Source of the DNA: a virus
Reading direction: 5' to 3' (one strand)
DNA: 37,201 nucleotides
Virus record (IMG/VR): IMGVR_UViG_3300021599_000956
Span: 1-37,201 of that record
Both the position numbers and the translations under genes were made by a program. The notes under the pieces were generated by a model, which was not told where the DNA came from, made no database searches, and worked only from the letters and a program-made list of their open reading frames with translations. This document shows positions 1-37,201 of the stretch, in pieces (position 1 is the stretch's first letter; every line of letters begins with the position of its first letter).

Positions 1-662
1 CAAGTGGATTGGTTGCTGGTTATAATCAAGGTTCTTATTCTGGATCTGGAACCACCTGGAATGATATTTCAGGTAACGGTAGAAATATGACGCTGGTTAA
101 CCCTAGTTGGAACTCTAGCTGGTCTTATTTTAACACAGGGGCAACAACAAACTTTCAGATACCTGGAAGTACTGCCTTATATAATAACTTTAGTGCAAGT
201 AGTGATTTTACCTGGATTATTAGAGCTGGTTGGGACGGAGAAACTTATCAGGACTTGACAGGTTTATTTTGGTCAGAAAGTAGTGCAAAGAACTTTTTAA
301 CTGGTATGTGGTATGCACATACAGGCACTAACTTTGTACCTAGGGTAGATTCTTGTTGTACTTACAGAGCATCTTGGAATGCTGGCGAACCTGCCTCCAA
401 TACTGGACCATCGCCTTCACAAGCAAACTTTGACTGGAGGGATAATTTTTGTAACTACTTCCCTATGATAATTATTAGAGGTGAGGCTACAGATTCTGGG
501 ATGGTAATAAGTTTTTACGGGATGAATCAGACAAATTACACAGCACCAATATACTTGTGGCAAAGTGCTCCATTTACCAATTGGGGTATAAGCAATAACT
601 CTCAGCCCATAAATGTTATGTGTCAGAGTACAGGACAGTATCGAGATACCATCTGTTTTTAG
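1..662 (+). CDS. LamG-like surface/fibre protein, C-terminal part (5' end outside window)
   Basis: The frame is open from the window edge, with Ser-Gly-Leu codons before the first possible start (TTG at 9), so this is the end of a longer gene; the stop is TAG at 660-662. The visible part reads like a concanavalin/LamG-type beta-sandwich: it opens with GYNQGSYSGSGTTWNDISGN and alternates short beta strands rich in Trp, Tyr, Asn and Gly. Such domains are common on fibres, spikes and decorated heads of Bacteroidota phages, where they may bind host glycans. It lies directly upstream of small structural genes on the same strand. The link to virion surface binding is inferred from fold type and position; no catalytic residues can be named. 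Confidence 0.6.
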   Translation, partial: SGLVAGYNQGSYSGSGTTWNDISGNGRNMTLVNPSWNSSWSYFNTGATTNFQIPGSTALYNNFSASSDFTWIIRAGWDGETYQDLTGLFWSESSAKNFLTGMWYAHTGTNFVPRVDSCCTYRASWNAGEPASNTGPSPSQANFDWRDNFCNYFPMIIIRGEATDSGMVISFYGMNQTNYTAPIYLWQSAPFTNWGISNNSQPINVMCQSTGQYRDTICF

Positions 663-771
663 GTCTGTGGTGGACACCAGTTTTACAATAACCTATCCTC
701 CTAAGCCGTGAAAATAATGACGGAAATTCAGTAATTTTGACATATAAAAAGTAAATTTTAAACCAACGAAA
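663..771 (+). promoter_or_regulatory. Intergenic region with weak hairpin and TAnnTTTG promoter candidate
   Basis: A short dyad, TGGTG-GA-CACCA, lies just after the upstream stop and is followed by TTTT, giving at best a weak terminator. TAATTTTG at 732-739 fits the Bacteroidota -7 element TAnnTTTG and sits about 30 bases before the ATG at 772. I see no convincing TTG at the expected -33 spacing, so the promoter is tentative. Confidence 0.35.
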
Positions 772-1059
772 ATGAAAACAATTTATGTAGAACCCGCTCA
801 GGTTGAAATGAATGGAACCGTTCTGGGTACAGTGACATCAATTAATGTAAACGGAAGCGTAGAGCTCTTTGCTTCAACTGGCAGCGCATGGGTAAACCTC
901 ATGGGTAGCGGAACTGGATTGGCTAGTAAGCAGATCTCTATTGAGTCTGGTATTTCCGCAAGCGGAGCTGACTGGGCTGCTATTGAGGCAGACATTCTTT
1001 CTCAGCTAAATCTGATTAAGGCTGCAAGTCAAACTCCATCTGGGCCAGCAATGCCCTAA
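772..1059 (+). CDS. Small putative structural protein (95 aa)
   Basis: I do not recognise this protein. It is 95 aa, rich in Ser, Gly, Ala and Thr, with a beta-rich N-terminal half (residues 1-50) and an Ala-rich helix near residues 60-85. It has no signal peptide, membrane segment or Cys. The ATG follows an A-rich leader (ACCAACGAAA). It lies between a LamG-like virion protein and likely connector genes, so a minor capsid or decoration role is a reasonable guess from position only. Confidence 0.65.
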   Translation: MKTIYVEPAQVEMNGTVLGTVTSINVNGSVELFASTGSAWVNLMGSGTGLASKQISIESGISASGADWAAIEADILSQLNLIKAASQTPSGPAMP

Positions 1060-1100
1060 TTAACCAATGCAATTTATTGTTAACCAACCATTTATAATTT

Positions 1101-1409
1101 ATGAAGAGTATTAAACTAACTAAAGGGAAAGAGACAATTAGTCTTGGCGCTCAAAACGATGTTGAATTGGACTACAGCACCGTAGACTACATTAAGGCAG
1201 TGATCAATAACAGACCCCAGGATGGGTTTGGTGTTGAGGACATCCGCAAGCGATTCCGCGTAATCGACTCAGTTGAAAAACTTGAGGAAGGTGCAGAGGA
1301 GTTGCAACTGGAAGATCAAGACTTCGAAGTATTGAAGCAGTGTGTCGGCCAGTTTAAGTGGGGTGTAATGGCCAACTCTATCCTTGAATTTGCTGACCAA
1401 TTCAAGTAA
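1101..1409 (+). CDS. Small acidic phage protein of unknown function (102 aa)
   Basis: This 102-aa acidic protein begins with a short beta segment (MKSIKLTKGKETISLG) and continues as charged helices, including a Glu-rich stretch around residues 62-75 (VEKLEEGAEELQLEDQDFEV). No catalytic or membrane motif is visible. It is 41 bases after the previous stop and 8 before the next start, so it is probably co-transcribed with the connector genes. The role is unknown; an assembly factor or minor structural protein would fit the position. Confidence 0.65.
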   Translation: MKSIKLTKGKETISLGAQNDVELDYSTVDYIKAVINNRPQDGFGVEDIRKRFRVIDSVEKLEEGAEELQLEDQDFEVLKQCVGQFKWGVMANSILEFADQFK

Positions 1410-1417
1410 CATGAACG

Positions 1418-2113
1418 ATGGGGATAAACGAGGTACACGATTACATTCAGTTCTTCTTGAAGAAAGAGAACGGAGGTTATGTCAGTCACGAAGAGATTGA
1501 CAAAGCGTTGGATATGGCATCCATGAACAAGTTCACTGAACTGTTCGGGAATCCAAAACAATACCAACCTGGTCGACCAGTGCCATCGGTATCCTACGGT
1601 GTTACTTCAAGAATACATGATGATCTGAGAAAGTTCAAGGTGAAGTCAGTGTTAGGGGTGGGGAGTACAGCTAATGGAGTTGTCTCCCTCCCCTCTGATT
1701 TTTTACACATGATTACTTTGATTCTGACTTATGCAGACAATGTAAACGGGCAGCAATACGCTCCCGTTAAGATCATAAACGAAAACGAGATTGCCCAAAG
1801 ACTGGACTCTCAAATCTTGAAACCTACAGCTGACAGACCAATATGTGTAATAGGGTCATCCTCAATTCAGGTATACCCTAGTGTGGCATTTGCTGGCGAG
1901 TTTAATTATTTACGCAGACCTGCAAAGCCAAAGTTTAACTACACAATATCTGGCAGACAACAAGTATACAACTCAACTGGCAGTCAAGACCTAGAATGGC
2001 CTGATGACTGCACGGCAGATATTATTAACAAGGCGCTTGTAATCCTTGGTGCCAGGGTGAATGATGAGACTGTGATGAGTGTTTCTCAGGCCAAGGATCA
2101 GGCGGGAGCATGA
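1418..2113 (+). CDS. Putative head-tail connector/ring (adaptor) protein
   Basis: This 231-aa protein has features seen in short-tail adaptor proteins (T7 gp11/P22 gp4-like ring proteins of crAss-like phages): an N-terminal helical part, then a hydrophobic LPSDFLHMI motif (about residues 92-100), a mixed beta region ending in a YLRRPAKPKF segment, and a C-terminal helix after LEWPDDCTADIINKAL. The resemblance is by eye and not a proven family match. The ATG at 1418 is preferred because the ATG at 1411 is in another frame and stops early. It is followed after 6 bases by the next gene of the group, consistent with genes for neck components arranged in series. Confidence 0.55.
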   Translation: MGINEVHDYIQFFLKKENGGYVSHEEIDKALDMASMNKFTELFGNPKQYQPGRPVPSVSYGVTSRIHDDLRKFKVKSVLGVGSTANGVVSLPSDFLHMITLILTYADNVNGQQYAPVKIINENEIAQRLDSQILKPTADRPICVIGSSSIQVYPSVAFAGEFNYLRRPAKPKFNYTISGRQQVYNSTGSQDLEWPDDCTADIINKALVILGARVNDETVMSVSQAKDQAGA

Positions 2114-2119
2114 TAAAAG

Positions 2120-2755
2120 ATGGCAACAACAATTGGTCGCATTTCGGAGCAAATCCAGAGGATCGTTAATGGGGGTGACCCATCTAGCGACAACCAGATA
2201 CAACTCCAAGAGATTAAACTCCTGGTAGGTCAGGTATGCAATAAGCTTCTGAAAATGGAGCGCTTTACCATGAACATCCCAGAGGGTGACTATGGTGTTA
2301 ATGCATCTATCATTGCAACATATGATAACATCCCAGTTACTCAATACAAGGATCGCGCAAAATCTATTTTGCCAACTGCACCAATAAGCCTACCAAAGAA
2401 TATGGGAGTATGGGCAGTGTCTCCTACTGCTGATCCTGATAATTTATTCATCCCAATACCTAGCGGGACATTCGGATTGCTAAAGAAGATTGATGTAGAA
2501 AAAGATCTTTTTGGGCAAATAGGTTTTGAGGTAGATGGTTTAAATATTATATACACAAAGGATATTAGGAACGCTCCATTTAGTGTAAACAATGTAATGG
2601 TGAAGTTGCTTGTTATAGACCCTTCCACTATGGGAGACTATGACATACTTCCAATATCAGCAGATATGGAGGGTGATGTAATCGCTCAGGTGATTCAAAT
2701 GCTATCGGCTTACCAACCCAAAGACAGTTCAGTTGACGCAACTAATAAAGTATAA
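2120..2755 (+). CDS. Putative virion neck/structural protein (211 aa)
   Basis: I do not recognise a named family. The 211-aa protein starts with an amphipathic helix (residues 5-45), followed by a beta-rich middle (about 50-175) and a C-terminal helix (SADMEGDVIAQVIQMLSAYQ). It begins 6 bases after the 231-aa candidate adaptor and ends 2 bases before the next start, so the three genes are translationally linked. Position among candidate connector genes suggests a neck or ring component. It has no membrane segment and no enzyme motif. Confidence 0.55.
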   Translation: MATTIGRISEQIQRIVNGGDPSSDNQIQLQEIKLLVGQVCNKLLKMERFTMNIPEGDYGVNASIIATYDNIPVTQYKDRAKSILPTAPISLPKNMGVWAVSPTADPDNLFIPIPSGTFGLLKKIDVEKDLFGQIGFEVDGLNIIYTKDIRNAPFSVNNVMVKLLVIDPSTMGDYDILPISADMEGDVIAQVIQMLSAYQPKDSSVDATNKV

Positions 2756-2757
2756 AG

Positions 2758-3333
2758 ATGTATTTAGTAACAATAGATAGTATAGTTAGATCTGCTCTGT
2801 TAAGTCAGGGCTTGTCTATTCATTACTACTATCAGTTCTTCCACTATGCACACAAGTGTTTTAGGGAGTTGCTGATGGACACATTAAGAACGATTCAGAC
2901 AGTTGAGCTTACAGTTGGTGACGCTAATGCGATCAAGGTACCAGCTGATTTCATTGACTGGGTAAAGGTTGGATATAAGCGCGGCCAGTTTGTAAAAGAG
3001 CTAGGTCAAAGAGACACCATTGCAAGAGTTCCAAATAGAGACGCAAATGGTAACGAGATTGCTTATGCTGATGTTGAAAGATCGGTAGGGAAATATGCAG
3101 ATGTTTGGAGCGGCTACTATTTGTTTGTTAACGGAAATGATAACGGTGAACACCTAGGTAAGATCTTTGGACATGGTAATGGAACTATGCAAAACTCTTT
3201 CAAGTTTGTACCAGAGCGTGGTGAGATAAGACTTGATGTCCTAAGAATTCTTCGCGGAAGACTAAGTGAGGTATCCATTACAGATATCATTAGATCGTCT
3301 AGAAAGAACTACAGGGCAACTATAAAAAACTAA
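2758..3333 (+). CDS. Putative head-tail connector/ring protein (191 aa)
   Basis: This 191-aa protein shows the layout of T7 gp11-like adaptors: an N-terminal helix bundle (residues 1-45, with a YYYQFFHYAHKCFRELL segment), a short beta strand ending in IKVPADFIDWVKVG (about 60-75), and a beta-rich second half. The VPADFIDWVKVG motif parallels the LPSDFLHMI motif of the gene at 1418, so the two may be paralogous ring components. It starts 2 bases after the preceding stop. Assignment to the neck is inference from these motifs and from the tail stabilisation gene downstream. Confidence 0.55.
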   Translation: MYLVTIDSIVRSALLSQGLSIHYYYQFFHYAHKCFRELLMDTLRTIQTVELTVGDANAIKVPADFIDWVKVGYKRGQFVKELGQRDTIARVPNRDANGNEIAYADVERSVGKYADVWSGYYLFVNGNDNGEHLGKIFGHGNGTMQNSFKFVPERGEIRLDVLRILRGRLSEVSITDIIRSSRKNYRATIKN

Positions 3334-3334
3334 G

Positions 3335-3613
3335 ATGAGGAAGATATCCAAAGTAGACATGCCTTGCAATAAGCCCACCAAGTCGTGGAGACCTGGTAAG
3401 AAAAAGGTTGTTAAGGCTTGTGAGGGTGGTAAAGAAAAGATCATACACTTTGGAGATTCAAGCATGAAGGATTATACCCAGCATGGGAGTAAGTCCAGAA
3501 GATCATCTTATTGTGCGAGAAGTGGTGGTATAAAAGGTGGTAACGGGAAACTTAGTGCAAACTACTGGGCTAGAAATGTATTGTGGTCCTGTGGAAGCAT
3601 GGGCAAAAAGTAA
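3335..3613 (+). CDS. Small basic FGDSSM/SANYW-motif phage protein (92 aa)
   Basis: This strongly basic 92-aa protein has the order of motifs found in small conserved proteins of many tailed phages: KIIHFGDSSM (about 35-44), a basic stretch leading to YCARSGGIKG, then SANYWARNVLW. The family resemblance is from memory of the pattern K-x-FGD-x-x-M ... R ... ARYW. Five Cys residues are present but do not form an obvious zinc knuckle. It begins 1 base after the previous stop. In other phages such genes lie between neck and tail genes, but their function is not established. Confidence 0.6.
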   Translation: MRKISKVDMPCNKPTKSWRPGKKKVVKACEGGKEKIIHFGDSSMKDYTQHGSKSRRSSYCARSGGIKGGNGKLSANYWARNVLWSCGSMGKK

Positions 3614-3621
3614 AATCAACA

Positions 3622-3747
3622 ATGGCAAAGTCTAGTAAAGGAGACAGCAAGAAGATTACGTTCGGCAAAAGAAGGTCTGGGAAGGCTAAAAAAAGTTTCA
3701 ACAAGAGCGATAGAAAAGAACGTAACTATCGCGGACAGGGAAGATGA
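3622..3747 (+). CDS. Very small, highly basic protein (41 aa)
   Basis: The ATG at 3622 opens a 41-codon frame ending TGA at 3745-3747, filling the gap between its neighbours exactly: 8 bases after the previous stop and 1 base before the tail gene's ATG. The product is extremely Lys/Arg-rich, with FGKRRSGKAKKSFNKSDRK and a YRGQGR C-terminus. I recall similar tiny basic proteins immediately upstream of tail stabilisation genes in crAss-like phages of Bacteroidota. Nucleic-acid binding or an assembly role is possible, but no function is known. Confidence 0.6.
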   Translation: MAKSSKGDSKKITFGKRRSGKAKKSFNKSDRKERNYRGQGR

Positions 3748-3748
3748 T

Positions 3749-6700
3749 ATGCAACTAGACAAACACATACAAGCTGGGGGTCTGAATACAGACGATACGG
3801 ATTACCTATTCCCAAAGGGTGATGCTGAGAATCGCATCAATGCCCGTGTGGTTGATATAGGATCTGGCGATGGTGGTGCTATTGTAAATTCTCCAGGTAA
3901 CGCACTCGTTACATCTAGCGAGTATAATGTTAGTGGAGCTGATACTGTTATTGGTACGATAGAAGATTCAGAAGAAAGAAGAGTATTCTTTTTTGTACAT
4001 AACAGTGGCGGTGCCCATAAGATTCTTTGCTATAAGTATGATAACAATTCTGTTGTTCGTGTTCTTGCTCAAGAAAATTTCGCGTCTAATCAGAAAGGAT
4101 TAAACTTTCAAAAAGACTATCGAGTAAATGGAGTAGCCATGTCTGGCTCTCTGTTGTATTTTACGGACAACTATAATGAGCCTCGCAGAATAAATGTGGA
4201 TGAGCTTATACCGAAGGTCAGCGGAACTGGCAGGGTAAACAATATGAAGGATTCTCAGATAACTCTGATTAGACCTCAGCCTGGCCTGCCGCCAACCGTA
4301 AGCAAGTTCAAGGATGTTTCTGTAGTCGGCCAGTTTTTGGATAACGATGCTTTTCAGTTTACATATAGATATGTATACTACAATAAGGAAGAGTCGGCTC
4401 TTGGCCCACTATCGGTTATTGTAGCACCAAACACCAGAAAAGAAATTGAGGATGGGTTTAATGCTATACAGGTTACAATACCAGCATTAGAGATCCCGTA
4501 CTTCAACTATACAGCAACAGGGGCTGTTAACCTCTATGATGTAGAGAAGGTTCAGGTTGTAGCAAAGAGCTTGGTAACAAACAAGCATGAGATTGTAAAG
4601 ACATTTGACAGAGAGAACGATGCTTCTATATTCAATAGCAATGCATTTACTTTTGTCTTCTATAATAATACTGCTGGGATTGCACTTGCAGATAGTACTG
4701 CTGTAAAACAGTTTGATAATGTCCCAACTAAAAGCAAGGCCCTTGAGGTTGCTCGCAATAGGCTATTCCTTGGAAACAATTCTATTGGGTATGACTCTCC
4801 AAAGGTAACAAGTCTTGCAGTGAGTCTTGGTCCTGAGTTGGCACCAGCGGCTACTATATCTAAGTACGTAAAAACAGATAGTGGATATCAGTTTGGGATT
4901 GTGTTTAGCGACTTCGCTGGAAGGAAATGTGGCGTTGTGACAAAGGATGCTTTGAGGGTTAACACAAAAAGGCGCAACAATAATTTTAGTAATGCTTCAG
5001 ATCATTTTATCTGGAGCGTATCTAACTCAAACGCAATAAACGAAATCCCATCATGGGCAACACACTATCATGTTGTTAGGACCCATAATTTAAGGACAAG
5101 ATATTTTATTCAAGGAAGAACTAGCAACATTGCTTATGTTTCTAAAGATGTAGATGGCAAATACACAAACCCAGTTACATCATATTCCTCAAACGCTTAC
5201 GCACTAAGAATTGACATAAGCGATATCTTTTCGTATGGTATTGGGTATACCTATAATAGCGGTGATCTTATAAAGTTATTTTGGTATAGCAATAATTTAG
5301 AGAAGTATACAGAGTGTAGAATAGAGTCTGTTATAGGACAGTACGTTTACGCTAGTATGTCAAAAGTTGGAGACGATCAAGGGGTAACCACTGGACAAAT
5401 TTATGCCTTTGAGATATATAGCCCATATGTGAAAAGAGACCAAGAGGTTTACTTTGAAGTTGGGGCAAGTTTTCTAATAGCAAACCCTGGTACACCGAAT
5501 CGAACATACGCTACAACTGGCGGCAGAATAGAAGGTGATGTTTGGGTTGCTCAACGATCGGTTATCCAGAACACCAATGAGATTAAGTTTGACGGTAATG
5601 TTGTTACTGGAACGCTGAATAACAACCCAAGTCCAGGAATCACAACTAGGATATTCGACTTAGAAGGTTGGGATAAACTATCAGGCGCAACAACAGCAAA
5701 ATTATACAAGAGAACAAATGCTGCTGGGTTAGAAACAGAAAGATTTATTGAAGTGTATCGTCCGATTGATGGTAACCATGGAATTAAATCTCTTACTGGA
5801 TTAGCCGTTAGTGTTGGTGATACGTTCTCTATGACTATTGAAGCTCGTGGGGTTTACAATACTAATTATAGTCATGTCTTTTCTTACGATGTAATTCTTG
5901 AAGCAAGTGATGCCACAACTTATACTCTGGTTACAGACAACCTGAGCGGTAATACAGCATTAACATGGAATGCAACTCCAGGTGCTAGAAACGAAGACGC
6001 GCTTGGATACCTTTATGAAAAACAAGGAAGGTCAAATAATTCTGCCGAATGGAGAACTCATACAATCAGATCACAAGGTGTCCCCAAATCTGGGATTATT
6101 CGCGTTTATATTAGGGGATGGCACAAAGTTAAAGACAACTGGTTTCAGAAAGAATTGCTTGCTGATACTGGTATGTACAGAAATATTAACATCCGTCTGG
6201 CAACATCTACCCCTCTTGACAAGTTCTCTGAGTTGATGAGTCCATCTGACACTTTGTGGCAGAATTGGTTTACAGATTGTGGGCGTGCGAACATTATAAT
6301 TGAAGGTGGTAAAACAGAAAAGCCAACATCAATTCTTTATAGCAATACAATCATTCAGGGTACAAAGATTAATGGACTTTCTAGTTTTGAAGCATTAAAT
6401 GAATCCATATTAGACAGTGATGCTGGTGCAATAAACAAACTTGTTTACACGGCAAAGGGTGATCAGTATGGGAATGTAATGCTGGCTATATGCGCAAATG
6501 ACGCAATGAGCCTATATCTTGGTGAGTCTAGAATTGTAGACAATGGCGGTGATGGTTTTCTGGCTGCTAGCCCAGGGGTTATTGGTACGGTGTACCCACT
6601 AAAGGGTGGTTATGGAACAGTGCATCCTGAAAGTGTTGTAGAGGTTTCTGGGAAAGTATACTGGTTTTGTATATATGCAGGATGTGTTGTTAGATATGAC

Positions 6701-8602
6701 AACCAGGGTCTTGAGGTTATTAGCGACCAGAAGATGAGAAACTTCTTCCAAAAAAGGTCAAGATCTCTTGTAGAGGCCAGCAAGGTAAGTCTTCACTTTA
6801 TTGGCGGTTTTGATGCTACCAATGATGAGTACATTCTTTTCGTGCCAGAGCTTTCAAACAATGAGGTCCCCAAATTTGAGGATGTCATAAGAGAGGTAGT
6901 AACCGAAAGCTTTACAACTGGAGGGAATGTTGTGATCACAGATAAGATAATTCACAATGGGACATTAACAATTTCCCCATTCCCCTCTAACCAGACCGCA
7001 TGTCTTGGAGAGACTACCGCCCCACTCTTCTACGAGAGTAGCCTCACAATTGGTACGGTGGTATATAGCAGCATAAACAGTTCTACTGGTCTTACTTCAT
7101 TTAGTGGTAGTTCTGGTTGGTATAGAATTGAGTCGCTCCCTGAGATTACTGTATACCTTACTAAAGTAGAAATAAAGGATAGTTCAAATAACGTAATATC
7201 AAGCAGTGCAATTGTTTCGGAGATTATACAGTGTGACGATTGTTTTGATTGTGTTACTGTTACAATAGCTGATGCCAATCTTTACAACAGTGTAAATAGT
7301 CATTATTGCGATGTGTTATTGTCTGCTCCGATTGGTATTACTGGTAGTTTAGAATTTAAGATATATAACAACTCGAATGCTGTAGTATCGACTAAGGTAA
7401 TAAATGTATTACCTAGTACACAGTCGATAACCTTTAGTAATACAGGAACACTTACTGGCCCTTTAACTATAAAGGGAATGGTATTTTATCCTGGCCTTTC
7501 GCCACAGCCTTGCGTTCAAGGTCCAGCCAAATCTGTTGATGTATTTACATGCACCACAATTACGGCAAAAAATAATGACACCGTTAATGACGCAACTATA
7601 TATTTTAAAAACTGTAGTGACAATAGTAATTTGATTTTCGAGCTTGGTATTGGCGCTGAGTTTACATTCTGTAGTTACAATGGTGCTTATGGAATTAACA
7701 CTGGAAGTTTGAGTTCTAATGTTATATTCACGGTTGTTAGCTACTGTTCGGAAGGTATTTCTTGTGGGCAGCCAACGATTACACAGGCAAGTGTTTCTTC
7801 TGGCAAGGTTGTAAATGTTACGTTTACCGCTAACCCATCCAGCAATACATCATACTTCTTTGTTGAAGCGTCTTTAGATGGTACTACCTGGAATGGGTAT
7901 GGAAGATCTAATTCGGTTGCTCCTATTCAAATTACACTGCCAAATTCTTGTGTTTGGCAATTAAGAGTGTCTCACTATTGTGATGGGAAATATATAAAAT
8001 ATAGCTCACCAGTGACGGTAGATACTTGTGATTGCCCGATTAACATTACAATCTGTGAAGTAGTCTATGACTGTCCAATTAATATCACAATATGTGAAGT
8101 GGTTTATGCTTGTGGCATTAGTATAGATGTTTGCGAGGTAGTACCGCCAGCTTTAGACTGCGCGATTTCAATAACTATTTGCGAGGTAGTCTATGACTGT
8201 GCAATTAATATCACAATATGTGAAGTGGTTTATGACTGTGCAATCTCAATAACTATTTGCGAGGTAGTCGCTGGACAGAACGTAACAGGTGTATATGGTT
8301 CAATGGAGCCTTGTATTGGTGGTACTATCGATGATCACATGGGCGTTTCTGTAAGTGTTGATCAACCTGTTACTGTAGACACCACATTCCAAGTCGATGT
8401 TAAGTATGTATACCCTGGGAACTCATGTAATAATAGTAATAATACCCAGTCTTTCAGTGTAGATATACTTGCAGGACAAACGGGTTCTACATTCAATGCA
8501 TGTTCTAGCGGGGCATATTTCCCAAGTGGGGCTAATATATGTTCTGCTTGCATTACATTCTGTAACAATCCAGCCGTAAATATTGGATCATTTAGTTGCT
8601 AA
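3749..8602 (+). CDS. Tail stabilisation protein (P22 gp10/crAss Stab-like beta-propeller) with C-terminal appendage
   Basis: This 1617-aa protein starts with a pattern I associate with crAss-like tail stabilisation proteins: GGLNTDDTDYLFPKGDAENR. Residues 1 to about 1045 are continuous beta-rich sequence consistent with propeller-type folds, ending near DATNDEYILFVPEL. After about residue 1048 the composition changes to Ser/Thr/Cys-rich beta domains, including a fibronectin-III-like segment (about 1337-1426), the six-fold repeat at residues 1428-1508, and a Cys-rich end. In P22, gp10 seals the tail and links it to needle and spikes; here the added C-terminal part probably contacts the host surface. 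No signal peptide or membrane segment is seen. A segment that usually follows the EYILFVPEL-type motif instead lies in the protein at 8915. Confidence 0.65.
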   Translation: MQLDKHIQAGGLNTDDTDYLFPKGDAENRINARVVDIGSGDGGAIVNSPGNALVTSSEYNVSGADTVIGTIEDSEERRVFFFVHNSGGAHKILCYKYDNNSVVRVLAQENFASNQKGLNFQKDYRVNGVAMSGSLLYFTDNYNEPRRINVDELIPKVSGTGRVNNMKDSQITLIRPQPGLPPTVSKFKDVSVVGQFLDNDAFQFTYRYVYYNKEESALGPLSVIVAPNTRKEIEDGFNAIQVTIPALEIPYFNYTATGAVNLYDVEKVQVVAKSLVTNKHEIVKTFDRENDASIFNSNAFTFVFYNNTAGIALADSTAVKQFDNVPTKSKALEVARNRLFLGNNSIGYDSPKVTSLAVSLGPELAPAATISKYVKTDSGYQFGIVFSDFAGRKCGVVTKDALRVNTKRRNNNFSNASDHFIWSVSNSNAINEIPSWATHYHVVRTHNLRTRYFIQGRTSNIAYVSKDVDGKYTNPVTSYSSNAYALRIDISDIFSYGIGYTYNSGDLIKLFWYSNNLEKYTECRIESVIGQYVYASMSKVGDDQGVTTGQIYAFEIYSPYVKRDQEVYFEVGASFLIANPGTPNRTYATTGGRIEGDVWVAQRSVIQNTNEIKFDGNVVTGTLNNNPSPGITTRIFDLEGWDKLSGATTAKLYKRTNAAGLETERFIEVYRPIDGNHGIKSLTGLAVSVGDTFSMTIEARGVYNTNYSHVFSYDVILEASDATTYTLVTDNLSGNTALTWNATPGARNEDALGYLYEKQGRSNNSAEWRTHTIRSQGVPKSGIIRVYIRGWHKVKDNWFQKELLADTGMYRNINIRLATSTPLDKFSELMSPSDTLWQNWFTDCGRANIIIEGGKTEKPTSILYSNTIIQGTKINGLSSFEALNESILDSDAGAINKLVYTAKGDQYGNVMLAICANDAMSLYLGESRIVDNGGDGFLAASPGVIGTVYPLKGGYGTVHPESVVEVSGKVYWFCIYAGCVVRYDNQGLEVISDQKMRNFFQKRSRSLVEASKVSLHFIGGFDATNDEYILFVPELSNNEVPKFEDVIREVVTESFTTGGNVVITDKIIHNGTLTISPFPSNQTACLGETTAPLFYESSLTIGTVVYSSINSSTGLTSFSGSSGWYRIESLPEITVYLTKVEIKDSSNNVISSSAIVSEIIQCDDCFDCVTVTIADANLYNSVNSHYCDVLLSAPIGITGSLEFKIYNNSNAVVSTKVINVLPSTQSITFSNTGTLTGPLTIKGMVFYPGLSPQPCVQGPAKSVDVFTCTTITAKNNDTVNDATIYFKNCSDNSNLIFELGIGAEFTFCSYNGAYGINTGSLSSNVIFTVVSYCSEGISCGQPTITQASVSSGKVVNVTFTANPSSNTSYFFVEASLDGTTWNGYGRSNSVAPIQITLPNSCVWQLRVSHYCDGKYIKYSSPVTVDTCDCPINITICEVVYDCPINITICEVVYACGISIDVCEVVPPALDCAISITICEVVYDCAINITICEVVYDCAISITICEVVAGQNVTGVYGSMEPCIGGTIDDHMGVSVSVDQPVTVDTTFQVDVKYVYPGNSCNNSNNTQSFSVDILAGQTGSTFNACSSGAYFPSGANICSACITFCNNPAVNIGSFSC
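8030..8272 (+). repeat. Six tandem copies of a 13-aa Cys repeat (DCxIxITICEVVY) inside the tail protein
   Basis: Residues 1428-1508 contain six copies of a unit with consensus DCxIxITICEVVY; copy 3 is divergent and longer (16 aa, ending PPAL). Each copy carries two Cys in fixed spacing, giving 12 Cys in 81 residues, and alternates hydrophobic and polar residues as in a beta strand. At DNA level copies 2 and 5 differ by a single base and copies 4 and 6 are nearly identical, whereas others differ by many synonymous changes. That is the signature of recent duplication or gene conversion of some units. Confidence 0.9.
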
Positions 8603-8632
8603 ATAAATTAAATAACAAATAAACATTTAACA

Positions 8633-8866
8633 ATGAGCAAACAAGTAAAAGTAAAGATCACAGCAGGAGCAGATGTGCCAGCTAGTCTTACCGTAACCAA
8701 CAATGCTTCCCCTGTTCAGACCTTTTCGGCCACCAAAACGGAGCTGACTAGCACTAACGGGAAGACATTTACCATGGCAGATGATGCCACAAGTGTAACG
8801 GTTTCGGGCGGGGCACCATGTAACACATCCGACACAGAGGTGATTTCTCAAGGTGGAGCGCTTTAA
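8633..8866 (+). CDS. Small Ser/Thr-rich beta protein, possible virion decoration (77 aa)
   Basis: The 77-aa product is unrecognised. Nearly the whole chain reads as short beta strands (KQVKVKITAGADVPASLTVT and SFSATK-like repeats), with high Thr, Ser and Val content and a single Cys near the C-terminus. It has no signal sequence or membrane segment. It sits between the tail stabilisation gene and a gene that looks like the detached end of that protein, so it is probably a tail-associated accessory or receptor-contact protein. The ATG follows an A/T-rich leader without a Shine-Dalgarno sequence. Confidence 0.55.
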   Translation: MSKQVKVKITAGADVPASLTVTNNASPVQTFSATKTELTSTNGKTFTMADDATSVTVSGGAPCNTSDTEVISQGGAL

Positions 8867-8914
8867 TTTAGGACATTATGTCTTTTAAAGAAACAAAATT
8901 TGTAATTTTGTAGT
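8861..8914 (+). promoter_or_regulatory. Compound dyad plus TAnnTTTG promoter before the 266-aa tail gene
   Basis: CTTTAA (8861-8866) pairs with TTAAAG (8885-8890), and inside them GACA (8872-8875) pairs with TGTC (8879-8882), giving a nested dyad over the stop codon of the upstream gene. TAATTTTG at 8903-8910 matches the Bacteroidota -7 element and lies 4 bases before the ATG at 8915, so a transcript from it would be almost leaderless. The GGACA-N3-TGTC core recurs before the promoter at 21214. Confidence 0.45.
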
Positions 8915-9715
8915 ATGCCGTTTACCACAAATTTCCACCCAAAATCAGGGCATAGATATCTTATTTATGTCACATGCTCTGCATTCCCAGGGGTAGTAAC
9001 TGTAAGCCATGCAGGGAGCCAGATAGCTTCTTACACGGTAACGAATGGGTCTGCCAGGGAGATAACAAATGGTGGTTATGTGGCTATAGCAGAGGATCAA
9101 CCCGTTGTTATAAATACTAGCCATACGACAAATGTGACTATTTCCTTTAGTGTCTACCAGCCTAATAACCATGTGCTGGATGACAACAAAAGAAAGACTC
9201 TGTCATTTGATGAAAAGATTAATAGATGGTCTACTCAGTATACCTTCTACCCAGAGGCAATGGCTAGTGTTGGGAATGCTATGCTATCGTTTAAAAATGG
9301 AAAGGCTTATAAGCATGGAGCTGGGAACTTCAACACATACTATGGTAGGTACAATCCAACAATAGTATGTACTGTTCACAATGATCCTCCTGATGCGGTA
9401 AAGACATTTACTCATGTGTCGATAGAGGGAACAAATGCTCCTAGCTACTTTCACTTGAGAACAGAAAGGCCATATGTTCAAAGCTCGGATGTGTATGAGA
9501 ATGAGTTTATCTCAAAGGAAGGTGTATTCAATGCGCCAGTAATGAGAGACAGACTTAGTCAAGGCACAACAAGCTATGAGCAGAATATGATTAGCGGAGA
9601 TCTGATGAGAGGGCAAACAGCTAAAGCTCATCTTGAATTTAATGAGAACACATCCAAGCTTGTACTTAACAAGTATGACCTTGGTTATAATATATCAAAA
9701 GGATTAATTAAGTAG
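8915..9715 (+). CDS. Tail protein resembling the C-terminal module of a stabilisation beta-propeller
   Basis: Residues 1-85 are a beta domain; from about residue 90 the sequence TLSFDEKINRWSTQYTFYPE followed by SFKNGKAYKHG matches the pattern I associate with the C-terminal part of crAss-like tail stabilisation proteins, where it normally continues the same polypeptide after a DxxxDEYIL motif. Here that motif ends near residue 1030 of the 1617-aa protein, and this module is a separate gene of 266 aa about 2 kb further on. It is likely a tail component that completes or packs on the propeller. The ATG lies 4 bases after a TAnnTTTG element, and the stop is 2 bases before the next start. Confidence 0.55.
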   Translation: MPFTTNFHPKSGHRYLIYVTCSAFPGVVTVSHAGSQIASYTVTNGSAREITNGGYVAIAEDQPVVINTSHTTNVTISFSVYQPNNHVLDDNKRKTLSFDEKINRWSTQYTFYPEAMASVGNAMLSFKNGKAYKHGAGNFNTYYGRYNPTIVCTVHNDPPDAVKTFTHVSIEGTNAPSYFHLRTERPYVQSSDVYENEFISKEGVFNAPVMRDRLSQGTTSYEQNMISGDLMRGQTAKAHLEFNENTSKLVLNKYDLGYNISKGLIK

Positions 9716-9717
9716 TT

Positions 9718-10350
9718 ATGTTACCAGCAATATTACAAGGAGCACAAGCGGCTTTTCAGATTGGCACAGGTATAGCCCAATTAATTAAGGGCGGTAAGAT
9801 GCGTCCAGTCAGACCTGGGTATGATTTCGAGGCGATGAATCGTGGGCAGTTGGAAAACAGAAACATGTTTATGAATGCAATGAACGCTGGAATGCCAGGT
9901 CTTCAGAACCAAATGAAAGGCATTGACACAAGTCAAGCAAACATGCAAGCAAATGTAGACAGGTCTGCTACAGACTCATCTACGGCTTTATTGATGGCCA
10001 ATGTTGGTCAATCTAGAAGTAATGAAGCTAAGGCCGACTTGGGGGTAAAGAGCGCCACATTTTCTGCAAACATGATGGGTAATCTTGCTGGAGCAAATGC
10101 TTCGCTAGATCAAGGAAGGCAACAGGCTTTTCAGTTTAACGAGGTAGAGCCATATATGATGGATGTGCAAAGAAAGCAACAGTTAACTCAGTCTGGATTA
10201 TCAGCTATTAGTTCAGGTTTAGGTACAGCAGCAAGTGCAGCTGGTTCTGCAATGGGCGCAAAGAACTCCCTTACTAGCTCTCCACAATACAAGCAATTCC
10301 TACAGGGGCTAAAGCCTGAGGACTATAAGAAGATGTTCAATATGGCATAA
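9718..10350 (+). CDS. Putative internal virion/ejection protein (210 aa)
   Basis: This 210-aa protein is almost entirely helical and low-complexity: an apolar N-terminal helix (AILQGAQAAFQIGTGIAQLI, residues 4-23), then Gln/Asn/Met/Ala-rich helices with many small residues (about 50-150), and an Ala/Gly/Ser-rich segment near 165-185. This composition is typical of ejection proteins such as P22 gp7 or T7 gp14, which leave the capsid with the DNA and form a conduit in the cell envelope. It starts 2 bases after the previous stop and precedes two further probable internal proteins. The assignment rests on composition and order, not on a family motif. Confidence 0.5.
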   Translation: MLPAILQGAQAAFQIGTGIAQLIKGGKMRPVRPGYDFEAMNRGQLENRNMFMNAMNAGMPGLQNQMKGIDTSQANMQANVDRSATDSSTALLMANVGQSRSNEAKADLGVKSATFSANMMGNLAGANASLDQGRQQAFQFNEVEPYMMDVQRKQQLTQSGLSAISSGLGTAASAAGSAMGAKNSLTSSPQYKQFLQGLKPEDYKKMFNMA

Positions 10351-10361
10351 ACAACATTAAA

Positions 10362-11648
10362 ATGATTTCAGGATTACCAAAAATAGATTATTCGTTTACG
10401 TTTGAGCCTAGCAAACCGATTGATCTGGATTCTTTAAAGAAAAAAGATTCAGACTTGTTAGATGCTATGCTTAGGCGTAGGCAGTTTGATGCCCAAACGC
10501 AATCGAAAACTAACACAGATATTGAACAAAAATTTGGTCAGCTATATCAGTTGACCAATCAAGAGATCGATGGTCAGTGGGCAGATAAGTTTCAGGAAAT
10601 GTTCAGTACCCAGTTTTCTCAACTGTCTGATCTGGCTCAAAAGAATGACCCTTCGTTTTGGATGCAAAGACAGAAAGTAGCACAATCGGTGGTTGATTTT
10701 AAAAACCAGATTAAGCAGGCGCAAGGAATCAGAGATCAGATTAAAACAGTACTCGAAAGTGACCCAGCTTATGCTCATCTAAATAAGAATCAGTTCACGG
10801 AATATATAATTAGAAAGAACTTTTATAATACAACTCAAAGTCCAGACGGGAAAATCAATACGCAGACTCTAAAGAATCCAGGGGATATTAAAGGGATAAC
10901 ATCAGACGAAATAAAGGCAGAGGCTATGAGTATGAGTAATCCATTTATAAACAAGGATTTTGTGTTAACTGGTGTTACCAAGTCTACTCCTTTTATGAGC
11001 AAGACAGACACGGATGAAAAGCTTGTAGGCAAAGACAAAAAGCTTAGAACAACTGTAGAATCCGAGTTGCCAGAGTATGCTAATTATAGCAGTAAGTCTG
11101 GTGTTGTTATTGATCCTGTAAAACTGGAAGCTTATTACAAAGACAAGAAGGATAAGATTCCTGGGTTAGAGGCTTACTTAAACTCAATCGGAAACGACTA
11201 TACAAAATTTGCAAGCGACCTAATGCTGAATCCAGAATTCACAAAAGCAATTAAAGCTAAGGTTGGAAGTGCTGAGGTAATGAGATTTGAAAGCCAAACT
11301 ACTATTAACAATAATACTAGCAAGGCAGACGCATCCTCTGGCTTCCAGCATCCTCAGAATTCTGTAAATGATGTGATTAAAAAGAACTCTGCTGCTGGAA
11401 CTTATGATGTATCTGCAAGCTTTGATGGTTATAGCGACAATGTTCCAGTTAAAGGTGGAATGCCTGGGCAAACCACTAAAGAACCATTTAGTGTTTCTTA
11501 CACAACTGGCGCGGCTCAACCGTTTAAGGTATCCTATTCAGATGGAAGGACAAGATCGTTTAGTGTTGATGGGTTTAAGCGATACCTATTCAACCTTGAT
11601 GCGACAGGTACCCCATATGGAGAAACTCCAGGTAAAAAGATTCCATAA
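10362..11648 (+). CDS. Putative internal virion protein (428 aa)
   Basis: The 428-aa product is rich in Lys, Asp, Gln and Ser with long predicted helices, especially residues 30-130 (repeated Asp/Gln/Lys patterns suggesting coiled coil). The last 100 residues switch to Gly/Ser/Thr-rich beta-like sequence. I recognise no enzyme domain, signal peptide or membrane segment. It lies between the 210-aa helical protein and the giant polyvalent protein, a gene order in which short-tailed phages often carry three ejection proteins. A structural or ejection role is inferred from that. Confidence 0.5.
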   Translation: MISGLPKIDYSFTFEPSKPIDLDSLKKKDSDLLDAMLRRRQFDAQTQSKTNTDIEQKFGQLYQLTNQEIDGQWADKFQEMFSTQFSQLSDLAQKNDPSFWMQRQKVAQSVVDFKNQIKQAQGIRDQIKTVLESDPAYAHLNKNQFTEYIIRKNFYNTTQSPDGKINTQTLKNPGDIKGITSDEIKAEAMSMSNPFINKDFVLTGVTKSTPFMSKTDTDEKLVGKDKKLRTTVESELPEYANYSSKSGVVIDPVKLEAYYKDKKDKIPGLEAYLNSIGNDYTKFASDLMLNPEFTKAIKAKVGSAEVMRFESQTTINNNTSKADASSGFQHPQNSVNDVIKKNSAAGTYDVSASFDGYSDNVPVKGGMPGQTTKEPFSVSYTTGAAQPFKVSYSDGRTRSFSVDGFKRYLFNLDATGTPYGETPGKKIP

Positions 11649-11671
11649 TAAATAACATATAAACTGACGCG

Positions 11672-14600
11672 ATGTCTCCAGAGATACTTAAAAATAGACA
11701 GTCCTTAGCTGCGCTCTTAGCAGCGAATGGTTATAGTGATGTGACCATCGATGTACTCAATAATAAGTTTAATGCTGATGAAGCTTATTCAGATAAACTA
11801 TGGAATACACTAATTAACGACAAGGATGTTAAATCAAAAGTAGCCGCCTTGGCTAAAAGTCCAGGTGACTTTAAGACATTCGTATACGGACAGCCTGCAC
11901 CTTCACAGGGCGGGCTAAAAAAAAATGAGGCTACTACTAGCCAACCTGCTACTCAAACTGTCGCAACTCCTCCTGTCGATTTCGGAAAGTATAAGACCTT
12001 AGACGCTTGGGGCGAAGCTTATAATAAAGCTCCAGGAAACGACATGATTCAAATTGGGAAAGATGGATTACCACTCCCAACAGGAAGAGAGTCAGCGCAG
12101 CAAAACGCTCAACAACTTAAAAATGTTGACTGGTCAAAAACTAGGATTGCCACAGAGGTTGATATGGAGGCAACACGAATGTTTAATGCTGGAAATTATG
12201 CAACATACAAGGAGGCATATGCAGCAGCGGAAAAACAAAATAAGGAATGGAAAGCTTCGCAGGCTAAAACAAATTCCCTATATGGATTGACAGGCAATGT
12301 CCCAGAATGGGGCGCAAGCGGTACTCCGCAAAAACAGACTGTAACACCAAAGCCTAAAGGTTTTAGTGATGCGCAAATTAAAACATACTCTTCGTCTAGG
12401 GATATACTGTTGTCTCAGTTTGAAAAAACAGATTTTTACAAGAAGACATTTGATGCAATACTTCCCCAATACGATAACCTTTCATATACAACTGGAACTG
12501 GGGAAAGGGCTATTGACAAATCCATGGTTAGGGATTGGTTGAAAACCTACTTAAAAAGTATTGGTTCTAAAATCAGTGCTGACGATGGTATTGGCGATTA
12601 TCTTCATAGTAAATTAACAGCAGGTCTTGAGGCTAAGGGGCTTGAAATAAGAGTAGAGACAAAAGCAAAAAATCTATACAAGGAGAAGTATGGAACCGAC
12701 ATGGAGGCCGATATCAAAGCTGACCAAAGTACACTCTTTGGCAACACTACAGCACCAGTAGTTACAGAGTTCCAAACAAAAGCTAAGACTCTATCAACAA
12801 ACACAAACACTTCTTTACAAAATACAACAGCACAATATGAAAAAGATGCTGAACAATTGGTAAAGAACTTTGAAGATCCAGTTTGGATTTCTGAAAATAT
12901 TGCGTTTCCACCTATTGGTATAGACCGAAACAAATATTATCAAGATGAGTTTGATAAGCGTAACAAAGCATTACATGCAGCATACGCTAAAAACCATTCT
13001 ACATTATCAGCTGATGCAAACAGGCAGCTTGCTATCCTGAAAAACAACTACACCGCAATGCTTGGGAAAAGGCAGGCTACATTAGAGAAGTCTAGCCTAA
13101 GTAAGGAAATACAATCCCGTCTAAATACCGTATATGCGGAGGCGGGAACATATGCGATGAATGATAGAGATATTAGAAGACAAACTGCGTTAAATAAGCA
13201 GGTTGGCGATATTCCCGTTTTAAGGCAGTTCAATATACTTTCTAGATCTATCGCAAGCGGTTCAGCGAATTTTCTTGCAAACGCTGCAACATGGGTAGAC
13301 CATAATTTAAAATATAAGTATAGTGCATATTTCAGGGACCAGTTTCAAGACTTAGCCCGTAACGCATCGCTTCCTCAGAACGCAATAAAAAGTTGGTCTG
13401 ACTTGCTGGATGTTGACAAATTGGTACAAAACATTGGAGAACAAAGTGTCCCAGTAGCCACATCAATCGCTGTATCTCTTGCTGTAAGAAGGCCCGTGAT
13501 GATTGGATTAACTGGTGCTGGCGTTACTGGAACTACAGCCACCGCCATTGGAACAGTATCTGGAGCAACCGCTGGCATGATTAGTGAGAATATCCAAAGG
13601 CAAGGTGAGGTAATTGCGAATTTGCAAGATCAAGGTGTTGATCCAAAAACTGCATTGGAAAGAAGTAAAACGGTTTGGAATAACCCAGTTAGAGATATCG
13701 CTCTTAACGCTTTACAGCTTGAGGCGTTATTTGGCAAATTGGCGGCAGGAAGTTTTGTTAGAAGGTTTTCCATAGGGGCAACAGGAGAGACGGCAACTGA
13801 GATACCTCAAGAAGTTTTTCAGACAAGAGAGGAAGAAAGAGCCATGGGTATCCCAGAAGGACAAGGGGCTACGGTAAAAGAGATTGCATTGAATGTATTG
13901 CCTACATCTATTTTGATGTCTGGTGGTTCGGCAGCATTGCAAGCACAAAAAAATAGTGAGCCGTTGCTTCCTACTTGGGTTTCAAGCGTTGCTAGTTACC
14001 CTATTAATAAACTCACAGAGCAAATAACCAATACAAACGCTAACCTGGTCAAGGCAGCAATTGAGTTGTCAGCTTTTAATGGGACAATTCAACCTGAGAA
14101 GATGGAAGAGCTTGGGCAAATTGTAGATAATGTACAAACGCATGTGCAGACAGCAAAGGAGGCTGGCTTAAATAAAAAGCAGCAGGTAGCTTATGTTTCA
14201 CTTGTGGCAAACGCAGAGAATATTTCAAACCAAATAACAGAAGCTAAGGCGAATGGTGCTACTACCGAACAAATTGCAAAGCTTGAACAATACCATACCA
14301 ATGCTTCTAACGCAGCTAAGAGTTTGCTTACTGAGAAGTCTGGGAACTATGCGGTTATTACACAAGAAGATGGTGATCAGGTTATAGTTTCTCACGAAGA
14401 TTTAAATACACTTTTAGATAACGAACAGTTTACAAGTGAAGTAAAATCTGGAAATACTAGCGTTGAGTTAAGGTCTAACAAGAAGGCTACATTTGATGTA
14501 TCATCATTACATAAAAAACTTTCGGCAGCAAATAAAAGGTTTGACCAAAAGGTTGCAGTGTATGAAAACGAAGCTAATGTAGCAAAGGCCCTTGATCAAA

Positions 14601-17600
14601 AGCTTGGCATCAACAGGAAGACTACGCCTCACCCAGACTCAAAGGTTGGAGGTATATTAGGCCAACAGGTAAGACTGCAAACACAGGTAGACGATATTAC
14701 TGGAGAGTTGCACGTTGATGGTCAGAGGCTAGTGATAGAAAATGAAAATACTATTAGAGATATCGGTAACATAAATGACCTAAGAGATTTGAAGCCAAAA
14801 GAGCTTGGCATTTCTTTGGTCCCATCACCAGAAACAGCTCCTGAATTTACACCTAAGACTGAAGAGGAAGTTAATATACCTGGAATGATATCATTGTTTG
14901 CTGGTAAAATGAATCCAGAAACATTGATAGATACCCTTAAAATGGTGGTGCCAGCAGTTGACAGAAACATACTGGCAGCTCAGGTGTATTCTTGGGATAA
15001 CGCTCACAGACAAACAAACAGAAGGGTAAATGAAGCTAGGCAGACAGATCAAGATAAGAGGTCACCATCAAAGATAGAGACACCTACTGCTGAGGTTGGT
15101 AAAGAGTATACTGGCAACGATGTTGCTGAGGTTATAGCAGAGGTTGGCGATAAAACAACTACTGGCGCTGTAAGCAAAATGACCCAGGCTATGGGGCAGA
15201 ATTTCGTTGGTCAGGAGGTTAACCTGGATGAGATGTATGAGAAGGACGAGGAGTTTGCTAGACGAGTTGAAGAAGAGCGTCAATCAAAAAAACCACAGGT
15301 TGATCAGTCTAAAAAAACATACAACAGTCCAGAGAATACCCCAGCAATTATGATTGGAGGTAGGGTTATTGACGGAATGGGTAGGCTTGCTCAAAGATAT
15401 TTGAATGGAGACAAAACGGCTAGTGCTTACGTTTCGACTGGGCCTTCGCAGCAACAAATGTCTGCAACCCCAGCACAAGCACAGACACAAGAACAAGCTC
15501 CAGCAAACATGAATGAGGTTATCGATCGTGTTTTTGCGGAGTCATTTGGTGTTGGTTCTAATAATGCTCAACCATTAATTAATCAAGCGAGAGCTGCCCA
15601 GGAAAGATTGCGTGAGGCAGGCGTGCAAGATGCAGAAGTGGTTGTACACGAGAATGAAGACGAATATGCAATGGCAGTAGGCCGTCTTGGTGGAGATCCA
15701 GAATCTGCTGGTAACGCAGCATTCAGAACAGTAGACGGCAAGCGACAGGTATATAGAATTGACATCAACGCATCTCGTGCAAACGAAAGAACGGTTGCTC
15801 ACGAGTTAGCCCATGCTGTTTTAATAAACGGGTTTGGTACTAACGAGCCACTCTTCCAGCAGTTCAGAGACCAGGTGATTAATGTACTGAAGTCATCCGA
15901 TGCTGAAGCTCTTAACAAGTTTGCCGATCAGTATGGTAGCGCTAACGCAGAGGAGTTCTTGGCTGAATTGGCTGGCGCTTTAAATGCTGGACAAGTTGAT
16001 ACAACGGTCTTGTCAAGGGTAGCTCAGATTATCAATAATATTATAAGCAGAATTACTGGCGGTAAGTTTATCCCATTCCAAGATATACAAAATGCGAATG
16101 AGATAATTAACATGTTGAGGGCACTCAACCCTACAATGGGATTCCAGACTATATCAGGGGAAGAGTCTGGCACTCGCGCACAGGGAGTATCCTTGTCAAG
16201 AGGAACCGAGACGCTGCGCAGGTTTGGTGTGAAGCCAGGTAAACCAGCAACAACAAGAGTTGTAGCTAAGGCTCTTGAAGAAAGACAGAGAGCAAAGTAT
16301 GGAACAATCTCTCCAGATGATAGATCAACTGAGGCGAAAAGAAAGATATCCAATTGGATGGTAGAAGAAGTAAAGTATTTCATGGGTCTAATGGGAGATC
16401 AAAGCGGCAAGGACTGGTACGGAGAGAAGTACCAAAAGGGCTTGAACGCTATGGCTCAAATATTCCCAGAGATGGCAACAGATCAAAGTGCGAGAGACTT
16501 ATTTACTATGCTGGTTGCAATTACTTCTGATGGACAAAAGGTTCTTACGAATTTTAAATTGGCCTCAATCGCATACCAGTACTATAGAACAACTGGAGAG
16601 TTGCCTTCAACCTTACCTGGACAAAGAAACTTTGACTCTAACTTGGCTAGAATAAACGCTTTATTAAATGAGTTTAATGGAGATGTTCAGAAAGCAAAAA
16701 CAAAATTGCTTGAGGTAGATTCTATTAAGAACATAAATGCTAAAAGAAAAGACGGTGGTTTGGAGCCAATAACTTCTAGCTGGCCTGTGGAGTTTGAGGC
16801 TCCATATGCAGCAGCTGAGTTTGGTCCTAAGCTTGGTATGTTTTACGCAAACCTAAGCGGGCAGGAAAACTATCCCACACTTGATAGGTGGTGGTCTCGT
16901 ACATTCAATAGATATAGGGGGGCACTTCTTCAAGATGTTAAAAAAGGATTCAATACAAAGGGTGAACCAATTGGTCTTGATAGATTGAAAGCAATGCTTG
17001 GAGATCCAGCAATGACTGATGAGCAAGCTTTGTATGAGGCAAGGAATCTAAGAGATTCTTATGCTGATAAAGGATATAAGAATGGTACAGATTTAGAGAA
17101 GGCTGGCAACACTACATATAAGAATGCATTTGAAAACCTAAACGATGCTCCTTTCAACAAGAAGGACAGACAGTTTATGTACGATGCAGTTGTGTCTGCT
17201 GTGAAGAAACTTAATAATAGTGGGAACAGTCTTACGATAGCCGATGTCCAGGCAATTCTTTGGTACTTCGAAAAGAACCTTTATAAGACTCTTGGAGTAC
17301 GGGCTAATATTACTGGTATCAGTTATGAAGAAGCTGCTGACATTACATTTGAAAGATGGAAAAGTGCAAACGGATCTTTTGGTTATGATATAAATCCTAG
17401 TGAAGATGTGTCTGCGGTAGAAGATGCTGATGAGGATATTGAAGAAGAGTCTGGTTCTAGATCTCAGGTGGTGCCTACTATGATGGTATCTCCAAACGAA
17501 TTAGAAGGAACTCAGTTTGATAACTCTTTAGCCATGCTTGGCACACCAGAAATGGATAAGGTAGTCAAAGCTGTTTCGGCAGTAGACAAACTTCTTGGGT

Positions 17601-20600
17601 TAAGTGCAAGTAGTATTGACCAGGCGGTGGGCGTATGGACAGATGGAGCAGAGCAGTCAACGATCTCTAAATACGAGAACGATGTAAGCTTTGAAACCTT
17701 ACGGGCAGCGGCTGCTGTTAAGGGATTACTCTTGAATCAGAAGTCAGTACTGGCTTTCAAACCAGACGCAACCATACCAGACCTCAGAAACATTCAAATG
17801 GGTGGAATCCCGTCAGGGTTTGGTATTCTATATCAGGCACCAGTAAATATGGATGCAAAGGCTGTTACAGATTTGTTAACAAGCAGTGGTATTGAATACA
17901 AAACTGTGGTTCCTGTTGGAAATTCGGACGCTATGGTCTACCTTTACACAGATGAGGCTGAGAACATTGTTAAGTTCAACCAATTTTTTGACCAAAATCA
18001 GATACAATATGAATACAACTACGGACAAGGAGAATTTGTTGGAACCTGGGGAGAACGAGAAGAAGCCTATGGAATCTACGACAGAGTCATTGAAGGGGCT
18101 GTCGCTAGCGGAAGTATTCGCGAAGAGTCCATACGGGACCTACGGAAACGCGAAGATGAAACCATTGGTGATTACAGGAGCCGCGCAGCCAAAACCATCT
18201 CAGAGCGAACAGGAGAAGAAGTAGAATTCGGATCTCGCTCTCAGAAGTATAGCATAGACGGCACATACAATTTTATATCTGGGCTAAAATCAGCTGGCCT
18301 ATCAGAACAGCAAATACAAAAAGCATTAGTGGACAAGCTGGGATTATCACCTAGCGCGGCTCAAAGTTTAATGTCATCTCAGGCTACGCAGCCTACAAGC
18401 GTAGCGAAATCAAATAACGACTTAGTAAGAGAGGCCTTATCTAACATCCAGTCTGGGATGCCTGAACAGGATGTAAAGAACGCAATCTCTTCTCAGGTTC
18501 AAGATCCTAATCTTATTGATCAATTGTACAGCATTGCCGCAAAGCTTAATGTGCAACCAAGTACAGACAACACTCTTTCAAAAACAAAAATCGATAACGC
18601 ACTTAGGGTACCAGAAAAAAATAAGCCTGGCTTTTTCAGCAGAGCATGGGATTGGATTAGTAATCTTAGTAAACATCTGGATAATCCGAACAGGTATATC
18701 ACTAGACTACAAGAGCAAGTTGAGAAAGAGTATGGTGTAAGCACTGGCCGTATCCCACTTGGCAGAATATTTGAAAAGAATGCCACAGGAAGAGCAGTGT
18801 CAAAGGTGCAAGACTTCTTGAAATCTGTTGTAGGAGGTTTGTCTAAGACAGATATTGCGAACCTGGAGAAATATATTTTTGTCAAAAGAATAATCGACAG
18901 AAATCAGCAGGACATTATTAACGCTTCACTGGCACCAGATGCAGCTCCAAGGACTACTGGCAACATTACATTGCAGGATGCTGTGAATGTTATGGATCAG
19001 ATGAAGTCTGACCTAGGAGCAGATGTGATTGCCGACTTTGAAAGAAGGTCATCAGAGTTCCAAAGAATTGCAGACGAGAATCTACAGCTTTTAGTAGCCA
19101 GTGGAATAATTTCTGAAGAGGTTTATAGGAATATAAAAAACCAAAATGATTTCTATGCGCCATTCAATGTAACGCAGACACTCGTTGGAAATGGTAGAGA
19201 CAAAAGCAGCGCTCCACTGGTTGCGAACTCTGTTGTAAAAAAGATACAGGGTATTTCGCAGAAGAATGGAGAGTATACAATTGACGATATCAATACGCTC
19301 CAAGACGCAATGAATAATGGAACCATTACAAAAGACGAGTTCTATGAGTCTGCTAACAATGTATTGGATAATATGTTAGCCAATGGTGTAATAACAGATG
19401 AAGAGCATTCTATAGAGCTAGGTAAGTTGAGTGATAGCGGCTTTTCAATCAGCAACATCATAGATAGGATGGCTGCTATTGTTTATGATTCTGTAGTAAT
19501 TGCGAATAAAAATGATATGATGTTGAGGCTTGATGCCTTAGCGGACATAGATACTGACGGGCTGTTTGTTAGACGCGTTCAAGGAGCGAATGCTCTTTCT
19601 CTTGCAAGTGTTAAGACAGAAGAAGGTTTCGCCCCAGTAAGCTATAAGAAGAATGGAGCCGTTCAGTTCCTGGCGATTGACGAGAAGGCTGCCAATACAA
19701 TAAATGGTTTAGACAAGAAGGAGCTTTCTGCATGGGGTAAAGGTGTAAACTTTATAAACTCTGCATTCAGGACGGCTATTATTACCTTGAGTCCCTCTTT
19801 CCAGGTGGCAAACTTTGTTATTGACTTCTTTAGAAATGCAGCATTCAATAAGTATGGATTATTTGCAGGCAAAAATATTGGAGACCGTATGGCTAATGTG
19901 GTTCTTTATGTGCCGCAGTATATTGAGGCCTTGGTTACAAGTGCGGCAGGTAACTTGGGAGCTAAGAATGAACTATGGGATAACTTTATGAAGAGCGATT
20001 CCTTCTCTCAAGGGCTATATGATGATCCATTCACCGATGCAGGAGGACAAAGAAGTTTGTCACTAAGAACTGCTTCTGGTTTTAGTAAAGCTAAAAATAG
20101 CGTGTCGAAGATTATTAACTACATAGGAACTGTAGCAGAGCAAAGCCACAAAATTGTATCTATCCAAAGAGGTATGGATACAGAGGCTGGCATCAGGCTT
20201 GGAATAAGCAGACTAAAAAATATTATTACAGATGCCAAAACCCCTGAACAACTTGCTGACGCTATAGACAGGGTAGCCTACGAGACTCAGAACTTAGCTG
20301 GTTCTCCAAACTTTGCGGCAACAAGCTCAACCATGAAGAGCCTTAGTGTAGTATTTCAGTTCATCAGTGCCAGAGTTAAGGGTGAGATGACTGACTGGAG
20401 AAGGCTTTCGAATACTTTTACTGGAACTGGGGAAGGCGTTAAGATGACCAAAGCTGAGAGGGCGCAAATGATGGCGCAGATCGGATCGTTGTTCTCTTTT
20501 ATTACACTTGCTGCTATTGGAAACCACGAGGATGATGATGAAGAAAAAGGCTTCTACTCAATGGGTGCCTATGATAGAGACAATAACATTAACATCCCAA

Positions 20601-21175
20601 TGGGTAAGTTTACTCTTGATGGGAAAGAGTATACTGAGTATGTAAAAATACCTGTGCGTGGTATCCCTCAGAACATCAATGTAATATCAAACGCCTACCT
20701 AAAGTGGAGAAAGGGGCAAGACCCCGATGCCTTAAAGAATGGACTATTGAAAGCTATGGGATCTTCTTCACCACTGACAATTAGTGGAGATAACCCTCAA
20801 GAAATTATGGAGTCTGGCTTAGGGAATACAACTCCTGTGTTCAAATTTTATTTGGAGAAAGCAACTAATAGAGATTTCTTTATGCATAGGGATTTAATAC
20901 CTGAGCGATATGGGGTCCATAAGGTTAAAGACTATCTTGAAGAGGGAATATTGAGACCAGATCATCAGATATTCAGCAGAAAGAAAACCCCAGACTGGGC
21001 AAAGAAAATGTCAACATGGTTGAAAGATGACTGGGATATTTCTGTAACTCCTATTGCGCTTGATCATTTTGAGAATACATTCTTTGGTAACATCACTGAT
21101 GTATTCAAGAAAAATCCAATACAGCGGAGGTTTACTAGAAGTGGAAGTACAAATCCTGTATGGAAAGACAGATAG
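11672..21175 (+). CDS. Giant polyvalent virion protein with zincin metalloprotease and LPD38-like regions
   Basis: This 3167-aa protein is one uninterrupted 9.5-kb frame. Visible regions: helical N-terminus (1-90); a Gly/Ala/Val-rich hydrophobic stretch at about 590-645 that could enter membrane; long coiled helices (650-1080); a zinc-protease motif HELAHA (His1377, Glu1378, His1381) with a downstream EEFLAE (Glu1427/1428) as possible third ligand; a conserved-looking helical domain at about 1555-1890 with DRWWSRTFNRYRG; and a region from about 2315 to 2960, including TLSPSFQVANFVIDFF (around 2705), resembling large polyvalent protein associated domain 38 (LPD38). Proteins of this class are packaged in virions and ejected to act early in the new host. 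No RNA polymerase DFDGD motif is present. Each activity is inferred and untested. Confidence 0.65.
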   Translation: MSPEILKNRQSLAALLAANGYSDVTIDVLNNKFNADEAYSDKLWNTLINDKDVKSKVAALAKSPGDFKTFVYGQPAPSQGGLKKNEATTSQPATQTVATPPVDFGKYKTLDAWGEAYNKAPGNDMIQIGKDGLPLPTGRESAQQNAQQLKNVDWSKTRIATEVDMEATRMFNAGNYATYKEAYAAAEKQNKEWKASQAKTNSLYGLTGNVPEWGASGTPQKQTVTPKPKGFSDAQIKTYSSSRDILLSQFEKTDFYKKTFDAILPQYDNLSYTTGTGERAIDKSMVRDWLKTYLKSIGSKISADDGIGDYLHSKLTAGLEAKGLEIRVETKAKNLYKEKYGTDMEADIKADQSTLFGNTTAPVVTEFQTKAKTLSTNTNTSLQNTTAQYEKDAEQLVKNFEDPVWISENIAFPPIGIDRNKYYQDEFDKRNKALHAAYAKNHSTLSADANRQLAILKNNYTAMLGKRQATLEKSSLSKEIQSRLNTVYAEAGTYAMNDRDIRRQTALNKQVGDIPVLRQFNILSRSIASGSANFLANAATWVDHNLKYKYSAYFRDQFQDLARNASLPQNAIKSWSDLLDVDKLVQNIGEQSVPVATSIAVSLAVRRPVMIGLTGAGVTGTTATAIGTVSGATAGMISENIQRQGEVIANLQDQGVDPKTALERSKTVWNNPVRDIALNALQLEALFGKLAAGSFVRRFSIGATGETATEIPQEVFQTREEERAMGIPEGQGATVKEIALNVLPTSILMSGGSAALQAQKNSEPLLPTWVSSVASYPINKLTEQITNTNANLVKAAIELSAFNGTIQPEKMEELGQIVDNVQTHVQTAKEAGLNKKQQVAYVSLVANAENISNQITEAKANGATTEQIAKLEQYHTNASNAAKSLLTEKSGNYAVITQEDGDQVIVSHEDLNTLLDNEQFTSEVKSGNTSVELRSNKKATFDVSSLHKKLSAANKRFDQKVAVYENEANVAKALDQKLGINRKTTPHPDSKVGGILGQQVRLQTQVDDITGELHVDGQRLVIENENTIRDIGNINDLRDLKPKELGISLVPSPETAPEFTPKTEEEVNIPGMISLFAGKMNPETLIDTLKMVVPAVDRNILAAQVYSWDNAHRQTNRRVNEARQTDQDKRSPSKIETPTAEVGKEYTGNDVAEVIAEVGDKTTTGAVSKMTQAMGQNFVGQEVNLDEMYEKDEEFARRVEEERQSKKPQVDQSKKTYNSPENTPAIMIGGRVIDGMGRLAQRYLNGDKTASAYVSTGPSQQQMSATPAQAQTQEQAPANMNEVIDRVFAESFGVGSNNAQPLINQARAAQERLREAGVQDAEVVVHENEDEYAMAVGRLGGDPESAGNAAFRTVDGKRQVYRIDINASRANERTVAHELAHAVLINGFGTNEPLFQQFRDQVINVLKSSDAEALNKFADQYGSANAEEFLAELAGALNAGQVDTTVLSRVAQIINNIISRITGGKFIPFQDIQNANEIINMLRALNPTMGFQTISGEESGTRAQGVSLSRGTETLRRFGVKPGKPATTRVVAKALEERQRAKYGTISPDDRSTEAKRKISNWMVEEVKYFMGLMGDQSGKDWYGEKYQKGLNAMAQIFPEMATDQSARDLFTMLVAITSDGQKVLTNFKLASIAYQYYRTTGELPSTLPGQRNFDSNLARINALLNEFNGDVQKAKTKLLEVDSIKNINAKRKDGGLEPITSSWPVEFEAPYAAAEFGPKLGMFYANLSGQENYPTLDRWWSRTFNRYRGALLQDVKKGFNTKGEPIGLDRLKAMLGDPAMTDEQALYEARNLRDSYADKGYKNGTDLEKAGNTTYKNAFENLNDAPFNKKDRQFMYDAVVSAVKKLNNSGNSLTIADVQAILWYFEKNLYKTLGVRANITGISYEEAADITFERWKSANGSFGYDINPSEDVSAVEDADEDIEEESGSRSQVVPTMMVSPNELEGTQFDNSLAMLGTPEMDKVVKAVSAVDKLLGLSASSIDQAVGVWTDGAEQSTISKYENDVSFETLRAAAAVKGLLLNQKSVLAFKPDATIPDLRNIQMGGIPSGFGILYQAPVNMDAKAVTDLLTSSGIEYKTVVPVGNSDAMVYLYTDEAENIVKFNQFFDQNQIQYEYNYGQGEFVGTWGEREEAYGIYDRVIEGAVASGSIREESIRDLRKREDETIGDYRSRAAKTISERTGEEVEFGSRSQKYSIDGTYNFISGLKSAGLSEQQIQKALVDKLGLSPSAAQSLMSSQATQPTSVAKSNNDLVREALSNIQSGMPEQDVKNAISSQVQDPNLIDQLYSIAAKLNVQPSTDNTLSKTKIDNALRVPEKNKPGFFSRAWDWISNLSKHLDNPNRYITRLQEQVEKEYGVSTGRIPLGRIFEKNATGRAVSKVQDFLKSVVGGLSKTDIANLEKYIFVKRIIDRNQQDIINASLAPDAAPRTTGNITLQDAVNVMDQMKSDLGADVIADFERRSSEFQRIADENLQLLVASGIISEEVYRNIKNQNDFYAPFNVTQTLVGNGRDKSSAPLVANSVVKKIQGISQKNGEYTIDDINTLQDAMNNGTITKDEFYESANNVLDNMLANGVITDEEHSIELGKLSDSGFSISNIIDRMAAIVYDSVVIANKNDMMLRLDALADIDTDGLFVRRVQGANALSLASVKTEEGFAPVSYKKNGAVQFLAIDEKAANTINGLDKKELSAWGKGVNFINSAFRTAIITLSPSFQVANFVIDFFRNAAFNKYGLFAGKNIGDRMANVVLYVPQYIEALVTSAAGNLGAKNELWDNFMKSDSFSQGLYDDPFTDAGGQRSLSLRTASGFSKAKNSVSKIINYIGTVAEQSHKIVSIQRGMDTEAGIRLGISRLKNIITDAKTPEQLADAIDRVAYETQNLAGSPNFAATSSTMKSLSVVFQFISARVKGEMTDWRRLSNTFTGTGEGVKMTKAERAQMMAQIGSLFSFITLAAIGNHEDDDEEKGFYSMGAYDRDNNINIPMGKFTLDGKEYTEYVKIPVRGIPQNINVISNAYLKWRKGQDPDALKNGLLKAMGSSSPLTISGDNPQEIMESGLGNTTPVFKFYLEKATNRDFFMHRDLIPERYGVHKVKDYLEEGILRPDHQIFSRKKTPDWAKKMSTWLKDDWDISVTPIALDHFENTFFGNITDVFKKNPIQRRFTRSGSTNPVWKDR

Positions 21176-21188
21176 CCATGGACTGATT

Positions 21189-21207
21189 AAAGGACAAATT
21201 GTCTTTT
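21189..21207 (+). terminator. Hairpin followed by T-run after the giant gene
   Basis: GACAAATTGTC (21193-21203) is a perfect 5+1+5 dyad, extended by AAAG and TTTT on the flanks (with one G-T pair) and ending in a T-rich run. It lies 13 bases after the stop of the 9.5-kb gene and directly before a TAnnTTTG element. It reads as a short intrinsic terminator, or as an operator for the following promoter. Confidence 0.45.
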
Positions 21208-21213
21208 ATTGCG

Positions 21214-21221
21214 TATATTTG
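21214..21221 (+). promoter_or_regulatory. TAnnTTTG -7 element for the possible lysis genes
   Basis: TATATTTG fits TAnnTTTG and lies after the 21189-21207 dyad. A transcript starting about 6 bases on would have a leader of some 40 bases before the ATG at 21269, containing a 9-codon mini-frame (ATG 21232). I see no well-placed -33 TTTG, so the promoter may need an activator. Confidence 0.45.
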
Positions 21222-21268
21222 TGGTATGTAAATGAACAAAAGTGCTAACAAAAATAATTAGGTTAGAG

Positions 21269-21469
21269 ATGAGTCACGATGCAAATGTGTCTGTAGTGCT
21301 GGGTATGATCAGCGGACTTACAGCAAACATACTTACAGCTTCAATTGGTACAGCTTTGCTGGTCGCGTTCCTTACAGGTGCGGCTGGTTACTATGGGCAG
21401 CAATTTGCAAAATTCGCCCACACTAAGTTCAAACAATTTAAAGATGACTTCCAGAAAAGAAATCGGTAG
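21269..21469 (+). CDS. Small membrane protein, possible holin (66 aa)
   Basis: I chose the ATG at 21269 over an in-frame GTG at 21242 because it gives a compact protein starting MSHDANVSV. Residues 6-42 are strongly hydrophobic and Gly/Ala-rich (VVLGMISGLTANIL and TALLVAFLTGAAGYYG), enough for one long or two short membrane spans, followed by a Lys-rich cytoplasmic-type tail (HTKFKQFKDDFQKRNR). Size, position at the end of the late genes and overlap with a spanin-like lipoprotein gene fit a holin, but holins share no sequence signature, so this is inference from context. It overlaps the next gene by 26 bases. Confidence 0.5.
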   Translation: MSHDANVSVVLGMISGLTANILTASIGTALLVAFLTGAAGYYGQQFAKFAHTKFKQFKDDFQKRNR

Positions 21470-21962
21470 CTTAACCTTAGCGCTTTATTATATTGCCATA
21501 ATCCTAACCCTGATTACATCTGCAACATCTTGTGTATCGGAAAAGAAATTGGCGAAGATGTGCGCAGAAAAGTTTCCTCCGCGAGACAGTACCGTTATTA
21601 GAGAGCGAGTGATTACAGATACAATTAATGTACCTGGTGATACAATACAGGTAGAGTGTCCACCCGTATTTATTAAGGACACGACAACTGGTGCGATTAT
21701 AAAAGTACCTGTAACTAAGAAGACGCAATGCCCTCCAAAACAAATCATATACAAAACGATTGTAAGAGACTCTCTTATTTATAGAGAGAATACCGCAATG
21801 GTTCAGCATCAGAAAAACATAATTGCTCTTAGAGATAAGACAATTGAGGACCAGACAAAGTCATTATCCTTCTACAGGAAGTGGTTCTGGATTCTTCTTG
21901 TTATTGTAGCTGGATATGTTGGAATCAGGTATGTGCTTCCAAGGTATATCCCTAGTCGTTAA
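21444..21962 (+). CDS. Lipoprotein with C-terminal membrane anchor, candidate u-spanin (172 aa)
   Basis: The ATG at 21444 (MTSRKEIG) is preferred to upstream starts because it places a lipoprotein signal at the N-terminus: hydrophobic residues 10-25 followed by the lipobox-like ATSC with Cys30. Two CPP motifs (Cys72, Cys96) lie in a beta-like periplasmic segment, then a charged helix (about 115-145) and one C-terminal membrane segment (FWILLVIVAGYVGI, about 148-161) with a basic tail. A lipidated N-terminus plus an inner-membrane C-terminus is the defining topology of unimolecular spanins such as T1 gp11, which fuse outer and inner membranes at lysis. Overlap with the small membrane gene supports a lysis role. 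No endolysin is recognisable nearby, so the call stays tentative. Confidence 0.55.
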   Translation: MTSRKEIGSLTLALYYIAIILTLITSATSCVSEKKLAKMCAEKFPPRDSTVIRERVITDTINVPGDTIQVECPPVFIKDTTTGAIIKVPVTKKTQCPPKQIIYKTIVRDSLIYRENTAMVQHQKNIIALRDKTIEDQTKSLSFYRKWFWILLVIVAGYVGIRYVLPRYIPSR

Positions 21963-22176
21963 AGGATAATCCGTACTCATATACGATCTCCCGCAACCTA
22001 TCCCTTGCTTGCTCAACAGCTTCGTAAGCTTGATCGCTAATTCCTTCTTCGTACTTCATTCTTGTTCTGAAATACTGGTCTAGATCCCAGGCAACAAGGT
22101 GCCATTTGAATCCATTCACTGCTAGGTTAAAGTCGCTTTGCTCGTCTGGTAAATTGTATTTAAGTGTTGCTTCCAT
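21952..22176 (-). CDS. Conserved-looking small phage protein (74 aa)
   Basis: This 74-aa acidic protein reads MEATLKYNLPDEQSDFNLAV, then FKWHLVAWDLDQYFRTRMKY and a helix ending LREIVYEYGLSF. I recall similar proteins in many phages with the pattern LPEE...F..A..G..W...LWDLD, always of unknown function. It is the last gene of the leftward early operon, and its stop overlaps the end of the convergent candidate spanin gene by 11 bases. No terminator hairpin is evident between the two converging operons. Confidence 0.7.
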   Translation of the reverse strand: MEATLKYNLPDEQSDFNLAVNGFKWHLVAWDLDQYFRTRMKYEEGISDQAYEAVEQARDRLREIVYEYGLSFND

Positions 22177-22185
22177 GGTATGGTA

Positions 22186-22290
22186 TTAGTTTATTGTTTT
22201 GCAGCATGGGCATATAGGTATTGACTTTTTCTTTTTATAGATTGTCTGAGTAAACAACCTTCTACAGTTTCTGCATTTTATCCATTTCAT
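22186..22290 (-). CDS. Tiny zinc-ribbon protein (34 aa)
   Basis: The frame from ATG at 22288-22290 (minus) to TAA at 22186-22188 encodes 34 aa: MKWIKCRNC near the N-terminus and ICPCCKTIN at the C-terminus, with basic residues between. The CxxC...CxxC arrangement is a minimal zinc ribbon and is unlikely by chance in so short a frame. It overlaps the end of the upstream 74-aa gene by 29 bases and ends 9 bases before the next gene, as expected in this packed operon. Nucleic-acid or protein binding is likely, but the function is unknown. Confidence 0.55.
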   Translation of the reverse strand: MKWIKCRNCRRLFTQTIYKKKKSIPICPCCKTIN

Positions 22291-22486
22291 AAAGAATTGT
22301 TTCTAGGTAATCGTCACTTATGTTATATAAGAGGTCTATCCTAACCTCTTTACATATGTCACATTTTGCTAAAACATTATCTCCACACCTTGAATATATC
22401 TTCCACTTATGGCCGAAAACCCTGCACACAATTCTTGCAATCCTAAACACTATATGTATTCTGATATAAACTCTTAGATTGTGCAT
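22262..22486 (-). CDS. Small Cys/His protein, putative zinc ribbon (74 aa)
   Basis: I chose the ATG at 22486 (MHNLRVYIRIHIVFRIARIV); an upstream start at 22642 would run through the primase-helicase gene in another frame. The product has a hydrophobic/basic N-terminus, then CRVFGHKW, and a CDICKEVR knuckle about 25 residues later, consistent with a zinc ribbon of the CxxxGHxW...CxxC kind found in small phage proteins. The C-terminus is acidic and helical. It overlaps the tiny zinc-ribbon gene by 29 bases; the 88-base gap upstream holds only a weak dyad. Confidence 0.5.
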   Translation of the reverse strand: MHNLRVYIRIHIVFRIARIVCRVFGHKWKIYSRCGDNVLAKCDICKEVRIDLLYNISDDYLETILYEMDKMQKL

Positions 22487-22574
22487 CTTTTGTATGCTTT
22501 TACATGCATTAGATTGCACTTTGCTAGATATTGTCCGATATAACCAACAAAAAGGCGTGGTTTTGTGCATTATA

Positions 22575-24338
22575 TTACACATTATCGAATGACATTTGTT
22601 CATGTGTAGTTCTTCTTTTGTTGTACTCAAGCTCAGACTCAAATGCAGTACCAGATTCGGTATACGAGTTTGATAGAATATCGAAGATCATTGGGTTTTC
22701 TCCCACTCTACCAAGCCACTTATACTTTACCTTCTGTACATAAACTGTAATCGAGTTATCGCTGAACCTCCTGTACAATACAATACCATTGTGGGCCTTG
22801 TTAAAGAATGCAGACGAACCACTGATGTCGTACAGAGATGGAACATCATACTCTCCAGTCTCTCTATCTTTGTACATCTTCCTTGGATGGGCTATCAGGA
22901 AAACATGTACGGAGTATTTCCGTACAAACCTTACAATCTGGGACATAGCCCTGTTGGTGTACTGCGTTTCATTTTCTCCGTGCTGCATAGATTGATCTAC
23001 CCAGTTCCATGGATCAATAATTAACCCGCGTATACCCTTGGATCTAACCAGCTCTTCCGCTTTCTGTAGGATACCCTCCAGCGTAGCATCCATTTCCTCA
23101 TCCTTCATTACAAAGAAATGGTTGTTTACAAAGGCGAGGGCTTGATCCTTCTCGGCCCTGTTCATTACATTATTCCTGTACTTCTCACTGATAACTTGGT
23201 ATGGCTTACCAGTATATACCTCCATGAGCGAGACATAAACCACGGAGCTTGGGCTTTGCTCTGGGCTAAAGACCCCGAAGCGCCAGCCATATCTGTTTGC
23301 TAATCTCACTGCAACCCAGTTAAAGAAGTTAGTTTTACCAGATCCTGGCACCCCTGTTGCCACCGTAACCTGCCCAGGCATAAACTTAACCAGGCTGTCC
23401 AGTCCTGGGATGCCAATAGGAACGCCTGTAGGGTACCCAGAATCGTAGATTTGTTCCAGTTCATCGGAGAGTTCAATCGCGGTTAAAACAGCCTCTAATG
23501 GGTATTCTTTAGCGTCCTGGACCACCCCCTTTAGGGCTTCTTTTCCATGCTTAACCACAACATCGTTGGCATCCTTGCAGCCTTCAGGGTATAATAAGTA
23601 TTTACACCTATCCCTGCCCAGTCTTCTGGACAACTCCTCTCTTAAAGCTAGCCCTGGCTCGTCATTGTCAGTGGCTAGAATTATCTTATCGGTTCCAGAG
23701 AAGAACTCCCAGCAGTTGTCTAGATACTCTAGATTCTGGTTGCCCTTGCTCGCTCCGTTCGGTACTGATATAGCCCTATGTATGCCCGCCTCGTACAAAG
23801 ACAAGGCATCCATTTCTCCCTCACATATTACAATGGGACCAGTATTCATGTCTGCTACATCAAGGCCAAAGAAAACTAACTGACTCCCTGTGTTCATCTT
23901 AAACTCCTTATTGCTTGACCTGAATTTGATATTTATCAGATTGCCTTCACGGTCATAATAGTTAAAGCAAACCACTGTTCTGTCTTTGAATACGCCCTCT
24001 TTAGTGGGCATAGCTTCTGTTGATTCCGTAACTCTATACCTCATCAAGGTCTGCGCTGATATACCGCGCTGACCAAACCACTCAACAACCTTATCGCTAA
24101 GGTTTGTGGGTCTTGCTGTTGGTAGAGTATATGTTTTCTTCATAGTAATATTGTCTTCCCTAACCTGGCCAGCCCAACCACAGTGATGGCAATTATACAG
24201 ACCATTCTCTACATCAATCGATAAACATCTTTCGTGTTTATTCTTTCTCTCGTGTGAACATTTTGGGCAAACAGTTTTTCCATGGGATCTTACATTGTTA
24301 AGTTTTATTCCTAGGTTTTCTAGTTTTGATCGGATCAT
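22575..24338 (-). CDS. Bifunctional DNA primase-helicase (T7 gp4/Twinkle type)
   Basis: This 587-aa protein has the full T7 gp4 layout. A zinc-binding domain has CPKC (Cys24, Cys27) and CHHC (Cys50, Cys53). The Toprim primase core carries the catalytic Glu in ICEGEMD (Glu173) and an acidic cluster ATDNDEPG (Asp224, Asp226). A RecA-like DnaB helicase has Walker A GVPGSGKT (329-336), Walker B LIIDPW (Asp442) and the AHPRK motif near 484-488. It makes primers and unwinds DNA at the phage fork as a ring hexamer. Its start overlaps the stop of the upstream gene by 4 bases (ATGA), so the two are translationally coupled. The length is normal for the family and no key residue is missing. Confidence 0.93.
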   Translation of the reverse strand: MIRSKLENLGIKLNNVRSHGKTVCPKCSHERKNKHERCLSIDVENGLYNCHHCGWAGQVREDNITMKKTYTLPTARPTNLSDKVVEWFGQRGISAQTLMRYRVTESTEAMPTKEGVFKDRTVVCFNYYDREGNLINIKFRSSNKEFKMNTGSQLVFFGLDVADMNTGPIVICEGEMDALSLYEAGIHRAISVPNGASKGNQNLEYLDNCWEFFSGTDKIILATDNDEPGLALREELSRRLGRDRCKYLLYPEGCKDANDVVVKHGKEALKGVVQDAKEYPLEAVLTAIELSDELEQIYDSGYPTGVPIGIPGLDSLVKFMPGQVTVATGVPGSGKTNFFNWVAVRLANRYGWRFGVFSPEQSPSSVVYVSLMEVYTGKPYQVISEKYRNNVMNRAEKDQALAFVNNHFFVMKDEEMDATLEGILQKAEELVRSKGIRGLIIDPWNWVDQSMQHGENETQYTNRAMSQIVRFVRKYSVHVFLIAHPRKMYKDRETGEYDVPSLYDISGSSAFFNKAHNGIVLYRRFSDNSITVYVQKVKYKWLGRVGENPMIFDILSNSYTESGTAFESELEYNKRRTTHEQMSFDNV

Positions 24339-24916
24339 TGGGTTAGTTTATAATAGTTCGTACCGCTTTGAACAGAGCGGTCGTAATCTTCTTTGCTAAT
24401 TACAATTGTCTTTTGACTTCCACGAGGATAGACGCGGACCATGCCTGCTGGTACAGAAGATGTGCGCTCTGACTGTCTGGTCTTCCATGTTACACATGCA
24501 CTCTTCCAATCCTTCATCTTTATCTTTCCAACCATCCATCCGTTTGAGGTATAATAGGCAATGAATCGCTCCGCGGTTTTATCTGGATCAGACATCTCAA
24601 TCTTGGCCATATAATCCCTTACCTCTTCATACGATGGCTGCACAAATCTTTTTACTTCTGGTTGTTTTTTCTTAGCAACAACCTCTCCGTCTGATGCAGA
24701 AATAGTATAACCAAAATCTACTGCGAGAGACTCTACCTCTGTCATAGATTCTTCATCAAAATATATCTGGCAATCTTTTTTACTTACAACACCTCGAACA
24801 GACAAACACTCAAGTATCACTAGCATTCCAGTGTGAAGAGGAGACCTGGATGTGTCCAGTATTTCTCGAACATTAAAGACAACATGGTCGTTACTACTCT
24901 TGTTGAACTTTGCCAT
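24335..24916 (-). CDS. Replication accessory protein, possible helicase loader/initiator (193 aa)
   Basis: The middle of this protein carries a motif common at the C-terminus of phage replication proteins: FVQPSYEEVRDYMAKIE, then FIAYYTSNGWMVGKIKMKDW and ACVTWKTRQ (about residues 92-150). The N-terminal 75 residues look like a winged-helix domain (GMLVILECLSVRGVVSKKDC). Proteins with this C-terminal segment often load the replicative helicase or bind the origin, and the 4-base overlap with the primase-helicase gene supports a partner role. The exact function is inferred. Confidence 0.6.
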   Translation of the reverse strand: MAKFNKSSNDHVVFNVREILDTSRSPLHTGMLVILECLSVRGVVSKKDCQIYFDEESMTEVESLAVDFGYTISASDGEVVAKKKQPEVKRFVQPSYEEVRDYMAKIEMSDPDKTAERFIAYYTSNGWMVGKIKMKDWKSACVTWKTRQSERTSSVPAGMVRVYPRGSQKTIVISKEDYDRSVQSGTNYYKLTQ

Positions 24917-25262
24917 TCTTATTTATTTTTTCAGTAAAAGAAATAAGTCTTTCAAATTCTTTTTCATCAAGGATAGCTTCGAGGAACTTAAACTCCTCAT
25001 CCTTTTTAGCTGCGGGGTTAACAATCTTTTTACAAGAAGCCCACGCGTATGCAAGATTTAGAGCTGTGCTTTTTGCTAGGCCAATCCGATCACTATTAAT
25101 AACCGTGAAAGCTAGTATTGATTTGTAGTTGCTGTTTGTCTTAGCCGAGTCGATGATCTCAAGTATCAACGGATGCTCCTTTGTGTTGATACAATTGTTG
25201 AGTTGACCGAATGACACCCCTGCAATAAGCAGAGCGGCAATGAGTGTTTTAGTTTTTTTCAT
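24894..25262 (-). CDS. Secreted small protein of unknown function (122 aa)
   Basis: The N-terminus MKKTKTLIAALLIAGVSFG is a textbook Sec signal peptide (basic start, hydrophobic core, small residues at the cleavage site after about residue 19), leaving a 100-aa mature helical protein with three Cys (in LNNCIN, WASCKK and nearby). Its mature part is rich in Lys, Asn and Glu. It is encoded inside the replication operon, touching the nucleotidase gene upstream (TAATG junction) and overlapping the next gene by 23 bases, so it is made early. An exported early phage protein may modify the periplasm or block superinfection; that is speculation. Confidence 0.7.
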   Translation of the reverse strand: MKKTKTLIAALLIAGVSFGQLNNCINTKEHPLILEIIDSAKTNSNYKSILAFTVINSDRIGLAKSTALNLAYAWASCKKIVNPAAKKDEEFKFLEAILDEKEFERLISFTEKINKNGKVQQE

Positions 25263-26074
25263 TAGTGTTTATTTAATTGTGTTAGAGAATCTATTCGTCT
25301 GAAACCTACGTTGTACCTTATGTTGTGAGGTCTAGAAAATAAAAATGTACAGATACCTTCTTTGTTTAACTCAACAAAATTGTCATACCTATCATCAACA
25401 AACCAATCAACGCCAGATTTTTTTGCGGCCTCTACCTTAGACCCAGAAACAGTAAACACTGGAGCCGCAGCAAATCCATTTTTATCCAACCACTCCTGCG
25501 TCCAATCGTGTGTTGAGGTTGGCCTGGTTGTAATATAACAGTGTGGCTCAAATGGTATGTCTTGTGGATTTGTTAATACGGGAATATTTAACCAAAATTC
25601 CTTGTCGCTTTTAAGTAAATCAAACCTGTCCCGTATCTCTCTATCGAAAAACCAACTGCTTGGCCTGGTGTCAATCTGATATCTGGTCATGTACGCACTC
25701 ATCCAGTCAGCGATCACCTCGTCTATGTCTAATCCAATTTTAAAGTTTGACATCCACTCTTGCGGTCTGTCATCTCCTTGAGGATATATCTTGTAATACT
25801 GTAAAAGAAAGAGAGCATTCGTTGCTATATGAGACATGTGTAGTAAGCCTGTCTCTTGATCGTAATCGATACCTCTTTCAAAAGCATTTAGGTGTCGCTT
25901 CAAACTTGCTAGGCATTTGCCCCAGCTCATCCCAAGCTCCCAATTTCTGTCGGCATATTTGTTTGCGCCTGCCGTGAATACCTTGGCTACTTCGTTAAGC
26001 GCCCAGGCTGGAAGAAGATCATGTCTGTTCTTCCCCTGATTGTGGCGTAGTCCCTGTCCTGTCATAGTTTTCAT
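25262..26074 (-). CDS. Fusion: dATP/dGTP diphosphohydrolase-like (DUF5664) domain + HAD-type 5'(3')-nucleotidase
   Basis: Residues 5-95 match the phage dATP/dGTP diphosphohydrolase N-terminal family (formerly DUF5664): GLRHNQGKNRHDLLP, GANKYADRNW, LKRHLNAFERG and DQETGLLHMSHIATNA, an all-helical MazG-like metal site. Residues 112-270 are a HAD-type 5'(3')-deoxyribonucleotidase: motif I GLDIDEV (Asp116, Asp118), TTRP (Thr182-Thr183) as motif II, Lys213 as motif III and VDDR (Asp227-Asp228) as motif IV. Together these could hydrolyse purine dNTPs to dNMPs and then to nucleosides, reshaping the pool during infection. It overlaps the HNH gene by 56 bases. Substrates are inferred. Confidence 0.75.
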   Translation of the reverse strand: MKTMTGQGLRHNQGKNRHDLLPAWALNEVAKVFTAGANKYADRNWELGMSWGKCLASLKRHLNAFERGIDYDQETGLLHMSHIATNALFLLQYYKIYPQGDDRPQEWMSNFKIGLDIDEVIADWMSAYMTRYQIDTRPSSWFFDREIRDRFDLLKSDKEFWLNIPVLTNPQDIPFEPHCYITTRPTSTHDWTQEWLDKNGFAAAPVFTVSGSKVEAAKKSGVDWFVDDRYDNFVELNKEGICTFLFSRPHNIRYNVGFRRIDSLTQLNKH

Positions 26075-26453
26075 TTCTGTTTAGTGATAGTCCCATAATC
26101 TTCGCTTTCTCTGGGTGTTCCTCAACCCATCGATGGCAATTAAAGCAAAGGGTGACCCATGTGTTTTTATCCAGCGTGTGCCTCCCTCTGCCTTTCATGT
26201 GATGTATAGTTAGCGTAGACTTATCCTTTCCAGTGCAACCAGGTAGGGCAGCTTTACAATAAGAGTTTGTCTTGTCTTTTAAAAACTCCTTGCGCAAGAC
26301 AGAGTATTCTTTGTTTTGCTTCCTTTTCTTGTCGCTTACTGGGTTGATCCTAGTGTTGGATTGTTGCATCCAACATTGCCTACAATATCTGTAGCCGCCA
26401 TCATTCTTCCAGATAGGGAAGACCTTACCACATTTGTTACACGCTTTACCCAT
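26019..26453 (-). CDS. HNH endonuclease with N-terminal zinc finger (144 aa)
   Basis: The N-terminus has a zinc finger (CNKC at 5-8 and CRQC at 24-27). The HNH domain follows: Cys66 and Cys73 with Cys103 and Cys106 as structural zinc ligands, LTIHHMKGR with catalytic-type His84-His85, NTW (Asn97) and CFNCHRW (His107). Such free-standing HNH proteins act in phages as nicking or homing endonucleases or help the terminase; near a terminase gene the latter would be favoured, but here the neighbours are nucleotide and replication genes. The ATG at 26453 gives the intact zinc finger. It overlaps the nucleotidase gene downstream and a small membrane-protein frame upstream. Confidence 0.8.
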   Translation of the reverse strand: MGKACNKCGKVFPIWKNDGGYRYCRQCWMQQSNTRINPVSDKKRKQNKEYSVLRKEFLKDKTNSYCKAALPGCTGKDKSTLTIHHMKGRGRHTLDKNTWVTLCFNCHRWVEEHPEKAKIMGLSLNRNENYDRTGTTPQSGEEQT

Positions 26454-26587
26454 CTTACAAAGTCAATTATCCAAAATGCGATATGAACCGCAGTTAATAC
26501 TAACCCAGCAACAGGTAGCGCAACAAAGAAGAAGTGCAACGCATCTATCCACAAGGGTTGTGGTTTATATACAGGTACACAATACAT
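26336..26587 (-). CDS. Possible small membrane protein overlapping the HNH gene (83 aa)
   Basis: The frame starts with ATG at 26587, 18 bases after the SSB gene, and residues 13-45 form a convincing hydrophobic segment (WIDALHFFFVALPVAGLVL and AVHIAFWIIDFV). This covers the otherwise empty 26454-26605 gap. The last third of the frame runs inside the HNH gene in another frame and looks non-conserved (SSLSGRMMAATDIVGNVG). It may be a real inner-membrane protein with a relaxed tail; coding support is moderate. Confidence 0.45.
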   Translation of the reverse strand: MYCVPVYKPQPLWIDALHFFFVALPVAGLVLTAVHIAFWIIDFVRWVKRVTNVVRSSLSGRMMAATDIVGNVGCNNPTLGSTQ

Positions 26588-26605
26588 GATATTTCTTTTT
26601 AGTTA

Positions 26606-26965
26606 TTAAAAAGGTAGCGCCTCTTCTGACTCGACTGGTGCTGTAACATTAGAAGGTGTGTTGTAAAACTCTAGTTCGTTTACATACACATCTAGTGATG
26701 CTTTAGCTTCCCCATCCTTGTTTTTGTAGGCGTTTGCCGCTGGTCTTCCTTCTAAGAAAACTGTTGTTCCTTTCTTCAAGTACTTAACAATGTTGTCAGT
26801 CTTCACCCAGTAACTTCCTCTAACCCATGTTGTACGCTCCATGGTCTCGCCATTCGATTTGTACTTTTCATTCACTGGGATTTGCAACTCAACAACAACT
26901 TTGTCTCCGACATTTTTGGCGGTGGCATCCTGTGCCAGCTTGCCAATCAACTGTAGTTTAATCAT
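26606..26965 (-). CDS. ssb: Single-stranded DNA-binding protein
   Basis: The 119-aa protein is a bacterial-type SSB: OB-fold start MIKLQLIGKLAQDATAKNVG, VVVELQIPVNEKY, TTWVRGSYW, a NIVKYLKKGTTVFLEGRP strand-turn and a C-terminal acidic tail ending EEALPF. The tail tip resembles the DDDIPF-type tip that recruits replication and repair partners. It coats ssDNA at forks and at exonuclease-resected ends. Its start overlaps the resolvase-like gene's stop by 4 bases. The length is short but normal for phage SSBs. Confidence 0.9.
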   Translation of the reverse strand: MIKLQLIGKLAQDATAKNVGDKVVVELQIPVNEKYKSNGETMERTTWVRGSYWVKTDNIVKYLKKGTTVFLEGRPAANAYKNKDGEAKASLDVYVNELEFYNTPSNVTAPVESEEALPF

Positions 26966-27306
26966 GGTTTTACTATTTGGTTTATAAAAAGCATTTGTAT
27001 AATTTCTGAAAAGTCATCAAGCGTCATAGACACTACGATCCCTTTTCTATTTTTTTTATGTATCACAACATTATAGTTCTCATCATTGGGCATTGCCGAT
27101 AAAACATCATGTGCGCTGCCTAGGTTCTCAACCGCCTTGCACTGAATACTGAAAGGCTTTGTGTTTGTCAAGTCAATATCCTGGTCATCTAGCATCTTAG
27201 ATTCATATCTGGATGTACGACACTTTGTATAACCAAGATTCCTGAAATGCTCTGCCATTGATCTCTCAAAGGCGTGGCCCTTAACCCTAGATGATCTTCC
27301 ACTCAT
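26962..27306 (-). CDS. Putative PD-(D/E)XK/Holliday-junction-resolvase-like nuclease (114 aa)
   Basis: The layout fits a restriction-endonuclease-fold resolvase: basic N-terminus, KGHAFERSMAEHF (Glu14), LGYTKCRTSRYESK, then DDQDIDL (Asp45) and FSIQCKA (Gln55, Lys57), i.e. an E...D...QxK active site. Length and basic character match Hjc-like resolvases and related phage nucleases. It lies between SSB and a second OB-fold gene, with 4-base overlaps on both sides, which supports a role in resolving recombination or replication intermediates. Which branched substrate it cuts cannot be told. Confidence 0.65.
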   Translation of the reverse strand: MSGRSSRVKGHAFERSMAEHFRNLGYTKCRTSRYESKMLDDQDIDLTNTKPFSIQCKAVENLGSAHDVLSAMPNDENYNVVIHKKNRKGIVVSMTLDDFSEIIQMLFINQIVKP

Positions 27307-27641
27307 TGCTCTATCTTTATTACTCTAGTAGCATTCATCTTATGATAAAATGTTCCTGGATCTTTTCTGTTGCGCTCTGTCTCCACATATGATTCTACTT
27401 CAACCGTATCACCAACCTCAATTGTCTCACATATGGAGAGTAATTTTGGGTTCCAAACATTAGTTACATGCAACTTGGTAAACACCTTGTCGGTTATGTA
27501 TTCATAAAACTCGCAGAGTATAACCAGTTGTAGAAACATATAATCTTTATTTTCTCTTTGGAAGGACTTCGTGTTTTTCTCTAGCACCTTCCCGTATGCT
27601 ACAACTCTATTGTAGCTACTTTTGGTAGATGTTGAATTCAT
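27303..27641 (-). CDS. Second OB-fold, SSB-like protein (112 aa)
   Basis: The pattern of strands looks like an OB fold: YNRVVAYGKVLEKNTKSF, DYMFLQLVILCEFYEY, KVFTKLHVTNVW, ETIEVGDTVEVESYVETERN and KMNATRVIKIEQ. The spacing and the GDTVEVESYVE turn resemble SSB/PriB-like proteins, but no acidic C-terminal tip is present. It is co-directional and overlapping with the resolvase-like gene and close to the true SSB, so it is likely a nucleic-acid binding replication or recombination cofactor. The family call is tentative. Confidence 0.5.
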   Translation of the reverse strand: MNSTSTKSSYNRVVAYGKVLEKNTKSFQRENKDYMFLQLVILCEFYEYITDKVFTKLHVTNVWNPKLLSICETIEVGDTVEVESYVETERNRKDPGTFYHKMNATRVIKIEQ

Positions 27642-27984
27642 TTAAAATGGGTTTAGTAAGATTGCTAACGGAAGCTCTTACCAGCTTGTACTTTATGTAG
27701 AAGTTGTCTATCTCCTCCGTTGTCTCATTCTTGTTAATCATTGCCATTAGTTTTTTTAGTCTTAAATCTTTTGCGTTCTTATAAAAATCTTTAACCTCTT
27801 CATTAAAGTATCCTAGGTAGTCTGCTATTTCTTTCCACGAGTAATCATACTCTCTTGCCAGATTACTGAATATGTATAAGGGCCACATTGACTCTTCCTC
27901 TCTAGCACCAGTTAAACTTCTGTCAGTCCTGTTGGTTAAAATAAAGTTTGACTTTATCGCTCTCTCTAAATATTCCAGCTTCAT
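27616..27984 (-). CDS. Helical protein with DnaA domain IV-like/HTH segment (122 aa)
   Basis: Residues about 20-80 resemble the helix pattern of DnaA domain IV: RTDRSLTGAREEESMWPLYI, then EYDYSWKEIADYLGYFNEE in the position of the 'sl.eIG..fgg..' helix-turn-helix. The DHTTV signature itself is absent, so sequence-specific binding to DnaA boxes is not shown. The C-terminal 40 residues are helical and charged. It overlaps the next gene by 26 bases and its upstream neighbour by 4. DNA binding is likely; the rest is inference. Confidence 0.5.
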   Translation of the reverse strand: MKLEYLERAIKSNFILTNRTDRSLTGAREEESMWPLYIFSNLAREYDYSWKEIADYLGYFNEEVKDFYKNAKDLRLKKLMAMINKNETTEEIDNFYIKYKLVRASVSNLTKPILNEFNIYQK

Positions 27985-28280
27985 TTTTTTCTAATGAATT
28001 TTCTTTGAATAAAATTTTCAATATCCGATTCAACAAAAACATTTGGCCTTGACTTTATATACGGCAACCCATCAGATATCCATCTAGCCAGAGTCTTCCT
28101 ACTTATCTTATACTTACGTATAGCATCATTAGTGTTAATGTAATTAACCTCTTCACCCTTGGGCTTTTGCTCTTGTTCTGTAGATCCCATAAGATCTTGC
28201 TTCAATTTCTTTATCTGCTCTTCTGTAAGATCAAAAACCAAGCTCAGTCCTGTCATCTTTACTTTCTTTATAGTTAACAT
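27981..28280 (-). CDS. Small HTH protein of excisionase/AlpA (MerR-like) type (99 aa)
   Basis: Residues 46-95 match a MerR/excisionase winged helix: INTNDAIRKYKISRKTLARW, SDGLPYIKSRPNVFVESDIE and FIQRK, where the second helix reads DNA and the wing contains the PN-V-F turn. The N-terminal 40 residues are charged helices. The start at 28280 overlaps the exonuclease gene by 50 bases; an ATG at 28256 (MTGLSLVF) would reduce this to 26 and has an A-rich leader. It may be a transcription factor or the recombination directionality factor for the integrase; the sequence alone cannot decide. Confidence 0.65.
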   Translation of the reverse strand: MLTIKKVKMTGLSLVFDLTEEQIKKLKQDLMGSTEQEQKPKGEEVNYINTNDAIRKYKISRKTLARWISDGLPYIKSRPNVFVESDIENFIQRKFIRKK

Positions 28281-29247
28281 TTAGCTGCTTCCTCCAGGTG
28301 ATCGTCCCGCTATCACCCAGCTTCACTACAGTAGCACTATTAGACTCCATGTAGTTTTTTATAATACCTGCTATCCTCAGTTTCTCGGTCTCTGCCGCCT
28401 TTACACCTTCTTGCGCATTCTTATATTGCTTTGCGACATCCAAGATGGTATCATTGCCCTCAATTGTTTTCTCACTCATCCTTCGCTTATGCCTTTCACT
28501 CATATAGTCATCAAAGGCTTCGCTTGATTCTGGCTCTGGCTGCACTTCGCTTAATGCGTATATCAACTCATCGTCTGGCATTCCAAGTTTCATCAACTCA
28601 ATACCAGATAATACTCTTTTATTGAAGTCTTCTGTTGCTTCCAGTATTTTAGTTTGGATTCCATCGTGAGCATCAAACGGAACTGTGTCAAACTTTCTGC
28701 CATCCATAAGTATGGCAATCTCCGCGTACCTGTATCCTGTAACTATTAGGTAGTGCTGTATCTGGATGATATACGCGGGGGGTATTCCGCTCTGCCACAT
28801 TTCAGAATGATAAGATGACATTGTCTTGATCTCAAGTATACCCTTTCCCTTTTTGTCTGGGTGTTTAGATATAACCCTATCAACATTTGCAAACATCCAC
28901 GGGAACTTTGGGTTAACAACCATGGCTTTTAACTTCCTTGCTGATCTTACCTTGATTGACTTATCATAGTTTGTGATCAAGGATTCCGATGTTCCACCAT
29001 AGTATTGCCACAAGTCAGCAACATAGTCTTCTAGGTTTCTACCATGAAACATTATCTCATTATCTGTGTCCGTCATTGGCTCATATCCTACAGCCTGATA
29101 AAATAATTTTACTCTTGACTTGTAGTTATTCAACCCAAGTATGGTTCCAGAGTCTGTGCCTCCAACCATTCCAAGCGTTGTCATTTTCTTTCTCTGCTCT
29201 AACCATTCTTCCCTTGTCTTACTTCTAATGTATTGTAGTTTAGTCAT
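28231..29247 (-). CDS. YqaJ/lambda-exonuclease family 5'-3' exonuclease
   Basis: This 338-aa protein has the family landmarks: REEWLEQRKKMTTLGMVGGT near the N-terminus, FHGRNLEDYV (Glu73), FANVDRVI (Asp123), LEIKT (Glu139, Lys141) and IIQIQHYLIVTG (Gln164). The D...ExK core binds two metals and resects duplex ends. With the Rad52-type protein encoded just upstream it forms a two-component recombinase comparable with lambda Exo/Beta, used for recombination-dependent replication. The ATG at 29247 is preceded by AGGACATT. The C-terminal 70 residues beyond the core are helical. Confidence 0.87.
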   Translation of the reverse strand: MTKLQYIRSKTREEWLEQRKKMTTLGMVGGTDSGTILGLNNYKSRVKLFYQAVGYEPMTDTDNEIMFHGRNLEDYVADLWQYYGGTSESLITNYDKSIKVRSARKLKAMVVNPKFPWMFANVDRVISKHPDKKGKGILEIKTMSSYHSEMWQSGIPPAYIIQIQHYLIVTGYRYAEIAILMDGRKFDTVPFDAHDGIQTKILEATEDFNKRVLSGIELMKLGMPDDELIYALSEVQPEPESSEAFDDYMSERHKRRMSEKTIEGNDTILDVAKQYKNAQEGVKAAETEKLRIAGIIKNYMESNSATVVKLGDSGTITWRKQLNVNYKESKDDRTELGF

Positions 29248-29282
29248 AATGTCCTAAAATAAGTCTTAGTATTTTTAAAATT

Positions 29283-29308
29283 GGGGAGTATGGATATACC
29301 CCCCCCTG
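29283..29308 (-). terminator. GC-rich hairpin with C8 tract between annealing protein and exonuclease genes
   Basis: On the + strand GGGGAGTAT (29283-29291) faces ATACCCCC across GGAT, giving about eight pairs with one bulged A and including an eight-C run at 29299-29306. On the minus (coding) strand the hairpin is followed by CAATTTTAAAAAT, which resembles an intrinsic terminator. Lying between two genes that should be co-expressed, it may attenuate the downstream operon or protect an RNA end rather than stop all transcription. Confidence 0.5.
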
Positions 29309-29314
29309 TTTGGC

Positions 29315-30034
29315 CTACTGTTTGGTTGACACCTGATCAAGCGCTGTGCCTGATCTGAAAGCCTTTATTTGTGATCGTATTGCTTTTTCGTAATCTGGTG
29401 CTACATTATACTTAGGCAATGCTTGTTCAACCTCTTTCCATTTGCCTGCGTTAATAGCTGCTAACATATTTGCAAACTTTGCTCCATCTAATTCTGGTTT
29501 TCCAGAGGATGTTACAACTGATTGTTGTGTCTTTGGTGTTTCAATTGAAGTGTCTTGAGATATAAGGATATACTCCCTGTTAAAATCCCCAGAGACAATG
29601 TTCGCTACCAGGTTTGATAACTTTTGTTTGGCCCAGTTTGGGATGAACCTGTCGTTTGATTGCACCTGAATTAATGGGTACTCATAAAGGTCTCTTCCAA
29701 GTCCGAATTGCACAGCAACTCTTTTAAGAGCATCACTAATTGCACTCTTGACTGGGTCAATCTGATCGTTGTCAGAAGAGGGTTGCAGTTTTACGCCATC
29801 AGTTTTTGTGCATTCCTTTCCATCCTGGCTTACTTGGAGCATCAGCGTTAAGTTGTCACCGTCTATGTGAACCATTGTGTTCCATGATAGCGGGCCAAAT
29901 TGCTGGTCAAGTCTTTTCATTACACATCTACTGTCGATGTATGGGGCTACTGTAATGCGGCCATCTTTTGGTTTTGTAATCACGCGCCATTCGACTTCGT
30001 TTGGCTGGATTGGCTTTACTAAATAATCAAGCAT
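29315..30034 (-). CDS. Rad52/Rad22-type single-strand annealing protein
   Basis: Residues 1-125 carry the Rad52-family core: EWRVITKPKDGRITVAPYID, MKRLDQQFGPLSW and the signature SAISDALKRVAVQFGLGRDL (97-116) followed by YEYP. The C-terminal half is Lys/Gln-rich and less ordered, with a helical end. Such proteins (as in Redbeta-like, Erf-like and Sak groups) anneal complementary ssDNA during phage recombination. The exonuclease gene follows. The upstream 82 bases contain two AACAC/GTGTT dyads. The length of 239 aa is typical of Sak-like phage members. Confidence 0.88.
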   Translation of the reverse strand: MLDYLVKPIQPNEVEWRVITKPKDGRITVAPYIDSRCVMKRLDQQFGPLSWNTMVHIDGDNLTLMLQVSQDGKECTKTDGVKLQPSSDNDQIDPVKSAISDALKRVAVQFGLGRDLYEYPLIQVQSNDRFIPNWAKQKLSNLVANIVSGDFNREYILISQDTSIETPKTQQSVVTSSGKPELDGAKFANMLAAINAGKWKEVEQALPKYNVAPDYEKAIRSQIKAFRSGTALDQVSTKQ

Positions 30035-30116
30035 AGGATTTGTTTTAACACAGTGTTTAAAAAATAGTTATGTACATTTTTAATTTTTGTATTAAGGTTT
30101 TATTTGGAATTAACAC

Positions 30117-30371
30117 TTATTTGTGTTTGTCTTTTATCTCAGAATACCAATCCATCACAATCAACTCTTCGCGGGCAACATTAAGTATATGTTCCCAATC
30201 ATAATTACGTATAAATACTGAATTTTTTCTGATCGTTTTTACCACATAACGCTCCGCTAGTGGGCGGTATACATTACAAATCCAGTTTCGTAAAACATCA
30301 AGATCACTGCTAAAACCAAGCACGGTAACTTTGTTTTTCCCGAAATCATATTTTACTATACCCCTTGCCAA
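30117..30371 (-). CDS. First gene of the leftward operon, unknown (84 aa, TTG start)
   Basis: The frame begins with TTG at 30371; an in-frame TAG lies two codons upstream and no ATG occurs before the C-terminal end, so TTG is the only sensible start. The product is a basic 84-aa protein with a beta N-terminus (GIVKYDFGKNKVTVLGF) and helices with WICNVYRPLAERYVV. No motif is recognised. As the first gene after the repressed promoter at 30395-30424 it is positioned like a lambda N or Cro: an early regulator or host-takeover protein, by position only. Confidence 0.55.
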   Translation of the reverse strand: MARGIVKYDFGKNKVTVLGFSSDLDVLRNWICNVYRPLAERYVVKTIRKNSVFIRNYDWEHILNVAREELIVMDWYSEIKDKHK

Positions 30372-30381
30372 TTGCTAATTT

Positions 30382-30432
30382 ATTTAGTATTACACTAAAT
30401 TAGTTAGATATTTAATGTCCCAAATAAGGACA
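30382..30432. promoter_or_regulatory. Two candidate repressor operators over the leftward promoter
   Basis: The dyad TGTCC-N7-GGACA (30416-30432) covers the -33 box, and ATTTAGT-N5-ACTAAAT (30382-30400) covers the -7 box; both are perfect. Dyads of different sequence on the two core elements suggest occupancy by a dimeric repressor and possibly a second regulator. They lie between the divergent repressor gene and the first early gene. Confidence 0.55.
30395..30424 (-). promoter_or_regulatory. Leftward early promoter (TTTG-N18-TAATTTAG)
   Basis: Reading the minus strand, TTTG (30424-30421) is followed after 18 bases by TAATTTAG (30402-30395), a one-base departure from TAnnTTTG. This is the best-spaced Bacteroidota-type promoter in the window and points at the operon starting at 30371. 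Two dyads overlap its two boxes. Confidence 0.6.
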
Positions 30433-30444
30433 AATGGACTTTAT

Positions 30445-30453
30445 TTATCCACA
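30445..30453 (+). promoter_or_regulatory. Perfect DnaA box (TTATCCACA)
   Basis: TTATCCACA equals the strong consensus DnaA box. It is the only one I noticed in the window and it lies in the 235-bp switch region. Host DnaA could couple the switch to replication state or open a nearby origin. A 9-mer can occur by chance, so this is a candidate only. Confidence 0.45.
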
Positions 30454-30479
30454 AATTTACGCGAAACATGATTTTCGTC

Positions 30480-30516
30480 ATTGCAAATTGTGTCATATTG
30501 TCCATATGTTTGCAAT
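30480..30516 (+). promoter_or_regulatory. Repressor promoter inside a long inverted repeat
   Basis: ATTGCAAA (30480-30487) and TTTGCAAT (30509-30516) form a perfect inverted repeat with a 21-base spacer. TTG at 30481-30483 and TATGTTTG at 30505-30512 (N21) give a plausible Bacteroidota promoter, so the two arms of the repeat overlap the two promoter boxes. The leader to the ATG at 30607 is about 90 bases and holds a further hairpin (GTTGTGA-AAA-TCACCAAC). Autoregulation by the encoded repressor would fit. Confidence 0.45.
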
Positions 30517-30606
30517 CTACCGTTGTGAAAATCACCAACATATAATGTTTTTTTCTCATTGGTATGCTAGGATAATTTATTAAACAAAACTAAATAAGTA
30601 TAAACT

Positions 30607-31194
30607 ATGAGAGTAAACAAAGGAGGAAAACAAACGACAGGGGAAAGGATTGAATATCTATTCCAGTACTGGGGGATTACAGAGGCTCAGTTTATCAAGC
30701 ACACTGGAATCGAGAAGGCAGAGATAACTAAACAAAAAAAGGATTCCACCTATGTTTCAGACACCATTTGGAAAGCCGTGGTTTCTTACGATCCTAACAT
30801 CTCAAGAGACTGGTTTTTATTTAACGAAGGCAAGATGCTTATTGTTGATACAAATAGGGAGGTTGATGACTATACCGATATCAACCAGAGGGTAAAAGAT
30901 CTTAGGTTAAAACAAAATCTAAACCAATCAGAGATGGCCAGGATTCTAGGATGTGCCAGATCTACATACGCAAATATTGAACATAACAACCAGACCATAT
31001 CTTTCAAGCACTTGAGACTGCTAATGAAAAGGTTTAATGTTTCTTATGAGTTTATGATTGATGGAGTGGTTGAAAATAACGACCTGGATCAATTAAAAGA
31101 AAAACTAGCCATGACACAGGCTCATTTAGAGGCGGTCACAGCTAGTAACTCAGCGTTGGTTTCAGCAATTCAACAACTTACTAAGACCCAATAA
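30607..31194 (+). CDS. Phage repressor with tandem helix-turn-helix domains (195 aa)
   Basis: Residues 90-153 are a canonical XRE/Cro-CI HTH: INQRVKDLRLKQNLNQSEMA, RILGCARSTYANIE and ISFKHLRLLMKRFNVSYEFM. Residues 10-77 look like a second, diverged HTH of the type found in Bacteroidota phage repressors (GERIEYLFQYWGITEAQF ... DPNISRDWFLFNEGKM). The C-terminus (159-195) is a coiled coil for oligomerisation, with no S24 peptidase, so induction by RecA-dependent self-cleavage is not expected. It is the only + strand gene in the switch, divergent from the early operon and convergent with the integrase gene, whose end it overlaps by 14 bases. Confidence 0.82.
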   Translation: MRVNKGGKQTTGERIEYLFQYWGITEAQFIKHTGIEKAEITKQKKDSTYVSDTIWKAVVSYDPNISRDWFLFNEGKMLIVDTNREVDDYTDINQRVKDLRLKQNLNQSEMARILGCARSTYANIEHNNQTISFKHLRLLMKRFNVSYEFMIDGVVENNDLDQLKEKLAMTQAHLEAVTASNSALVSAIQQLTKTQ

Positions 31195-32512
31195 AGGATA
31201 GATACTTATTAGATTGTTCATCGAAGTGGCTCTGTACATGTCCAACATAGACATTGAAAGAGTCGCTATTCCTCGCATGTCCACTCATCTTCTTTACCGT
31301 TTCTTCGTCAACGCCAGCAACAAGCATTGATGTAATAGCGCTACGCCTCAGCACATGCGGTGTCACAAATTTGTATAGCTTGTCGGTTTTGGGGTATTGA
31401 GATTTGCCATCTGGAGCTAACTTCTGTTTGGTATGTAGTCTCTTTAGCTGTTCAAACTCTGGCTGATTTAATACAGTGTGTAAATGGGCGCTAACCAGAG
31501 CGTTTGTTTCGAATGGGTTTGCTCCAACAACAAATCCTGTTTTGTTGTGGTTCTCTACCGCAATATCATAAATGAACTTTGGAACCTGGGCCATTGTCTT
31601 GATGAGAGTTTTATTATTCATGTTGGTAAGGAAATATTTCCCGTCAACATACTTAAAGTCAGTGACCTTTAATTGCATTAAATCCCTTCTGCGAAGAGCG
31701 GTAGTTAACCCAAAGAGAATCAAGTCAAACAGATATCTATGGCTATCCTCCAGCCTGTTTCTGATGTGGTAGTTGTTGAGTATTGTCTTCACATCTGAAG
31801 GCTCCAGAAACACCCTGTCAGACACTTGCTTTCTGGATGGTGCTTCGTATTGAATAACAAGAACCTCTTTCGCTGCGTACCAATTCATAACCGCCACAAC
31901 CTTAGTTATGTGGGCGTATTGACTATTGGGGTGCATTCCCTCCTGAATCATCCAGTTTCTAAAGTTCAAAAGATGAGAGTTTACAGAATCCACACGGGAC
32001 CTTCTCTCTCGCAGCTCAGTAACCCCATGAACAGAAACATCGTGTAGGTTTATATCATTGTGATTAGCAAGAAACCTCTGGTATAGACTTAAAAAATACT
32101 TATACACAGATATGGTTACCTCACTGAGCGGTCTTTTGGTAGCGCTCCTAACGCCCCCCGCTTCGCTGAAGTTAACGTACTCCTTGATGCAGTCCAGAAG
32201 GTATCCATTTCTGGTTTCAATTCTCTGGTTTAGGGGTTTGACTATGGAAAGCACCTGATCTTTCAGGGTTTCCAGCGTTAGGTCATCCTTGGGTAGGAGA
32301 GCGGCCTTCTCTATGCATTCCTCAATATCCCTGATAAGGATATTGGTTTTGATTGCAGCCTCCGATGTTGACTGGCACCTTGCCTTGTCTGGATTAAACT
32401 TCAGATTGGATACTTTAACTCCAAGAGAAAACCTGATGTTGTGGTTGTGCTTACCACCATTGATGCGCAATTGAAGTACATCGTTGCGCTCGTAGATTGT
32501 GTAGTTTACCAT
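31181..32512 (-). CDS. int: Tyrosine-family integrase
   Basis: This 443-aa protein has an N-terminal arm-binding domain (about 1-95), a SAM-like core-binding domain (105-215) and a catalytic domain with all residues: Arg274 in ALRRRDL, His386-x-x-Arg389 in TPHVLRR, His412 in MSGHARN and the nucleophile Tyr422 in FNVYVGH. The length and domain order fit phage and conjugative-element integrases of Bacteroidota. It catalyses integration at attP, for which the repeat block at 32533-32769 just upstream is the candidate. It is convergent with the repressor gene. Confidence 0.93.
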   Translation of the reverse strand: MVNYTIYERNDVLQLRINGGKHNHNIRFSLGVKVSNLKFNPDKARCQSTSEAAIKTNILIRDIEECIEKAALLPKDDLTLETLKDQVLSIVKPLNQRIETRNGYLLDCIKEYVNFSEAGGVRSATKRPLSEVTISVYKYFLSLYQRFLANHNDINLHDVSVHGVTELRERRSRVDSVNSHLLNFRNWMIQEGMHPNSQYAHITKVVAVMNWYAAKEVLVIQYEAPSRKQVSDRVFLEPSDVKTILNNYHIRNRLEDSHRYLFDLILFGLTTALRRRDLMQLKVTDFKYVDGKYFLTNMNNKTLIKTMAQVPKFIYDIAVENHNKTGFVVGANPFETNALVSAHLHTVLNQPEFEQLKRLHTKQKLAPDGKSQYPKTDKLYKFVTPHVLRRSAITSMLVAGVDEETVKKMSGHARNSDSFNVYVGHVQSHFDEQSNKYLSFIGS

Positions 32513-32532
32513 GTGTGAGTGATTTTAGGTTT

Positions 32533-32769
32533 AGATACACACACAGATACACACTTTGTAAATACTCGTTATAAAACGAAGTAATTCACTGGGTTATAAA
32601 GCTTCGCCTTTAGGAGTGCAAAGGTAGTTAGTATCTGTGATGTCTCAAAATGTTTTTTTGTGTCTCTTTTCGGACACTATTCCACCAATTATGGAGTTAT
32701 AACTCGTTATTGGTAACCCTTTTGTGACATCTGGGATACACATTATAACCCAGATACACGCGTGTATCT
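32533..32769. promoter_or_regulatory. Candidate attP: arm-type repeats and inverted repeats upstream of int
   Basis: AGATACAC occurs at 32533 and 32545 (12-base period, both AGATACACAC), as GGATACACA at 32734, and as a head-to-head pair forming the perfect 18-bp palindrome AGATACACGCGTGTATCT (32752-32769); an inverted GTATCTGTG lies at 32631. Between these clusters are the direct repeat ACTCGTTAT (32564-32572, 32702-32710) and the inverted pair TGGGTTATAA (32590-32599)/TTATAACCCA (32743-32752). Short repeats flanking a core region beside int are what attP with arm and core sites looks like. The crossover core itself cannot be located without a host junction. Confidence 0.55.
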
Positions 32770-32828
32770 ATACGTGAGACAACGAATATAGACATTGCAT
32801 GGGGTTTTAAAAAATTTCATGCAAATTC

Positions 32829-33144
32829 TTATACTCAGAGTATAAATTGCGCCTAGTTTTTGAACCATGCGCCTATAATTTGCACAACGATGATCCATTA
32901 AAATGCACCCTACTGGGTACAATCTTGCGGTAAAAGGTATAATCTATACGGTAAAGGGTATAAAAAAGCCTCGCAAAACAGAAATATATTTACAATCTGC
33001 GTGGATTTTAACATAAAACCAAAGCAGTTATTTCCAAAATGGAAATATATGTCCAGTTTTTGCACAATAAACTTGACAAGTTTAGTATTGTAACTCGGAA
33101 TACTTCCGAATTTGTAACATTTTTATACCATTATTTGTTACAAA
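32829..33144. repeat. Noncoding block of palindromes and iteron-like repeats (possible origin/control region)
   Basis: Perfect dyads: TTATACTC-A-GAGTATAA (32829-32845), TATTTCCA-AAA-TGGAAATA (33029-33047), TAAACTTG-A-CAAGTTTA (33068-33084), TCGGAA-TAC-TTCCGA (33095-33109), and TTTGTAAC/GTTACAAA with an 18-base spacer (33111-33144). Direct repeats: GCGCCTA at 32849 and 32869 (20-base period) and CGGTAAARGGTATAA at 32928 and 32949 (21-base period, one mismatch). No frame of note covers 32513-33163. Next to a DnaA-like gene, an origin or a dense operator region is the natural reading; the last dyad could instead end the leftward operon. Confidence 0.6.
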
Positions 33145-33163
33145 AAACAAGACAATTCGGTTC

Positions 33164-33415
33164 TCATTTCGCGATCTGCGAACCAGACGGGGACAGCATC
33201 TTATTGAATTTCTTCTCTGCGTTTCTGGGGTTGAGAGCTGTCACATAAATGTGGGACCCGTCCAGAATAAGGCTCTTACCATCCTCGGAATGGGAGGGGA
33301 AGTCAACCTCAAAGACATTCCCCGTCCTCAAATCCAAGGCAAAACACCTGTGGCCTCGATGGAGGCGCAATGAACCCACCTTTGATAGTTCCTTTGGTTT
33401 ATTATCCTGATCCAT
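33164..33415 (-). CDS. Last gene of the second early operon, unknown (83 aa)
   Basis: The 83-aa basic protein has a beta-rich core (VGSLRLHRGHRCFALDLRTG, NVFEVDF and SHIYVTALNP) and a Lys-rich helical end. I recognise no family. Its start overlaps the stop of the upstream gene by one base (33415), so it is part of the same transcript. It is the last gene before the 650-bp noncoding block. Confidence 0.6.
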   Translation of the reverse strand: MDQDNKPKELSKVGSLRLHRGHRCFALDLRTGNVFEVDFPSHSEDGKSLILDGSHIYVTALNPRNAEKKFNKMLSPSGSQIAK

Positions 33416-33699
33416 TACATGCGATTGTGTGTGCTTAAAATGTCCTCTATCTCTTCCTTCAATGAGGCGTAGAACTCAAGGGTTTTCTGAATCTCCTTGT
33501 CGCTTGGCCTTAACAAGCCAGCCGACTTCCTTGACAGAAGACTTCTTTGGTTTGTTTCCCCAGACCCATAAATATACTCGGCCACTGCTGCCCTCTTCAC
33601 CTCTGGTATATTTAGCAGAGCTATGAATTTCCATGGCTGCATGTCTTCCTTACGCGCCCTGAACTTGAAGGGTGCTTTTCGTTTTCTTTTTATTATCAT
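33415..33699 (-). CDS. Basic protein of unknown function (94 aa)
   Basis: This 94-aa protein starts with a strongly basic segment (MIIKRKRKAPFKFRARKED) followed by helices (PWKFIALLNIPEVKRAAVAE and KEIQKTLEFYASLKEEIEDI). Nucleic-acid binding is possible from charge. It overlaps the upstream DnaA-like gene by 50 bases and the next gene by one, so it is translationally coupled to both. The 50-base overlap is long, and an internal start is possible, but the best coding look is from 33699. Confidence 0.55.
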   Translation of the reverse strand: MIIKRKRKAPFKFRARKEDMQPWKFIALLNIPEVKRAAVAEYIYGSGETNQRSLLSRKSAGLLRPSDKEIQKTLEFYASLKEEIEDILSTHNRM

Positions 33700-34336
33700 A
33701 ACTCCAGTTTTTATTAGCGTCTATGTAATGAATAATTGTTGTGTGATCCTTCTTCAGGTGTTTACCCAATTGCACAAGCGTAGTCTTATAAAAACATAAA
33801 ACAGAAACAACTAGCAGTCTTCTTGCATGGTAAACTGCCGACTTCCTACTTCTGCTGATTATTTTTTTTGCTTCTACGTTCGTGTATTCAGAAACAATCT
33901 GAAGTGATTTATTAAAATAGTCCTCGTTTAGTATGGGCGAGACTGGAGAATTGTATGCCATAATCAACTCCCTGAAGTCATTCTTTTTCATTGAATTTGC
34001 AAGGATGTACTGATTGATTGTGTTTACATACTCAGCGTTAAAGATTGAAGGGGTTGGCCCACCAGACATCTCTGATGTGATCTTAGCATTTGTATGTCTA
34101 AGTACGGCTATCTCCTTCTTCAGATTCTTTACAACCGACCCCACTTCCAGATATGTTTCCCTCTTGCTTCTCTTGATTGCTATGGCGGGATCTGATGGAG
34201 TTAACGTATGATCTATTATGGTTTCCAGTTGTTTCGCGACATTCTGCTTTCTGCTTTCATCTACGCAAAACTTGTGCAATAGAGTCGCTATTAGGCTTTG
34301 CTTCCTTTGGTTGTAATTTCGGATGATAGTGTCCAT
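33650..34336 (-). CDS. DnaA domain IV-like DNA-binding protein
   Basis: The C-terminal 90 residues match DnaA domain IV: IVSEYTNVEAKKIISRSRKS, YHARRLLVVSVLCFYKTTLV and LGKHLKKDHTTIIHYID, with the DHTTIIH box of the DnaA signature (DHTTVxxA). No AAA+ ATPase domain precedes it; the N-terminal 120 residues are charged helices. I start at the ATG 34336 (MDTIIRNYNQRKQS) because the longer start at 34390 (MKTSTTGSSTS) runs far into the upstream gene. It probably binds origin-type sites, perhaps the nearby noncoding block or the DnaA box at 30445, as an initiator or as a rival of host DnaA. That role is inferred. Confidence 0.7.
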   Translation of the reverse strand: MDTIIRNYNQRKQSLIATLLHKFCVDESRKQNVAKQLETIIDHTLTPSDPAIAIKRSKRETYLEVGSVVKNLKKEIAVLRHTNAKITSEMSGGPTPSIFNAEYVNTINQYILANSMKKNDFRELIMAYNSPVSPILNEDYFNKSLQIVSEYTNVEAKKIISRSRKSAVYHARRLLVVSVLCFYKTTLVQLGKHLKKDHTTIIHYIDANKNWSYDNKKKTKSTLQVQGA

Positions 34337-34478
34337 ATGCTTTGTTGAGTTGATTGTTGATGTACTGGAACCAGTCGTTGATGTCTTCAAATCTGTCTTC
34401 TGGAATCAGCGTTGAAGAAACCTTGATACCTGGGGACGGCAGTATAACATCATTATGATGGTTGTTATTTTTATTCAT
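34257..34478 (-). CDS. Small acidic protein with DINDWFQYIN motif (73 aa)
   Basis: The 73-aa product reads as a short disordered Asn/His start followed by a conserved-looking helix (FEDINDWFQYINNQLNKAYG) and a charged end. I have a general memory of similar sequences in Bacteroidota phages, but name no family. It overlaps the start of the DnaA-like gene by about 80 bases, so one of the two starts may lie further in. It lies 2 bases after the upstream gene's stop. Confidence 0.5.
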   Translation of the reverse strand: MNKNNNHHNDVILPSPGIKVSSTLIPEDRFEDINDWFQYINNQLNKAYGHYHPKLQPKEAKPNSDSIAQVLRR

Positions 34479-34480
34479 GT

Positions 34481-34801
34481 TTAGTTTTTTAAGGCATGGG
34501 TTTGCAATGCCATGGTAAAAAAATGGTAGTCATCTCTCGCGTAGTCGATCAGTTCTTGTAAAACTTTTCCGTCTACCATAAAATGATAATAGCAGCTATC
34601 GTTTGCCCTATTATGAGAGGTAATGCCGCCTATTGTATGCCAGCCTATGAAGTCGACATGGCTTAGGTTATCTACAATAGCATGTTGCATGACTGGTATA
34701 AAGCCATCTTCAAAACAATAACAGACGATGATTTTATAAAATGGTGTCCGCTCCCAATCTTCGAGAGCAGACACCAAATCTGTATGCACATTAGCTAACA
34801 T
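34481..34801 (-). CDS. Unknown early protein (106 aa)
   Basis: The product is 106 aa, rich in His, Tyr and Phe (FYKIIVCYCFEDGFIPVMQH, FIGWHTIGGITSHNRAND and YHFMVDGKVLQELIDYARDD). Four Cys and many His could bind metal but show no standard motif. It is not recognised. It has its own TAnnTTTG element 17 bases upstream, so it may head the 34481-33164 gene set. Confidence 0.6.
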   Translation of the reverse strand: MLANVHTDLVSALEDWERTPFYKIIVCYCFEDGFIPVMQHAIVDNLSHVDFIGWHTIGGITSHNRANDSCYYHFMVDGKVLQELIDYARDDYHFFTMALQTHALKN

Positions 34802-34817
34802 AATCTCTAATATAGGA

Positions 34818-34825
34818 CAAATGTA
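34818..34825 (-). promoter_or_regulatory. TAnnTTTG element before the 106-aa gene
   Basis: TACATTTG on the minus strand fits the -7 consensus; transcription would start about 10 bases before the ATG at 34801. No clear -33 box is visible. It suggests a second promoter within the rightmost early operon. Confidence 0.4.
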
Positions 34826-34836
34826 CCTAATTTAGA

Positions 34837-35754
34837 TCACTCTTGCCCCTCGTAAACCAACTCTTCTATATCAGATGTCAGGATCTTGAGGATAAGATTG
34901 TCTATGTCAGCACTTGTCCCGATTGCCTTACTGCGTTCGCGCCTCTCTGGGGTTGGGTACACGCTATGAGTTGTGTATCTGGTGACACCAGAAAACAATC
35001 CCCACAAGGTCTTCCCTTTCTCGCTGATCTCTCTGTTGATATCCGATGCAAGGCGTTCTGCTTTTACAATCTGAGGCTTTTTAAGATCATCAAACCTCTT
35101 GTCTGCATCTAAACCAGTAACCACCTTTACAACGCTTTTAATATGCTTTTCACTTGCTTCAATATCTGCAAGTCTAAACAAGCGTTCGTACAAAGTTTTC
35201 TCTGCAACAACAAGTCTGTCTACTTCGACCAGAGCATTGTCGATCAGTGTGCGCATGTTCTTTGTGTGGCTTACTCTGTTCTTGCTTGATTCATAAGCAG
35301 ACCAGAAAGTATTCTTGCATGAGATTGTAATGTTTGACAACCCCCATCGCAAAGATGTTGTCCCATCAAAAGAGTTAATGATCGTGGCGAAGTTGTCAAT
35401 CCGATCGTTGTTGCTACCAATACCCTTGTAGGATTGCGTAAGCAACTGAAGATAGATTTGCTTTCCTCCGTTAAACGATCCTCCACCATGGAATTCAAAG
35501 CCAGTCTTCTCGCATACGCGGGCGATTAACTCTGCTGATTCCCAGTTCTGGAATACTTCGTAAGAGCCTTTGCTTGAACCAAGAATACCTTGATCGTCTT
35601 GCTTGACATGAGCGAAGTACGGAGTGGCTGTTCCATCAGGGAGGAATAGCGGTTCCTTTTTTACTGCCCAGTAAAGGTTTGCTTGCTCAAGAATGTTCTC
35701 GATGACGCTGCTTTCTACTTTGCCCAGAGTCTCGGCATTTGATTGATTGTTCAT
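34837..35754 (-). CDS. DUF932 family phage protein (305 aa)
   Basis: The protein matches the DUF932 (phage/plasmid-like TIGR03299) pattern: NLYWAVKKEPLFLPDG-type start, GSSKGSYEVFQNWESAELIA, GFEFHGGGSFNGGKQIYLQL, then INSFDGTTSLRWGLSNITIS, CKNTF and a Ser/Lys-rich helical second half ending in TPERRERSKAIGTSADIDNL. DUF932 proteins are widespread in phages and plasmids, but their molecular role is unknown. The ATG at 35754 gives the complete domain, and the length of 305 aa is close to usual. It is the largest gene of the second early operon, co-directional with its neighbours. Confidence 0.85.
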   Translation of the reverse strand: MNNQSNAETLGKVESSVIENILEQANLYWAVKKEPLFLPDGTATPYFAHVKQDDQGILGSSKGSYEVFQNWESAELIARVCEKTGFEFHGGGSFNGGKQIYLQLLTQSYKGIGSNNDRIDNFATIINSFDGTTSLRWGLSNITISCKNTFWSAYESSKNRVSHTKNMRTLIDNALVEVDRLVVAEKTLYERLFRLADIEASEKHIKSVVKVVTGLDADKRFDDLKKPQIVKAERLASDINREISEKGKTLWGLFSGVTRYTTHSVYPTPERRERSKAIGTSADIDNLILKILTSDIEELVYEGQE

Positions 35755-35785
35755 GTGAATTGATTTAGTGATGAATAAATATTTA

Positions 35786-36085
35786 TTAATAGTTCTCTTC
35801 TGCCATTGTCTGGGGATACCACTTGCGCGTGTATTGATCCCAACTTATTAAGCCCGCATCCAGTTTCCTTTCATCGGCTTTCATGTTGTCTGCCTGTCCG
35901 CATATGAAGGAAGGCATGGTCCCAGAGAACTCACCCTCTGGCTCAACAAAATTGATGAACGAGTCTGGGTGTTCTTTGGAAATCTCCTTGTGCTTTTCTA
36001 CGGCATCCATGAATGTTGCACATTCAATGGTTCCGAGCGATGTTTTTGTTTCATCGAGATCGTACTTTGTTACTTTGAATTTCAT
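35786..36085 (-). CDS. Unknown small acidic protein (99 aa)
   Basis: This acidic 99-aa protein starts with a short beta unit (MKFKVTKYDLDETKTSLGTI) and helices (FMDAVEKHKEISKEHPDSF), then an FVEPEGEF region and an aromatic end (WDQYTRKWYPQTM). I recognise no family. It is 31 bases before the DUF932 gene's start, on the same strand. Confidence 0.6.
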   Translation of the reverse strand: MKFKVTKYDLDETKTSLGTIECATFMDAVEKHKEISKEHPDSFINFVEPEGEFSGTMPSFICGQADNMKADERKLDAGLISWDQYTRKWYPQTMAEENY

Positions 36086-36103
36086 AACTCATGTTTTAAA
36101 TTG

Positions 36104-36673
36104 TTATTTTAATGTTGATTGTAATTCTTCAATTGATAACCCAGCCTCTTCTACGAGCCACTGAGAAAATTTTTCAATGTCAGACTCTCGAATAATAACA
36201 TCAGAAGAGATGCTGAATACATTGCTTGTGAGACCAAATGCGAAGATCAACTCGTAGGGACACTCAAGTGTTCCATCCTGAATGTTCTCTACCAGATCGT
36301 TGAATCCATGTTTGTAGCTCACATCATCCCACCTACCAGTAGACCATCCAGATGCAAGGGTTGTGTATCCTTCGGCAATCACTACATCCCAGTATCCACG
36401 CCATCCGTCAGTACGCACATACTTGAAACCAGAAACGCCATTGGGGTCTGACTCCTCCCAATATTCAGCGTCCCTAAATCCAAACTCTTCACACCACCTG
36501 TACTTTTTTATTTCACCATGGTGTGATGTAATTACTGAGCATGAGTACTCCCATGCGTTCTGTTCACATGATTCGCAAATTGATTCTCCCTTTAGGTTAA
36601 TGGCGATGAAATCGTTTTCTCCGATCTCTTCGTTGCATGATGCACATGCATTGGTTGTGTTGTTAGTGTTCAT
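36104..36673 (-). CDS. Unknown acidic protein with N-terminal zinc finger (189 aa)
   Basis: I chose the ATG at 36673 (MNTNNTTNACASC) because it directly follows the structured intergenic element and gives an intact CxxC...CxxC zinc finger (CASCNEEIG and CESCEQN); the longer frame from 36850 is shadow sequence over the upstream gene. The rest is acidic and Trp-rich (YWEESDPNGVSGF, DGWRGYWDVV, GWSTGRWDDV) with a helical end. No family is recognised. The role is unknown; the finger suggests nucleic-acid or protein contact. Confidence 0.6.
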   Translation of the reverse strand: MNTNNTTNACASCNEEIGENDFIAINLKGESICESCEQNAWEYSCSVITSHHGEIKKYRWCEEFGFRDAEYWEESDPNGVSGFKYVRTDGWRGYWDVVIAEGYTTLASGWSTGRWDDVSYKHGFNDLVENIQDGTLECPYELIFAFGLTSNVFSISSDVIIRESDIEKFSQWLVEEAGLSIEELQSTLK

Positions 36674-36692
36674 TTTTTTGAGGTTTGATTCG

Positions 36693-36735
36693 GAACTGGG
36701 AGTGGAGTCGAACCACTCTGAGACCATCCCAGTTC
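36693..36735 (-). ncRNA. tRNA-like minihelix (acceptor stem + T-arm only)
   Basis: Read on the minus strand this 43-base element starts with GAACTGGG, then 10 bases, then a perfect T-arm AGTGG-TTCGACT-CCACT (36717-36701), directly followed by CCCAGTTC, which pairs with the first 8 bases. The T-loop region contains GGTTCGACTCC, the tRNA B-box consensus. D and anticodon arms are missing, so it is not a working tRNA. It lies in the 73-base gap between two genes, 11 bases after the stop of the upstream one. It may be a decayed tRNA or a folded mRNA element. Confidence 0.6.
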
Positions 36736-36746
36736 GTTGGTACTTA

Positions 36747-37046
36747 CTAATACTCATCAGGATCATAATCAGAAAAGCGTTCGCTACATGTAGTGACAGC
36801 CTTCCAATACTTTTCCTCTGGATCAATCTCGTATGGCCCCGCATCAGCATCGGGGTCTTCTGACAATATCACCAGAGATTGCAACCGAGAATTAGTTTCA
36901 GGATCGAAAAGGTCTTCGTAAATTGATACGCATGTCTGGATGTCTGAATCGTAATTAGTCCTGAAGTTGATTGTAATACCAGACAGGTCGTGGCCTTCTT
37001 TTTGCACTTGCAAAAGTTGTTCTAGCAGATTTTGTGCGGTTAACAT
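36747..37046 (-). CDS. Unknown acidic early protein (99 aa)
   Basis: The 99-aa protein is very acidic, with an N-terminal helix (AQNLLEQLLQVQKEGHDL) and a beta-rich middle (ITINFRTN, LQSLVILSEDPDADAGPYEI). It ends SDYDPDEY. Such small acidic proteins in early operons can mimic DNA or bind host factors, but this is only a thought from charge. The tRNA-like element follows its stop. It starts about 20 bases after the stop of the partial gene at the window edge. Confidence 0.55.
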   Translation of the reverse strand: MLTAQNLLEQLLQVQKEGHDLSGITINFRTNYDSDIQTCVSIYEDLFDPETNSRLQSLVILSEDPDADAGPYEIDPEEKYWKAVTTCSERFSDYDPDEY

Positions 37047-37067
37047 GGTTTTAATTTTTGAGGTTTA

Positions 37068-37201
37068 TTAATTGGTTTCTTGATCTAGTACTACGATAAT
37101 TGTCTGTGGAATAGACTGAAGGACATTTGAAATCTCTTCCAGAATTTTTGGGTCGTTTCGCAATCTGTTATCACAGAAGTAAACCTTTGCGGTGTCGTTA
37201 C
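37068..37201 (-). CDS. C-terminal end of an unknown early gene (partial)
   Basis: From the window edge a 43-codon frame reads leftward to TAA at 37068-37070 (NDTAKVYFCDNRLRNDPKIL ... IIVVLDQETN). It has good coding character and continues the tight spacing of the operon. Its start is outside the window, and no family can be named from the fragment. Confidence 0.5.
   Translation of the reverse strand, partial: NDTAKVYFCDNRLRNDPKILEEISNVLQSIPQTIIVVLDQETN

Follow-up and report, generated by a model that had tools for sequence, protein, structure and literature searches.

A tRNA-like element between two small genes

The window, meaning the whole stretch of DNA analysed, is an IMG/VR virus record of 37,201 bases. 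On its minus strand, the sequence AACGAACTGGGATGGTCTCAGAGTGGTTCGACTCCACTCCCAGTTCCG is flanked by one gene of 99 aa (37046-36747) and another of 189 aa, the ATG of which (36673) lies 19 nt past the element. The features of the locus are as follows.

36747..37046, minus strand: upstream gene, 99 aa (ORF; identical in the sister contig L002)
36736..36746, minus strand: gap of 11 nt from the upstream stop codon to the element (alignment A2)
36693..36735, minus strand: tRNA-like element, class A (sequence; leave-out covariance model; covariation in 28 aligned elements)
36735-36729 (GAACTGG) / 36699-36693 (CCAGTTC), minus strand: acceptor-like stem
36728-36719, minus strand: linker of 10 nt, GATGGTCTCA (in RNA letters GAUGGUCUCA), with AUGGU and a D-loop-like GG
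36718-36713/36705-36700, minus strand: T-stem, GAGTGG/CCACTC
36712-36706, minus strand: T-loop, UUCGACU (TTCGACT in DNA)
36674..36692, minus strand: leader of 19 nt from the element to the AUG, CGAATCAAACCTCAAAAAA, with a C74-like first base at 36692
36107..36673, minus strand: downstream gene, 189 aa (ORF; stop codon 36104-36106)

The acceptor-like stem and the T-arm form an uninterrupted 13-bp stack, which may be divided into 7 + 6 bp or, as in the sequence-only reading, into 8 + 5 bp; both describe the same stack and the same 10-nt linker. That reading had likened the geometry to the top half of tRNA, and the acceptor/T-arm stack, the T-loop, and the GG-bearing linker bear out the comparison. 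The elements expected of tRNA, namely this stack, a T-loop of the form UUCRANY, and a D-loop GG, are all present, as judged by the invariant bases of alignment A2 and the covarying stems. No cloverleaf with an anticodon arm is formed, the 10-nt linker replacing both the D and the anticodon arms. ARAGORN detected no tRNA in the window, on which ground a complete or split tRNA was rejected, and Rfam returned zero matches there.

The location between two genes of a small-ORF cluster, as originally described, is confirmed by the ORF list. The 189-aa downstream protein has a relative in another contig (L004, 64% identical), and searches for it in Pfam, PHROG, and the phage collection returned no match. 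An integrase gene is present in the window about 4 kb from the element. The window also encodes a protein with a DnaA C-terminal domain (33653-34390) and a 3167-aa ORF (11672-21175), the first 943 aa of which are unmatched in the phage collection.

When the window copy was folded alone, an alternative pairing was favored over the tRNA-like fold (-18.7 versus -15.8 kcal/mol). Because this alternative minimum is better by about 3 kcal/mol, one sequence alone is insufficient to decide the structure; most relatives have the tRNA-like fold as their minimum or near-minimum. The window contains a single match to the T-arm pattern, with 0.04 expected. A covariance model (R2) built from 26 relatives, with the window phage and its sister left out, scored the window copy at 78.4 bits (E = 1.5e-17), and the runner-up in the window reached 12.7 bits. 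Sequence and leave-out model thus agree that the minus-strand element at 36735-36693 exists as described, and we consider its reality to be settled by comparative sequence evidence.

A repeated family with covarying stems

The view of the element as a single curiosity did not survive the comparison with related phages, in which a multi-copy family was found. The window element belongs to a repeated RNA family with strong conservation. The near-identical sister contig L002 (IMGVR_UViG_3300005527_000434), which reaches ~3.3 kb past the right end of the window, contains three more elements ahead of three more genes, at 593, 2028, and 3099. A G+C-richer region of ~400 bases with no obvious ORF (L002:250-650) precedes the first gene of this cluster and ends in a tRNA-like element; further RNA structures are possible within it. 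L004 carries an element with a D-like hairpin ahead of another gene.

A sequence-only scan with the outer stem and CTCATC matched 65 stretches of viral DNA. Among the distinct matches, 28 were alike and had an A-rich trailer, whereas 32 lacked the trailer and resembled chance coding matches. An arm of 5 bp or more directly adjoining the acceptor was present in 23 of the 28 matches with the trailer (2.4 by shuffling) and in 1 of the 32 chance-like matches; the inner part of the 28 lay outside the search pattern. A second scan, in which the acceptor was left free, yielded further contigs, and 16 of these records were taken on. The class-A model, representing the type found in the window, matched 12 of the 16, several of them weakly. 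Across the family, records carry one to eight class-A matches each, mostly clustered. The class-B model gave 87 matches in 20 regions, all 87 on one strand per record. Diverged as well as near-identical phage contigs carry many copies.

Alignment A2 contains 28 class-A elements without gaps. Base pairs were formed in 98.4% of cells, a percentage inflated by the gathering descriptor, which demanded most of the pairs; the test on the sequence-only set is free of this bias. Both sides change in 12 of the 13 pairs, the covariation score is 0.734 compared with 0.14 for shuffled alignments and at most 0.18 for slid partners, and RNAalifold returned the same fold unaided. One linker G and the G-UUCGA and U-C of the T-loop are invariant. 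Class B has a 3-bp D-like hairpin with loops such as AGCGAUA or UUCGUUA; 97% of its cells are paired, double changes occur in 10 of 16 pairs, and its covariation score was unmatched by any shuffle. The covariation of both stems that the sequence-only reading had proposed as a check is therefore found in both classes. A chance hairpin was rejected on the covariation, the sequence-only-set test, and the leave-out model. Further subclasses carry different D-side hairpins. The tRNA elbow is kept in several subclasses and the anticodon arm in none of those recognized; by visual inspection, a D-side G in each subclass examined could contact C56 of the T-loop.

The stems are nearly devoid of G-U pairs, with 1 of 364 cells in class A and 1 of 304 in class B (alignments A2 and A4), compared with about 8% in the acceptor and T stems of host tRNAs (43 readings, some duplicated, from a sampled Bacteroidota genome). 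This scarcity is odd for a plain RNA helix. The gap on the 5' side of the element reads CCCCC in most relatives and CCAAC in the window; this conserved flank has no counterpart at the 5' ends of host tRNAs in the sampled genome. On the 3' side, the first unpaired base is C in 52 of 55 elements, and the 13-bp stack includes the -1:73 pair. The tRNA genes of the sampled Bacteroidota genome end in N73-C, with C74 encoded and CCA absent, and the stack followed by N73-C in the elements matches these ends.

Rfam 15 contains no family reaching its cut-off for the window element or those of its relatives, including yjdF, tmRNA, hammerhead, and twister; the best score was about 14 bits, for the tmRNA 3' end on two elements (gathering score, 47 bits). 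No description of such elements was found in the open-licence literature, and BLAST of an element against phages gave weak short matches only. The class-A model had no match in 296 Bacteroidota genomes under stricter filters and with no positive control, and models R1 and R3 found nothing significant in three cultured phages of Bacteroidota type (Phage vB_RanS_PJN03, Tenacibaculum phage JQ, and Cellulophaga phage phi10:1), so no laboratory system is yet at hand. A scan of genome contigs gave one convincing match, on a MAG contig (L077, 5.3 kb, filed under Streptomycetaceae); the remaining matches resemble chance matches in coding sequence.

Arrangement in the gene clusters

A structure-only search identified 61 distinct elements. 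An ORF of at least 30 aa begins 18-20 nt after 48 of them (mode, 19), compared with 2.2% of random positions, and the previous stop codon typically lies 5-9 nt ahead of the element (mode, 6). The typical layout therefore has about 6 nt from stop codon to element and 19 nt from element to AUG, with tRNA-like units placed between co-oriented genes and close to both stop and start, as expected of a punctuated operon. Among 113 gene starts in 12 clusters, by simple ORF calling, 59 follow an element, 35 lie at most 35 nt from the previous stop, and 19 do neither.

The leader between element and AUG is nearly G-free and A/C-rich, with A at -12 in all 52 aligned leaders. In Flavobacterium, adenines at -3, -6, and -12/-13 favor initiation, and a zone of low structure extends from about -20 to +20 (PMC6847099). 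The leader spacing, set against this zone, suggests that a Bacteroidota ribosome would tolerate the element no nearer to the start codon than it sits. Relatives of the primase occur in Bacteroidota phages; judging from the leader and these relatives, the hosts of these uncultured phages are probably Bacteroidota.

Other RNAs occupy equivalent positions in the same clusters. Type III hammerheads were recognized in seven of them (31-45 bits, under the curated cut-off, E down to 1e-6) and type-P1 twisters in two; complete tRNAs occur as well.

L114:3976-4032, L112:4076-4132, L119:7645-7701, L121:7421-7477: type III hammerheads (Rfam)
L122:7968-8025, L124:6893-6948, L110:9388-9441: further type III hammerheads (Rfam)
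L116:5451-5512, L111:7085-7149: type-P1 twisters upstream of a start codon (Rfam)
L114:8431-8509: complete tRNA with CUA anticodon, 15 nt ahead of an ATG (ARAGORN, Pyl)
L119:4174-4245, L119:9412-9504, L111:4710-4782: phage tRNAs Trp, Gly, and Trp, respectively (ARAGORN)

Six of the seven hammerheads directly precede a start codon, at 9-13 nt. If they cleave, stem III opens and the distance from GAAAC to AUG would be 19-23 nt in these six and 63 nt in the seventh, so that the post-cleavage leader of the six would be near the 19 nt that follow the mimics. The CUA tRNA is a possible amber suppressor. The first L119 tRNA (4174-4245) lies 13 nt ahead of an ATG, and the tRNAs of L119 and L111 have encoded 3' ends of N73-C without CCA. 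The complete tRNAs before an ATG (L114 and L119) are followed by a C-T-A-A trailer resembling that of some mimics.

Candidate functions of the element

We favor, at slightly less than even confidence, the interpretation that the elements are intercistronic tRNA mimics that punctuate the polycistronic mRNA of the phage gene cluster. It is favored because ribozymes and a few complete tRNAs lie directly before start codons in the same clusters. The features recognized by host RNase P would be the elbow, the stack of 12-13 bp, and a 3' side resembling N73-C74, and cleavage would fall at the element's 5' base, directly after the upstream stop codon. The next message would then start with the mimic as a compact structured 5' end, followed by the G-poor, A/C-rich leader of ~19 nt, which would serve as the single-stranded zone needed by a Bacteroidota ribosome. 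RNase Z might add another cut, on the 3' side, and the hammerheads and twisters may do the same job through self-cleavage. Processing by tRNA enzymes is plausible from the sequences, in which the features of an RNase P substrate are present (a 12-bp acceptor/T stack, an elbow, G at the 5' base, and C74 on the 3' side). Known targets of RNase P include the phage C4 antisense and M3 RNAs, T4 gene 32 mRNA, the his operon mRNA, polycistronic mRNA, and minimal acceptor/T-arm helices (PMC11143913). As CCA is absent, cleavage of the elements may be weak. The conserved CCCCC flank, the near absence of G-U pairs, and the differing minimum fold of the window copy count against punctuation, as does the fixed spacing to the AUG, which a direct role at the ribosome would also predict.

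Such a direct role is the strongest rival, unlikely as we judge it to be: an uncut tRNA-like leader would dock on the ribosome near the 30S mRNA exit, for example at the E site or L1 stalk, and recruit it in hosts where initiation does without Shine-Dalgarno pairing. Activation of translation would explain the constant 18-20 nt to the AUG and the invariant A at -12, a position in the zone favoring initiation in Flavobacterium (PMC6847099). In the case of yjdF, translation is raised both by the tRNA-like leaders and by authentic tRNAs set ahead of the ribosome site, by 2-6.3 fold for cis-tRNAs, and mutation of the elbow at G19/G20 lowers it to near background (PMC9142559). However, this explanation leaves unaccounted for both the ribozymes in equivalent positions and the C74 after the stack, and the same spacing would be expected if a structure of whatever kind were crowded up to the edge of the unstructured zone from -20 to +20. 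Punctuation and activation could both be true. It is possible, and we propose it only tentatively, that the small-gene operons of these phages use interchangeable RNA modules, namely mimics lacking an anticodon, now and then a complete tRNA, and ribozymes of the hammerhead or twister type, whose double task would be to cleave the transcript and to offer the next AUG to non-Shine-Dalgarno ribosomes. If true, this would combine punctuation of the mitochondrial type with a tRNA-mimic translation leader in a bacterial virus.

A different stabilizing, regulatory, or ligand- or protein-binding leader, such as a 5' cap against RNases formed without RNase P, a riboswitch, or an autoregulatory site, is improbable. 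Structured 5' ends do protect mRNA, and several subclasses with differing D-side hairpins coexist within one genome; however, a generic role is suggested by the number of copies in each genome and their placement ahead of unrelated small genes, and no Rfam riboswitch matched.

A function at the DNA level, as an operator, promoter repeat, recombination site, or attP tRNA remnant, appears very improbable. The paucity of G-U pairs and the integrase gene would suit it, and in haloviruses there are promoters within intergenic repeats as well as a tRNA-like attP (PMC8707807). Nevertheless, the T-loop, the linker GG, and the orientation with the gene strand are kept while the stems covary, the class-B matches share one strand per record, each genome holds many different copies, and the Bacteroidota genomes searched gave no class-A match. 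An attP tRNA remnant in particular was rejected, as the elements are multi-copy with different stems and the one integrase lies about 4 kb away.

A decayed tRNA, a decoy, or a chance hairpin is hardly credible in view of the leave-out E value. The sequence-only reading had held that a full tRNA at this place in a relative would mark the element as a decayed tRNA. Complete tRNAs do stand before some start codons in a few relatives, but the anticodon-less elements form covarying multi-copy families of their own, which argues against decay, and the decoy suggested in that reading is disfavored, as there is no anticodon for anticodon nucleases to attack.

In mitochondria, polycistronic transcripts are punctuated by tRNAs that RNase P and RNase Z excise. 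The phage units are likewise tRNA-shaped, lie between protein genes on one strand, and are presumed cutting points; unlike the mitochondrial ones, most are not tRNAs, having neither an anticodon arm nor an aminoacylation end, and in phage mRNA the cutting is a prediction. They resemble the yjdF riboswitch and cis-tRNA leaders in their tRNA-like fold, the elbow contact between GG and T-loop, and their place just upstream of a start codon, whereas yjdF has a four-helix junction, a ligand site, and Shine-Dalgarno control (PMC9142559), and the phage elements are 41-48 nt, have no known ligand and no Rfam match, and are repeated between many genes. As in the non-tRNA substrates of RNase P, the acceptor/T-arm helix is the minimal recognized module (PMC11143913), although those substrates are single cases and the phage elements a conserved intercistronic repeat family. 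In haloviruses HF1 and HF2, the first ORF of an early operon has a cleaving RNA some 13 nt ahead of its start codon (PMC3088659); this RNA is a self-cleaving hammerhead ribozyme at a single site, whereas the mimics precede many internal gene starts. The tRNA-like domain of tmRNA also combines acceptor and T-arm with a reduced D side, but the phage elements lack a tag reading frame and CCA.

If this interpretation is correct, the elements would constitute a widespread RNA family not represented in Rfam 15, and tRNA mimicry would be routine grammar of phage operons. They offer a concrete means of studying how tightly packed genes are expressed by phages whose hosts lack Shine-Dalgarno initiation, and they bear on the reach of RNase P action on mRNA. 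An exact cut at the element base and dependence on the elbow are the predictions, both of them easily tested.

An intrinsic terminator was also considered for the element and rejected, as the hairpin is followed by a C/A-rich leader with no U run. Terminator-like hairpins were observed elsewhere, in intergenic regions of L122, L111, and L124; these start with CCCCCGAAC or CCCCGAGC, end in GGGG and a T-rich stretch, and have 5' sequence in common with the tRNA-like elements.
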